NCBI GenBank assembly: GCA_036924085.1
Contig: JAVGWX010000007.1
Span: 71,811,948-71,875,947 of the forward strand
Direction of reading: 5' to 3'
From: Ariolimax columbianus
Taxonomy: Eukaryota; Mollusca; Gastropoda; Stylommatophora; Arionidae
Length of the DNA stretch: 64,000 nt
Position numbers and translations under genes: made by a program. The stretch's first letter is position 1. Every line of letters begins with the position of its first letter. Of this stretch, positions 1 to 64,000 are shown in pieces. Below the pieces are notes generated by a model, which saw nothing but the letters and a program-made list of their open reading frames with translations, was not told the origin of the DNA and searched no databases.

Positions 1-323
1 TTTAATTCAGGGCAAAACCAGTTAAGATTATTTTAGTCCCGTGTATCAGTAACGACAAAGAGGACGGTATATCTACAACACAACACATTGTGACAGGACA
101 GAAAACTTATACACACAAAAACAATCCCAGGTCTTCTTATTGTCAAGATAAACCATATTTTTACTAAACAAACTTGATCGTCGCCTCCCTTTTAACAATG
201 TAATTGGGAGCAGTGACACCTCAATTTTCTGGTGATAATACATGTCCTCATAGGTACATAAATATTCTACAAATCAATAATGTCTGTCGACAAAACAACC
301 AAAATTAATTGAACTGCAAACGT
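1..323. other. upstream region of first paralogue
   Basis: AT-rich, with no ORF or repeat I recognise. From about 200 onward it resembles the region before the second paralogue at about 58370-58500 (shared motifs include GGTACATAAATAT and ATCAATAATG). This suggests the proximal regulatory region was duplicated together with the gene. Confidence 0.5.
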
Positions 324-350
324 TATAAAAGGGGGGAGTATATGGTCAGT
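324..350 (+). promoter_or_regulatory. TATA box and initiator-like core promoter
   Basis: TATAAAA lies at 324-330 and a TCAGTG initiator-like motif at 346-351, about 24 bp further on, which is a normal TATA-to-start distance. The paralogue at 58638 keeps the same arrangement, with the aligned box reading TATACAAG at 58500-58507 and TCAGTG at 58520. The implied 5' UTR runs from about 348 to 465 and contains a minimal ATG-TAA upstream ORF near 382. The transcription start is inferred, not observed. Confidence 0.5.
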
Positions 351-465
351 GTTGAGATCTACTCAAAGACGGAGGCTGATGTAAAGTAGAAACTAGTGCT
401 CTTTTCTGTAAAGAAAATATTTAACCTATTCTTGTTCAATTATCGTAACCTAACTCTTTACATAA

Positions 466-1149
466 ATGGTGCTCATTGCAAGTTCTGTCATGGTATATCT
501 ACTTTCAATAACCATTAAACCACAGAAAGGAGGGCAGGATGTATCCAAGTTCATTTATAAAATCGCCAGGGTGCTTGACGATTTTTCCAATGATACAAAT
601 ATTGTGCATACGTTCAAAGTTGCAGCAGAAGCAAGAGTTCTTGTCATCGTCAAGGTGTCACATGTCACTGGACTAGAACGAGTTGTGGGAAGACTGTGGC
701 GCCTTGGAGCTGTTAACATTGATTGTCAGCCAATTATAAATTATGACCGGATTTTTAAAAATCTCGGGGTCTCCGATCAGCTGACCAAACAATTTAGCAA
801 AGTCCTGAGGAAAGAGAAACTCTACTGGCTTGAGGTGGACTTGGAATATTCAGGTAAAAATACTAAACAGTTTTTGGATATCTGGAAAAGAGCACCATCG
901 TCTAACGTGACAGCAGAAGATCAGAAACTGTATAATTTTTTGGTGTATAAGAATTTTGCGGAAAGAAAAATACAGTGTTTCATAAATATCTATGATCCAT
1001 TCTTTGCTGAGATTGTCATATTTAAGAATACACTGTGTGCAGAGAATGGCGCTAACCTGCACATACATTCCAAGGGGCTGCAGTTTCTGGACGATTACGT
1101 CAGTTCTCTCAATGTGATCGCAGAGAATAATGAACTAGCTGGGACATAA
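466..1149 (+). CDS. uncharacterised protein, two ferredoxin-like modules predicted (paralogue 1)
   Basis: Intronless ORF of 227 aa. It starts at the first ATG after a TATA-type promoter and ends at TAA 1147-1149. I do not recognise the family by name. It aligns end to end with the 224 aa ORF at 58638-59312. The best conserved block, residues about 50-90 (EARVLVIV, TGLER, VGRL, RLG, QPII), has the strand-helix-strand pattern seen at the end of muconolactone-isomerase or dimeric alpha-beta barrel domains. The N-terminus (residues 1-20) is hydrophobic and could be a first beta strand or a weak signal peptide. The second half (KLYWLEVDLEYSGK, then a helix and further strands) may repeat the same fold. 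Conservation between the copies supports a real gene. The function and the fold assignment are inference only. Confidence 0.7.
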   Translation: MVLIASSVMVYLLSITIKPQKGGQDVSKFIYKIARVLDDFSNDTNIVHTFKVAAEARVLVIVKVSHVTGLERVVGRLWRLGAVNIDCQPIINYDRIFKNLGVSDQLTKQFSKVLRKEKLYWLEVDLEYSGKNTKQFLDIWKRAPSSNVTAEDQKLYNFLVYKNFAERKIQCFINIYDPFFAEIVIFKNTLCAENGANLHIHSKGLQFLDDYVSSLNVIAENNELAGT

Positions 1150-1778
1150 TCGAGTAACTGACTTACTGGTTGTGAAAGCCTGTGTCACATCGTATGATAT
1201 ATCCATGATTTCTAATATGAGTTCCTTTCCGATAAGTACTTTACATTATTTACTGACAATTTTCTAAGTAATTTGTTAGTAGTTGACAAGATACGTGTCG
1301 TTCGTGGTATTCTATCATAAATAAACAATTAAGGTGTGTTCCAAGAATATACATGTCTAGCTATTGTTTTCCGGACTTGATTGTGATTTCAGTGAATCCA
1401 ATGAACAATTTAATTTATCCATTTCTCAGAGCAAAACAAAACGTGAGTTACAAAAATGTATTTAATGAAACTGTGGATTAAAAAAATTAATAAAATTGAG
1501 CACAAATTTAAATTATTTTTTATGTATTTCTTGTCACTACGACACTGTAGCAACACATATTTTTGTATTTAGAAAGCTGTAGAAAACACCAATGATCATT
1601 TCCCGATATGAGTAGATGGGACGTCTTTACGCTAGAAGTATAATAAGACAGCTATTGAATCTAATTTTGACAGCTGTCATTAATTATCAGTTGCCAGTGA
1701 TGAATCTAAGTGTATACCAAACTTAGAACGGAGTATTGTTTGGCACCTCCTGCCATTTTCATTCGTATAAACATTTAA
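1150..1778. other. 3' flank of paralogue 1
   Basis: The first 100 bp resemble the 3' flank of the paralogue at 59313 (both contain GACT-ACTGGTT-TGAAAGCC). AATAAA-type signals occur near 1318 and 1485. No other gene is visible. A copy of the sequence ATAAACATTTAA at 1767-1778 is the left target-site duplication of the next element. Confidence 0.45.
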
Positions 1779-2032
1779 GCGTCAGAATGGCGTGGTCTAG
1801 TTACACGGCTCACAACTCGAAGGTGCTGGTTTCGCTCCCCATCTCAGCACCGACCGTTACCCCGGTGAAGCAAACTCTTAGAAAATGCAGGAGGAAGCAA
1901 ATCCTAATATAAAATGAATGCCGATATCGGATGCACTGGGCCAACAGGAACAAAATAGAAACATAGTATAACGCACATAGCCTTGGAGAATATAGAAAAA
2001 AGCGGACGCCAAAAAATAAATAAATACAAAAA
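1779..2032 (+). mobile_element. tRNA-derived SINE with target-site duplication
   Basis: The head carries pol III-like boxes (A-box-like TGGCGTGGTCTAGTTACACG near 1788, B-box-like GGTTTCGCTCC near 1830), and the body ends in an A-rich tail. It is flanked by the 12 bp direct repeat ATAAACATTTAA at 1767-1778 and 2033-2044. It is inserted in the 3' flank of the first paralogue and has no counterpart near the second copy, so it arrived after the gene duplication. Confidence 0.7.
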
Positions 2033-2044
2033 ATAAACATTTAA

Positions 2045-3165
2045 CGATAGAAGGAAGCTGGAGCCGATGGCATCCTTTCCTGACTGGCATCAGTGGCTTA
2101 TCACGTTAGTAAAATGCAGTTAACAGCTGCATAGACCTTCTCTATGTTGTCTTTCAAAGACCTGTCACAGCAAGTCACTAAAACATGTGATTTTATTTTA
2201 ACTCAATGTGGACTATTCATATGTAAGTCCATGTCTTATATTCTACTTATTCTCACCATAACAGATTTTCTTTTTTAAAACGTATACTACTTCGTAGGAG
2301 TTGTCTGATTCCTGGCACATTAATACATGTATATATTTGACTAGTTACATGAAAATAATCCAGTACTGGAACGTCGTGGAGAGCTGAGCATAGAGTCGTG
2401 AAGTATATATATATAGTTCAAGTAACATTTTCTGTTTGTGAATTGAAGCTGATGGTTTCTTGTTTGTCTCATTCACCTCATCAAAAATAAAACACACTCA
2501 TAGAATAACATAATAAAATTTATGAATTCTGTTATTTCCTAAACACTGTGATTCTGTGGGTTCATAAGTGCTTTGTTTAATGATGCTTTTCCTTGTAATA
2601 TAACTTTGGGAATAGTAAACCATTGATATCTGCAGTTGGGAGATACTGCCACCTATCGTGGTGCTTCCATCTATGTCAACATCTCAATTGCTGCTCATGA
2701 TCTTCTATTCTCTGAAGCTTAAAGCGTTTCATGTCATGTTTAAACATTTGCTTACAAGTTATTCTGACTGTTCTGTGCTGTCATGTTTCAGATATTGATA
2801 GTCAACATACAGATATTTTTCAGGAGTGAATTTCTGTTGTCTCGCTAACTTGACTTTCCTTAGTTTACAGCTTCACTGCCACATTTGCACTTTTCGGACC
2901 AGCAATCAGTCGTCAGCATCACAATTTTGGGTACTGAGTTAGCCTTCCCTTTTCGATCTCTTCTCCTTAGCCAATCTGCCCTATTGCAGCCTGTTATCCA
3001 GGATCACTACGTGGGAGAGGGGGAGAATGGTCTTGGCAAGCCCTGAAGCAAGTAGTCAGCTTTGTGTCCTTGACCGCTACATCTCCTGCACTGCCATTTT
3101 ACTTTCAAGAAAAGAAGCTGAATCACAACACTACAGTGACAGAAAAACACACAGAGAAAGATTGA
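2045..3165. other. intergenic, distal paralogue homology
   Basis: About 2440-2560 (TTCTTGTTTGT, then AAAATAAAACAC) resembles 59955-60060 downstream of the second paralogue, so the duplicated unit extends about 1.4 kb beyond the stop codon. AATAAA near 2485 matches AATAAA near 59990 and could be a distal polyadenylation signal. I see nothing recognisable in 2560-3165. Confidence 0.4.
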
Positions 3166-3445
3166 GACAGATGGGTTGATTATTTGAAAGAAATCCACCA
3201 ACATCCAAAATTGAAACAGAACCTGCAAAGGAACCTATAAATATAAATATAAATAAACGAATACATGATAGATCACACAAGCGTTCAATCTATTAAAGAA
3301 GGTGAAAGCTGTAGGACCAGATAGAATCCACTTATAATCCATGAAAGAGGACATTTTAGCCATTACACTTTGCTACATCAGTTCTCCAAGAAAGTAGTCC
3401 ATCCCCAAAAGCTGGAAAGAGCGGTTCGGAAGTGTGCACTACTTC
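3166..3445 (+). pseudogene. LINE reverse transcriptase fragment
   Basis: The + strand translation around 3280-3420 reads a degenerate RT N-terminal motif (LLKKVKAVGPDRIHL, then PKSWKE). This matches the KAxGPDG...WK region of non-LTR retrotransposon RT domains. Frames are broken and only about 90 residues are visible. The clade is not determined (CR1 or RTE type). Confidence 0.5.
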
Positions 3446-3825
3446 AGATGGTGACACTTAAAAATAAGAAATATAACGGAAAGCTCTTATTTCCCCACTG
3501 CACACCTCCAGCACCCACCACCTCAATCTCGGCACTAGAAACTTGCACAGTTTGTTCGACAAGGACTACAAACACAAACGAACCGAAATGATTTGGAAAG
3601 TGCGGCATAAATACAACATTGACATACAACATTGAGTGGAACCCGTGCAGACGAGGGAAAACTGTGAAGGTGCAGATTGGACATTCTGCTTGAGTAGAAG
3701 AGGAGCTAAACAAGGTCAAGAAGCTGGGGTGGCTCTCTCGATGGAAGTAAGCTCGTCCCAATAGGAAGAAAATGATTGATTTACGACGATTGATTTAAGA
3801 TCACTCTGTTCTATTGTAAAATACA

Positions 3826-4062
<237 letters not shown>

Positions 4063-5050
4063 GATACCGAGGTAGAGTGCGTGAGAGAGAATACTAAAAG
4101 AGGCATATGTCAACAGGGAAGTATTTGGCAATCTGTTTATTTTGGGAAAGGAAAAGTTATGCGTACTTTTAATAGTCAGCTGAGTAACAAATGTGATCTT
4201 TATAACTAAAATGTACAAAGAAACATGGTAGCTTTTGCACTTGAAATGGACAGCCACAGGTATTCAAGCACCCAAAGAGATATGGACAGTTTATTCGCTG
4301 AATGCTCAATTTCGTCAATGGATGTGTACATTCAACATCAGGATTGACCGCAATACTGGTTCAAAACGAGATTAGGCTATATAGTTTCTTCTATTCTATA
4401 TCGGGATAAAATTGAAACATAATCAGCGCACTACATGTCGATAACAGACGCAAGCGGCATTTATTCTTCATCTCTATAAAAGGTGGACCAGTCAATAAGA
4501 TTAAATTCTGTAACTATAGATTTTGTGTGCGAGTACTCTTATATAGTAGACTTCAAGCTTTAGAGATTTTATTCTAAACGGTCCCAGCTTTTGTGAATTG
4601 AGAGTGATACGTTATTTGTTATATCGTATGAAGAATCGATTTTACTGTGGAGATGGCGAAGTGTTTCGGTACTGATAATTACAGTAGCTCGCTCGTAGTA
4701 CGCACTCCAGTACCGACCCCAAAATCGTCAATTATTAGATGACCATCAGATGTAAAAACAAATATGCAGACTTTCATTGCTTGTTCATTATAAGGTAATA
4801 AGTCATTGATTGATTGTCGTATATCTTCGCTATCCATAACCAGTTCCCACATTTTGAGTGCTCTCAAGGTCCGGGTGTCAGTTCTTTCATTTGCGGGAAC
4901 CTCATCATTATTAGGACAGGGAAATTCATAGCAGTCTTGAAATTCTAAGTATTTTATTTCTCAATTCACTTATGGTCCAGTCAGTCAGTACTGTATCTGC
5001 CAGAGGCTAGAACAAAGAATCCGACACGCTTACTCCCCTTATTAACTATG
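4063..5050. other. intergenic, nothing recognised
   Basis: Both strands were read. There are only short unsupported ORFs, no tRNA-like boxes and no obvious transposon motif. Confidence 0.4.
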
Positions 5051-5290
5051 TCGTTGTTCTTCTTGTTGAATGATCACAACGAGTGAGTTTACTCTTTTGT
5101 ACGCCCTGAAAAGGACGTTGAATGGCGGGTTGTTGTAGCTTTACTCACATTCCGAGGGTGCTGATGAAAGTGGACTGTGGTTCTCCATGCGATTATTCTA
5201 CGCTTAGCTTCATAAACGTGACGCTCACTACTACGGGGATCACGTCAACCCACATCTAGCTAGCCAGTCATTATCTTGTGGTTGACCAGA
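5051..5290 (+). mobile_element. repeat family A, copy 1
   Basis: One of four copies of a dispersed sequence (others near 7215, 24010 and 26256). Shared landmarks in order are a GTTGTT-rich edge, CACAA-GAGT, GCCCTGAAAAGG, GCGGGTTG, GAGGGTGCTGATGAA, then CACTACTACGGGGATCACGT. It has no coding capacity. The copy at 26256 has a target-site duplication, which supports a non-autonomous mobile element; the GTT edge would be an (AAC)n tail on the other strand. A poly-C run of about 15 follows at 5305. Confidence 0.65.
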
Positions 5291-5795
5291 CACGCGTCTC
5301 AGCCCCCCCCCCCCCCACCGCCCACTCCCCTTTCCTTTCCCCCTGTTAACTAAATCACTTATTTAAATCTCGTACAAGAGGTCACGCCCCAACCTACATT
5401 CTCCTACTGAGCGGCGGACCGTGAGAACGTGGAACATCCAACGTATAAAGGTGTTCGACGGATGAAGGATGTCATAGTGACATTGGCTGTTATACAGATG
5501 TAATCTGAGTTATGGGGTAATACGATTCGGACGGTGCCCTGCTCAACACATGGGTGCATGTAATTTGGGTTAAATGCCAAAACAGAAATGTAGCGTCACG
5601 AAAACATATTCCACATTTTTGAGTACTGTTCAGTTGATGAAGGCAGAGGTTCTCAATGTTTTGAAGGCCATGGGACAATGATTCCCATTATATAAATAAG
5701 AGGACATAAAATTAAATAGGAGTTATACCATCAGGCAAAGCGGTTATAGCGCTAGCCTTTCGCACCAAAACTGATAAGACTCGTTTCTCAGTAGC
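5291..5795. other. intergenic, nothing recognised
   Basis: Begins with a poly-C tract at about 5305-5319. A degenerate tRNA-like stretch near 5725-5790 is too weak to call. Confidence 0.35.
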
Positions 5796-5860
5796 GACTA
5801 GGTCTATTCTTCTTCTTCTTCTTCGTACGCTGTCAGACGTCAACTTGACTAGGTCTATTC
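5796..5860 (-). mobile_element. 37 bp LINE 3'-end insertion with 14 bp target-site duplication
   Basis: The perfect direct repeat GACTAGGTCTATTC at 5796-5809 and 5847-5860 brackets only 37 bp (5810-5846). These consist of (TTC)n followed by GTACGCTGTCAGACGTCAAC, which is the reverse complement of the extreme 3' end of the LINE copy at 34262-35292. This is a retrotransposition event in which reverse transcription stopped after about 20-25 nt of template plus tail. Confidence 0.85.
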
Positions 5861-6419
5861 CACTCTGCTGTAAATAAGTACCGAGATCTGAAATAGTTTA
5901 GGACAAGCATGCCATGGAAGAAAGGAACTGGTCATTGCATTTAACAGAACCTGAGATAAAAGTTAAAATAACTGCCTGACTTGATTCGTCCCGAAAGAGA
6001 GTAACAACAATTTGTGTATTGTGAGCATATTTAAGAAATTATTTCGAAACAAATAAATGCACCATTATAAAAAACCATTTTACGTCTTAGTTGTCTTCAT
6101 CTAGAATTATATTGCAATTAGACAATCCAATTTGAGTTGTTAATGGTCCTTGACAAAGACATGTTGGTCGTAACATTGATTGTTGTGTTTCGATGTGTAA
6201 ACACCTAGAACTGTCATGATACTGATGATAGGTTAATGAATTATTAAAATAACGTATAATATTCTAACGGCACTATTTCCGATGCACTACCGTATCTCAA
6301 TAGAGGAATTCTCTTGATTTTTCTCGTAGCTATTCTTGAGACGATTATGTTAAGTATTCTAGAGGATTAATACTTTTTGTTGCATTGCCAAGGGTGTAGG
6401 GAGGAAGAGCAGCCTGCAG

Positions 6420-6421
<2 letters not shown>
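5861..6421. other. intergenic, nothing recognised
   Basis: AT-rich. No supported ORF, repeat or RNA gene was found on either strand. Confidence 0.4.
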
Positions 6422-6459
<38 letters not shown>

Positions 6460-6640
6460 TAAACAGTTAACAGCTGTATTGAAAGAAATGATTATATACA
6501 ATCACAAATTAATGACATTGAGAATGGCTCCTGATCCCGTGCGTACAGTCATGATGCAAATATGTATGCCCACAATAACATACGATGAAGAGGAGGTAGA
6601 AGAGATGTGTAATGCTATAGGTCATCAGTTATTATCCTTT
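6422..6640 (+). pseudogene. (TA)n microsatellite and RTE-type endonuclease fragment
   Basis: A (TA)n tract of about 36 bp is followed at about 6510-6625 by a frame reading RTVMMQICMPTITYDEEEVEEM. It resembles the (Q)xYxPT...DEE segment of RTE/BovB-type APE endonucleases, which precedes the GDFNAK motif. Only about 40 residues are visible and the rest is lost. Confidence 0.35.
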
Positions 6641-6789
6641 TATTTCCTTTTTTTTTTTGCCGCGGACCTACACAATATTTCACATATCAAAATGTTCAAT
6701 AATAAATTATCTATGTATTATAATCAACAGCAAAGCAACGACCGCCGTCCATCGTAGCCGATGAAGGCATAATTTATTTTGCTAGCGCT

Positions 6790-7008
6790 ATTTTTAGTAA
6801 GAATTAACTGTGCTACTTTTTATCCTCACTCTCTCGTCTCATGCCGCCCGACCCCAGAGACAAGTCAAGGACAAGCCGACTAGGGGGCGAATACGAGATG
6901 CAGGGGACTCCGCATCAAGCACCCGTGAAAAAGACGGCGGAGTCCGGAGTCGAACCCACACCACCTGATCACAAGGCGGCCGGCTTAACCACTTCGCCAC
7001 GGAATTAT
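6790..7008 (-). mobile_element. tRNA-derived SINE (minus strand)
   Basis: Read on the minus strand from about 7006, the sequence begins with a tRNA-like head: A-box-like GTGGCGAAGTGGTTAAG, then B-box GGTTCGACTCC near 6945. The body runs leftward. The head lacks convincing complementary acceptor stems, so I call it a SINE and not a tRNA gene. The left boundary is approximate. Confidence 0.6.
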
Positions 7009-7214
7009 GATATATATAATAGTAAAACCTATAACTATATACTAGGAAATGTTTGACACGAAATGCTTTTTCTTTCTAACTCAGCTCCATTGGCTCACAC
7101 TTTGAGAAACACAAGCATGACTCTATATTGCCTGTGCTAATTGTGTATTCAAGAACGGTGTCAGTGTCCCCGAACTGTGTATGTTAGAAATGCAGATGTT
7201 GTTGACGCTGCTGT

Positions 7215-7400
7215 TAATGCATACACAGTTTATGTTTATTCTTTTTTGCGTTCCCAAAAGGGATTGAGCAGCGGGTTGAAGTAGTTTTCTTAACGTCCCG
7301 AGCGTGCTGAAGAAGATGGGACCGTGTCCTTCAGACCATCAAGATATGCTTGACAAAATCTGCGTGACGCTCATTACTACGGGGATCACGTAGATCTCCC
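7215..7400 (+). mobile_element. repeat family A, copy 2
   Basis: Shares AAAAGGGATT, GCGGGTTGAAGTAG, CCCGAGCGTGCTGA and CGTGACGCTCA-TACTACGGGGATCACGT with the copies at 5051, 24010 and 26256, same orientation. The most diverged at its left edge, where the GTT tract is absent. Confidence 0.6.
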
Positions 7401-7477
7401 ACATTAAAATACAATTTGTCATCAAGGTCGAAATAGATAGTAACATTCCTCTGTATTATGCAGTCACTATATTGTGA

Positions 7478-7640
7478 AAGAGGAGCTCGTGGCCGATGGG
7501 TTTCGAGGCCTGCCTGCCGAAAAGGAGGGCAGCGGTTCGAATCCCCGGCATGGCCTATGTTGTTTTCTGTTGGGGGTGAAATAAGCAACCATAGCCAGCA
7601 CACGACGTGGCAACAGCAGTGGCGAAGCGACATGTAGTCC
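7478..7640 (+). mobile_element. tRNA-derived SINE
   Basis: The head has A-box-like GTGGCCGATGGG near 7489 and a canonical B-box GGTTCGAATCC near 7534, with GC-rich tRNA-like sequence between them. The body continues to about 7640. It differs from the SINEs at 1779 and 6790. Confidence 0.6.
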
Positions 7641-8244
7641 TCAGCCTTTAAAATCCCTCGACTACAACAGCAATGGGGAAAATGTCGTATGTCAGGTTTT
7701 TAAAATTAAAATTTGTTTTTTAATTTAATTTTTATTGCGCAAGAGCAAGTAAAATATAGAATACATGTTGTTTAAATAGAGGTCAGAGGAACCGGCAGAA
7801 AAGAGGTATCAAGTTATCATCATGTAGCCTATGGCAATCACATCTTTTCGATTTTTCTTTCCGCCAGGCACATTCCACTGGCATGCCATGCTGTAAATTG
7901 CATATGTGTCGTGTGATTGCTAACACACTTTTATACCAGTTCTGTTTTTCCGCTAAATAATTCAACATGTTAAACTTAGATAACACTGTTTTGATGTTTC
8001 TTATGATTCTTAATTGAACCAAGACTGTCCTTGAGAGTTCCAAAAGGCGCATCTGAAATGAAAGCATTTTGACAGCGACGAAGATGTGATAGTGGTTTGT
8101 GATAACTGGTTTAGTTCAAAAATAGGTTACTTTATTCTCAAGGTCTTTGCAAGAACACGCAGAGATGGCAGAAATGTATAAATTCAGGTGGTGGCTACAT
8201 TGGGATGGAATAAGCACTGTGCCAAATTTCAACTTTCTCCTCCT
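7641..8244. other. intergenic, nothing recognised
   Basis: A low-complexity AATT-rich stretch lies near 7700-7735. The minus-strand 94 aa ORF at 7783-8067 has no recognisable motif and was not called. Confidence 0.35.
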
Positions 8245-8825
8245 ACTCCTTCATGGTCAGGGTCAAGACTTATGACAATCCCATTGTATTATCAAAGTGT
8301 TATATGATCATTCACGATGCTGTGTTCAAACGACCAAAGGCAACACTGAATGGTTTAACATTAAAAACAGTACTAAAACATGGATGTATTTTATCCCCTC
8401 TACTATTTGGCATAGCTATAGATTGGATAGTGAAACAATATGCCCACGATAAGCATTTAGCCATAGAATGGATAGATAACAAGACCTTAGGAGATCCTGA
8501 TTTTGCAGACGACCTAGTGCTACTAAGTAAAACTAATGAAAAAACACAAGAAAAAAATAGATAGACTATCGCAATGGTCAGAATAGATAGGACTTCAAGA
8601 AAACGCACCCGAAATAAAAATAATCGCTTCTACATCCACAACTGTTGATATCAAGTTAAATGTAACATCTCTATAGAATATCCAACACTACACATACCTG
8701 GGAAGCAAAACGACACAAGAGATGCCACGAAAGAAATTTCCACTAGAATTACTTTGACCTCATGCGCCTTTAATCAGCTCACCAACATCTGAAAATCAAC
8801 GACACTGAACTAACATACCAAGCTT
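8245..8825 (+). pseudogene. LINE reverse transcriptase palm fragment
   Basis: ORF 8253-8564 (103 aa) contains the RT motif order KHGCILSPLLF (motif B region), then DPDFADDLVLLSK (motif C, FADD). Downstream sequence to about 8820 continues the thumb region with broken frames. No endonuclease or RNase H accompanies it. The AIDWIVKQ spacing differs from the I-like and CR1-like copies here, so it is a separate LINE lineage. Confidence 0.65.
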
Positions 8826-8832
8826 AGACTAT

Positions 8833-9655
8833 TCTTCTTCTTCTTCTTCATCGTACGCAGTCAGACAGTAACCATTATTTTTTCGAAAAAAGCGGCGGTC
8901 ATCCTGAGGCTGTCGACACTGCCATAGAGCTTGTCTTGTGTTGCCACTGGTGATGGCCACATCTGCTCTCTCTGATCCTCGTAGTTCTGCATCAGATGCT
9001 CATTGGTCATTTTTCCGGTACCACACGGGCATTCGTCAGTGCCACCTATCTTCAATTTGTTGAAAAGGTGGTACCTCAGTCTATTGTAGCCAGTGCGAAG
9101 TCTGAAGACAACGACCTGCTCTCTTCTGTTCAACTGGTAATAGGCATCGTTTTAGGTGTAGCCGGTATGTTCAGTTTCCCATTTGGTCATGTATCTGGCT
9201 TTAATAAGCCATTTTGACTCTTCGTACGTCATACTAGTATCTGTTTGTGGTAGTCTTGCACATTCTTTTGCCAATCGGTCTGCCTCCTCGTTGCCTTGGA
9301 TGTTGCAGTGGGATGGGACCCACTGTACCACTACCCTTTTTGGTGCGGACTGCTGGTATAGTTGACAGAGTACTGCTCTTAAGTCATTAAGCTCAGTGTT
9401 TTTCTGGCTTTTTAGCACTGTGACTACGCCCAGAGCATCTGTAAGCAGAACTGTATGGCTTTAATTTCTTTTGTGTCACCATTTCTTCCACTGCCACCCT
9501 CAGTGCCTCTGCCTCCGCTCTGAAATTTCTTGTGTACTTACCAGTAGCAAATGACAGTTTTTTTTTACTGCCATTTGGTAGGTTCAGAAATGCTCCTGCC
9601 CTCCGTTCTGTGTTGTGTTTGTTACAGAAGCGTCGCTGTATGCATGGGTCCAGAA
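8833..9655 (-). mobile_element. 5'-truncated I-like LINE (RNase H and C-terminus)
   Basis: The minus strand encodes the RNase H end (VVVQWVPSHCNIQGNEEADR) and the Cys/His C-terminus (CPCGTGKMTNEHL) of the family whose intact copy is at 47980-53026. It ends with MVTV-stop, GTCTGACTGCGTACG and (GAA)n (seen as TTC repeats at 8833). Frames are broken and HLMQN has lost part of the NCPTY segment. It stops at the THAY-D RNase H start, head to head with the + copy at 9656. No target-site duplication was found. Confidence 0.85.
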
Positions 9656-12600
9656 GACAAGTCAGCTCTCTAACACTCTAATGAAAGAACGCTACGGAAA
9701 TCGTGTTTAACTCCGCAGAAACCGCAGATTTCAAATACCTGGTCATTGACAAACAAAAGCCCTCAATAAATTCGTCTGGCCAAATAGTGAACGGGTGCTG
9801 GAAATAGACCATCTGAAGACAGGTCAGTTTTACCCTACTAATGACAGGGCGTTGCTACGGAAAACCAGCTCATATCGAGAGGAGCCGCAGACACTTTGGT
9901 TCACGTACAAGGCTGATAAGCCAATGGCGCGAGGCTACCATGTGGGGGATTACGGCCGAACCCTTGTAAGCCGCAATCCCGCCCAAAATCTCAGCACCAC
10001 TGCAATGGGAGGCTCCTACATGCTCGGGAGCTGGGGCTTGCGCCCCAGCCCTATCCGGTAGAGCCGCAGTAAGAGGTCCTTGCCGTCCGCCGATCAAAGC
10101 GGGCGGACAACTGCTTGATACTCACCTTATACGGCGATGGGATGCGAAACCACCAACACAAGACTTAGTACCTGGTCGGGGTGTCGAAAACAGTAGAGCA
10201 GCCACCTCACTGTGAACTGTCGAGACTCAACCAATGACCACGAGAGCTGTCCGCACACCAGGCGAACAACATCTCTGTGACATTACCAGGCTTGTCCTCT
10301 GGCTAAATGCACTTCGGCTACGATATCTACCTCTGTACGTTATCAGCCATATAACTATCATGCTGGACGCAGAAGAGATGCAGACCAGCGGACATTGCAC
10401 ACCTGCCCCACTGTGTCAACACCCCAGGTGGCGGGGAATGCTAGGCGTACCGTCTCTGCATAGAAGCCAAGAAAATAAAGGGAGAAAGAGATACCCCACT
10501 CACATGCAAATGCTACGTTTCTGGCAGGACGTGACGATCCTGGGATACAGACACACTGGACTGCCTCTCTTCCGGGTAAACCAGTCCATCTCATATACCA
10601 TCTCACATATCATCATTGCACCCTATAGACACGAGTAGTGAAGACTCGATAGTCTGGTAAGACAACTTCCATAAGAGAGACAACTCTGATCATAAACAAC
10701 TGCTGCCTTGCAGATAGGCTGGGGACAGCCAAAGGCTAAGGAGGGCATCCCTACAGAAACGCCTGTTGAAATCGGATGCACGGGGCCGCAAGCCTAACAA
10801 AACAGTGCAACGTAAATCACAGTATGATGGCAGTACAACCTATTAGAAAAACGTATGGCGCTCATCCTGAGGAGACCCGCCAGGCAGCGATAGCGCCGGG
10901 CCTCACGCCTCGAAGGGGCCCACCCTTGACTACTGGTGGTCACCCACCCATGTGTCGTGGAGTCAAGGCACATGGCTATGGGGCAACGTCTATTGGCCAA
11001 AACCTCAAGACCCTCAAAATACTACAGTGGAATGCGGAGGGAGTCATTAACAAAAAACTTTCCCTAACACATCACCTGCATGAAGGTAAGATTGACGTGG
11101 CATGTATCCAGGAAACGCACCTCAACAATAACCATAAATTCTCAATCAGAGGATACCAAACCTTCCGTCTAGATAGAGAAGGCCACAAAGGAGGGGTCCT
11201 GATACTGACCAGAAACAGCATACCGAGTAGCGCGGTACCTGTCAATCACACCGGACAAGCAGAAATTGTAGGAGTTGACATAATGGCTCAAGAGACGAAG
11301 CTCCGCATTTTCAATCTGTACGGACCACCAAACAGAGACCTATCGCTCTCGAGTATGGAGGTCAGAGACTCCAACTGCATAGTAGTTGGAGATTTCAACA
11401 GCCACTCGGAGAGATGGGGATACTCTGACACAGACAGCAGAGGTGACGAAGTGGAAGATTGGGAGATAGATGCAAATCTCTCCCTAATCAATAGGCCGGA
11501 GGATAGCCCTAGCTTCTATTCAAGAACATGGCATACCACCTCGACTCCAGACTTGGCCTTCTCCACACAGGACATACACTATAAAATAGACCGCCAGGTG
11601 CTAAACCAACTGGCAGGTAGCGACCACAGGCCGATCAGGCTAACCATTGACATGGAAGTAGGCCCACAGGAAACAAAACCGCTCCCACGTTGGAATTACA
11701 AACGAGCCGACTGGGACAGATTTGCAATCCTGACAGATGGGCTGTGTGAAACCATCAACACACGAAACACCAAAATGAAGCCCATGGTGGAGAGCCTAAG
11801 CAAGGCAATAATGCAAGCCGCCACTGAAACCATCCCAAGAGGAGCTAGGAAAAACTATAAGCCCTACTGGAATGATGAGTTGCAGAAAGTGGAAGATGCA
11901 GTAACAATTGCTAGGAACATGGCAGAGCGAGAAAAATCCATGGAGGCAAACATCGCCCTCAAAGCCGCCACGGCGAAGTACAAACAGACTCTCAAGCAAA
12001 CAGCAAGAGAAAGCTGGAAAAATAAAACGGAAAGTGTAAACCTGGACAAAGACGGGAACAAGCTATGGAAGCTAGTCAGAGCCATGAGCGACGAAACCCC
12101 GTCAAATAAACAAATTACTATCAAGCAGGGCGAGAACTTGATCACAGGTAAGAAAGCCGCAAACGCCTTTGTCGATCACTATGCCAGAGCAAACCACATC
12201 GAGGTCCCTGCAGATAAGCATACAGACATTAGCGAAGAGCAAAAGGGGCACGAAAACATGAATACGGCACCTGAAGAGCACATGATGGCCAAATTAACAA
12301 TGCGCGAAATGGAAGAGGCTATGAGAACACTAAAGAAAAGGAAATCTCCCGGAAAAGACGGGATAACAAACGAAATGCTGATGGGGCTGGGCCAAACAGC
12401 GAAGAGGAAACTGCTATCGGTCCTGAACCAAAGCTGGAAAAGGGGAATTGTACCACAGGCATGGAAAGACGCAATACTGGTACCAGTACCAAAAACAGGA
12501 AAGGACAAAACAGATCCAAATGGATACAGGCCCATAAGCCTACTGAGCTGTGTCGGCAAGCTGATGGAACGGATGATAAACACCAGACTGATGTGGCATC

Positions 12601-14559
12601 TGGAAGAAAAACGAATACTAATTCCACAGCAAGCCGGCTTTAGACAGCACAGATCCACTGAGGTCCAGGTCATCCTCATAGCCCAGGAGATAGAAAATGC
12701 CTACCAGGCACAGAAACACACAGTAGCTGTTTGGGTGGATCTGGAAAAGGCATTTGACAAAGTCTGGAAAGATGGACTTAGAGTCAAGCTAAGAAGAAGT
12801 GATGTTTGTGGGAAGATGTACAAGTGGATCAACCACTACCTCAAACAAAGAACGGCCAGAGTCCAAGTACAAGGGCAGATGAGCAAAAAGGTGACACTCT
12901 AGCAGGGAGTACCCCAAGGAGGAGTACTGTCACCCACACTCTTCCTGGTATATATAAACGATATTACAGAGAATATATCAAGAAGAGTCCATAGCTCAAT
13001 GTTTGCAGACGATCTGGCTATGTGGACCTCTGAAAAGAATCTCACCATAGCAAGAAATCGGATGCAGACGGCCCTAACATCGCTGGAAGAGTGGGCGAAC
13101 TCATGGCTGGTCAAAATAAACGAGGAGAAAACCACATGCACAATATTCTCGCTTTCATTTAAACCCCAAAGTACCAAATTAAGTCTAAATGGCAAATTCC
13201 TGCAGCCAAACGACAACCCAACCTATCTGGGAGTGACATTTGATCGGCGCATGACATGGAAAAGTCAGATTGAGAGAAACCGAATGAAAGCCAGAGAAAG
13301 AATGGCAATCATGAGGAAAATTGCTGGCACAAGCTGGGGAGCAGACGAAGGCATACTAAAGAAACTGTACACTGTAAGAGTGAGACCAGTTCTCGAGTAT
13401 GGCATTGCGGCATGGACAACAGCAGCGAACTCGAACTTCGATAAAGTTAACAAACTTCAAAACCAAGCCATGCGAATTATAACAGGTGGCATGAAGTCAA
13501 CGCCAATTGTAGAACTTGAAAAGATTACAAAACTGCAATCCATGACCGATAGAAGAGACTGCAGAGCCCAGCTGCAGTCAGAGAAACTCCGAAGACTGAC
13601 CGACCATCCAATGCACCAGAGACTAAACAATTTGGGAAATGGGAAACTAAAGCGGAGACACTTTGCAGAAATAGCCAAAGCAAAGATGCACAAAGATCCC
13701 ATAAATGCACTAACAACACCAAAACCCATCACTACTGTACGAAAACCTACCTGGAGGCAGGATATATTTCCAGAGGTGGTAGAAAATATACCAGGTATTG
13801 CAAACAAAAACTGCCAGACTGAAAAAAGAAAGGAGAGATACTACCCTAAGCTTCATAACGAAAAGCTACCCAAGCATGGACTGGACCCATGCATACACCG
13901 ACGGTTCTGTAACAAACACAACACAGAACGGAGGGGCAGGAGCATTCCTGAACCTACGAAATGGCAGAAAAATAACACTGTCATTCGCTACTGGTAAGTA
14001 CACAAGCAATTTCAGAGCGGAGGCAGAGGCACTGAGGGCGGCAGTGGAAGAAATGGTGACACACAGTGAAAATGAAAGCCATATAGTCCTGCTGACAGAT
14101 GCTCTCGCCGTAGTCACAGCGCTAAAAAGCCAGAAAAACACTGAGCTTAATGACTTAAGAGCAGCACTCTGCAAACTGTGCCAGCAGTCCGCACAAAAAA
14201 GGGTAGTGGTACAGTGGGTCCCATCACACTGCAACATCCAAGGCAACGTGGAGGCAGACAGACTGGCAAAAGAAGGTGCAAGACTACCACAAACAGATAC
14301 CAGTATGACGTACGAAGAGTCAAAACGGCTTATCAAAGCCAGATACATGACCAAATGGGAAACCGAACATACTGGTTACACCAAAAACGATGCCTTTTAC
14401 CAGTTGAACCGAAGAGAGCAGGTCGTTGTCTTCAGACTTCGCACTGGCCACAATAGACTGAGGTACCACCTATTCAACAAATTGAAGATAGGGTGTACCG
14501 ACGAATGCCCGTGCGGTACTGGTAAAATGACTGCGTACGCAGAAGAAGAAGAAGAAGAG
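9656..14559 (+). mobile_element. near full-length I-like LINE, copy 1 (broken)
   Basis: Same family as 47980-53026 and very similar to it through the 1.1 kb 5' region and the ORF. Both copies start at GACAAGTCAGC, which marks the probable element 5' end. The 5' region holds short ORFs and no recognisable gag-like ORF1. The copy ends in (GAA)n at 14559. Its left neighbour is a minus-strand fragment of the same family, and its right neighbour is CR1-like sequence. No target-site duplication is visible, so the junctions may have been rearranged. Confidence 0.85.
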
Positions 14560-14610
14560 ATTAATGTAGAAAAGCTAAAAATGAAGCAAGGGAAACATAG
14601 AGGGAGGTAA
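10776..14610 (+). pseudogene. APE-RT-RNase H polyprotein, inactivated
   Basis: Corresponds to the 1302 aa ORF at 49089. The endonuclease (QWNAEG, CIQETHL, GDFNSH, GSDHRPI) and most of RT are open to residue 708. Then GAG has become TAG at 12900-12902, just before the VPQGG motif. FADD follows in the resumed frame. An extra A in the run at 13822-13827 shifts frame before RNase H. Near 14528 a 155 bp deletion between two TGAC sites removes the last 50 codons and fuses GTGKMT to the (GAA)n tail, giving an artificial EEEEEE end. The element cannot make its full protein. Confidence 0.85.
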
Positions 14611-15348
14611 AGCAAAAGAAACATATTTAAAATATTTAAACAAGCTCAGAACCTTAATAAAGCAGAAAAAAGACTTCGAAAAAACAATTTCTCATAAGAT
14701 CAAGACTGAGAGTAAAAGCTTATTTTCTTATGTTAGAAATAAAAAAACACCCAAAATACAAAGTAGGCATTATCATAGATAGCACAAGAAAAATAATAAG
14801 TGAGAATAGGTATGCAACTCATCTACGCAATCAGTACTTTGGCATAGTTTAAACAAAATAAGACTTTTTTTCAAAAAACCAGAACCTATATACATTTTCC
14901 AAAGAGACATGGATAGAGTGAGAATAAAACCAATCTGTATTACGAAGGATATGGTTTTTATAAAAAAATTGAAGGGTTGAAAGTGAATAAATGTCTAGGT
15001 CAAGATTGTATTCATCCAAAAATAAAGTTTGAAATGAGAGACCTGCTAGCAAAAAGCTTGGCTATATTATATTTTCAGTCATTCGTAACAAGGATTGTTG
15101 CAGTGAATTGAACATATACAGGAGTGATCCCCCCCTTATTAACAAATGGCAAACAATTTGATTCGGTAATTTATAGACCAATTACTTTAACAAGCAAAGT
15201 ATGTAAATTGTAAGAACAAACAATCACAGAAAACATTGTAATGCATTTAGACAAGTTTAATCTAATCAGAAATAGTCAACATGGGATTACTAGAAAGAGA
15301 TCATGCTTAAAAAATGTAATAGAATTCATGGAGGAGGTTAACTTAACG

Positions 15349-16317
15349 TCTTTATACTGGCTTAGAAGACCCTGCAGAGTCTGTATACAACCAGTTTTAT
15401 TTACATCACCTTGCTCTAAAAGCTATGCGCATCCATTTTATTTTTAAATGCATTAACTGTCCCTGCCTCCCCCACCGCCCCACGCAATGCATTCCAAGCA
15501 GACACCACTCTCTGACTAAAAAAATATTTCATAATATCTAATCTGGACCTCTCTTTAGTCAGCTTGTAGCTATGCCCTCGTGTTATTGTGGGTGGCTGTA
15601 TTTAAAAAAAAACTTGTTATAGTCTAATTTATCCATTCCTCTGATGATCTTATAAACCTGTATTAAGTCACCACGACTTCTCTCTTGGAGACACTATAGG
15701 CCGGGTTTTCTGAGTCGTTCCTCATAACTGTAATTCTGGAATCCCACTATCATCTTTGTCGCTCTTTTTTGTATTCTTTCCAGCATGTTTATATCCCCTC
15801 TATGATAAGGACTCCACACCTGTACACAGTACTCCAATCTAGGTCTAACTAAAGCTTTATACAGTTTGACGATCACTTCCTTGCTCCTATGTTTAATATT
15901 TCTTTTTATCATACCTAGCATTGCATTTGCCTTTTTCAGTGCTACTTTAACTTGCTCAGTCACCTTTCCTGTATGATCTATTATAACCCCTCGGTCCCTT
16001 TCCTTATCTATCTTTCTAATATTGTTTTCTCCCATTCTGTAATTATGTTCCATATTGGATCTACCCATGTGGATGACTGTATATTTATCTACATTAAACT
16101 CCATTTGCCAGCTTACAGACCATTCTCGAATTTTATCTAAATCCGACATCAATATTTCCATTTCCGCTTTAGATGAGACACTACTGCATAGTTTTGTGTC
16201 ATCAGCAAATTTTGCAATCATGGATCCCATATCAATGTCCAAATCATTTATATATATTAAGAACAAAATTGGTCCCAAAACCGAGCCCTGTGGCACACCA
16301 CTTTTCACTTCACGTTT
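15349..16317 (-). mobile_element. nested CR1-like LINE 3' end, minus strand
   Basis: ORF 16308-15694 (204 aa, minus) runs from the RT motif SGVPQGSVLGPILFLIYIND through KFADDTKL and the thumb to NYSYEERLRK. The 3' part reaches a terminal sequence at 15349 complementary to the 3' end of the host element at 18425. It interrupts the + strand CR1 between FMEEVN and the VIYIDFAKAFD motif. Its ORF is much more open than that of its host, consistent with a later insertion. Confidence 0.75.
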
Positions 16318-17172
16318 ACTAAAATGATAGATAAAGAGGGTGCCAGTGAATGTTATTTATATAGATTTTGCAAAGGCCTTTGATAGAGTACCTCAGAAAA
16401 GATTATTTAGGATATTAAAATTACATGGAATAGATAGAGTGGTATCCAAATGGATTAAAAATTGGTGAAGGGGAAGAATGAATCGAGTGGGCTGCAGGAG
16501 TACTTTGAGTCGTGTGAAATAAAAGTGGAGTACCACAGTACTCAGTTTTGGAACCAATTTTGTCTTTGATGTATATAAACTATTTGGACATTGATATCGG
16601 ATCCATGATTTCAAAATTCACGGATGCCACAAAGCTACACAGTAGTATCTCATCTAAAGCAGAAGTGGATATACTGATGTCAGATTTAGGTAAAATTCGA
16701 GAATGATCTGTGAGCTTGCAAATGGAGTTTAATGTAGATAAATGGACAGTCATCTGTATGAGTAGATCTAATATGGAACATAATTACAGAATGGACGAGA
16801 ACAATATTAGGAAGATAATAAAGGAAAGGACCTAGAGGTTATACTAGATCATACAGGTAAAGAGAGCGAACAGGTAAAGGTACCAGTGAAATAGGCAAAT
16901 GCAATGTTAGGTTTAATATACATAAATATTAAACATAGGAGCAAGAACATGATTATCAAAATGTATAAAGCATTTATTATACTGTGTACAGGTATGGAGT
17001 CGTTATCGTAGAGGGGATATACACATGCTGGAAAGGATACTAAGTAGGGCGACAAAGCTGATGGTGGGATTCCAGAATTACAGTTATGAGGAAAGACTCA
17101 GAAAAACCGACAAACAGCGTCTAGAAAAGTGACGAATTCGATGTGACTTAATACAGGTTTACCTCTCTATCT

Positions 17173-17524
17173 ATTTATCTTCAGCCCATTTGTGTTGTAA
17201 GACGTAGTGGGAAGGTGGGACCGTCCTTGTTTCATATTTATTTTCTGGGGAATATCCGCTGGTGACTTGCCAGGTCAATCCTAGCATATATTACCAACCG
17301 TTCAGTTGGTAGCCCCTGGAATATACTATTGCCAATCTTTGGGATTGGTGGTGGTGGAAGTGCAAATTAGAGCAAGGTAGACCTGCAGCCTGTCAGGCGC
17401 CATCTATGCCGCTCCGCTAACCACATAACCAAGACTTGGTGTTATAGTTACACAGTCCCCTTTTTGCGACATATTCTCAGTGGGGTGACTATTTATATAT
17501 ATCCTTATTTAAATATAGTTTATT
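17173..17524 (-). mobile_element. repeat family B, copy 1 (SINE body)
   Basis: Its reverse complement matches 56735-56990: ACCCCAC-GAGAATATGTCG, CAAAAAGG-GACTGTGT, TTGGTTATGTG, GCGCCTG-CAGGCTG, TTGCTCTAATTT, GGCTACCAA-GTTGGTA and GGGATTGACCT (with changes). It lies between pieces of the + strand CR1-like element. Non-coding; the copy at 56485 has a tRNA-like head. Confidence 0.6.
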
Positions 17525-17536
17525 AGATAATGAAAA

Positions 17537-18113
17537 CAGAAAAACACTGAGCTTAATGACTTAAAAGCAGCACTCTGCAAACTGTGCCAGCAGTCCGCAC
17601 CAAAAAGGGTAGTGGTACAGTGGGTTCCGTCACACTGCAACATCCAAGGCAACGAGGAGGCAGACAGACTGGCAAAAGTAGGTGCAAGACTACCACAAAC
17701 AGATACCAGTATGACGTACGAAGAGTCAAAACGGCTTATCAAAACCAGATACACGACCAAATGGGAAACCGAACATACTGGTTACACCAAAAACGATGCC
17801 TATTACCAGTTGAACCGAAGAGAGCAGGTCGTTGTCTTCAGACTTCGCACTGGCCACAACAGACTGAGGTACCACCTATTCAACAAATTGAAGATAGGGT
17901 GTACCGACGAATGCCCGTGCGGTACTGGTAAAATGACCGCTGAACATCTGCTGCAGAACTGCCCGACATACGAGGATCAGAGAGAGCAGATGTGGCCATT
18001 ACCAGTGGAACTGCAAGACAAGCTCTATGGCAGTGGCGAGAGCCTCAGGATGACCGCCGCTTTTTTCGAAAAAATAATGGTTACTGTCTGACTGCGTACG
18101 AAGAAGAAGAAGA
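17537..18113 (+). mobile_element. 5'-truncated I-like LINE with 12 bp target-site duplication
   Basis: Starts inside the RNase H domain (KNTELNDLKAALC), keeps VVQWVPSHCN, the CPCGTGKMTAEHLLQNCP C-terminus and the stop, and ends GTCTGACTGCGTACG(AAG)n. It is flanked by AGATAATGAAAA at 17525-17536 and 18114-18125. Its sequence is very close to the intact copy, so the insertion is young. Confidence 0.9.
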
Positions 18114-18425
18114 AGATAATGAAAAAAGGATAAATTAGACTGTTAGAAGATGTTTCTAAATACAACCACCTACAAGTACCAGAAGGCATATCTAGAAATT
18201 AAGTACAGAAGGGTTCAAATTCGATATTAAGAAATTTGTTTTAGTCAGAGAGTGGCGAATTCTTGGAATGCATTGCCACAGAAAGTAGTGGAGGCAGGAA
18301 CAATTAATGCTTTCAAGAATAGATCGGATGGGCATAGTTTTTAGAATAAAGAAATGTAAATGAAACTGGTTGAATACAGACTCGTCAGTCTTCTAAACCA
18401 GTATTAAGCCGTTAAGTTAAGTCTC

Positions 18426-19012
18426 TTTCCTCTACTTTTAACCATTAGAATATGAACATTCATTATTATCTTTATATCACAAGTCATTTCATACCATATT
18501 GTTATTTATTATAATGTGAACCTTCATTCTTAACTTGACTTCACACCGCACTCTTCTTCTACTGTTAGCCACAACGCTGTCTACTTTAATTTTATCTTGA
18601 TTTCACACATCTGTGTATCCCATACTGTATTTATATATTTATCTGATAATGATTGACCATTTAGGCACTTGACAAAAATCACAATTAGTGCAACTTGACC
18701 TAATTTTAAAACAAATTGAAAAATAGCGAGACGTTACATGATGAATACAACGTTTTAGGTATTTAAAATCATTAAAATGTTCCATCATGAATGCAGCGTT
18801 ATAAAAATATGAAAACATCGTTAAATTTGTTTTGTACAATAACATTTTACCATATTTAGATATTTAAAAACAGGGTGTCATGATTAATCAACCATCATCA
18901 GTAAAATTGTAATCGCCTTTGATTGCACAATATCACGACCTATACAAAGTAATTCTTATTCTTATTGATACATTACAGTCATCCAATGAAAAACTAGTGT
19001 TCAAGCTTCGTA
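18426..19012. other. upstream region of the P450 gene
   Basis: AT-rich, between the 3' end of the CR1-like element and the P450 start codon. No convincing TATA box at a sensible distance and no upstream exon recognised. The promoter is probably here but I cannot place it. Confidence 0.35.
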
Positions 19013-19409
19013 ATGGAGTACATACTTAAGCACTTCGAAACATCGACTTGCATCATTTTCACTGCAAGTTTAATACTAATCGGATATGCAATTTTTTCTT
19101 GGGTCTTCAAGACAGTCCACAAAAACCTACCATCTGGGCCAAGAGAATGGGGCATAACTTTGAAAATGTTGAAAGCTTCCAGGGACGACTCGCTTCACGA
19201 GCTGGCATTCGACTGGGCCAAAAAGTATGGACCAATAACCTATGTCAACTTTCTAGGGTGACCAATAGCCATTCTGAACACAGCAGACATGGTCCGGCAG
19301 ATTTTTACTTCCGATAAGTACAAGTTTCTTGTGGGAAACAGAGTTCCAAACACGCCTTCAAAATTAGCCTGGTTTGGTGGCAAGGACTTGATTTTCACCA
19401 GATACGATG
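19013..19409 (+). CDS. P450 exon 1
   Basis: Starts at ATG 19013, which gives a 20-residue hydrophobic anchor (IIFTASLILIGYAIFSWVF). It continues with the SGPREWG segment and NFLG-PIAILNTADMVRQIF. Codon 83 is TGA where other residues of the motif are intact; a C-to-T change in CGA would explain it. The donor is ATG|GTAAGG at 19409/19410 and one base of the next codon is carried over. Confidence 0.85.
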
Positions 19410-20913
19410 GTAAGGTGTCATTTCAATTGCATTTGAGTTGCAACATTTGATAATATTTTGGAACGATATTAAGAATTTAGTATTTACATTTTGTAATTAA
19501 ATTCGGGGGGGGGGGGGGGGGGTGTGTGCAGATTTTACAGCCTCATTGTTGATGTACATGCTTCTTCCAGGGGTCTCTAAATCTAATTTTATTTTAGCAA
19601 AGAACGAAAACGTGAAAGGGTAGAGGCGTTAGAATCCCGATTATTTCAAGTGTCCTCTTGTCTCATGGGAAATGAAACCGGGATCTAATCCCATCTGTTA
19701 TGGACGATAAACTGGGAGGTCCCGTATATACGATGTGCCCATACAAAACCCTTTGTGGTTTGAAATCGAAACGAGAGGGCCGCTGCCATTGTCTGGGCAA
19801 CAGTAAACAGTGTAACAAAATGTCTACTAAATTGTTGCCTGCCTGACGGCCCAAAGACGACGGCTCCTTCGTCAAGCTAAGACATGACAGGTCAATCATC
19901 TGTTTGCCCGCACACTCGACTGAGAGTATGTACAAAGACATCTACACTCTCCAGCCCCCCCCCCCCTTCCCCCCAATAGATAGAATAATGACTAAGAGAA
20001 GGAAGTGATATATGTATCTTAGCTTAAATTAACTTCATTATACTGGTTTAGAAAGCTTTACAGAGTCTGTATACTGCCAGTTTGTTCCACTCCACCAATA
20101 CCACGACTGTGATCGTCCAATCGATTTTGGGATGCCTTAACTGATCCTGCCTCCAGCACACCTTGTGGCAAAGCATTCAAAGCATTCACCACTCTCTGCC
20201 TAAAAAAAATATTTCCTAATATCTAATCTGGACCAGTCTTTAAATAATTTGAATATGTGCCCTCTAGTTCTTGTAGCCGGTTGAACTTTGAAAAACTTGG
20301 TAAAGTCTAATTTATCTTTTACTTTTATTAATTTATAAGCGTGTATTACGTCACGTGAATTTATGTATGTTCTAGTTACCACATACCAGTGTATCTAAGT
20401 CTATCTTCATAACTATAATTCTTAAATTTAAAAAAATGTGTAGCTATTCTTTGCATCCCTTCTAAGATAAGGACTTCACACCTGAACACATAACTACAAT
20501 TTAAGTCTGACCAATGGTTTATATAGTTTCGCTATGGCTTCATTGCTCTTATGTGTAATGTTTCTTTTATTGATACCTAGCACTGCATTAACCTTTTTCA
20601 CAGCCACCTGGACCTGCTCCACACCTTACCTGTATTATCTATTATAACATCAAGGTCCCTTTCCATAATTCTCTTTCTGACTTGTTCACTCCCATCATGT
20701 AATTGTAACCCGTATTGAATCTTTACATGTGGGTGACTGTACATTCTTCAACATTATACTCCATCTGCTAGTTCTCAATCCATTTATGCATCTCAGCTAA
20801 ATCATATGACAATATATTCACCTATGTCGGAAACAAGACCCTGCCGCATAAATTTGTGTATGGTGTCATCTGTGGATTTTGAAATCATGGATCCCATATC
20901 ATTGTCCAAATCA

Positions 20914-20948
<35 letters not shown>

Positions 20949-23900
20949 AAATCTAAATTTTTCCCAATACCTATCCCGAGACACTCAAATTATTACATCA
21001 CAACAATCAGAGAACTCCTTATTTATGCTACCTCTCTGCCTTCTGCTAGTTAACCACATTTCTATCCAATTGGCAACTCCACCACCTACTCCATGTGATT
21101 GTAACTTCCAAAACAATCTTTGATAGGGTACTCTTTCAAAGGCATTTTTAAAATTCATATAAATAACATCTATTGGCTCTCCAGCATCTAACATTTTGGT
21201 AACCTCCTCCACAAATTCTAATATATTTTTTAAGCACGATCTTCCGTTAGTAAACTCATGCTGACTCTTCCTGCTGAGATTAAACTTGTCTAAGTGTATA
21301 AATTAGTTGTCTTTTATAACAGACTATCGCTTGGGCTCTCACTAAATAATACTTGTCTGTCGATCGTTTTCAACACATTGTTTACAATCGAATAGTCACG
21401 AGATTAGTGTTGTTACTTATCTAAACTTTAGATTAGAACAACTGTTGATCGTATGTATTTGCCAGCAACCATGAGAAAGAAGCGACGAATATTTCACAAT
21501 CTGATGGGTCTGTACGGTGATGGAGTAGAGAGGTTCGAGAAGGTGGTTTCGGAAGAAATGGACAGACTCCTTCAGGAACTGGAGCAACACGAAAACCAAG
21601 ATCTGGAACTTTGGCGGCATATATCGAGATCCCTAAAATATATTATTTATATTTTGGTGGGTACTTTCTTTCCCCTTAGATAATGGATTCACTTATTCAG
21701 TAGCAGTACATTGATTGTGTGTGTGTGTGTGCGCATGTGTGTGTGTGTGTGTGTGTCTGTGTGTGTGTGTGTGTTCTGCCGAGTGTTACAAGTGCCTGAA
21801 AGTGGAACATACATTAGTAACATTGCAACTTGCAAAGCATGTCGCAAGAGACTTCAAAGGAGGTGTGGTCTTGGGTGGCTACTTGATTCTCTAGACATTT
21901 CAATCAGCAGATACTTTAACATTTTGACAGATCAACGTTTCATGACATGCATTTCTTTGAGACCGATGCTGTGCAGGAGACTGACCAGGTTTTGATTGAT
22001 GTTTGTTTACATGTTGTTATCATTACTAGTGGCTCATCTTTTTTGATGTTGCTGATAGATAATTATTTGAAAATTTATATTTGTTTTCTGTATCTGTGAA
22101 AGTGTTTCAGCTAACCAGAGACGAATACGTCTGTTGACATTCTAATATGCAATAAGCAATACCAGTGGGTGTTCAGTCTTTGATTTCTAAAGATAATTAA
22201 ATGTCCATATAAGCGATTTTCCTATACACAAAGCAAACAAAGAATACTTAGACAGCGATGGAACGGATGTGACAGTACAGACATAATTGACGTTTATGCA
22301 TTGAAGACCTGTGCTATGCAGGGAGCTGACATGTTGTGAAGAATATTAATTGTTTAATTGATCTATTTTGTTAATGTAACTTCGATACACTTAAAAGCAG
22401 AGCTGTTGAAACGCCATCCTCATAGCAAAACTTAATTAGTATATTAAAAACCATTATACGGTATAATACTCTGCAACTCACACCACCGAAAACACAGGCA
22501 ACAGTCTGTCAAGTGTGCAGTATTATTCTGTGTTTGAAATGAAGTTCTATAAATAATGCAGCATATATATAGTAATAATACAATGGTGAAGTAAATATTT
22601 GTTTTCTCTCGGGGACAGAGGACGACAACAACAAAGTACGTTTAAAATTCTCGTTACTCCCCAGTCGTGATATCTACATAAAGGACACCTGACTATGTTA
22701 GGGAAGTCCAGTCAAGCTGTGCTCCAGTCCTGCTAGCTACATAAAGGACACTTGACTATGTTAGGGAAGTCGAGTCGCTACTCCCCAGTCGTGATATATA
22801 CATAAAGGACACCTGACTATGTTAGGGAAGTTGAGTCGCTACTCCCCAGTCGTAATATCTACATAAAGGACACCTGACTATGTTAGGGAAATCGAGTCGC
22901 GCTGTGCTCCAGTCCAGCTAGCTACATAAAGGACACCTGACTATGTTAGGGAAGTCGAGAATTAGCTCTGCATTCCAGTCATGCTAGCTCTATTATAGAC
23001 ACTTGACTATGTTAGGGAAGTCGAGTCAAGTTACGCGCCGGTTCTGCTAGCTACATAAATGAAACCTGACTATGTAATGAAAGTCGAGTCACGCTATCCT
23101 CAAGTCCTGCGAGCTACATAAAGGACACCTGACTCTGTTAGGGAAGTCGAGTGACTCTACGCCCCAGTTCTGTGGCATACATACTTGACACATGACTATG
23201 TTAGAGAAGTTGTGTCGCGCTGTGCTACAGTCCTTCTAGCTACATAAAGAACACCTGACTAATTAAGGTAATTGTGAAAAAAGGACATAAATTATACATC
23301 CCATAAAAAAACCTGAGACTTGGGGAAAATAATGTCCGAACACTGCATTTTGAAGGATGTCACCAACTGTTATGGACTTTCATTGAATGTTATACAATGT
23401 AAAATTGTCCTTTACCTGTTATTGTTGTTATACGTGACAAGTTATTGTCCGTCCTCTTTTGTAACACATGTGTATTGTCAGCTACATAGAACATCAGCAT
23501 TTATAATGTTCACCATTTACATAACGTTGCTCATTGCCTATGGATCTTGCAAATATAATTAAAATAAACTAGGTGTATCATTACATACGCTCTCATACCA
23601 TAACATTTTCTACCATACAATATAATAATATATATTTAACATTTTCCAAACTTAGGCTTTGGGGGAACGCCCCGAAGACGTCACTAAACCGGACATCTTG
23701 GAAGAATACGATATTGCATTCAACAAACTGTGGGCTGCAGACATCGACTTTGTTCTGACAAATCTCCCAATCTTGGCTAAAGTCCCAGGGAGGATAAAGA
23801 AAGCAGTGGATAGACTGATGGCAGCCAAAACTGGAGCAGAGGAGCTCATGTATTTTGCCCCGAAGGTAGTATGTGTGCACATGCATGGGGATGTTCTTAT

Positions 23901-26900
23901 ACATCTATTTAAACACGTAGTTCTCTCTCATTGTGACGGTCTATTTGATTGATTGCTGGAAAAGTTTGCAAAATAAAACAAAGACGATTATAATGATTTG
24001 AGTATTAAAGTTGTTGTTTGCGAAAGCCCACAATGAATAGGTTACTCATATGTGCGCCCTGAAAAGGGCGTTAAGCCGCGGGTTGCAGTAGCTTTCCTCA
24101 CATCCCGAGCGTACTGATGAAGGTGGACCGTGGTCCTCACGGCGGTTGTGCTATGCTTGGCTTCATCTGCGTGTCGCTCACTACTACGGAGAGCATCACG
24201 TCGAACCTCAACTTGTTAGTCAGACTGTTTCCGGGACGACCAACGAGGAGGTCAGGTGAAGGCCTTGGCCAGTATATTTCTCCTGGCCCTGACTAACATT
24301 CTTTATCAGTGTGTTTTACCTGACCAGACTTTAGCCTCATCGTCCCGTCTGGTAAGGGTCTTGCCCAGTATATTTCTCCTGGCACTAACATTCTTTGATC
24401 AGTGTGTTTTGCCTGACCAGACTTTAGCATCATCTTCCTGTCAGATCAGGGTCTTGCCAGTATATTTCTCCTGGCCTTGGCTAACATTCTCTGATTAGTG
24501 TATTTTGCGTGACCAAACGTTAGACTCATCGTCCCCAGGCAATGAAGTTAGAAAAAAAAAAAGGTATTTTGTCAGTAAAATAGCTTAGACGGAACAAAAG
24601 AAGAAAATATGCAATCTAGATTAAGGAGGAGAAGATACGAATGTGAGGATCTATTTGCTGAGAGGTCAGGATATCTATCTTCCAGTCAAAAGTATAGTAG
24701 TTCAATACTAGGTATTGATAATTTTCTATTTCTATCGGGGTAAAATAAATGTTAAGAATGACATTAACCCTGGGAAGTGACTACCAGCGAAAGTTCTCTA
24801 TTCCTCTTTTTTCTTTTCTGTCTTTGTTCTTCTTGTTCTTATTGCTTGTGTCCATCTTGTGCCTTTCAGCGTCAGGTTATAAAGAGGTTTCTTGACCGAG
24901 CTCTAGTATGCGCTTCGTACTCGGGAAACTGCACTGTCTCTTTTATTTCTGCTGTCCGTCTTTTACGTGATCGGCCTTTTGATGTGTATCCATTGCATCT
25001 GTGTAGTATTGCTTTCTGAGGGAAACTATCTGGTATTTGTCGCGTCACGTAGCCGAACCATTTGGTTTGCTGTCTCTTGGTGAGGTCTAGCACTGGTGTT
25101 GTATCTACTTGTTTCCTAATATCTTCGTTTCTGATTCTGTACATTCTTGTTACTCCAAGCATTCTGCATAGGTATTTCATATATGCTGTTACAATATTTC
25201 TTTTATCTTTGCTTGTCAATATCCAATTTTGGCAGTAAAAGCACATTGTGGGTAGAAATAGCGTGTTGTATAGCGTTCTTTTTGTATCGGGGATATCTGT
25301 CCAATGATTTGACATGCTTTAAATGTTTTTGATTTTAGTGTCTCCTTTGCCATCTGCTGAGATTTTGTTACCCGGGTACGTGATCTTTTTTAACCTGTTT
25401 TACTTGTTGATTGTGTATAAGTATATTCGTCTTGGTTTCTGTTGGTGCAATCGTCGTAGCTTCGGGATATTCTCAATGTTAAAATTCATACCGTAATCCC
25501 TACATTCCTCATTATGATTGTTGATATGTTTCTGCAGTTCGTTTTCTGAGGTTACTATTATTACTTGAACATCAGCAGAGAGAAGCTGAGTTTGTTTCCC
25601 TCATTAATGTTGAATTAATTTGTTTACGCATTTTGTCTATATAAGTGATACACAGTAAAGGGGATAGTACACAACCATATCGTACACAGGTCCAAATAGG
25701 ACATTTTTCGGAATATACTGCGTTTGTTCTTACTGTACATTGACTATTCATATAAAGACTTTAACAATAGATTGATCAAATTGTTTCTTACTCCATAACT
25801 CTCTAATGTTGTCCACAGTTGGCATCTATCCACCCGATTGAATGCCTTCTCCTGGTCCACGAAAGCAACGTGTAGTATCTGATCGTACTCGATTGTTGTC
25901 TCCGCTGGTTGTCTGAGCGCAAAGATTACACCTGTACCGCCTCTGTTTTTCTTAAATCCCATCTGTGCTTCGCTAAGCTGCGATTCTATGATCGTGCGTA
26001 GTCTTTTTTCCGGTATTTTACAGAAAATCTTTCCGGTTTGGCAATGACCGAACGCAACTTGTGACATAAATAATGACCATGGTACCTTTAATCAGTGATA
26101 ATATGATTTGTATTCTCTAGAGAACCTGGATACCTGGTCAACCAAGAGGCATAGCTGATCACCTGTTTGATCTTCAAAAGAAACCTGGCTATGAATGGAT
26201 GGACAAAGACCCAGAACAAGTCATCGGTTTTCTGACTTCCCTTTTTCTGGCAGGTTGTTGTTGTTGTTGTTGTTGTTGAATGCCCACAATGAGTATGTGT
26301 ACTCTTTTGTAAACCCTGAAGAGGGCTTTAAAGGCTAAGTTTCAATAGTTGTCCTCACATAACACGCGTGCTGATGAAGTGGTACTGAGATCCACCAGGT
26401 TGATATGCTACGATTCGCTTCGTCTACACTTTGCTCACTACTACGGGAATCACGTTGTTCCCACCAGTCTGTTTCCAGGGTTAACTGAGTGAAGGTGAGG
26501 TAGAGGACTAACATCTTACGTTCAGTATATTTTGCCTGTCTGGACGTTAGTTTCCTCTCCGCCTCTGGAAGGTAAGCTCATGGCTATTAAATACTATTTC
26601 GTTGATTTACTTGGATAAGATCATCAATAGCTGACCAAATCAAGTGCAAACTCGTATTAGATGAATGGTGCTTAAATATATTATATTTCTTTACATTTAT
26701 GTTCTTTCCAAATGTATTATAATCTGAATTGGATCTAGTTTGATAAGCATATGTGACCGTACCCAGGGAGTTTCCTTTTTTTTGACAGTTGCCAAAAAGT
26801 CTTCAAAATGCACTATTGCTGTTGTAATTATTTCTCGTATTTCCTCATGTGTAACTTGATCTTTGTACGTGACGTTTAGAAGTCTTCGGAGACATATCAT

Positions 26901-29900
26901 CTCCAAGGCCTGCATCCTTCGCTGAAGGTCAGCTTTAATTGTCCATGTCTCACACGCATAGAGAAATATTGACAGGACGAATGTACACCTTAATCTGATT
27001 TTCGTGCATAGTGCTAACAGTTTATCTTGCCAGATTTTGTTTAGCCGTGCAAGCGCCGCTATTGTATGTACTATTCTGGCCAACACCTCAAATTTTGATC
27101 TTTCATCACTGACAGTCTAACCCAGTTATTTAAAACGGTTGACCCCTTCGAGTTGCTGGCCATTAGCTCTTTTTCTACTGTTAAAAATTGTCGGCGTTGT
27201 TGGTCATTCCTTTGGTCTTTTCAGCGTTTATCTCCATACCATAGTGAAGAGCTGTTTCATCGAGCCTTCTGACCCTTTCTTGGAGTTCTGCTTCTGACCC
27301 CGTCAGCCCGTCGATGTCATCTGCAAACCGAAGGTTGGTAATCGTTCGGCAACCTATCGACAGTACCAACGTGACCTCCAAGTGCCTCACTCATAATTCC
27401 TTCACGGAATATTTTGAAAAGAGTTGGAGAGTGTACAACCCTGTCTCACACTGACTAATGTGCGAAAACAGGCTCCGCACCTCCCATTCCCAAGAACTGC
27501 GCCGGATGCCTTATCATACAGGTGTTCAAGGACCTTTATAATATTTCCGTTTATTTTATACATCTTCTTGGTTGCCCATATCGCTTTATGCATACCTTAT
27601 CAAACGCCTTCTTAAAATAAACAAATACATGATACAGCTGTTCTAGATATTTCTTGCTTAGCAGTCTTAAATTAAATATCTTTTCTATAGTGCTTCTTCC
27701 TTGTCTGAACCCTGCTTGCTCCTCAGCAATGATGTTCTCTGCTTGCGGTTTCAATAGGTTGCCACCCTAGCAAGGTCATTCTTACATTAATCCTCTCCTT
27801 GTCGGAAAAGCTAAATTTCACTAAACATTAACGGTTCTTCAGGGTACATTTTCACTTGGATCCGTCTACAGCGCTTTGCCTTCCCACGATGTCAGTTTCA
27901 TGTCAAGTGCCTTCATTAGACGCTTACACACATCTGTAGTCGGATATCTGTTCTTTTGCCATCCGTCAATTGCAAAGAGAGGATGTCCTTGGGGATGTGA
28001 CCATCTTCAATGTGACGAAAATGAGTGGTTATGAAAAGTAAATTCCTCCAGCATCAAATTAATTAAATATATTTATTAAAAAAACATGAGTAATTAAAAG
28101 AAAACAAGTCCTATAGGAATTAATATTTATATATCGATTGTTTGAAGTCGTCGGTCGATGTAGTGAGCTCTGCATTTACTAATGTTTTCAAATCAAAGCT
28201 GTTGAAGTCTAGGGCTTTTTGCAATTCCAACATAGCCGGTATAGAGCAGAAACAAATTAAATTTACTTTAAACATAACGTTTTGTTTTTTTATCAAGAAC
28301 TTGATTTGTTTTCAGATATATGCCAGTCCTTACTTCAGATTTTTTCACGTCACTAGTTGTAGCACGGGAAATTACACACTTTTTCAGATCAGTTGGAATT
28401 GGCGGAATGAAAATATTGTAATCTTAATTACAATAGGCTCTCACTGAGCCTAAAACACGTTCATCATCTCCATTATCTGACCTAACGGTTGGTGCCATGG
28501 GTCTCCATCTCCTTTTATCACGTGTGCTGTTGATCAGATTCGCCGTTGATCGTCTTCCAAGTCATTCCTTCCAACTGTCCAATATGTTATCTCCCTTCTC
28601 TGGTATTCTGCCTGCGTTTCAACGGCCACATGTCATAACATGGCCGAAACGATATGACAGCCTTGTCCTGGTTTTTGTCATAACATGTCTTTGTGTCTGT
28701 GCCTCTTCAAGACACACCTTATTAGTCTTCTTTGCTGTCCATTACATTTTCGAATTTTCCATCTCTACCACTCTAACTGCCAATCTCTTCATCGCGGGAA
28801 CATCTTTTCATTCCAAAAATTCAGCTAGCTACATCCGATCTGAAATCTGGTTTATTTCCCACGAATAACATCATTTCTTAATGCACTTTATTCCTTTGTT
28901 ATGTTGAATATTTGTCTTTGTGCACCTGCCTCAGAAAGAGTATTATCATTGTATCTTCTTTCTGTCCAACTCACTCTTTCCATTCTACGATGGCACCACA
29001 TTTCAAGCACTTAGTCCGTTTTTCAGCTCCATATTGTTCAATTGGTCGAAGATTAGTAGTGATTATTCTTTTACTCGGTTCAATTAAGATCTTATTTGAG
29101 ATCAGCAATTTCAGTTTTATCTTTGAAAGCTTTTTCTTTTACTAAGCTATTCTTGTTTTAATTTCCATCTCATTGTCGGCATTTTCTGTTAGGTCTTGTT
29201 TTATCTTGCCTTATCCACTTGTGCAGTGAGGCGTCGTGGGGAGTCATAGCTTTCTTTCCAGGGCAGAGGCATGTTGCAATAATGGTGACAACCGGTAGGC
29301 AATTTTTATTCTCCGGACACATCTCCTTGCGATTTTTACTGTTCCCGAAGCTGAAATTTCCGCTGAAAAGGACACGATTTGAGTCAGGGGAAGATATTAT
29401 CCTGATCTCAATTTCTTTGTAGAAACCCCCATCATGTGTGAAAAGACTTCTCAATTACTGGAATGCCAACATTTATTTAATCATGGCCCCGTTTACGTAA
29501 TGTTCAAGTTTTTAGGCGATCTGCTTATTTGCATAGTTGCTGTTTTGGATGTGTCATTTTCCATACTGTATCTTTCACACACAGAGTTGAGTGCAGTCCC
29601 ATGTTGCTACAAATTGTCATCACTCTGGTATAATAGGCATTTATCATCTGCAAAAAGTTAATTTAACTGATCAGCCTCTGTCCGTTCGTCCTCACATTTT
29701 TTTGGTATATGCTCCCTTTTAGCCTCCAGCCATATTCTGTCCATATATTCATGTTGAAAAATAGTGGCGACAGCATTTTTGTTCTGTCCATTCTTACGGT
29801 CAGGCCAGCTGTTACCTTTACTACACGTTAGCACTTTTATACAATGCTCTAATATTCTTTATTAGCTGACTATAGTCGTCTTTGATGGGCAATAGTTTAG

Positions 29901-32900
29901 TTCTGTCTACACTGTCGAAAGCCTTTTCTTGATCTATGGAAGCAGCATTACGTTTTTGATCGTATTTGATGTTTGATTCGCACAGTTGCTGCTTCAACCG
30001 GTCAGAAACTTAACTGAGTTTAACTGCGGTTCGAGAATCGGCTGAATTATTGGCTCCAGTATATCGCGTACAGTTTCCCTGTGTGGCTTAGTAATGATAT
30101 CGCCAGTTAGATATCGCACTCTTCTTTTTTTGTTCTTCAAAGATTTGCACTAGCTTTCTGCTAATGTTCTCCGACTCTTCCTTGCCTTGCTCCCAAGTCA
30201 CTTCTAATACTCATTTATAACTCATAATATAACCATTTTAGTTCTAAGAATCATTATTAATTAAAGTTAATTGCCTCGCAGGTCATTCCGTCCGCGCATG
30301 CAGCTTTACGACTTGTGCTTTTTTTAACAACGTCTTCAATCTCATGGATTAATATTCCAAACTCTGTGTTTTCTATGTTTGAGCTTGTAGGTATTGAGTG
30401 CCCTGCGTATCAGGCTATAAGGAGTTCTAGGAAATACTCTCTCCATCATGCCTTAATTCTTTTTCTGGAACACAAATTTGCGTCCAGTGTTTGTAATTAA
30501 AATTGTGGTGGGGTTAAAAGCTGTCGTCTCTAACTCTTAATGGCCTGACAATTTTAAAGGAATCTATAGGCCTCTTGCGACACTTGAACGCTAGATGTTC
30601 CCTGTATTGATTCCATGCGTCTGCTTTGGTGATTTTGATCACGTTTTTACAATGAGTTAAGTCGTGTCGGTCAGTTCCGTAATCCTCTTGCGATTACGAC
30701 TTCAAACATTTCAAATCGTCGAAGTTTCATCATACCGCAATCTGCGCTAACCGTGTTCATCAGTGATTATTTGAAACACTGTCACTCATTGGTTACACTG
30801 TCCAATTTTACTGGCAGGGTCTCATATACGTCTTCCTTTTCATGTATGTCTGTGTGGATGTCTTCCTTCTCTAGTTTTGAGACGTATATTTGCATCTTCT
30901 GTTTGCTTTTGTATGTCGGAATTTGGGTTAATGTAAAGGTGGTGATCGTTGTCCATAGTGATGTCAATCTCGAGCCGGTTATATCTGGTCTTTATCTCCC
31001 TCTGACTAGTATGAAGTCTATTTGGGATGATTTAGCTGTATCATTCCATCGGCACCATATTTGGATTAGTCTTTTCCGGTGTTGGAAAAAGTATTTGAGA
31101 TAACCAACCGATGTTCAAGACATAAGTAAATCAGTTCATCACCATTGCTGTTGTGTGTTGGTGTACACTTTCTCAAATGTCATGCAATAGCCTTTCGTTG
31201 TATACTCCGGGGACTCCAGGAGTTGATTAATAGATTGGACAGAACGGCACAGAGCTATGGTATGGAGATAGATGCGGAGTAAACAAAAGCTGATGATGAA
31301 AGGAAATGGTCAGGAACTCGAAGTTGTACACCCGATCAAGTATCTGGGATCACTGATCAATGATGAGGACTCCCAGCCTGAGATAATTGCCAGAATAGCA
31401 TAGACAGCAGCGGCGATTACACGTTTGAAAACCATATGACAGGATATGCGACTCGCCCTCAGCATAACAGTAAGACTAATCAGCTCATTTGTGATCTGAA
31501 TATTTGTGTATGCCTGCGAGATTTAGACCATTACTGCGGATATCCGGTGTAGATTACATGCAATGGAAATGAGGTGCTTTAGAAGACTCTTAAATGCTGC
31601 ATATAAGAATCGCGCCATACACGTAGAATTACGACGGAGAGTGGAAAAGCCAATTGGGGCTTTTGTGACCTGTTCACGGCTATCAAGGATCGAATAATGG
31701 CTTTGTATGGGCACGTGACGAGGTCCATTGGAATCACAAATTCAATACTTCATAACTCCATACGAGGAAAGAGAGGGCGAGGACGTCCAAGGTAAAAATG
31801 GGCAGACAACATCACTGAATGGTCAAACCTTCGTCCCGGTGAGGCATGACATGCGACAGCGGACACAGAGAGATGTCGTGGGATTGTGGGAGTGTTTTCA
31901 AGTGAGTGCCACAACGAACGAACTTATGTGTTACGAGATGAACTGAACTGATGTATATATATATATGTATATACGAGGCGTGTTCAAATTACACCAGACC
32001 AAACTGAAACAAGTGAACATACGTGCGATGCACATGATGACGTCGCTTCTGGTGTAAACAACACGTATCAACCGTCTAGGTGATACATTTTGATTTGCAT
32101 TTGGCTCAGTTTCCACAGCAGACCGTTGGAAACATGGCGGTTGTGATACTGAATCCATCCAGAGTCTATTTGCGAGCGGTGATTCGGTTTCTAACAGCTG
32201 AATGATGTCGACCAGTTGACAGGCAAGCAGTGTATGGTGGTGACACAAGTGTGTCGAAGACAAAAGTGAAGAACTGGACAAGGATGTCTAAAGAATGACA
32301 TGATTTAACGAAAGATCTTCCGAGACCAGGTCAGGCGCAAGCTGTTGCGTTCACTCACGTCCTTCTTTAAACATCGTTGTCCAGTTCTTCACTGTTTTGA
32401 CTTCGACACACTTTTGTCATACTACACTGTCTGTATTCTGCGATGAATGTCAACTGGTCGACATCCTTCAGCTGTTAGAAACCGAATGACCGCTCGCTGA
32501 GCAACTCTGGACGGATTCCGTATCACACCCACCATGTTTTCAACGGTCTGCTTAGGAAACTATGAGTTGGAGAATAATGAAATGTTGCAAACTTGACGGT
32601 TGGTCTGTGCTATTTACACCAGAAGTGATGACATCATGTGCATCGTACGTACATCCTATACATATACACACATACATATATACATATACACACATACATA
32701 TATATATATACACACATATACACAAAGTGTTCCATAAAATATGCATCCTAAAATATGTTCGCTGAAACTGATGAAGCATGGGCGTTGTCCTTCGGCAGGG
32801 AGGAATAGGGGACCGTCACGCGCATACCTGAATTTGTTCCCGCTCGTAGATTGCGTCTGTGTTGCGTGTAGTGAGCACTCATTGGGTTTTCATTCACCAC

Positions 32901-33610
32901 GAAATGAGGGATAGAATTGACCACCGGTATTGCATCAGATTTTGCCGAAATCAAATTAAAGAGTAGTGCAACCGTTTCAAAGATAGCCGCACATCAGTGT
33001 AGTTCGAGACAAGTTCTGGTAAGCCATCAACAATCTGAAGGGAGTCATTGACCAAGCACATAACTTGGTCTCACAGACCCATCGTGTCATAATCCGAGAA
33101 CCTGCGGATGTGGTGGGTAGAAGCATTGGCTTGGTACAATCCGTGGATGATCGAGAATTTAGCTATGGTGAGAGTGTCTGAAATTTGTTCCAAAGCTGTT
33201 GACGATGGAGCAGTGGTAATTTTGTCTGGAAATCTCAAACGAAGAATGCTAGACCGCAAACGGAGATTTCTTTTCGACATTACTCCTTGCTATTTTTGCT
33301 GTTTCCCGAATTCAAATATTTGCTGAAAGTGATTAGATTTGATCACCAGAAGATATTATGCGGAATGCGACGAGCAAACCGTTCTCCAATTGCAAAGAGG
33401 TCTTCCTAAAATGGTTTCAACTATGGCGGGACCGCTGTTAAAAGTATGTGGATTCCTAAGAAAAGTTCGTTGAAGAAGATTAGAGTTTTAAACCTCCTGG
33501 TAAGTAATTGTATTTTTCCGGCGCAAAGGTCGGATACGTCTTGAACACACCTCGGATGTGTCTGTATATATATATATATCACATTACCATTATCACAATA
33601 TATATATATA

Positions 33611-33646
<36 letters not shown>

Positions 33647-36600
33647 TGAGTAGCGTAGTGGTAGAATTATTCATAACTAAGGTACCGGATTCGACTCTGG
33701 GCTGTAATCTGATAACTGGCTTTCTATTAAGGACTAACAGGCTGCGCCAGATGGACGAATGGTGATGGCATCCCCATCTCATATACACGCTGATGCCTAG
33801 TACAATGGAGTTTCTAACGCTTCCTCCACTACATCAATGAATCATATTGAGCTACATTTACCTTTATTTTAAAAAACACATTAACTATCACGAGCATAGC
33901 GCCAAAGACGTTAAAACTAAATCCCTTCTCTTTCATCCTCCACAGCTCATCTTACATCAAGAGGAGCTCTCCATGGCATATTTCTCGGTCTGTTGAACTA
34001 TCATAACGTAGTCAAGAAGATTCACGAAGAAATCGATCGCGTCATCGGTACCCGAAAACCTAAACTAGAAGATAAATTGTCCATGCCTTACACTGATGCA
34101 ACGTTTTGGGAAACTCTGCGCATCTTATCTCAATCTCCATTAGGTGGCATAAGAACAGCATCCGAGGATATTCATATTGATGGCATGACTATCCCAAAGA
34201 GCACACTGGTAAGTGTCAGATGGTTGACTGATTAAAAAGGGGGAATCGTACCAGATCCGACCTTCTCCTTCTTCTTCGTCGTACGCTGTCAGACGTCAAC
34301 CTGTATTTTTTCGAAAAAAGCAGCGGTCATCCTGAGGTTGTCGACACTGCCATAGAGCTTGTCTAGTGTTGCCACTGGGGATGGCCACATGTGCTTTCTC
34401 TGATCCTCGTAAGTCGGGCAGTTTTGCAGCAAATGTTCAGCGGCCATTTTCCCGGTACCACACGTGCATTCGTCAGTGCCCCATATCTTCAATTTATTGA
34501 ATAGATGGTACCTCAGCCTATTGTGGCCTGTGCGGAGTCTGAAGACCACGACCTGCTCTCTTCTGTTCAAATGGTAATAGGCATCGTTTTTTGTGTAGCC
34601 AGTATGTTCTGTTTCCCAATTGGTCATGTATCTGGCTCTAATAAGCCTTTTGGACTCTTCGTAGGTCACACTAGGATCTGGTTGTGGTAGTCTTGCATCT
34701 TCTTTTGCCAGTCTGTCTGTCTCCTCGTTGCCTTGGATGTTACAGTGGAATGGAACCCACTGTACCACTACTCTTTTTGGTGCGGACTGCTCGCATAGTT
34801 GACACAGTACTGCTCTTAAATTATTAAGTTCAGTTGTTTTCTGGCTTTTTAGTGCTGTGGCTACGGCCAGGGCATCTGTAAACAGGACTATCTGGCTTTC
34901 ATTTCTTTTGCCTGTCACGATTTCTTCTACTGCAGCCCTCAGTGCCTCTGCCTCCGCTCTGAAATTGCTTGAGTATTTTCCAGTTGCCACTGACAGTGTT
35001 ATTTTTTTACCATTTGGTGGGCTCAGCAATACCCCTGCCCCCCCGTTCTGTGTTGTGTTTGAAACAGAACCGTCTGTGTATGCATGGGTCCAGTCCATGC
35101 TTGGGTAGTTTTTCGTTATGTACCTCGGGGTTATGTCGCTTCTTTGTTTTTCAGTCCGGCTGTTCTTGTTTCCAGTACCTGGTATATTTTCTACCACCTC
35201 CGGAAGTATATGCTGCCTCCAGGTAGGTTTGCGTACAGTAGGGATGGGCTTTGGTGTTGTTAATGTAATCATAGGATCTTCGCTCATCAACAGCAGTGGT
35301 ATTATTATTTGCTCCCCTTTCTAGCACAGCTCAAACTAGGCCGACTAGGCAATATTTTTGTTGATTACTAACCTGCACCACTAAAACAATAATTCTGTGG
35401 TCGATTGACTGATCTACTTTGAAATCTGTAGTCGAGAAACGGATGTGGCTGTTGAAATCGTAAATGGCCTTATACGATGGTGTTGCTAGCCTCATGGACA
35501 CGCTTTTTCAGGCTCCATTTGCAGCATTTTTGGAAGGCTTCCTTATCCACTCGGACAGAAACAATCCATGGTTTGATTTTATCATTAACGTAACTAGAGC
35601 ATATTTACTTAATGATTCAACAAATTACTGCAGGTCGAGTTTAATCATTTAGGCTAAGTCAACTTGCTTACCTGCTGACTTAGGTTTCTATCAACTGGTG
35701 ACGTCATGTCTCACATTTTTTTTTTGCTAAGCGTGCTGCTTCGGTCATTGTAAGGGTTTATTGTATGTGGTGTATTATAACATGTCCTTATGCCAGGTGC
35801 ACTTCGTTGTGCCTTGATGCAGTTATTTTATTATGTGATTGCAGGGTAGTTGATCAGTTTGAATCCTCATGAAATTACAACTTGAGCACCCCCAACACCC
35901 CTCGTCCTTCTCCTTGGCTCCTCCGCTTCCGCGCCTAGAAAAGTTACATTTGAGAAACTGTCATCAGTAACACTTGATTTAGCTTTTTTGGTGCGTAAAC
36001 ATATACATGGTTATAGCTGCTCTATTTTCTATTATGGTATACCAAAGTTTTCACTTTTATTATCTTTACGTCCCACAACGTATTCTAAATATTTTATTAA
36101 TGGTAACTTTTTCACAGCTTCATTTCTCTTTTTCTCCTATTTGTGTCTTTCAGTGTCACGTTATGAAAAGGTTTCTTGACCGGGCCCTAGTATTTGCTTC
36201 GTACACGGGGAGCTTTACTGCTTCTGTTATTTCTGCTAACCAACTTTGACGTAGTCGGCCCCAAGCCTTGTATTTATTATATATGTATAGCATTGCTTTC
36301 TGAGGGATACTATCTGGTGTTTGACTTGTCACGTTGCCGAACCATTTGGTTTGCTGTCTTTGTGAATGTCCAATTCTGGAACTGATAGCACAATGTTGGT
36401 ATGTGTTGTATTGTGTTCTTTTTTGTATCGATTGTCACGTACTTGCTTACGTTGTAAGTCTTTGCGCCACAGGATAGTTTATCTTAGCATCTTTAAATAT
36501 TTTTGAATGTTTAGATTTTTTTTTTTTATTCTGACATGTCGTGACGCAGTATTTGTTTGGGTACTAGTTGTCTTATTTATTTAACCAAGCGGAGTCTGCT

Positions 36601-37341
36601 GATATGTTGGCACAGAGATCCACCGTCAGCCTGTCAACTATTGTAATTGCTAGATGTTCCAATTGCAAAGAATTGTTTAATTTGTTCTTCATAAGGATGT
36701 GTTCGTGAATGTCGCAAACATTACTTTGCTTATTTAAATATTCGCCTGGTAACTTAGAGCTGAAATTTAATGGCCTTTAACACGACAGGGGCCGTATTGT
36801 GTCCAATCTAGATTTGCATTTCACTAGATTGAAAAAAATGGGTCCTTATGTGGTTCCAGTAGGTGTTTTTATGACTTAATGTACAGTATCATACACACTC
36901 GGCTACAAGCTCTTCATATATGTATGTATACATGTAGTTATATTTATCTACTCGTTTTAATAATACAATTGCAACCTGTGAAATAAAAAATCAAAACAAA
37001 GGCATCAATGTCACTAGAAGTGAAATAATGAGAAATAACATCAGAACAATTTTCAGAGCAATCTCCTCCCAAGAATACATACATAGAAAATAAAGTAGTT
37101 TGACCTTCTCACGAGAATGAAACCAGAATCGACTGCCATTAAAAACACACAACAGTAGAATATTAGGGTTGAGAGTATAGGGGAGACCACGAGGCAAATG
37201 GATAGCTAACATTTAAGACATCCTATACCAGCATGTACTCAAAACAGCATCAGAAGCACATCTGGTCCAAGAACGAGACCATCTGCTCTCCACTACGCTA
37301 TATGGCACTAGTGAACGGATAAAGGAAAGTAAGTAATACAG

Positions 37342-37399
<58 letters not shown>

Positions 37400-40300
37400 C
37401 ACGGGTGTGTGTGTGTGTGCGCGGGTGTGTGTGTGTATTTTAATTTGCCAGTAAACAAGGCTACACAACATCAAGTTCACATCTCACATAACAATTCCTC
37501 TTCCAAACATATTAAATGCCATTTTCTTTTCAGGTCCTCTTCAACAGCTGGTTCTTCCACCACGATGAAAATGTATGGGAAGATCCTTGGACCTTCAAAC
37601 CCGAACGCTATTTTGACAGCAGTGGCCAGTTGTTGCCTTTAGATCACCCCATACGGAAGAAGTAAGCTGGCCCTTTTGTTCTCATTTCCTCTTACACATA
37701 TTTTTTAAATTTTCCTTTTAAAAGATTTTTACAATGGTTTTGTCAATTATGTTGATACTGCATCTTTTATTTCGCTATCAATATTAGACCTAGATAATTC
37801 ATGTTTTACTTGAGAACATTAACAGACGCTTATCGACGTATCAACAAAAGTCAACTTTCGTCAGGTACTAGAGACACGAAACAAAAACAAATGGAAACAA
37901 CGAATTTAACAATGCTAGTTTTTCCTTTCACTTACGCAGTTTAGGGTCGTGGGGATCTAAGGTCCTTTTTTATGCGCCAAGTGCGTTGCGTCGATAAATG
38001 TGAGCCCGTGTCGCTGCACAATCATAATACAAGTCACCTATCCATCCGCCTTGCGGCTTCCCTCTTTCCCTGTAGCCAGATCTACCAGCGTTGTAGGCTA
38101 TCAGTGGAAGTTGATGAGGGTGCATTCTCATGAGATGATCAAACAAACGTATTTTGTGCCTGGGAATGTATTCAACACAAGACGTAGTGCCGACCATACT
38201 TCGAATGTAGTCGTTCCGCATTCTGTCTCTTCTGTTAACACCGATGACTTTCTTCAAACACTTCATTTCACAAGTCAAAATTCTGCTTTCCCACCTCTGG
38301 ACAGAGGCCATGTTTGGCACTGGTAGCACAGCATCGATATAAATATACTATTTATCAGCTGGTGCTTTTTTGCCAAACTGCTGCACGGTGGCTAAGTAGT
38401 GGGGACAGCTGATAAGTCACCGCGGATAGTTTCTGATACCTAGTCTTAATTTTCCTGTCGATCCTACTGTCTGCCGAAAAAATACTGCCCAAATGCTTTG
38501 ATCTTGTTCTTTCTAAAAGAGCTATTTTCCTATAATAATTATTTTCCGTTTCCTATTACTTTATCCCAAGATAGAAAGCATGTATGATTTTCTACTTCAG
38601 AGCAAAAGGATGCGTGTTGCATATATGACATGGCATATACTTGTACAATCAAATATTAAATGTGATTACTAGCTCAATAATAAACTATCTATATATCTAT
38701 TACTAGTCTTGCACTGTCATTACGTAATCGTGTTGATTAGGGTTTACGTATCTGTAGCACAGATGGATTTCTTCTTGCATATGTTTATCCAGATGTTTTC
38801 CATCGGTCCAATTAGTCGAAATCTTTCTATTCTAATAGAATCTTACAATCTAACAAAAAAAGAATTCTTGGTTCGCATCTCCTGAATTGTCGTAACGTCT
38901 GGAGTTCTTGAATTTTCGTCATCTGTTTTTCAGTTTGTGGTGTTAAAACGCTTTACCTAATGTACGTTGAGATATGTTGTTTTTACCGGCCTCTCCGAGC
39001 TCTCAGAGATGGTTTGATCGGTCATATATCCTCTCTGATTTCTGTGAGCTCTTTTGTTCAGTCAAAAGGCCTCTCTAATCTAAATCAAATCTTTAGCTCG
39101 AACACACGGCCACTCTGATCTCTGAAATCATGTGTTCAAATATACCGCTTCTTTGATCTCAGAGAACCTTTTGTGGGACAGACCCCCTTTCATATCTACG
39201 AGAAATCGTTTATTTAATACATACTGCCTATCTGATCACAATTTGATTGGACGTTTAGTTTAGTCATGCTCTCGTTTCGATTTAATTGCGATTTGTTTTT
39301 GCACACACCGCCTACTTGATTTCTGTGATATATTTTGTTAGGATACACCCCTACAAGATCTCTGTGCACTTTTTTGGTTAGGACACACCACTACCTAATA
39401 TTTGTGAGATATTTTGTAAGGACACACTGCCTACCTGATGTTTGTGATATATTTTGTTAGGACATACCACCTACCTGATATTTGTAAAATATTTTGTTAT
39501 GACACCACCTACCTGATATTTGTGAGATATTTTGTAAGGACACACTGCCTACCTGATGTTTGTGAAAAATTTTTTTGGACATACCACCTACCTGATATTT
39601 GTGAGATATTTTGTAAGGACACACTGCCTACCTTTATGTTTGTGAAATATTTTTTTGGACATACCACCTACCTGATGTTTGTGAGATATTTTGTTAGGAC
39701 ACACTGCCTCTTTAATCATTGCGAGAAATTGGATGTGTACCTAATTCGTTTTCCGTACACCAAAAATGAGTAGTTTTCTTACAACCTCATGTAAGGCTTA
39801 TAAATCTGTTATGCGTGGCTGGGTGGACTGTCGAGTCTGTGTAATCCAGTGTCCACTCGAAGCAAAGAATGCAAGTCTCGCTCGATCTTCTAGTCTAAGG
39901 TAAAACCGAATGAGTGTAGAAAAAACACGTTTAATTATTGTAAATATTGGTTCTGTCAAGCCCTAGTTGTCTAAGAGTGGGCATGGTTCCAATTACGTGC
40001 TCAAATCGTTTGCTCGTCATGTGATAAATCATGCATTCTAGGTTTATATGCACCTACTTTTTGGACAGCACCTATATTCCCACTAAATAACTGTCGATTT
40101 AATTGAACAATATGTCTTCTGTGTTGAATTGCCCTGCTTGAAAACCCTTACTGAATGTTAGTTTGAGAGAAACAACGTGTTTTTGTTAATTTCCATAACG
40201 AGTGGTAGGATTTATTTGCTCAACAAACTAGGAAAACCTGCACAGATTAGAATGGTCTTGGCCAGTAGACTGCCAATAAGTTTGCTATGTTGTCACGGTA

Positions 40301-41341
40301 AACTTTTCTTATCCTGTGTCTTCGAGTTTGGACACTAATAAGTTACTGCTCGTCTTTGTCAAGGCTCTAAAGTTATTCGTTTGAGTATTTCTCAAAGCGG
40401 CGTTAGAGGTGTTTCTTGTCTTGTGCCCCCTAGTGAGCAATGAATCTGTCACAATTATCACCACACATCTTTTAGTAGTAGTAAATTTATCGTAATAGTA
40501 ATCATTATTAAAATATCAGGGGACACGTTTGATAAGCAAGGAGCCCCGAATTATATTGTAATTAACCCAGACATCGGCGCCCCCTGGAGACAACTTTTAA
40601 TTCACCCACTCCTTTCACTATTGAACCACTGTCCAATTATCGCAAGTGCGATGTTCTAATGGTTCAAGTGACTAATCGCGCAACTGTTGATAGAATGCCA
40701 AACATAAATGGAAGAATTTTGTTGTAATGAGACCGCATAAGCCATATGGAACTATCTGTTTTGCAGGGTAGCCTATACCATGGGCGCAACACAGTCAAAA
40801 TCGTGAACGCCACTGTATACACATATTTAAATGAATGCGTGCTTTACAATTGACGAAGACAAAAAGACAGGGAGGAAACTGACCACTCTTTCTCAGAAGT
40901 AAAGTTAACACCAAACACATTGAAATGTTTAACAATCTTCTACATGGGTGTCTACTTTGGGCACTTCTTTACCTTTTTTAGATTTACAAATATAATCGGT
41001 AATACAATAATGATATTCTTCCAACGCGTATTGTGGTCATAATTGTGACCTACTTTCTGAAAACCATTACAAGGTCATAAGATGTTTTAAATTTTGTTTA
41101 AATTTTCAGTTCTCTGCCGTTTGGCGCCGGTGTCCGCGCATGTCCAGGTGAGAACTTTGCAAGGTCACGTGTCTTCTTGTTTGTCACCAACATTCTCCAG
41201 AGGTATGACGTACTACCTCCAGAAAGTGAGAAGCTGGTCCCAGCTGACTTTCGCACCAACGATGACGCCGTTAAAGGCTTTCTCCGTCAAGTCCGCCCAT
41301 TCAAGTTACGCCTTCAGCGTAGACAGAAAACTGGCAATTAA
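19013..41341 (+). CDS. cytochrome P450 gene, seven exons (one in-frame stop)
   Basis: Microsomal-type P450, a haem-thiolate monooxygenase anchored in the ER. Exons: 19013-19409, 21466-21656, 23656-23865, 26121-26253, 33946-34208, 37534-37661, 41110-41341. All junctions keep frame and sum to 1554 nt (518 codons with the stop), the usual P450 length. Seen: N-terminal hydrophobic anchor (residues about 12-32), GLYGDGVERFE after helix C, I-helix LFLAGAHLTSRG, ExxR as ETLR, PERF as KPERY, haem loop FGAGVRACPGE with its cysteine. The layout suggests a CYP2-clan-like enzyme; substrate unknown. Odd points: TGA at codon 83 (19259-19261), no tryptophan at the helix C WxxxR site (it reads TMRKKRR), no acid-threonine pair in helix I, and a SINE on the exon 4 donor. 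It may be a recent pseudogene or a defective allele. Confidence 0.85.
19410..20024. other. intron 1, first part
   Basis: Contains an 18-base poly-G run at 19505-19522 and a C-rich tract near 19957-19974, both prone to length error. The rest of 19540-19950 is non-coding and unrecognised. Confidence 0.4.
20025..21315 (-). mobile_element. CR1-like LINE fragment in P450 intron 1
   Basis: The minus strand carries, from right to left, MEEVTKMLDAGEPIDVIYMN, FKNAFERVPYQRLFWKL, a damaged LIYINDLD region, thumb sequences, the FFKVQPATRTRGH C-terminal motif and the CR1-like 3' end near 20025. Frames are broken. At 20918-20947 the Ile-Tyr codons before DDLDNDMGSM have grown into a (TA)n microsatellite. 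Confidence 0.75.
21466..21656 (+). CDS. P450 exon 2
   Basis: Acceptor TTTGCCAG|CA. It reads ATMRKKRRIFHN, GLYGDGVERFEKVVSEEMDR and SRSLKYIIYIL. The usual helix C tryptophan that contacts haem propionate is methionine here. The donor is TTG|GTGGGT, phase 0, chosen because it joins exon 3 in frame (YIL-ALGERPED). Confidence 0.8.
21657..22654. other. intron 2, first part with (TG)n
   Basis: A (TG)n microsatellite lies at about 21715-21775 with GC and TC interruptions. The remainder to 22654 is AT-rich and holds nothing recognised. Confidence 0.6.
22655..23268. repeat. 63 bp minisatellite in P450 intron 2
   Basis: Ten tandem units with start-to-start spacings of 61-66 bp, mostly 63. The core GGACACCTGACTATGTTAGG, preceded by TACATAAA and followed by GAAGTCGAGTC, is well conserved. 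The right part of each unit alternates between a CTACTCCCCAGTCGTGATAT type and a GCTGTGCTCCAGTCCTGCTA type. Divergence rises toward the 3' end. Confidence 0.9.
23656..23865 (+). CDS. P450 exon 3
   Basis: Acceptor AAACTTAG|GCT, 70 codons, phase 0 at both ends, donor AAG|GTAGTA. It reads ALGERPEDVTKPDILEEYD, then TNLPILAKVPGRIKKAVDR. This is the helix E to G region, variable in P450s and part of the substrate-access face. Confidence 0.8.
24010..24250 (+). mobile_element. repeat family A, copy 3
   Basis: GTTGTTG edge, GCCCACAATGA, CGCCCTGAAAAGGGCGTTAA, CCGCGGGTTGCAGTAG, CATCCCGAGCGTACTGATGA, CTCACTACTACGG. Best preserved of the four copies. Lies in P450 intron 3 and continues into the tandem block at 24256. 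Confidence 0.65.
24256..24535 (+). repeat. three tandem ~92 bp units at the end of repeat A copy 3
   Basis: Three head-to-tail units, each reading CAGTATATTTCTCCTGGC, TAACATTCTTT or similar, CAGTGTGTTTTGCCTGACCA and GACTTTAG-CTCATCGTC, with starts near 24256, 24351 and 24441. Copy 4 at 26256 has a single shorter version (CAGTATATTTTGCCTGTC), so the unit belongs to the mobile element and has been amplified here. The 80 aa ORF over it is a repeat artefact. Confidence 0.8.
24770..26095 (-). mobile_element. RTE-like LINE fragment in P450 intron 3
   Basis: Minus-strand ORF 26067-25744 carries RT motifs (QMGFKKNRGGTGVIFALRQ, VAFVDQEKAFNRVDR). ORF 25315-24872 is the C-terminal part (KYLCRMLGVTRMYRIRNEDI, QTKWFGYVTRQIP). 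Between them frames are broken. It matches another copy at 36080-36880 in intron 5. It ends about 25 bp before exon 4. Confidence 0.75.
26121..26253 (+). CDS. P450 exon 4
   Basis: Acceptor TTCTCTAG|AGAACC. It reads RTWIPGQPRGIADHLFDL, then DPEQVIGFLTSLFLA, the start of helix I, and ends CTGGCAG with one base carried over to exon 5. The donor dinucleotide at 26254 is now the first GT of a (GTT)n tract brought by an inserted element. The original donor (AG|GTAAGC) appears displaced to 26571/26572. Confidence 0.8.
26256..26563 (+). mobile_element. repeat family A, copy 4, inserted on the exon 4 splice donor
   Basis: The element starts with (GTT)n, then GAATGCCCACAATGAGT and the other landmarks of family A. 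It is bracketed by TCTGGCAGGT at 26246-26255 and TCTGGAAGGT at 26564-26573 (one mismatch). The right-hand copy is followed by AAGCTC, so the pre-insertion junction can be read as CTGGCAG|GTAAGC. The target-site duplication therefore covers the splice site itself. Confidence 0.75.
26574..26696. other. intron 4, short unassigned stretch
   Basis: Original intron sequence after the displaced donor; nothing recognised. Confidence 0.4.
26697..27770 (-). mobile_element. RTE-like LINE fragment in P450 intron 4
   Basis: Successive minus-strand frames give EEQAGFRQGRSTIEKIFNLR (27754-27551), KAIWATKKMYKINGNI and VSVRQGCTLS (27593-27402), TNLRFADDIDGLTGSE and YGMEINAEKTK (27390-27181), and IFLYACETWTIKADLQRRMQ (27086-26697). 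This is RT fingers through thumb in the right order, with frameshifts. A second copy of the same family runs off the window at 63910-64000. Confidence 0.8.
27790..28045 (-). pseudogene. LINE C-terminal fragment
   Basis: Minus-strand reading gives GHIPKDILS, then TTDVCKRLMKALDMKLTSWE, which resembles the C-terminal tail typical of some non-LTR polyproteins (IPK-LLYGEL, DVCKRDLKAL-I-W). Stops are present. It is not continuous with the RTE-like fragment to its left. Confidence 0.5.
28046..31090 (-). mobile_element. degenerate LINE, minus strand, in P450 intron 4
   Basis: The clearest part is at about 29990-29800, where the minus strand reads IDQEKAFDSVDRTKLLPIKD, DYSQLIKNIRALYKSANV (RT motif A and following helix) with stops nearby. 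The surrounding 3 kb has the same T-rich antisense-LINE look but few intact motifs. A + strand mariner fragment is embedded near 29310. Boundaries are approximate. Confidence 0.5.
29310..29435 (+). pseudogene. mariner transposase C-terminal fragment
   Basis: The + strand reads ISLRFLLFPKLKFPLKRTRF, then ESGEDII, the region after the last catalytic aspartate in mariner-family transposases (typically CDFFLFPKLK...RF-S-EDI). Only about 40 residues remain. Confidence 0.65.
31190..31965 (+). mobile_element. RTE-like LINE 3' end, + strand
   Basis: The + strand reads LINRLDRTAQSYGMEIDAE, then (after breaks) the thumb and CEI-TITADI-like region, MEMRCFRRLLNAA, and the C-terminus. It ends with GATGAACTGAACTGA near 31937, the same pentamer-type tail seen in reverse at 43042. 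Frames are broken throughout. Confidence 0.65.
31973..32680. mobile_element. foldback mariner-derived element
   Basis: Begins with CGAGGCGTGTTCAAATT, a mariner-type terminal repeat. Two arms of about 290 bp, 32018-32305 (+) and 32366-32660 (-), are diverged inverted copies of each other. The left arm translates as a mariner helix-turn-helix region (RAVIRFLTAE, CRPVD, KTKVKNWTRM, then LPRPGQAQ). The loop is only about 60 bp. The DDE catalytic region is absent from both arms. Confidence 0.75.
32681..33555 (+). mobile_element. mariner deletion derivative with right terminal repeat
   Basis: (TA)n/(CA)n microsatellites occupy 32650-32725. From 32740 the sequence parallels the mariner at 61955-63130: a shared 5' part around GTTGTCC-CAG-AGGG, the GxSIGLVQS-like segment near 33115, then FCCFPNSN (from FLFPKLK) near 33290. 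It ends TTGAACACACCTCGG at 33541-33555, an inverted match to the terminal repeat at 31973. The catalytic core between these motifs is deleted. Confidence 0.65.
33566..33645. repeat. (TA)n and (TG)n microsatellites
   Basis: Short (TA)n tracts at about 33566-33610 are followed by (TG)n to about 33645, between the mariner right end and the next SINE. Confidence 0.9.
33648..33840 (+). mobile_element. tRNA-derived SINE
   Basis: A-box-like TAGCGTAGTGGTAG near 33650 and B-box GGATTCGACTC near 33690, in tRNA-like spacing. The body runs on to about 33840. It lies about 100 bp before P450 exon 5 and does not disturb the acceptor. Confidence 0.55.
33946..34208 (+). CDS. P450 exon 5
   Basis: Acceptor CATCCTCCACAG|CT, donor CTG|GTAAGT. 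It completes helix I (GAHLTSRGALHGIFLGLLNY), then EEIDRVIGTRKP, MPYTDATFWETLR with the ExxR glutamate and arginine of helix K, and GGIRTASEDIHIDGMTIPK. In helix I the usual acid-threonine pair for oxygen activation reads His-Leu, followed by Thr-Ser. Confidence 0.9.
34262..35292 (-). mobile_element. 5'-truncated I-like LINE, divergent subfamily, in P450 intron 5
   Basis: ORF 35290-34289 (333 aa, minus) is open over the whole RNase H domain (HAYTDGSVSNTTQNGGAG, FRAEAEALRAAVEE, LFTDALAV, GNEETDRLAKE) and the C-terminus (CTCGTGKMAAEHLLQNCP). It ends FFEKIQVDV and a 3' end reading GTTGACGTCTGACAGCGTAC(GAC)(GAA)n. The other copies end MVTV and GTCTGACTGCGTACG, so this is a second subfamily; the 37 bp insertion at 5810 belongs to it. 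The insertion begins 54 bp after the exon 5 donor. Confidence 0.85.
35293..36079. other. intron 5, unassigned
   Basis: No supported coding or repeat call. A T-rich tract lies near 35720. Confidence 0.35.
36080..36880 (-). mobile_element. RTE-like LINE 3' fragment in P450 intron 5
   Basis: 36120-36370 closely parallels 24865-25100 (shared GGTTTCTTGACCG, CTAGTAT-GCTTCGTAC, ATTGCTTTCTGAGGGA, CCGAACCATTTGGTTTGCTG). It is therefore a second copy of the C-terminal part of the intron 3 element, same orientation. It is degenerate downstream. Confidence 0.65.
36881..37344. other. intron 5, unassigned
   Basis: AT-rich, nothing recognised. Confidence 0.35.
37345..37436. repeat. (TA)n-(TG)n compound microsatellite
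   Basis: About 34 bp of (TA)n followed by about 58 bp of (TG)n with CACGGG and GCGCGGG interruptions, 97 bp before exon 6. Confidence 0.95.
37534..37661 (+). CDS. P450 exon 6
   Basis: Acceptor TTTTCTTTTCAG|GT, donor AAGAA|GTAAGC. It reads VLFNSWFFHHDENVWEDPWT, FKPERYFDSSGQLLPLDHP. It contains the PERF-type motif (PERY) that locks the ExxR pair. Confidence 0.9.
37925..38345 (-). pseudogene. RTE-like LINE C-terminal fragment in P450 intron 6
   Basis: ORF 38329-37970 (119 aa, minus) reads EMKCLKKVIGVNRRDRMRND, YIRSMVGTTSCVEYI, RLFDHLMRMHPHQLP and a GKPQGGWID end. This is the post-RT tail shared by RTE-type elements (AEMKxLRxV-G-TRRDRIRN...WFGHL-RM). Open frame but isolated. Confidence 0.7.
38346..38984. 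other. intron 6, unassigned
   Basis: AT-rich, nothing recognised. Confidence 0.35.
38985..39740. repeat. ~40 bp minisatellite in P450 intron 6
   Basis: From about 39340 to 39710 tandem units of 38-42 bp read GACA-AC(C/TG)C-TACCTGAT, then TTTGTGAGATATTTTGT. They alternate between an ACACTGCC and an ATACCACC version, so the higher-order period is about 80 bp. Before 39340 the array decays into looser units (CCTCT-TGATCTC-GAG, then TTTTGTT). The 111 aa ORF is a repeat artefact. Confidence 0.85.
39741..41109. other. intron 6, unassigned
   Basis: No gene. A weak tRNA-like stretch near 39820-39890 was not convincing. Confidence 0.35.
41110..41341 (+). CDS. P450 exon 7 (haem-binding loop)
   Basis: Acceptor AAATTTTCAG|T. 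It reads SLPFGAGVRACPGENFARSR, VFLFVTNILQRYDVLPP, then FKLRLQRRQKTGN and TAA at 41339-41341. The FxxGxRxCxG signature is complete, with the axial cysteine present. C-terminal length is normal for the superfamily. Confidence 0.92.
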
Positions 41342-43040
41342 TAATTGCTATCGTTGAGTGTATTCTTCGTGCATTTTTTTTAGTGTACACCAAGAACAAG
41401 GTCGAACATGGAAGAATATTATTGTCGAATTTGGAATTTAATTGTAAAATGGATAGTAAATTGGGCAAGCAAATGAAAATTAACGAGATGGTAAATGGGA
41501 ACTGGAACAGTAAATTTAGAGAAGTGTTTTAATATTTCCGTTTCCAGCGTTTAGGCAAGACCACATACAAACACACGGACACAAAGGCAGTAATTTATTT
41601 ATTGGTCAGTAATGAAATGAATGGGTTAGACCACCATATGAGAACAGACCTATTTCTAGAAAAGAACTGCACGTAGCGACATAAAGAGACCATCATGGAT
41701 ATTTTAACATCAAAACTTACAATAAAATAAATTAACAAAGGGATAAACATCATCAAGAACACAAAGCTGTAAAACTACATAAGTAATTATAACAACCAGT
41801 AGGTCACAAAAAGAAGTGGACCCAGTAAAACTAAAACAACAACTACGAGGCCTTATATAGCAAGGAAGTGAAAGCATAACAAATGTAATGCAGGGGTTCC
41901 CAAAATATAACGCCATGTAATGGTCCAGGAACTAAATACAGATGTTATCAACTTAACCACGTAAACATCAACACACGTTTACTATTGACGATTTGCTGTC
42001 TGGACATTTTTCCTTCAAATTATTTTCCGAATACAAATAATCGTGTTAATTAAGCATAAAAGCGATAACAAAATTAAATCTCGCTTTTTATACATGAAAA
42101 TAGTTAATGAGTGATGCGGAGAACGCGCTTACCAATACATTTAGCCAATTTTGCATAAATAAATAGTTTGTACAATAGTGTCACAGGAGATTCAAAGATG
42201 AGAAAATTGTTAACAAATAAAGCAACTGCCACACCCATTGACTAGCGCCATGTTGTTTGTTTACAGACAAACTTGATTTTAAGTCGAACCATGAGGGTGA
42301 GGACCAACGTCAGATTTGACGAATGTTAAATTTATGTTAAATATCATTGTACAGACGAACTAAACAATGCATTTTAAGCAAAGAAATATATATGGCTTTT
42401 CCTGTCATTACACAAATTAATACACAGATCACCTTAAATGTCTGCATATGTATTTTTCTTTGCCTGGAATTGACATATTAACATCTGTCTGTGTTGAGTT
42501 CGGAAATCTCAACAAGGTTGGATTTCACTAATGCAATGTAATTTATCATAACCGTATATAATGTAATCAATAAAACTATATGTACCGTAATAGGATACCG
42601 TATATTCATTTAGTTAAACATAAATTATATTTCTCTACCTATCGTAAACACACATTTTAGGTTCTTCTGTTTCAGCTCAGTTTAATTTCCAAACTCATAT
42701 TATCGACTATTTTGTGCACTGAACGCTACGGACTGAGACATAATCTTATATAAACATATAATAGTTGGTACGACAGGTCTGAGCACTTGTGACACCGATC
42801 CCATATCAGCCGGCCGCTGGTTTCGTGCCTGTCCAATGTTCACTACTGGAAGATAGACACGTGGCATTGCGTAGGAGGCTGTGAGACAATATTTGGGATT
42901 CTTGAGATGACCGATGCCTTTCTTAAAGTCCACAGTTTGGATGTCTAATGACGAACAAGGTAAAACATATCACTGGCTATAATAGGCTCATACAACACAA
43001 GCTCAGATACCAAATGCTCATGTAGACTCGCCGTTTATGA
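41342..43040. other. P450 3' flank and intergenic
   Basis: AATAAA signals occur near 41722 and 42568; either could end the transcript. A minus-strand stretch at 42760-42950 has a vague similarity to 55990-56150 (around ACCAGCGG) but I cannot assign it. Confidence 0.4.
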
Positions 43041-43041
43041 C

Positions 43042-45330
43042 AATCAGTTAAGTTCAGTTCAGTTCAGGTGCTATCTCCGCATCGAAGATCGGCTGCAATG
43101 GATCTCCAGTGTACTTTTTCGATGGTCGTAGATGTGCAATCTGAGAGCCTTTTTCGAGTTCATCTCCTGATGTTATCCACCCACTTAAAGCGGTGTCTGC
43201 CTCTTGAACGACTTCCGTCTACCTTACCCAACAGTATGGTTTTCAGGAAGGAGTTATAGCTTGTCTTGTTATATGACCAAAATAACGTAACTGTATAACC
43301 CTGATTTTGGTCAGAAATTCTCTTTTCACCCCTAACGTTTCCAATATCTCCACATTTATATTTTTTTCTCTTTCAAAGAAATGCGACCCAATCTTCTATA
43401 TACCCACATTTTTAAGGCTTCAATACGCTTTTCCAACTTGTTATTCATTGTCAATGTTCTGCGCCATAAAGTAGTGACGAGTATACATAACACCTGACAA
43501 TTCTCATTTTCAAATTCTGATTCATCTGTTTGGATGTCAGTATGTGTCGCATGTTGTCAAATCCCATCTTGGCCATACCTATTCTGTTTCTGATTTCTTT
43601 TTCGCAGCTGCCTTTTTCCGTTATTAAATGATCTAGATAAGAGAAACTCTTTACCTGTTGAAGTAGTTGATCTTTTATTTTGAACTGCACACATGGTTTC
43701 TTGTCACTTTTCCCAATTATCAAAGTCTTTGTTTTCTTTATGTTTATGTCAAATCCACACTCTTTACTTATTGTGTACATTGTTGTCACTACCTCCTGTA
43801 ATTCTTGCTCACTTTTTGCCATCAAAACTGTATCATCCGCACATCTTAGATTGTTCATTGCCACTCCTCCAATGATAAGCCCTGGCATCCCCTCTATCTG
43901 TTTTAATATTAGTTCTGTGTAGATACTAAAAAGACAAGGGGATAATACACATCCGTGTCTCACTGCTCTTTTTACATCTATACTTTGAGAGCATAACTTT
44001 CCTGATTTTACTGCTGCAGTTTGTTCCCAGTACAGATTACGGAGGAGTCTTATTTCTTTACCATCTAGACCTATTTCTTGGAGACATTTAATTAATTTTT
44101 CATGTTGGAGTCTGTTAAAAGCCTCCTGTCAGTCTATAAAGCAAATATAAATGTCATTTTGTAGTTCTATTTATTTTTCTGTAAATGTTCGCAAACAGAA
44201 AATTGCTTCCCTGCTTCCATTAAACTTTTGAAAACCAAATTGTTCTTCTGAAACATCTCTGTCTGCTTTACCTCTTATTCTCTCTTGTATGATCTTGAGT
44301 AGTACTTTAATTGTGTGACTCATTAGACTTGTTGTTCTAAAGTCTGAACATTCTATTGCGTGAGGATTTTTCGGGAGTGTTATGAACGTAGATGTTTTCA
44401 GGTCCGTTGGGATGCACCCAGTATTGTATATGTGATTACACAGATCAGTAAGTATATATATACTAAATTCCTCTAGGGCCTCTTTAATTTCTATGTTTAT
44501 GTAGTGCGGCCCTGTTGCTTTCCATTTTCTCCTAGTTTTTATCACATTTACCACTTCTGATCTTATGATGCTGGGTCCTTCTTTGTCATATGTTGACGGT
44601 TTGGCTCGGCGACTGTCCTCAAAAAGTTCTCTTGCATATTCCGGCTATCTGTTTGAAATGGTCATTCTCACACATCAAAATTGCACCATTCTTATCTCGG
44701 ATGCATCCCCCACGCTGGGTTACCTGTGTTTTGTTTGTTGTTTTCTTTATTTCTATATGCATTTCTCTTGTATTGTGTTTTAGTTCCATGTCTTCTATTA
44801 TGTTGCATTTTTCTTCCAGCCACTGTTTTTTGGCCAGCCTGCACATTGTACGTATCTCTTTGTGTAATAATGAATATGCAGGGGTGTTTTTAGCCTTCTT
44901 TCTATCTGCCATTTTAGTTAAGATGTCATCTGTCATCCATTTTTGGTTTTTCCTAAAGTCTTTATTGTGTAACGCTTTATTTGCTACTTTGATACTGGTA
45001 CTTCCCCATTTAGTCTTTATTCTCCGTTCTGTGTTTCATTCATTGTCCTCTGATCGTCAGTTTTCATACACCTTCTTTACTGCTACCTGGTACTTTTGCC
45101 GTATATATGGTTGCTTTAGCGCTCACCTGTCTTTAATATGTGTCTTTGTCCCTCTACACACTGTGATTTTGAGTTGTGTATGCACTTTCATATAAACTGA
45201 ATTGTGATCTGAATTGATGTCTGCTCCTGGGTATATCTTAGTGCTTTTGACAATATTTATAAATCTGTGTCTGATGATAATACAATTAATTTGATTTCTA
45301 GTCACATCTCCAGGACTTTTCCATGTATAT
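43042..45330 (-). mobile_element. RTE/BovB-like LINE, minus strand
   Basis: Right to left on the minus strand: ORF 44936-44619 (pre-RT), ORF 44554-44171 (KRTRRKWKATG-like, TFITLPKNPHA, EEQFGFQKFNGSREAIFCLR), ORF 43963-43451 (MRHGCVLSPCLFSIYTELIL, NNLRCADDTVLMAKSEQELQ, KKTKTLIIG, thumb to LLYGAEH). The 3' end is a (TGAAC)n tail seen as AGTTCAGTTCAGTTCAG at 43048. Frames are broken at three or more points; the RT catalytic YADD reads CADD. No endonuclease ORF is intact. Confidence 0.8.
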
Positions 45331-45633
45331 AATTTTCTTCTTCTCCTTCTTCTCCTTCGTCGTCTTCTTTTTCTTCTTCTTCTTCTTCTTCTTCTTCTTC
45401 TGCTTTCGTTCTCAATCTCCCGCTACCAAGCAGTGAAATTTGCAAGTAGCAGGATATAGTCTGGAGAACGGAATGCGCTGTGTCGCTATTTTACAGCTTG
45501 ACTGCTTTATTTGCACCTTTCGGCCAGACACATCCATCTTTGGCTTATATCATTTTCTAATATGGTGTTTAAAAAAAGTGTTACAAATACTAAGTTTGTT
45601 AATCAGTTACACATTATCATAATAACATCATTT
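45331..45633. repeat. (TTC)n tract and flank
   Basis: A TTC-rich microsatellite lies at about 45337-45401. The remaining 230 bp before the direct repeat at 45634 is unrecognised and ends in the AT-rich target site of the next insertion. Confidence 0.7.
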
Positions 45634-45646
45634 GAAATAAAATATC

Positions 45647-46277
45647 ATCTGGGGTAGTTGTCTCGCTGCGGCGACTCAATTTCAACCAGTGTTCGTAAAG
45701 CGATCTCAGTCCCGCCAGGCGGAGCGATAGCGCGGGCTTGCGGAAAACGCTCGCCTGCCTTTCCCCGTAGTGCGAATTGGGTGCGGTTTGTGGTAGTGGC
45801 TCCTCCACCGAGGTGCGCTAGTCTGGTCCGTATCAGGAAACGTGGTCCGTCCGTGGTGATTTATCTAAGGCTTATAGCAGAGCTCGACAGTACGTCTCGC
45901 TGGTGGTCCGACTCTCGCAAAGAGCTTGTGACCGGCAAATGGAAAGCAGGAATCGTTGCCTCGAGGCCCTGCGTTCTCCCTACGGAGAAGAAGGGCAGGC
46001 CAAATTGTGTCTCTAGTCCCAGTGAAATTCGTCGCCGAGGTCGTTGGGATCCGTTCTGCACAGAGCGCTGCCATCCCTCCTCGAGCGAGCCCGGTCGGTC
46101 GGTCGTCTGGTGCGTGTGGGAGGCCCCTGTCAGGCGGTCCTAGGTCGACGGAGTGAGGGACGGGTGGAACAAACCGTCCGTCCCGTCAGTCGGTCCCTGC
46201 GGCCGTCGTCCCAGCGAGGCTTTTTACACACCCTTCCTCCGCCGACCGGTGTGTGCTGTACGTACGTCTCCGACAGA
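45647..46277 (+). other. presumed rDNA 5' external transcribed spacer
   Basis: GC-rich, pyrimidine-tract-bearing, non-coding stretch that leads directly into the 18S 5' end, as the 5' ETS does. It starts abruptly at 45647, right after the target-site duplication. If reverse transcription ran to the end of an RNA template, 45647 would mark, or lie close to, the pol I start site. Identity is inferred from position and composition only. Confidence 0.6.
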
Positions 46278-47444
46278 TATCTGGTTGATCCTGCCAGTAG
46301 TCATATGCTTGTCTCAAAGATTAAGCCATGCATGTCTAAGTTCACACTGTCTCACGGTGAAACCGCGAATGGCTCATTAAATCAGTCGAGGTTCCTTAGA
46401 TGACACGATCCTACTTGGATAACTGTGGCAATTCTAGAGCTAATACATGCTTACCAAGCTCCGACCCTCGCGGAAAGAGCGCTTTTATTAGTTCAAAACC
46501 AATCGTCGTTTCCCCTCGCGGGGTTGCGGCGTCCCCACTGGTGACTCTGGATAACTTTGTGCTGATCGCATGGCCTCATGTGCCGGCGACGCATCTTTCA
46601 AATGTCTGCCCTATCAAATGTCGATGGTACGTGACATGCCTACCATGTTTGTAACGGGTAACGGGGAATCAGGGTTCGATTCCGGAGAGGGAGCATGAGA
46701 AACGGCTACCACATCCAAGGAAGGCAGCAGGCGCGCAACTTACCCACTCCCGGCACGGGGAGGTAGTGACGAAAAATAACAATACGGGACTCTTTCGAGG
46801 CCCCGTAATTGGAATGAGTACACTTTAAACCCTTTAACGAGGATCTATTGGAGGGCAAGTCTGGTGCCAGCAGCCGCGGTAATTCCAGCTCCAATAGCGT
46901 ATATTAAAGTTGTTGCAGTTAAAAAGCTCGTAGTTGGATCTCAGGCGCAGGCGGGCGGTCCGGCTCGCGCCGGTTCACTGCCCGTTGTCTCCTGCCCTAC
47001 CGTCTGCCGGCTCTCTCCCACGGGTGCTCTTCGCTGAGCGTCCTGGGTGGCCGGCGCGTTTACTTTGAAAAAATTAGAGTGTTCAAAGCAGGCCTCGGCT
47101 GCCTGAATAATGGTGCATGGAATAATGGAATAGGACCTCGGTTCTATTTTGTTGGTTTTCGGAACTGGAGGTAATGATTAACAGGGACAAACGGGGGCAT
47201 TCGTATTGCGGCGTTAGAGGTGAAATTCTTGGATCGCCGCAAGACGAGCTACTGCGAAAGCATTTGTCAAGAATGTTTTCATTAATCAAGAACGAAAGTC
47301 AGAGGCGCGAAGACGATCAGATACCGTCGTAGTTCTGACCATAAACGATGCCGACTAGCGATCCGCAGGAGTTGCTTCGATGACTCTGCGGGCAGCTTCC
47401 GGGAAACCAAAGTGTTTGGGTTCCGGGGGAAGTATGGTTGCAAA

Positions 47445-47493
<49 letters not shown>

Positions 47494-47514
47494 GCGGCTT
47501 AATTTGACTCAACA
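46278..47514 (+). rRNA. 18S rRNA, 5' two thirds (truncated copy)
   Basis: Starts with TATCTGGTTGATCCTGCCAG (normally TACCTGG) and runs colinearly through GCATGTCTAAG, GTGCCAGCAGCCGCGGTAA, GAGGTGAAATTCTTGGAT and GGAATTGACGGAAGGGCACC to TTAATTTGACTCAACA. The normal 18S continuation then ends. The variable regions resemble molluscan 18S. Odd changes at conserved sites (the first TAT, an extra T at CTTACCAAG) indicate a non-functional copy. No 3' 18S, 5.8S or 28S follows. Copied RNA and not a working rDNA unit is my reading. Confidence 0.9.
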
Positions 47515-47979
47515 TGGCCAACACTGAAATGATTGACATGCCGAGACCACTATTCTGGGGTCTAAGATGGAACTGGTGCTGGACTTAGACCCCCAGAAAT
47601 CTGGGGTTATGTCCCCTGTGGCTCGGTTTTGTCTGCATCCAGTGTTTGATAAAGGAATTGACGGAAGAGCACTATCAGGAGTGGAGCCTGAGACCTAAGT
47701 TAACTTACCACGCAAATACTGCAGAATGACTATCAAAAAGTACACCTTCGTGGGGTCTAATAGAGAACATGTGCTGGAATTAGACCCTCGAAAATTTTTG
47801 GGGCTACCCTTTAAGAAACTTGATTGTCTCGCTAAGGGAATTGACGGAAGGGCACCACCAGGTGTGGAACCTGCGGCTTAATTTGACTGAACACGCCAAT
47901 ACTGTAGAACAACTGACAAATCGGGAGCACTGCCGCTTGGGTCTAATAATGAACGTACGCTGGTATTAGACTCACGGAC
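47461..47979 (+). repeat. three 18S-derived tandem units with conserved hairpin
   Basis: The 18S segment ATTGACGGAAG...TTAATTTGACT recurs at 47461, 47657 and 47840 (spacings 196 and 183 bp). In each unit it is followed by about 45 bp of partly shared spacer and a hairpin with a 10 bp stem and a 15-17 nt loop containing GAAC and GCTGG. Stems: 47557-47566/47584-47593, 47752-47761/47779-47788, 47939-47948/47964-47973. The units diverge in sequence while pairing is kept, including the 3-4 bp outer extension. The first unit is continuous with the 18S copy; the third is cut by the LINE start at 47980. Confidence 0.8.
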
Positions 47980-50900
47980 GACAAGTCAGCTCTCAAACAC
48001 TCAAATAAAAGAACGCTACGGAAATCGTGTTTAACTCCGCAGAAACCGCAGATTTCAAATACCTGGTCATTGACAAACAAAAGCCCTCAATAAATTCGTC
48101 TGACCAAATAGTGAACGGGTGCTGGAAATAGATCTGAAGACAGGTCAGTTTTACCCTACTAATGACAGGGCGTTGCTACGGAAAACCAGCTCAAATCGAG
48201 AGGAGCCGCAGACACTTTGGTTCACGTACCAGGCTGATAAGCCAAGGGCGCGAGGCTACCATGTGGGGGATTACGGCCGAACCCTTGTAAGCCGCAATCC
48301 CGCCCAAAATCTCAGCACCACTGCAATGGGAGGCTCCTACATGCTCGGGACCTGGGGCTTGCGCCCCAGCCCTACCAGGTAGAGCCACAGTAAGAGGTAC
48401 TTGCCGCCCGCAAATCAAAGCGGGCGGACAACTGCTTGATACTCACCCTATACGGCGATGGGGTGCGAAAAACACCAACCAAAGACTTAGAACCTGGTCG
48501 GGGTGTCGAAAACAGTAGAGCAGCCACCACACTGTGAACTGTCAAGACTCAACCACTGACCATGAGAGTTGTCCGCACACCAGGCGATCAACATCTCTGT
48601 GACATTACCAGGCTTGTCCTCTGGCGAAATGCACTCCGGCTACGATATCTACCTCTGTACGTTATCAGCCATAACTATCATGCTGGACGCAGAAGAGATG
48701 CAGACCAGCGGACATTGCACACCTGCCCCACTGTGTCAACACCCCAGGTGGCGGGGAATGCTAGGCGTACCATCCCTGCATAGAAGCCAAGAAAACAAAG
48801 GGAAAAAGAGATACCCAACTCACATGCAAATGCTACGTTTCTGGCAGGACGTGACGATCCTGGGATACAGACACACTGGACTGCCTCTCTTCTGGGTAAA
48901 CCAGTCCATCTCATATATCATATCATCATTGCACGCTATAGACACGAGTAGTGAAGACTCGAAAGTCTGGTAAGACAACTTCCATAGGAGAGAAAACTCT
49001 GATCGTAAACAACTGCTGCCTTGCAGATAGGCTGGGGACAGCCAAAGGCTAAGGAGGGCATCCCTACAGAAACGCCTGTTGAAATCGGATGCACGGGGCC
49101 GCAAGCCTAACAAAACAGTGCAACGTAAATCACAGTATGATGGCAGCACAACCTATTCGAAAAACGTATGGCGCTCATCCTGAGGAGACCCGCCAGGCAG
49201 CGATAGCGCCGGGCCTCACGCCTCGAAGGGGCCCACCCTTGACTACTGGTGGTCACCCACCCATGTGTCGTGGAGTCAAGGCACATGGCTATGGGGTAAC
49301 GTCTATTGGCCAAAACTTCAAGACCCTCAGAATACTACAGTGGAATGCGGAGGGAGTCATTAACAAAAAACTTTCCCTAACACACCACCTGTATGAAGGT
49401 AAGATTGACGTGGCATGTATCCAGGAAACGCACCTCAACAATAACCATAAATTCTCAATCAGAGGATACCAGACCTTCCGTCTAGATAGAGAAGGTCACA
49501 AAGGAGGGGTCCTGATACTGACCAGAAACAGCATACCGAGTAGCGCGGTACCTGTCAATCACACCGGACAAGCAGAAATTGTAGGAGTTGACATAATGGC
49601 TCTAGAGACGAAACTCCGCATTTTCAATCTGTACGGACCACCAAACAGAGACCTATCACTCTCGAGTATGGAGGTCAGAGACTCCAACTGCATAGTAGTT
49701 GGAGATTTCAACAGCCACTCGGAGAGATGGGGATACTCTGACACAGACAGTAGAGGTGACGAAGTGGAAGATTGGGAGATAGATGCAAATCTCTCCCTAA
49801 TCAATAGGCCGGAGGATAGCCCTAGCTTCTATTCAAGAACATGGCATACCACCTCGACTCCAGATTTGGCCTTCTCCACACAGGACATACACTATAAAAT
49901 AGACCGCCAGGTGCTAAACCAACTGGCAGGTAGCGACCACAGGCCGATCAGGCTAACCATTGACATGGAAGTAGGCCCACAGGAAACAAAACCGCTCCCA
50001 CGTTGGAATTACAAACGAGCCGACTGGGACAGATTTGCAATCCTGACAGATGGGCTGTGTGAAACCATCAACACACGAAACACCAAAATGAAGCCCATGG
50101 TAGAGAGCCTAAGCAAGGCAATAATGCAAGCCGCCACTGAAACCATCCCAAGAGGAGCTAGGAAAAACTATAAGCCCTACTGGAATGATGAGTTACAGAA
50201 AGTGGAAGATGCAGTAACAAATGCTAGGAACATGGCAGAACGAGAAAAATCCGTGGCGGCAAACATCGCCCTCAAAGCCGCCGCGGCGAAGTACAAACAC
50301 ACTCTCAAGCAAACAGCAAGAGAAAGTTGGAAAAATAAAACGGAAAGTTTAAACCTGGACAAAGAAGGGAACAAGCTATGGAAGCTAGTCAGAGCCATGA
50401 ACGACGAAACCCCGTCAAATAAACAAATTACTATCAAGCAAGGCGAGAACTTGATCACAGGTAAGAAAGCCGCAAACGCCTTTGTCGATCACTATGCCAG
50501 AGCAAACCACATCGAGGTCCCTGCAGATAAGCATACAGACATTAGCGAAGAGCTAAAGGGGCACGAAAACATGAATACGGCTCCGGAAGAGCACATGATG
50601 GCCAAACTAACAATGCGCGAAATGGAAGAGGCTATGAGAACGCTAAAGAAAAGAAAATCTCCCGGAAAAGACGGGATAACAAACGAGATGCTGATGGGGC
50701 TGGGCCAAACAGCGAAGAAAAAACTACTATCAGTCCTGAACCAAAGCTGGAAAAGGGGTATTGTACCCCAGGCATGGAAAGATGCAATACTGGTACCAGT
50801 ACCAAAAACAGGAAAGGACAAAACAGATCCGAATGGATACAGGCCCATAAGCCTACTGAGCTGTGTCGGCAAGCTGATGGAACGGATGATAAACACCAGA

Positions 50901-53026
50901 CTGATGTGGCATCTGGAAGAAAAACGAATACTAATTCCACAGCAAGCCGGCTTTAGACAGCACAGATCCACTGAGGACCAGGTCATCCTCATAGCCCAGG
51001 AGATAGAAGATGCCTACCAGGCACAGAAACACACAGTAGCTGTTTGGGTGGATCTGGAAAAGGCATTTGACAAAGTCTGGAAGGATGGACTTAGAGTCAA
51101 GCTAAGAAGAAGTGATGTTTGTGGGAAGATGTACAAGTGGATCAACCACTACCTCAAACAAAGAACGGCCAGAGTCCAAGTACATGGGCAGACGAGCAAA
51201 AAGGTGACACTCGAGCAGGGAGTACCCCAAGGGGGAGTACTGTCACCCACACTCTTCCTGGTATATATAAACGATATTACAGAGAATATACCAAGAAGAG
51301 TCCATAGCTCAATGTTTGCAGACGATCTGGCTATGTGGACCTCTGAAAAGAATCTCACCATAGCAAGAAATCGGATGCAAACGGCCCTAACATCGCTGGA
51401 AGAGTGGGCGAACTCATGGCTGGTCAAAATAAACGAGGAGAAAACCACGTGCACAATATTTTCGCTCTCATTAAAACCCCAAAGTACCAAATTAAGCCTA
51501 AATGGCAAAATCCTGCAGCCAAACGACAACCCAACCTATCTGGGAGTCACATTTGATCGGCGCATGACATGGAAAAGTCAGATTGAGATAAACCGAATGA
51601 AAGCCAGAGAAAGAATGGCGATCATGAGGAAACTTGCTGGCACAAGCTGGGGAGCAGACGAAGGCATACTAAAGAAACTGTACACTGGAAGAGTGAGACC
51701 AGTTCTCGAGTATGGCATCGCGGCATGGACAACCGCAGCGAAGGCGAACTTCGATAAAGTTAACAAACTTCAAAACCAAGCCATGAGAATCATAACAGGT
51801 GGCATGAAGTCAACGCCAATTGTAGAACTTGAAAAGATTACAAAACTGCAATCCATGACCGACAGAAGAGACTGCAGAGCCCAGCTGCAGTCAGAGAAAC
51901 TCCGAAGACTGACGGACCATCCAATGTACCAGAGGCTAAACAATTTGGGAACTGGGAAACTAAAGCGGAGAAACTTTGCAGAAATAGCCAAAGCAAAGAT
52001 GCACGAAGATCCCATAAACGCACTAACAACACCAAAACCCATCACTACTGTACGAAAACCTACTTGGAGGCAGGATATATTTCCAGAGGTGGTAGAAAAT
52101 ATACCAGGTATTGCAAACAAAAACTGCCAGACCGAAAAAGAAAGGAGAGACACTACCCTAAGCTTCATAACGAAAAGCTACCCAAGCATGGACTGGACCC
52201 ATGCGTACACCGACGGTTCTGTAACAAACACTACACAGAACGGAGGGGCAGGAGCATTCCTGAACCTACCAAATGGCAGAAAAATAACACTGTCATTCGC
52301 TACTGGTAAGTACACAAGCAATTTCAGAGCGGAGGCAGAGGCACTGAGGGCGGCAGTGGAAGAAATGGCAACACACAGTGAAAATGAGAGCCACATAGTC
52401 TTGCTGACAGATGCTCTCGCCGTAGTCACAGCGCTAAAAAGCCAGAAAAACACTGAGCTTAATGACTTAAGAGCAGCACTCTGCAAACTGTGCCAGCTGT
52501 CCGCACCAAAAAGGGTAGTGGTACAGTGGGTTCCGTCACACTGCAACATCCAAGGCAACGAGGAGGCAGACAGACTGGCAAAAGAAGGTGCAAGGCTACC
52601 ACAAACAGATACCAGTATGACGTACGAAGAGTCAAAACGGCTTATCAAAGCCAGGTACATTACCAAATGGGAAACCGAACATACTGGTTACACCAAAAAC
52701 GATGCCTATTACCAGTTGAACCGAAGAGAGCAGGTCGTTGTCTTCAGACTTCGCACTGGCCACAATAGACTGAGGTACCACCTATTCAACAAATTGAAGA
52801 TAGGGTGTACCGACGAATGCCCGTGCGGTACTGGTAAAATGACCACTGAACATCTGCTGCAGAACTGCCCGACATACGAGGATCAGAGAGAGCAGATGTG
52901 GCCATTGCCAGTGGAACTGCAAGACAAGCTCTATGGTAGTGGCGAGAGTCTCAGGATGACCGCCGCTTTTTTCGAAAAAATAATGGTTACTGTCTGACTG
53001 TGTACGCAGAAGAAGAAGAAGAAGAA
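47980..53026 (+). mobile_element. full-length I-like LINE, copy 2 (intact)
   Basis: Starts at GACAAGTCAGC, the same point as copy 1 at 9656, and ends with the (GAA)n tail at 53026. The 1.1 kb 5' region contains short ORFs (48119-48382 is shared with 9795-10061, with a 3 nt indel that keeps frame) and a GC hairpin (GCCCGC...GCGGGC) near 48405. No gag-type ORF1 is recognisable. The RNase H plus APE architecture places it in the I-like group; the exact clade needs a tree. Confidence 0.9.
49089..52997 (+). CDS. APE endonuclease - reverse transcriptase - RNase H polyprotein
   Basis: Uninterrupted 1302 aa retrotransposition enzyme. APE endonuclease about 78-290: QWNAEG (N86), CIQETHL (E113), VVGDFNSHSERWGY, LAGSDHRPI. 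RT about 515-800: SPGKDGITNE, YRPISLLSCVGK, QAGFRQHRSTE, WVDLEKAFDKVW, GVPQGGVLSP, SMFADDLAMW (catalytic DD at 745-746). RNase H about 1037-1165 with D1042 (AYTDGS), E1082 (RAEAEAL), D1108 (LTDAL), D1161 (EEADRLAKEG). C-terminus CTDECPCGTGKMTTEHLLQN, C: a Cys/His cluster common in this group, perhaps nucleic-acid binding. All catalytic residues are present. The start is the first ATG of the frame; Met17 or Met18 are alternatives because conservation begins near residue 78. Confidence 0.93.
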   Translation: MHGAASLTKQCNVNHSMMAAQPIRKTYGAHPEETRQAAIAPGLTPRRGPPLTTGGHPPMCRGVKAHGYGVTSIGQNFKTLRILQWNAEGVINKKLSLTHHLYEGKIDVACIQETHLNNNHKFSIRGYQTFRLDREGHKGGVLILTRNSIPSSAVPVNHTGQAEIVGVDIMALETKLRIFNLYGPPNRDLSLSSMEVRDSNCIVVGDFNSHSERWGYSDTDSRGDEVEDWEIDANLSLINRPEDSPSFYSRTWHTTSTPDLAFSTQDIHYKIDRQVLNQLAGSDHRPIRLTIDMEVGPQETKPLPRWNYKRADWDRFAILTDGLCETINTRNTKMKPMVESLSKAIMQAATETIPRGARKNYKPYWNDELQKVEDAVTNARNMAEREKSVAANIALKAAAAKYKHTLKQTARESWKNKTESLNLDKEGNKLWKLVRAMNDETPSNKQITIKQGENLITGKKAANAFVDHYARANHIEVPADKHTDISEELKGHENMNTAPEEHMMAKLTMREMEEAMRTLKKRKSPGKDGITNEMLMGLGQTAKKKLLSVLNQSWKRGIVPQAWKDAILVPVPKTGKDKTDPNGYRPISLLSCVGKLMERMINTRLMWHLEEKRILIPQQAGFRQHRSTEDQVILIAQEIEDAYQAQKHTVAVWVDLEKAFDKVWKDGLRVKLRRSDVCGKMYKWINHYLKQRTARVQVHGQTSKKVTLEQGVPQGGVLSPTLFLVYINDITENIPRRVHSSMFADDLAMWTSEKNLTIARNRMQTALTSLEEWANSWLVKINEEKTTCTIFSLSLKPQSTKLSLNGKILQPNDNPTYLGVTFDRRMTWKSQIEINRMKARERMAIMRKLAGTSWGADEGILKKLYTGRVRPVLEYGIAAWTTAAKANFDKVNKLQNQAMRIITGGMKSTPIVELEKITKLQSMTDRRDCRAQLQSEKLRRLTDHPMYQRLNNLGTGKLKRRNFAEIAKAKMHEDPINALTTPKPITTVRKPTWRQDIFPEVVENIPGIANKNCQTEKERRDTTLSFITKSYPSMDWTHAYTDGSVTNTTQNGGAGAFLNLPNGRKITLSFATGKYTSNFRAEAEALRAAVEEMATHSENESHIVLLTDALAVVTALKSQKNTELNDLRAALCKLCQLSAPKRVVVQWVPSHCNIQGNEEADRLAKEGARLPQTDTSMTYEESKRLIKARYITKWETEHTGYTKNDAYYQLNRREQVVVFRLRTGHNRLRYHLFNKLKIGCTDECPCGTGKMTTEHLLQNCPTYEDQREQMWPLPVELQDKLYGSGESLRMTAAFFEKIMVTV

Positions 53027-53039
53027 GAAATAAAATATC

Positions 53040-53230
53040 TACATGTCTAACATCTTCTTACATAACAATGAAATAGACGTGAATAAACAAATTAGAGCTG
53101 GAAATTAAAATGTTGTTTATTTTTATTTTCAATTTAAGTTATTGGTGGTGGAGGTCGGAAGGGAATGGTAGGGCAAGTCGTTTGTTGGTAATTTCATCAA
53201 ACAACAATATTAGTGATCTCCACCTATAAC
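53040..53230. other. short intergenic stretch
   Basis: Nothing recognised. ACCTATAAC at 53222-53230 is the left target-site duplication of the next element. Confidence 0.4.
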
Positions 53231-53699
53231 CAACAAAATGATAAAAGTAAAAGTCTTGAGAGCCTGTGTTTTTCCTGTGGCCGTGAATCATGGACGATTA
53301 CCAAAACTTATAGACAAAGAATCGAATCTTCGATTCAAAATGTTACAGAACGATCCTCAAAATGCCATGGACAGAGAAACAAACAAATGTAGACATTCGG
53401 CAAGAGTTGAGCATAGAGGAGAACTGGTTTATCAATTCCATTTTGGCTAGAAAATGCAAATACTTTGGTCACATCAAGAGACACACGGGTCTTGAGAGAA
53501 CGGTGATGGAAGGCATGGTGCCAGGTAAAAGAGGAAGGGGTAGACCAAGAAGACGATGGTACCAAGATATCCAGGAATGCCTGGGTATGACTGTGGCGGA
53601 GGCTGAAGTTTTGGCAAGAGAACGAGTTTCTTTCAGACAGACTGTGATGGGATCGACGTTCTACAAAGTACATGCTACATGATGATGATGATGATGATG
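53231..53699 (+). mobile_element. 5'-truncated RTE-like LINE with target-site duplication
   Basis: Encodes the post-RT tail: KVKVLRACVFPVAV, then after a frameshift KQTNVDIRQELSIEENWFIN, SILARKCKYFGHIKRH, MVPGKRGRGRPRRRWYQDIQ. It ends in (ATG)n at 53681-53699. Flanked by ACCTATAAC at 53222-53230 and 53700-53708. One or two small frame breaks only. Confidence 0.8.
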
Positions 53700-53763
53700 A
53701 CCTATAACGTTACTTATTTCTTATCGCGGACCACATTACTCAAAGAAGGACCAAGCCGTATAT

Positions 53764-54273
53764 CTTCTTCTTCTGCGTACGCAGTCAGACAGTAACCATT
53801 ATTTTTTCGAAAAAAGCGGCGGTCATCCTGAGGCTCTCGCCACTGCCATAGAGCTTGTCTTGCAGTTCCACTGGTAATGGCCACATCTGCTCTCTCTGAT
53901 CCTCGTATGTCGGGCAGTTCTGCAGCAGATGTTCAGCGGTCATTTTACCAGTACCGCACGGGCATTCGTCGGTACACCCTATCTTCAATTTGTTGAATAG
54001 GTGGTACCTCAGTCTGTTGTGGCCAGTGCGAAGTCTGAAGACAACGACCTGCTCTCTTCGGTTCAACTGGTAATAGGCATCGTTTTTGGTGTAACCAGTA
54101 TGTTCGGTTTCCCATTTGGTCATGTATCTGGCTTTGATAAGCCGTTTTGACTCTTCGTACGTCATACTGGTATCTGTTTGTGGTAGTCTTGCACCTTCTT
54201 TTGCCAGTCTGTCTGCCTCCTCGTTGCCTTGGATGTTGCAGTGTGACGGAACCCACTGTACCACTACCCTTTT
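53764..54273 (-). mobile_element. 5'-truncated I-like LINE with 15 bp target-site duplication
   Basis: The minus-strand frame from 54273 to 53785 is open from RVVVQWVPSHCNIQGNEEAD to FFEKIMVTV and stop, followed by the family tail (TTC repeats at 53764 on this strand). It is flanked by a perfect GACCAAGCCGTATAT at 53749-53763 and 54274-54288. Nearly identical to the intact copy, so very recent. Confidence 0.92.
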
Positions 54274-54288
54274 GACCAAGCCGTATAT

Positions 54289-54527
54289 AATATGTATCCC
54301 ATTTATAAGACACTGTGTAATTACTCTGAAGGGCTGGGGCTACATGGGAAAATACCATTTTTGTATAACAAGGACGTTGAGATGCTTCAATGAGCGATAG
54401 TGAAACAGTTCTGATAGCAGTAACACATTGTCGTATTGTCAATGAGAGGTCGTCTGTTTCTCAGATAGACGTCAGATTAATTCGCTAGTATTGATATACT
54501 TCAGTCTATTCCGCTTCAGAAAAAGCC
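54289..54527. other. intergenic, nothing recognised
   Basis: No supported feature. Confidence 0.35.
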
Positions 54528-54705
54528 GAGAGCTAGTACAGGTCTCGTGAAGTCTCAACAACGTTATCTCCGACGGCTGTATCTTCTATATGACACAACC
54601 TTGATTCTTCATGTGCGTGTGTCAATCAACAGTACTGCAGTACTGGAGTGACACACTGTTTGGCACAACTTTTGAATGTCTAAAGGGATTTGAGACTTCA
54701 TTCTT
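54528..54705 (+). repeat. repeat family C, copy 1
   Basis: Matches 63726-63900 in the same orientation: GAGAGCTAGTAC, TCTCGTGAAGTCT, GACGGC-GTATCTTCTA, GTGTCAATCAACAGT, CTGGAGTGACACACTGTT, TTTGAGACTTCAT. Non-coding, about 175 bp; probably a short transposon or part of one. Confidence 0.6.
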
Positions 54706-56470
54706 CAGACATCAGTTTTTTTTGTATAGTATGGCGGGGCCTAACTCTTTCCTTGCTACATTTTCTTTCCGTAATGTACCAAATGTATCTATTTAAAGCT
54801 GTATAACAGGTTACAAATGTGACACCCATGTTGTACCCAAAATGGGACATGCTGCAGCTTGTATTTGACTACGATCCAAACTGCAGATTAGCTCCAGTGG
54901 TGATCTCTCTATCACTTTCATTCTCAGGTAATCGTGGGCTAAGGTATGATGTAGTGGAATAATAGCTACACAAATGTTGTTTTATAGACGAATGTAATGG
55001 CTGGAGCCACGAGGTTTATGTTTGTCTTTTTTCATCATTTACAGAGATGGGAATGTGTTAATAGTGGCAAATGCTTCAACGAGGCTTATTGTACAGATTA
55101 CAAATGAGTGTTTCACTTTCTTGTGTCGTATTAGGAGACGGCTGGAGGTACAACAATTCTGTGACAACACGCAACTATTACTGAGTGTGGGTAGGCGGAA
55201 ACAGCGGATGGAAGGAGAAAAACAACGGATTGGAAGAAAACGATATACTACGTCATGTCTTCTTAACGTCTAGGTATAAAATACATTACAAAAAGAAATG
55301 ATAAACATCACGTAGGGACGCAAATTGTATTTCAATGAATTGACCTATTCCACTATAAAAATTAACGTGAAAAATAAGCTAAACACACATGGTTTTCTGT
55401 TTTGTGTGCTTTCTTATTTACTTTTAAAAATGTATCCGTTTATTATGTCCTTGCCCAAGTGCCGATGCCTTAGCCGAAGTAGCACATCATGTATCATTGT
55501 TTATGCGGAATATACATTGTTTTGTTGTATAATCATTCACTAACGTTACACTTCACAATACCAACTTAGCTGTATCTGTTAACAAAATATGTTGGTATAA
55601 TAAACGCTTACAGTAAACATAATACTTCCAACGTTCTGTTTTTGCAATTCAAAGTGTGAATCCCCGTTTTATTGTTTCATTTTCATGTCGCTTGGTGTAC
55701 TAACTTTGTTGGACAATGAATTTCGTGAGACAATAATTAACGTTGTAGGCCAATGAGACCTAATCAACTATCGTCTTGTCAATATCACAAGCATTTTCTC
55801 TACATAACCCGTTCTCATGCAGATATCACGAGGGAACTCTAGGAAATCTATGAAATTAATCCAGCATCCTCAATAACATAATTTTCAATTAAACAACAAC
55901 GGTGGAGGCAGACAGAGTGGTATGTAACAAGGCGGAACTAGTAAAACCATCGTCCCTGATCAGTATTGGTCCTCTGATCAGGATAGATGGCCAATGACAA
56001 CTCCAGATCCATCGGTCTAGATCCCTGCAGTGCTAGTATGGCTACGTGGGGGGTGAAATATCCCAATCGTCCGCTGGTCTCTTTGTAACGAAACTGCACG
56101 ACTGGAATGTAACACTGGTTGCCTAAAGTCTCTGCAGAGTCTTTTGGGTTTGCTGTTATCGAAAGGTCATGCACTCGCCTCCAAAATCGATGAAAAGAAA
56201 CGGGGGACTATCGAATCCCGCAAGTTTTAAAGTGATCCCTTATCTCACGGGAGGTAGGACCTGCATCCTGAGTTTCCTCCAGTAGTTTTTGACAAATATC
56301 TTGCCACTGGTTAAAGGTAGCTAGGGACCAGAGAATGAGGTCGAAAACAAACGCAGCCTCTTGTTTTACTTTAAATCAAAATACAGCGCAAGTTACATCA
56401 TCAAGACAAAACCGTCTGTTGATGTGGGAATCATCGCTTGCGAATAGTAAGTAACACAATCTATACTATT
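54706..56470. other. intergenic, nothing firm
   Basis: Short unsupported ORFs only. 55930-56230 looks like an old repeat but I cannot define it. Confidence 0.35.
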
Positions 56471-56484
56471 AAAAAGAAGGAAAA

Positions 56485-57030
56485 CCGATTGGGGCCAAGT
56501 GGTCTCCAGGTATGGTGCCCCATGTGATGGAGGTGGCTGGTTCAAATCACGGTGAAGATCGGGATTTTTTCATGTGGATCGTCTGGTAAAAATGTTCACT
56601 TATCTCTGAATAGTGAGATCAGACACCCGTGTGAAGTGGCGATCACGTTAAACATCCATTGGCAGTTGGAAATCGAAAAGCCTCTGCTCGGACAACATTT
56701 AAGTTACAAATCAACTAAAATTATTCTAGGCATTTTCACCCCACAGAGAATATGTCGCAAAAAGGTGACTGTGTGGCCATAACCTCAAATCTTTGTTATT
56801 TGGTTATGTGAGCGTCATAGATTGCGCCTGGCAGGCTGTTGGTCTACGTTGCTCTAATTTACACTTCGGTCCTCATCAGTTCCAAAAATAAGGGACCGTA
56901 TATTATAGAGGCTACCAATCGTTAGGTTGGTAACAGATACTGGGATTGACCTTGCAGGTATTCTGCGGATTTTCGTCTGTCAAAAAAATTAAGCAAAGGA
57001 GGTCACACCGCCCCACAACGTATAACAACA
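56485..57030 (+). mobile_element. tRNA-derived SINE carrying repeat family B
   Basis: A tRNA-like head (A-box-like GGGCCAAGTGG near 56493, B-box GGTTCAAATCA near 56534) is followed at 56735-56990 by the body shared with the reverse complement of 17173-17524 (GAGAATATGTCGCAAAAAGG, GTTATGTGAGCG, GGCTACCAA...TTGGTAA, GGGATTGACCTTGCAG). A small inverted repeat CTACCAA-TTGGTA is kept in both copies with a changed loop. Confidence 0.55.
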
Positions 57031-58499
57031 CAAGTAGACTGAAGATAGATTGAAATGTTTAAAAAGAAGTCGGATATTTAAGTTACAAACGCCACCATAA
57101 ACAATAATTGTTTAAATAATGACGGGCACGACATTCAATCGATTCATTATTACCACTGACATTATCTTTGCTATTATCGTCAGTGCAGTTCATATATATC
57201 ATCAAAATTATCGTCATATACTTTTCTTTTTCTTCTTCTTCTAACGGCTCCATTTTTCCATGATAATGCAGCGTACGTTAGTTTTTCTTGTACAAAGGGT
57301 TTATTTGGTCCACATCATAGAGCTTGTTGTTGGGCCTTTCTTCTTCAAGGTCGGATCTGTTGTTATGAAGGCTGATCTTTGTGTAGCAAGACGGTATTTA
57401 TGGACCATCTTTTTCATCTGGCCGTGAGCCTGGCAATTGGAGAGTTGCGTATACTTTTCGTTCCTTGTTTACTTTCACTATTTCATGGAGGATTATATAA
57501 CAAAGTTTCAGGACACAAATCATTGACAAACATTGTCATCATATTTTTCGGAGTAATATCGTGCAATTGCCTTGTCAGATTAGCTAATGGGAGAACTTTA
57601 TGTGTGATGGATGTAGCCCCTATTGCACTGTTGGCATGTCGTTAAATGCATTGAATACCCGTCATTCATAGATTTCAAGTGATTGTTGATCGTTGAGTAG
57701 CATCAAAGGCTTGAATTAATAATATTGAAACTATCTTTCATACAGGATACATGAATAAAACAGTGAACAGCTGGTGATCTCTAGTATAAGAAAATGTTGA
57801 GAATAATAAAAACAATAGTTGTCCATTGCAAGCTAACACAGCGATAGCGTCAGATATACATAATTTACTAATTTACATAGGAAATGGACTTCTATAAAGG
57901 TTATATCAAAAGAAAAACAAAGATACCATTTGATATGGAGGTAGAATGATCGATATTCAATTGGTGAGCCCTTTTAAATAGCATGGGTGGGTTATAACGT
58001 CCATGTTCTGTCAAGAATCGATGTCGCTGCACTGCAGGATAACCTATACATTCTCTATGTCCTAAGAAAATGGTAAACAATGTGAAAACTAATGTTTCCA
58101 CCAGCCTGCTGATTGTACATATCTCTGGTCCGTAATCTCAATTTTAATGATGGGACATTTTGCTTGCGCCAGCAATTATATAACATCATGATGGTGTGAA
58201 CAAACTATCCAGAGCAATACCAAAGCCTCTCCTCATATAGTTTTGTCGGTATCTAATAGTACACAAACGCGAGGTTACATGAGCAACACTAAATATCTTA
58301 GTTGAATGTCAAACTGACACACTGCGGGCTGTTGTACACAGATAATGTAGCATATAACTCCTAATTACTTACAACATGTTTATATAAGTGACATCTCAAT
58401 TTGCTTGTGATAATACGTTTCCTTCTCGGTACATAAATATGTTAGGGATCAATAATGCAGGTGTATAAAACAAGTACAATTAATTAGCAACCATTACGT
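57031..58499. other. intergenic and upstream region of paralogue 2
   Basis: A TTC-rich tract lies near 57226-57243. From about 58370 the sequence resembles the upstream region of the first paralogue. Nothing else recognised. Confidence 0.4.
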
Positions 58500-58525
58500 T
58501 ATACAAGAAAAAAACGTAGTCAGTG
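58500..58525 (+). promoter_or_regulatory. core promoter of paralogue 2
   Basis: TATACAAG at 58500-58507 and TCAGTG at 58520-58525 align with TATAAAAG and TCAGTG of paralogue 1. The box is weaker here. A separate TATAAAA at 58464-58470 could be used instead. No upstream ATG lies in the implied leader. Confidence 0.45.
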
Positions 58526-58637
58526 TTAAAATCTTCTCAAACCCAGCGGCTGTCGTAAAATAGAGATACTACTATCTTGTGGAAACATCACACTGATCTA
58601 TTGGTGTTTAATTATTTTAACATAGCTAACTAAAGAA

Positions 58638-59312
58638 ATGGTGCTGTTTGGAAGTTCTGTTGTGCTATATTTTCTTACAATAACCATTTTACCACAGGAA
58701 GGAGGACAGGATGTATCAAAGTTAATTCTTGATATCGCTAAAGTGCTTGCTGATATCACAAATGATACACATATTTTGCACACATTCAAAGTTTCTGCAG
58801 AAGCCAGAGTTCTTGTCATCGTCGAGGTTTCAAGCATCACTGGACTAGAGCGAACCGTGGGGAGACTGTTGCGACTTGGACCCATTAACATTGATAGCCA
58901 ACCTATTATACATTATGAAAGCTTTGCACGGAACCTCGGAGTGTCTGGTGAGTTGACCATGCCCTTCAACGGAGCCTTGCACAAGGAGAGACTTTACTGG
59001 CTTGATATTAGCTTAGAATATCACGGTAAAACTACGCAGCAACTTTTAACTCTCTGGAAAAAGACAGCTAAAAGTGCCATGATATCAAGAGATACAAAGC
59101 AATTAAATTTCTTGCTGTTTAAGAGTCTTGCAAAAAGAACAATTCATGAATTCTTAAATATCCCAGCCTCAATGGAGGAGTTTGAAGTTTTTGTGTTTGA
59201 GCATTCGCTATATTCAGATAATGGCTGGAACACATACATACACGTAAAGGCGCTGCAGTTTATGGACGATTACATCCGTTATCTCAATACGACCGAACGA
59301 CCTACCAACTAA
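58638..59312 (+). CDS. uncharacterised protein, two ferredoxin-like modules predicted (paralogue 2)
   Basis: Intronless ORF of 224 aa ending in TAA, paralogous over its full length to 466-1149. Most conserved: GGQDVSK, HTFKVSAEARVLVIVEV, TGLERTVGRLLRLGPINID, QPIIHYE, RLYWLDISLEY, LQFMDDYIRYL. The pattern beta-alpha-beta-beta-alpha-beta in residues 8-90 fits a ferredoxin-like or dimeric alpha-beta barrel domain, and the second half may repeat it. No cysteine pattern, catalytic motif or transmembrane segment stands out; the N-terminal hydrophobic stretch is too short to be a sure signal peptide. Function unknown. Confidence 0.72.
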   Translation: MVLFGSSVVLYFLTITILPQEGGQDVSKLILDIAKVLADITNDTHILHTFKVSAEARVLVIVEVSSITGLERTVGRLLRLGPINIDSQPIIHYESFARNLGVSGELTMPFNGALHKERLYWLDISLEYHGKTTQQLLTLWKKTAKSAMISRDTKQLNFLLFKSLAKRTIHEFLNIPASMEEFEVFVFEHSLYSDNGWNTYIHVKALQFMDDYIRYLNTTERPTN

Positions 59313-60817
59313 CTAATCCCGTAGCTGACTCACTGGTTTTGAAAGCCAATACAAAGAAGTATGATTTATGCTTGATTTCTAAAATGGTTTCTATTCTGAG
59401 ATAATTTATTAAGCAGTTGATTACGAAATCAGCTTAATGTTTTGACAGTTGATAATGTGCGGGTCATCTGTGTTGTTCTACTAGAACCAAATAACCACTG
59501 TGGCCTACAGGAACACACACGTTTAGTTGTAATTGTCTGAACAAGTTTCTGATTTGTCAAGCGTGATTCCAGAGCTATAAATTTCAAAAAATTCAACGTC
59601 AAGTGATTTTTTTATGTTTATGCAATACAGTTACGATGTTTTGATAATTTTGAATATTTTAGTACCTAAAATCATTGTTCTGCACTTCTCGTCACTACAA
59701 AACTGTTCTTGAAGCGCTTCCAGAAAACTACTCATGGTGATTTGGCGAATGTGTTGCAGTTGGGATGAATATTTTATACATCTACTGAAATAGACACATA
59801 TTAAAGTAAGATTTTCTCTCTATAGCCTGCAAATTTCACAATCAGTGGGTCCTTGTCGGCCGGATTAAAATATATATATAACTGTCATGATTTATCTGCA
59901 TCGCCATTTGTTCATGTATATTGAACGAAATATATTTAGGTTGTTATTTCAAGCTGCCGTTTTCTTGTTTGTTTCATCATATAGATCAACAATAAAACAT
60001 TAAAATATTCATTTGATTCATTGTTATTTTTTTCAATGCAGTTATTATGTTTAATCTAACGCTCGTTGTGTAAGTATCTGCTTGTCCTACAACATCGGTG
60101 ATAGTGATAGTATTAGATGTTCATTTAGTTTTAAATCATTGAAAGTCCTAATGTGTTGTAACATTTGCTCATTTCTAGAACTCATGTTACTGCAACTGCT
60201 GCGTTGCCAATTTTGTATACATTGAATGTCAACAGGGAGCTCTTCTGTTTTATTGTACAGATACTCGTTTTAAAAATAATAAAATCAAACGAAATAATAC
60301 TGTTTAGCGCGAACATTATATTTTTTCTTCGGTGCTGTAGAAATAATGTAATTGTTGTTACACTACGGCTATAATTTCTAATGTACCTATGAATTAGTTC
60401 GTGTGATTCAATTTCCTGTACATTCAACCATTATTATTTATTGCAGTGTTAGCATGAAAAGTAGAAAAACCTATTGACTAAACGAAGATTTCACATACAA
60501 GAAGTAGGATATTGTATGGTTATTGTGTGAGAATATGCATAAAGAATAATACATACTGCAGGGCATGCGTTATGCAATTACATAGTAACACATGTTTAAT
60601 AACAATTAGAATGATAACTCTTTGTAATCAGCAGATCCTAAATGTCAAGAAACTCGTTAGTGGAAAGAGAAGGACGTTTCTAGTCATGACGGCATAGAAG
60701 ATGCATTGCATGCTAAATGTGGAATGTGGAAGGCTCTTATTTGAGACATAAATGAAAATATGGACAAAGTCACTTTACAAGCAGTTCAAACGAGACGACT
60801 TACATGTCATAAACCAC
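59313..60817. other. 3' flank of paralogue 2 and intergenic
   Basis: ACTCACTGGTTTTGAAAGCC after the stop and the AATAAAAC near 59988 correspond to sequences after the first paralogue. 60065-60817 shows nothing recognised. Confidence 0.4.
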
Positions 60818-60844
60818 TTTACATCATTGTATAGGTGCCCTTTC

Positions 60845-61258
60845 AACTTCTTCTTCTTCTACTTCTTCTTCTTCTTCTTCTTCTGCTTCTTCTTCTTCTT
60901 CTTCTTCTTCTTCTTCTTCTATCAATTAATGTTATGCTTTTTGTCCGTCATGGTTCACGAAGGTGATTGTGCTTTTCGCGGTCTTCGCTGGTCCTCCACA
61001 GCTTTTCGAGCATAGTGGCTCCCCCACGGGCTGGACTGTCTCTCTTTGGTCTGAATAGATCGGGCAGTCCTGTTAAATATGTTTTGGTGTTTGCTTGGGT
61101 GCTTCATAATCGTAAGTGTCTCTGAGATCATTTTGTGGAGTTGGGTCTTGAGTTTACAATGTCCCGTTCTAAGTCTGAAGATCTTTATCTGCGCATCTCC
61201 CCCTAAGTTTGTCTATGCTGTCATTGTCTGGCTTGTATTCTTTGTGTTGGTCTGTCCA
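60845..61258 (-). mobile_element. 5'-truncated LINE (second RNase H-type family), copy 1
   Basis: Minus-strand 3' end of an I-like element: GTCCCGTTC (from RLRTGH), the cysteine-bearing C-terminus with broken frame, and a 3' end TAACATTAATTGATAG followed by an unusually long (GAA)n seen as TTC repeats at 60846-60927. Flanked by TTACATCATTGTAT at 60819-60832 and 61259-61272; the match continues with mismatches for about 10 more bases. Confidence 0.7.
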
Positions 61259-61274
61259 TTACATCATTGTATCG

Positions 61275-61790
61275 ATGACCTTTCTTCTTCTTCCTCTATT
61301 AACTGATGTTATGCTTCTAGTCCGGTGAAATTCACGAAGGAGACTGTGCCATTCAGGTCTTCGCTGGCCCTCCACAGCTTTTCGAACAAGCTCGTTTCTT
61401 CAGGCTAGACTGTCTCTCTTTGTTCCTCATAGGTCGGGCAGTTCTACACAATATGTTCTGATGTTTGCGTGGGTGCTCTACAATCGCAGGTGTTTCTGAA
61501 ACACATTGGATGGAAGTGGGCCTTGGGTCTTCAATGTCCCGTTCTGAGTCTGAAGAACTTTGTCTGCCCATCTCTGCCAAGTTTGTTTATGCTGTCATTT
61601 TTTGGCTTGTATTCTTTGTGCTGATCTCTCCATTCTGTTCTCGTGGATCGTTTGATGAATGTCGGCTTCATTATAACTCTGTCGATGGGGAATCTGGTTC
61701 TGGAATGAGTACTTCGCACTTTTCGGTTTCAACTTCAATGATGTCTGCGAATTTTCTGTAGATTTCTCTGGCCAGAAGGTTGAGGCTTTT
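61275..61790 (-). mobile_element. 5'-truncated LINE (same family), copy 2
   Basis: Tandem to copy 1. The minus strand reads FRLRTGH, CDCRAPTQTSEHIVQNCPTY, EEQRETV, then FEKLWRASEDLNGTVSFVN in shifting frames, equivalent to the RLRTGH...HLLQNCPTYEDQRE end of the main family but clearly another lineage. It ends in a short (GAA)n at 61283. The neighbouring insertion used almost the same target site. Confidence 0.7.
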
Positions 61791-61954
61791 TGTTAGTAAT
61801 CAGTTTATCGTTCTCTCTTGGAATTTCTGTTGCTGTGGATGATCAAGTGGTCTCTTTAGTTTTTCAAAACTTTCTAAGCCACCCGAACGTTGGGTTACCA
61901 ACTGGTTTTGAAAGAAAACGTAATAAACAAAAATGTTTCTAGATGGGTTTTGTT

Positions 61955-63130
61955 TTTTCAAAATAAGACGGACCTTACTCTTTTTCCTTGAAAACACATT
62001 AACCACTGGAGGTTGTCCACCAGCAGGGCGATGTAGGTGACCTTATTGCTACCGCGTGCATTCTTTCCTGCTCGCAAAGGGTGTGAGTCGTTAGCAATCA
62101 ATGTGGGAGTGTAGTGATTTTCAAATTTCCTGAAATAACAGAACAAATAGAGCAGCAATATTGCATCACATTTTGTAAAAAGCTTGGCAAAGCGAAGTGG
62201 AAACCATTAGGAAGTTTCAGCAAGTTTTTGGTTGACGATGGCATCACATAAATTATGGAGTGGCACAATTATTTCAAAGATGACTACGCATTGACCAATT
62301 ATGAACTTACAGTCAAGGTGGAGATAAGCATTGGTTCAGTACACTTCATTGAAAGCGATAATTTGACCATGCAGAGAATTTTCTCTAAATTCGAGCCAAG
62401 CCAGCTATCGATGGACCAAAAGCATCTTTGACTGGAAGTCGTGCAAGTCATGCTGGAATGCGCAAACGGTTATTCTGGCTTTCTGAACAGTTTGTTATAA
62501 GTCGTGGGTTTGCGAGTATGACTGATAAACCAAGGTTCCGTTGCCACAGTGGAGACATTTCTTTCCTCATGCCTGAGGACCACCGAAAAAAAAGCAAGGC
62601 AAGTGAGCAGCATGGTCAAAGGAATGTTGATCGTTTTCTTTTATTCCCGTAGGATGGTGCATCACGAATACGCACTACAAGACCAAAGAGGCCATCTGTC
62701 GCCTTCGTGATGCTCTGCGAAGAAAACGACCTGACCTGTTGGTAACAGGAACTTTACCAGGTCCATCATGACAACGAGTCCACCCATTGTCCGTATCTGA
62801 TTCAGAATTTCTTTACCAAACACATAATTTCTCTAGTTCACCAGGCAACACATCTTCATGACATGTCTCCGTCCGATTTCAGGCTGAAAATGCCGTTGAA
62901 TAGGGCCCGATTTCAGTCACGAGAAGACATTATGCGGAACTCTACGGCCCATCTGTACTCGATTTACTGAGTCATTAATGAAAGTCTTTTGACAGTGGTG
63001 AGGCCACAGAGAGAACTGTGTGTAGTTCTAAGAAGAGTCATTTAAAGGGGATTACGGTTTCAGACCTGCAGGTCAGTAGTTGTGTTTTTCCAGAAAAATG
63101 TCCGATATATTTTTAACAGTTTTAGGTCAA
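61955..63130 (+). pseudogene. mariner-family transposase, decayed
   Basis: + strand frames read, in order, EQIEQQYCITFCKKLGKAKW, a helix-turn-helix-like VKVEISIGSVHFIESDNLTM, FSKFEPSQLSMDQKHL, MVHHEYALQDQ, CSAKKTT and a SPSDFRLK/KMPLNRARFQSREDIMRN end. This is the mariner order from DNA-binding to the DDE domain, with many stops and frameshifts. The right end TTTTTCCAGAAAAATGTC matches that of the deleted copy at 33505-33555. Confidence 0.75.
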
Positions 63131-63725
63131 AACAAGTGAATAACTCGATCCCTAGGGAATGAGAGGAGGGATAAACATAAATCAGGGTCGATGAATGAGA
63201 TAACAGCAGTCAGTGACTCAAAGCCTGCTGCTTGCGTCAAGATCAGCGAAATAGGGCTGCATAAAACACAATTCCACATCTTAGTCGCTGCCCGGGAAAC
63301 AGGATGTATTCATTTCTGGAAAGAAAAATCCGGTTTGAACAATAATATGTAATGATGAAACGGATTTGGTTGGGTTGAAAGACGCAGCTATTGCAGGATG
63401 ACTTTAAACTTCACGAGAACGTTATTGAAATGTCGTGTACAGGATCAACAACGACAAAAAGGACAATACAATCAAAATCAATATTGTGCTTGGCTAGTTT
63501 TGCCTCTACTGTTAGTTTTTTCGCGTAAAAAGAAAATCCTACACGGATGAAGAAGCTGTTTGTTAAATGACACACATTGAATGCATGCTAACACTATACA
63601 ACGGGGATAAACAACTTTTAAAAGAAATTCAAAGAAAACAGATACATAAGAACGAAAGAACATTCGTAAGGATGCACAATACGTCGAACTGAGAAAATTG
63701 AGAATCAAAGAGCTAGTGGAACTAG
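63131..63725. other. intergenic, nothing recognised
   Basis: No supported feature on either strand. Confidence 0.35.
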
Positions 63726-63900
63726 GAGAGCTAGTACTAGTCTCGTGAAGTCTAAACAACGTAATCCACGACGGCAGTATCTTCTACATGACTCAACCTT
63801 GATTCGTGATTTGAGTGTGTCAATCAACAGTGCTGCATTACTGGAGTGACACACTGTTAGGCACAATTTGAGAATGTCCAAAGGCATTTGAGACTTCATG
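63726..63900 (+). repeat. repeat family C, copy 2
   Basis: Second copy of the sequence at 54528-54705, same orientation, about 85% alike by eye. Its right end abuts an RTE-like fragment. Confidence 0.6.
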
Positions 63901-63909
63901 ATACAGTGT

Positions 63910-64000
63910 TTGCTGCTGTTCTAGATATTTCTTGCTTAGCAGGCTTAAATGGAATATCTGTTCTGTAGTGCTTCTTCCCTGTCTGAACCCTGATTGCTCC
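63910..64000 (-). mobile_element. RTE-like LINE fragment at window edge
   Basis: Nearly the same as 27630-27725 (TTCTAGATATTTCTTGCTTAG, GTGCTTCTTCC-TGTCTGAACC, TGCTCC), i.e. the RT GFRQGRST region on the minus strand. The element continues beyond the window. Confidence 0.75.

Follow-up and report, generated by a model that had tools for sequence, protein, structure and literature searches.

In a slug, Ariolimax columbianus, a 64,000-nucleotide stretch of DNA (here, the window) carries the 5' part of a pre-rRNA upstream of an intact LINE. We asked whether this composite arose once, and how rRNA came to form the front of a retrotransposon.

Structure of the composite insertion

Positions 45647 to 53026 of the window were inserted as a unit, with a 13-bp target duplication on either side. 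The sequence-only reading had described a 7.4-kb composite bracketed in this way, with the right copy adjoining the (GAA)n tail, and the two copies confirm it. The features of the window are as follows.

9653..14558, + strand: second long LINE copy with the same 28S-like 5' untranslated region (5'UTR), starting at the equivalent of 47977
45634..45646, no strand: left target-site duplication, GAAATAAAATATC
45647..46280, + strand: 5' external transcribed spacer; 45647 is the 5' end of the family
46281..47518, + strand: 18S rRNA, Rfam model position 4 to ~1211
47454..47649, + strand: unit U1, with an intact 18S head, a gap of ~15 nt, a diverged 18S-like linker, and a 28S-like part (47562-47633)
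47650..47832, + strand: unit U2, with a diverged 18S head (10/61 mismatches) and a 28S-like part (47757-47828)
47833..48067, + strand: unit U3, with an 18S head (4/61 mismatches) and a 28S-like part (47943-48067)
48104..48570, + strand: diverged copy of the 28S rRNA 3' end in the LINE 5'UTR, from a profile match and local alignment
49089..52997, + strand: LINE open reading frame (ORF) of 1302 amino acids, open in the window, with endonuclease, reverse transcriptase, and RNase H
52998..53026, + strand: LINE 3' end with (GAA)n tail
53027..53039, no strand: right target-site duplication, GAAATAAAATATC, directly after (GAA)n

The duplication is 10 to 13 bp long, depending on whether GAA is assigned to the tail. 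Among ~5000 draws of random flank pairs, 4 had at least 13 bases in common; when the draws were AT-rich, the figure was 3 of 4858. The window contains one third match to GAAATAAAATATC (36980-36992, 1 mismatch) and no others. Two other window copies of the LINE have duplications of 12 and 15 bp, flush with their GAA tails; at three further window copies, a target duplication was sought and none was found.

The 18S part matched Rfam RF01960 at 46281-47425 with 950 bits, a score that rules out chance similarity, and the alignment could be carried on to 47520, the end of the stretch given. Intact 18S had been read as ending at TTTGACTCAACA; in fact the next base is C in 27 of the 30 family loci, and identity continues through CAACACGG (window position 47518). 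The T at 47515 belongs to the window copy alone, with near variants of this end region at 2 of the 30 loci.

Behind this segment, three 18S-derived hairpin units had been proposed. Their heads are indeed 18S-like, but their tails are 28S-like. The register and the ~15-nt gap of U1 are the same as those of U3, and by alignment the same as those of U2. When the linkers were compared with the Rfam 18S consensus, 8, 226, and 337 of 500 shuffles did equally well for U1, U2, and U3, respectively; against the 18S letters of L053, these counts were 1, 100, and 14 of 500, and for the linkers of L059 they were 0/500 (U1) and 28/500 (U2). Given these counts, we grade an 18S origin of the linker as likely for U1, weak for U3, and not established for U2. 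Folding z scores (U1 tail, 47515-47649, -4.5; U2, -1.9; U3 and the core, 0.0) thus make no general case for conserved structure in the units.

Further in, positions 48167-48570 of the LINE 5'UTR matched RF02543 (model 3005-3399, the 3' end of 28S; 69 bits), and 48104-48300 aligned locally to 28S with a score of 149 (best of 300 shuffles, 38.5). Positions 48060-48106 matched neither 18S nor 28S. Judged by these similarities, the inner 5'UTR is an old 18S/28S mosaic. The 28S reference (L001) was one IMG/VR contig, the sole match to a 28S pattern there. There was no match to 18S patterns in the outside collections, to a 28S pattern in genome_contigs, or to the LINE protein in viral contigs.

The 1302-residue ORF contains PF00078, PF14529, PF03372, and the RNase H domain PF00075, as an autonomous LINE should; going by domain order alone, it may belong to the I-like, RNase H-bearing clade. 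The second long window copy has its own 28S match (RF02543 at 9846-10248, 72 bits). The sequence-only reading had placed a join at 47980; 47977-47980 is the point at which the copy at 9653 starts, and need not be the LINE's own 5' end.

A genome-wide family beginning at the presumed rDNA start

Leader and LINE together are the usual full-length form, ~7.4 kb, of a large genome-wide LINE family. The rRNA/LINE join region was present at full length and 99 to 100% identity in 40/40 scored of 2389 first-look candidates (unconfirmed), and the spacer matched in 40/40 scored from 1953 first-look candidates (also unconfirmed). In every one of the 30 loci fetched, the sequence goes on into 18S, a few of the loci being duplicates of one locus, and 14 of 20 long copies start exactly at the equivalent of 45647. 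The one-off chimera of the sequence-only reading is therefore rejected, since join, spacer, and 5' end all recur in many copies.

What was proposed for the single locus, one retrotransposition from a template with rRNA 5' of the LINE, does hold for the family: both parts lie inside one duplication pair in the window and in other copies, as expected of a template-jump chimera, and a duplication of at least 8 bp was flush at both ends in 11 of 18 copies tested. Ten of the 30 loci are cut off inside 18S, at 8 different points, so that the family has both the variable-length target-site duplications and the 5' truncation of LINEs. The insertion sites are chromosomal and the flanks differ from copy to copy, unlike the rDNA-specific sites of R1, R2, R7, R8, and R9.

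Erroneous joining of rDNA to a LINE during assembly might be suspected, as rDNA is hard to assemble and copy L046 contains an N run. For the family, this is refuted by the number of copies whose flanks are distinct, 11 of the 18 tested having a flush duplication of their own, and we give it next to no weight. The join itself, whose support by spanning reads had been a concern, is common to many copies.

In three rDNA contigs (C222, C50, and C190), the base equivalent to 45647 directly follows GTATATT, the sequence there running from GTATATT straight into ATCTGGGG. Such starts number 121, and among 100 matches listed, 99 lay on contigs C50 and higher, at steps of ~12.2 kb. Because the same base directly follows GTATATT in rDNA, 45647 is probably the pol I start (+1), which agrees with the pol I leader that the sequence-only reading had raised for one of its routes. 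At all three rDNA starts read, the spacer allele was the one found in the window, L032, and L037.

Origin and possible renewal of the leader

We compared variants among 19 aligned sequences, including two that are cut short in 18S. Shared variants occurred at 12 of 634 spacer sites and 100 of 3909 ORF sites; the 18S part had none at 1234 sites, against 29 expected from the rest of the element, and 28 of its sites had singleton variants. The window 18S was identical to that of the longer rRNA pieces L058 and L061 (1234/1234 each) and nearly so to that of L053 (1233/1234); in all, identity to within one base held in 3 of 5 copies with longer 18S compared. L059, in which the LINE adjoins longer 18S, departs from the window 18S at 18 of 1234 sites, and L060 has 56 differences in 531 aligned bases, part of them probably misalignment. 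L053 and L061 carry spacer alleles that are also present in LINE copies, and spacer distances are only weakly correlated with ORF distances (Mantel r, 0.21, equalled or exceeded in 60 of 2000 permutations). As the 18S lacks shared variants and agrees to within one base with three of five longer rRNA copies, and the spacer follows the LINE lineage weakly, the leader looks renewed from rRNA rather than simply inherited. The spacer is nonetheless partly linked to lineage, close LINE relatives having the same spacer alleles (L033/L034 and L038/L044), so that any refreshing would not occur at every insertion.

The alternative is that rRNA was captured once and then passed on vertically, the leader serving as an internal promoter, and 18S constancy could reflect selection on the LINE RNA; ribosomal protein binding is one example of such selection. 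One join dominates (27 of 30 loci), close relatives have the same spacer alleles, and a dN/dS of ~0.20 between two window copies (simple counts) shows an active family, all as vertical inheritance would have it. But constraint would be needed on all 1234 18S bases (28 singleton sites, none shared), and two spacer alleles common with rRNA-derived pieces must also be explained. We consider it unlikely, though worth keeping in view.

Alongside the dominant rRNA/LINE join, others occur in L052, L053, L058, L059, and L061: L052, L053, and L058 each have +1 fused to a different inner point of 18S, and in L059 and L061 the LINE is joined to longer 18S at two other points. We lean, by a little, toward a LINE family with a pre-rRNA leader that is refreshed when the reverse transcriptase switches templates through the shared 18S. 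Its leader runs from the pre-rRNA 5' end through the spacer and the first two thirds of 18S (to position ~1211), with older 18S- and 28S-derived units behind. During cDNA synthesis, the enzyme would often cross from LINE RNA to pre-rRNA within the shared 18S sequence and then copy the pre-rRNA to its 5' end; this crossing would refresh the leader and let full-length copies begin at a pol I start. Nonhomologous jumps to 18S rRNA would also be the work of this enzyme. The broader statement, that the family completes its 5' end with host pre-rRNA as a second template, running to the pol I start, we put forward tentatively, at just short of an even chance. If a new copy can acquire a fresh host-made leader, its own 5' end need not be transcribed or conserved by the element.

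The sequence-only reading had named two routes, switching from LINE RNA to rRNA and a LINE resident in 18S genes, and the first fits better. A master LINE inside the 18S genes, cotranscribed by pol I and with its 18S flank kept identical by rDNA homogenization, would account for why copies start exactly at +1, why the 18S is invariant, and why spacer alleles are common to LINE copies and rRNA. In C86, a single rDNA spacing exceeds whole units by 7378, which is as long as the entire element, and one promoter-spacer copy was located on a chromosome (C12:62836858). Yet the LINE tail joined to 18S past the join had 0 matches in the assembly, and of the 85 spacings between listed rDNA starts, 71 correspond to whole units, the remaining 14 including none with the ~5.5-kb excess expected of a resident LINE (nearest, 4859 and 6404). 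Two rDNA units read across the join (L063 and L064) have intact 18S, and the register and gap common to U1, U2, and U3 are not expected from insertion into 18S. The 18S 3' end has only 37 matching places; rDNA is thus incompletely represented, a resident master could be missed, and the negatives from spacings and joins are not proof. On balance, a resident master seems rather improbable.

The 18S part could also be refreshed at the DNA level if dispersed LINE copies underwent gene conversion or unequal exchange with rDNA, which would yield invariant 18S with reassorted spacers; the fetched copies lie on large contigs, not on rDNA contigs, and we regard such exchange as very improbable. Since 11 of 18 copies have a duplication flush at +1 and at the tail, any exchange must have been internal, leaving both ends intact. 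Template switching remains our preferred reading.

Relation to known elements and significance

Retroelement heads derived from structural RNA are known from SINEs with rRNA-derived heads, which are pol III-type; here, an autonomous LINE has a presumed pol I leader instead.

LINE-1 forms chimeras with 28S rRNA, U6, 5S, tRNA, and other RNAs, for which template switching or RNA ligation has been proposed, and these resemble the slug family in that an RNA is fused 5' of the LINE in one insertion with duplications, the 28S pieces being mostly in sense (PMC13174262). The 18 28S/L1 insertions given there have a median of 269 nt (50 to 482), whereas the slug family has many copies and a ~1.87-kb leader that begins at the pre-rRNA 5' end; SINEs with rRNA-derived heads are named in the same source, and "18S" is absent from its main text (PMC13174262). 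R2 of Drosophila ambigua has a U12 snRNA extension, and R2 makes template jumps to tRNA (PMC3414825). What the two have in common is that a template jump may lie at the origin of a subfamily with captured RNA at its 5' end; R2 is specific to an rDNA site, whereas here the sites are dispersed and the captured pre-rRNA is apparently renewed.

A close link between LINE and rRNA gene is also seen in R2, R8 (hydra 18S), and R9, which reside in rDNA, and in one vertebrate R2 lineage with 28S-derived 3'UTR sequence (PMC5035012). Whereas rRNA genes are the targets of those elements, the copies read in this genome are located elsewhere, and none was found inside 18S. Spread of rDNA associated with mobile elements has been reported in Lepidoptera and coregonine fish, where rDNA pieces and retrotransposons likewise occur together, and the available parts of those studies describe no rRNA-leader LINE family (PMC10257491, PMC3585787). 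A literature search covering few subscription journals, with sources available in part, found no description of a LINE family with a renewed rRNA leader.

How LINEs maintain a 5' end and promoter despite 5' truncation is an old question. In this family, the 5' end apparently comes from host RNA and is renewed by it, so that the leader would change along with the rDNA instead of the LINE. Near-perfect 5' parts of 18S are spread over the chromosomes, which bears on 18S barcoding, rDNA copy counts, and FISH. With so many copies, template jumping becomes measurable from DNA alone.

A multicopy composite family and its 5′ end

The composite in the window consists of the following parts:
45634-45646 and 53027-53039, 13-bp target duplications
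45647-46280, spacer
46281-47518, 18S
47454-47649 (U1), 47650-47832 (U2), and 47833-48067 (U3), units with an 18S-like head and a 28S-like tail
49089-52997, LINE ORF, with a GAA tail behind it

It belongs to a LINE family of many copies with a pre-rRNA leader, and it was inserted as one unit. The 13-bp duplication, 18S stretch, and open LINE frame described in the sequence-only reading are all present in the window, with the right duplication copy flush with the GAA tail and the left copy flush with the GC-rich spacer start. Random flank pairs shared 13 bases in fewer than one per thousand draws. Two other LINE copies in the window have target duplications (12 and 15 bp), and none was found at three more. 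At 8832-14558, a near-full LINE copy (97%) begins directly next to an inverted LINE 3′ part (∼90% identical); no clear duplication accompanies the pair, which could have arisen by nested insertion or through priming by a pair of LINE RNAs. The minus strand carries an older LINE 3′ end copy (85%) at 34262-35288, where no duplication is visible. Two ORFs at 466-1149 and 58638-59312 (227 and 224 aa) are similar by eye and are perhaps a gene pair.

We searched the genome (2.29 Gb, 401 contigs) with window positions 47456-47990, and the best 40 scored of 2,389 first-look candidates all matched over the full 535 bases at 99 to 100% identity. Thirty of these, window copy included, were read around the rRNA/LINE join near 47518, and a few of them look like duplicates of one locus (e.g., fetched loci L004/L005/L011 and L008-L010). 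Nineteen of the 30 extended into the spacer as far as sequence was fetched, one (L030), which has an inner deletion, reached 45647, and 10 were truncated within 18S at 8 different points. With a query of spacer plus 18S start, all matches scored (best 40 of 1,953 candidates) began within a few bases of 45647, the window match beginning in its flank. Among 20 longer copies fetched, the start was exactly 45647 in 14, 45650-45651 in two, 45712 behind a stray 18S piece in one, and inside 18S in three. In 12 of 18 copies (L046 and L051 excluded), the 5′ boundary is marked by a repeat of ≥8 bp, which 11 of them have also at the tail; L034, whose flank is a tandem repeat, was not counted as flush at both ends, and no repeat of this length was found in L032, L036, and L047-L050. 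The LINE family has been active, since 8 of the 18 copies keep an ORF frame of 1,303 to 1,304 codons and dN/dS between two window copies is ∼0.20 by simple counts. Among its protein relatives, those with an organism name come from Littorina and Batillaria, which makes a snail the probable host.

On rDNA contig C222, spacer GACCCCCGGAATGTATATT is followed by ATCTGGGGTAG, and the rDNA is identical to the window from 45647 onward over all 92 bases read; C50 and C190 have the same letters at the start. A pattern spanning this upstream-spacer/45647 join occurs 121 times in the genome. Of the 100 occurrences listed, 99 lie on contigs C50 and higher (lengths seen, 80 to 441 kb), mostly spaced ∼12.2 kb apart, i.e., in rDNA arrays, and one lies outside the rDNA contigs on chromosome-size contig C12 (G000:C12:62836858). 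The rDNA base equivalent to 45647 is probably the pol I start, a step that we infer and that a TATA-like box immediately upstream fits.

Variation of the leader

The 18S part keeps to the rRNA sequence, whereas the remainder of the element varies. In an alignment of 19 copies including that of the window (without L046 and L051; 18S is truncated in L049 and L050), mean pairwise difference was 0.23% in 18S, 1.00% in the spacer, 0.97% in the units, 1.12% in the 28S-like part, and 1.42% in the ORF. Variant sites common to at least two copies numbered 12 of 634 in the spacer, 100 of 3,909 in the ORF, and 0 of 1,234 in 18S, where 29 were expected at the other regions' rate and 23 at the spacer's own. 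Differences in 18S were found in single copies only (28 sites, 1.24 per kb), close to the spacer's 1.41 per kb; the ORF had 2.59 per kb, with L047 contributing 64 of its 192. Because 18S has only such singletons and no shared variants, it appears to have been identical at each insertion across the LINE lineages sampled, while the spacer and LINE body were not.

Longer 18S, extending beyond the family join, occurs 130 times in the genome; all 100 of the listed places are on C1-C20. Five such pieces were compared with the window 18S: L058 and L061 were identical (1,234/1,234 each), L053 matched at 1,233/1,234, L059 had 18 differing sites, and L060 differed more. Spacer alleles of the LINE copies were found again in L053 and L061. 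Close relatives (e.g., L033/L034 and L038/L044) have the same spacer allele. Across copies, distance in the spacer goes only weakly with distance in the ORF (Mantel r, 0.21; 60 of 2,000 permutations gave a value at least as high). At the first sites, all three rDNA starts read had one and the same allele, that found in the window copy, L032, and L037. A varying spacer combined with an unvarying 18S is the pattern of rDNA; a neutral LINE leader would not show it.

The join and the rRNA mosaic behind it

The join reads CAACACGGCCAACACTG in 27 of the 30 loci, and intact 18S therefore extends to CAACACGG; L017 and L024 have a near variant, and CAACATGG occurs in the window copy only. Real 18S here reads CAACACGGGAAAACTCACCCGGTCCGGACACTGTAAGGATTGACA (L053 and L063), compared with which the family lacks ∼15 bases and continues in diverged 18S-like sequence. 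The gap recurs in U3, and the alignment of U2 agrees with it. Because the gap is common to the units, U1 is of the same kind as U2 and U3, real 18S having replaced its head in register, and this register points to exchange through homology rather than insertion of a LINE into an 18S gene.

Behind its 18S, the LINE carries an older mosaic in which 18S and 28S pieces are combined, because Rfam places a 28S rRNA 3′ end (model 3005-3399) within its 5′UTR at 48167-48570 and the tails of the three units align to one identical 28S point. The tails were aligned to a short piece of 28S taken from an IMG/VR contig (L001), and each score exceeded all 300 shuffles (3/3); likeness between units is 68 to 77%. 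Rfam likewise finds the 28S 3′ end in the second long window LINE copy (9846-10248). The sequence-only reading had noted the 18S but not the 28S. One relative, L060 (G000:C1, around 35606672), has 18S nearly to its 3′ end and then units, with a far better kept 28S part (150 bits versus 51 to 72 in others), and may represent an older leader form.

Resident LINE or renewed leader

An 18S-resident LINE, one of the two routes proposed in the sequence-only reading, found no support in the rDNA covered. A GAA tail joined to the remainder of 18S, expected for a resident master inside the 18S genes of rDNA, had 0 matches in a genome pattern search. A resident LINE would also add ∼5.5 kb to rDNA spacing. 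Among the 100 listed sites (121 in total), 97 gave 85 spacings, of which 71 fit whole units within 450 bases (unit length set by us at 12.28 kb, or 12.15 kb for C67 and C190), and none of the other 14 shows that excess. One spacing in C86 is longer by 7,378 bases, the length of the whole element. Four spacings in C50 and C67 are longer by 4.1 to 4.9 kb, perhaps through R1/R2-type insertions. These negatives do not prove that a resident master is absent, because rDNA is incompletely represented, with the 18S 3′ end matched at just 37 places.

Ten loci chosen by spacer or 18S queries, and so giving no measure of frequency, included copies in which the leader 5′ start is joined to inner 18S at three points (L052, at 46627; L058, after AGCTCTTTC; L053, after TTAAATAGTTCGCC) and copies in which the LINE follows longer 18S, with the join at ∼47478 (L059) or ∼47656 (L061). 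L053 and L061 have one 18S end with different partners. Template jumping predicts joins of this kind and is known for R2 and L1 (PMC3414825, PMC13174262). We infer that the leader is renewed in this way: the reverse transcriptase would switch from LINE RNA to pre-rRNA through their shared 18S sequence and would thereby renew the 18S leader.
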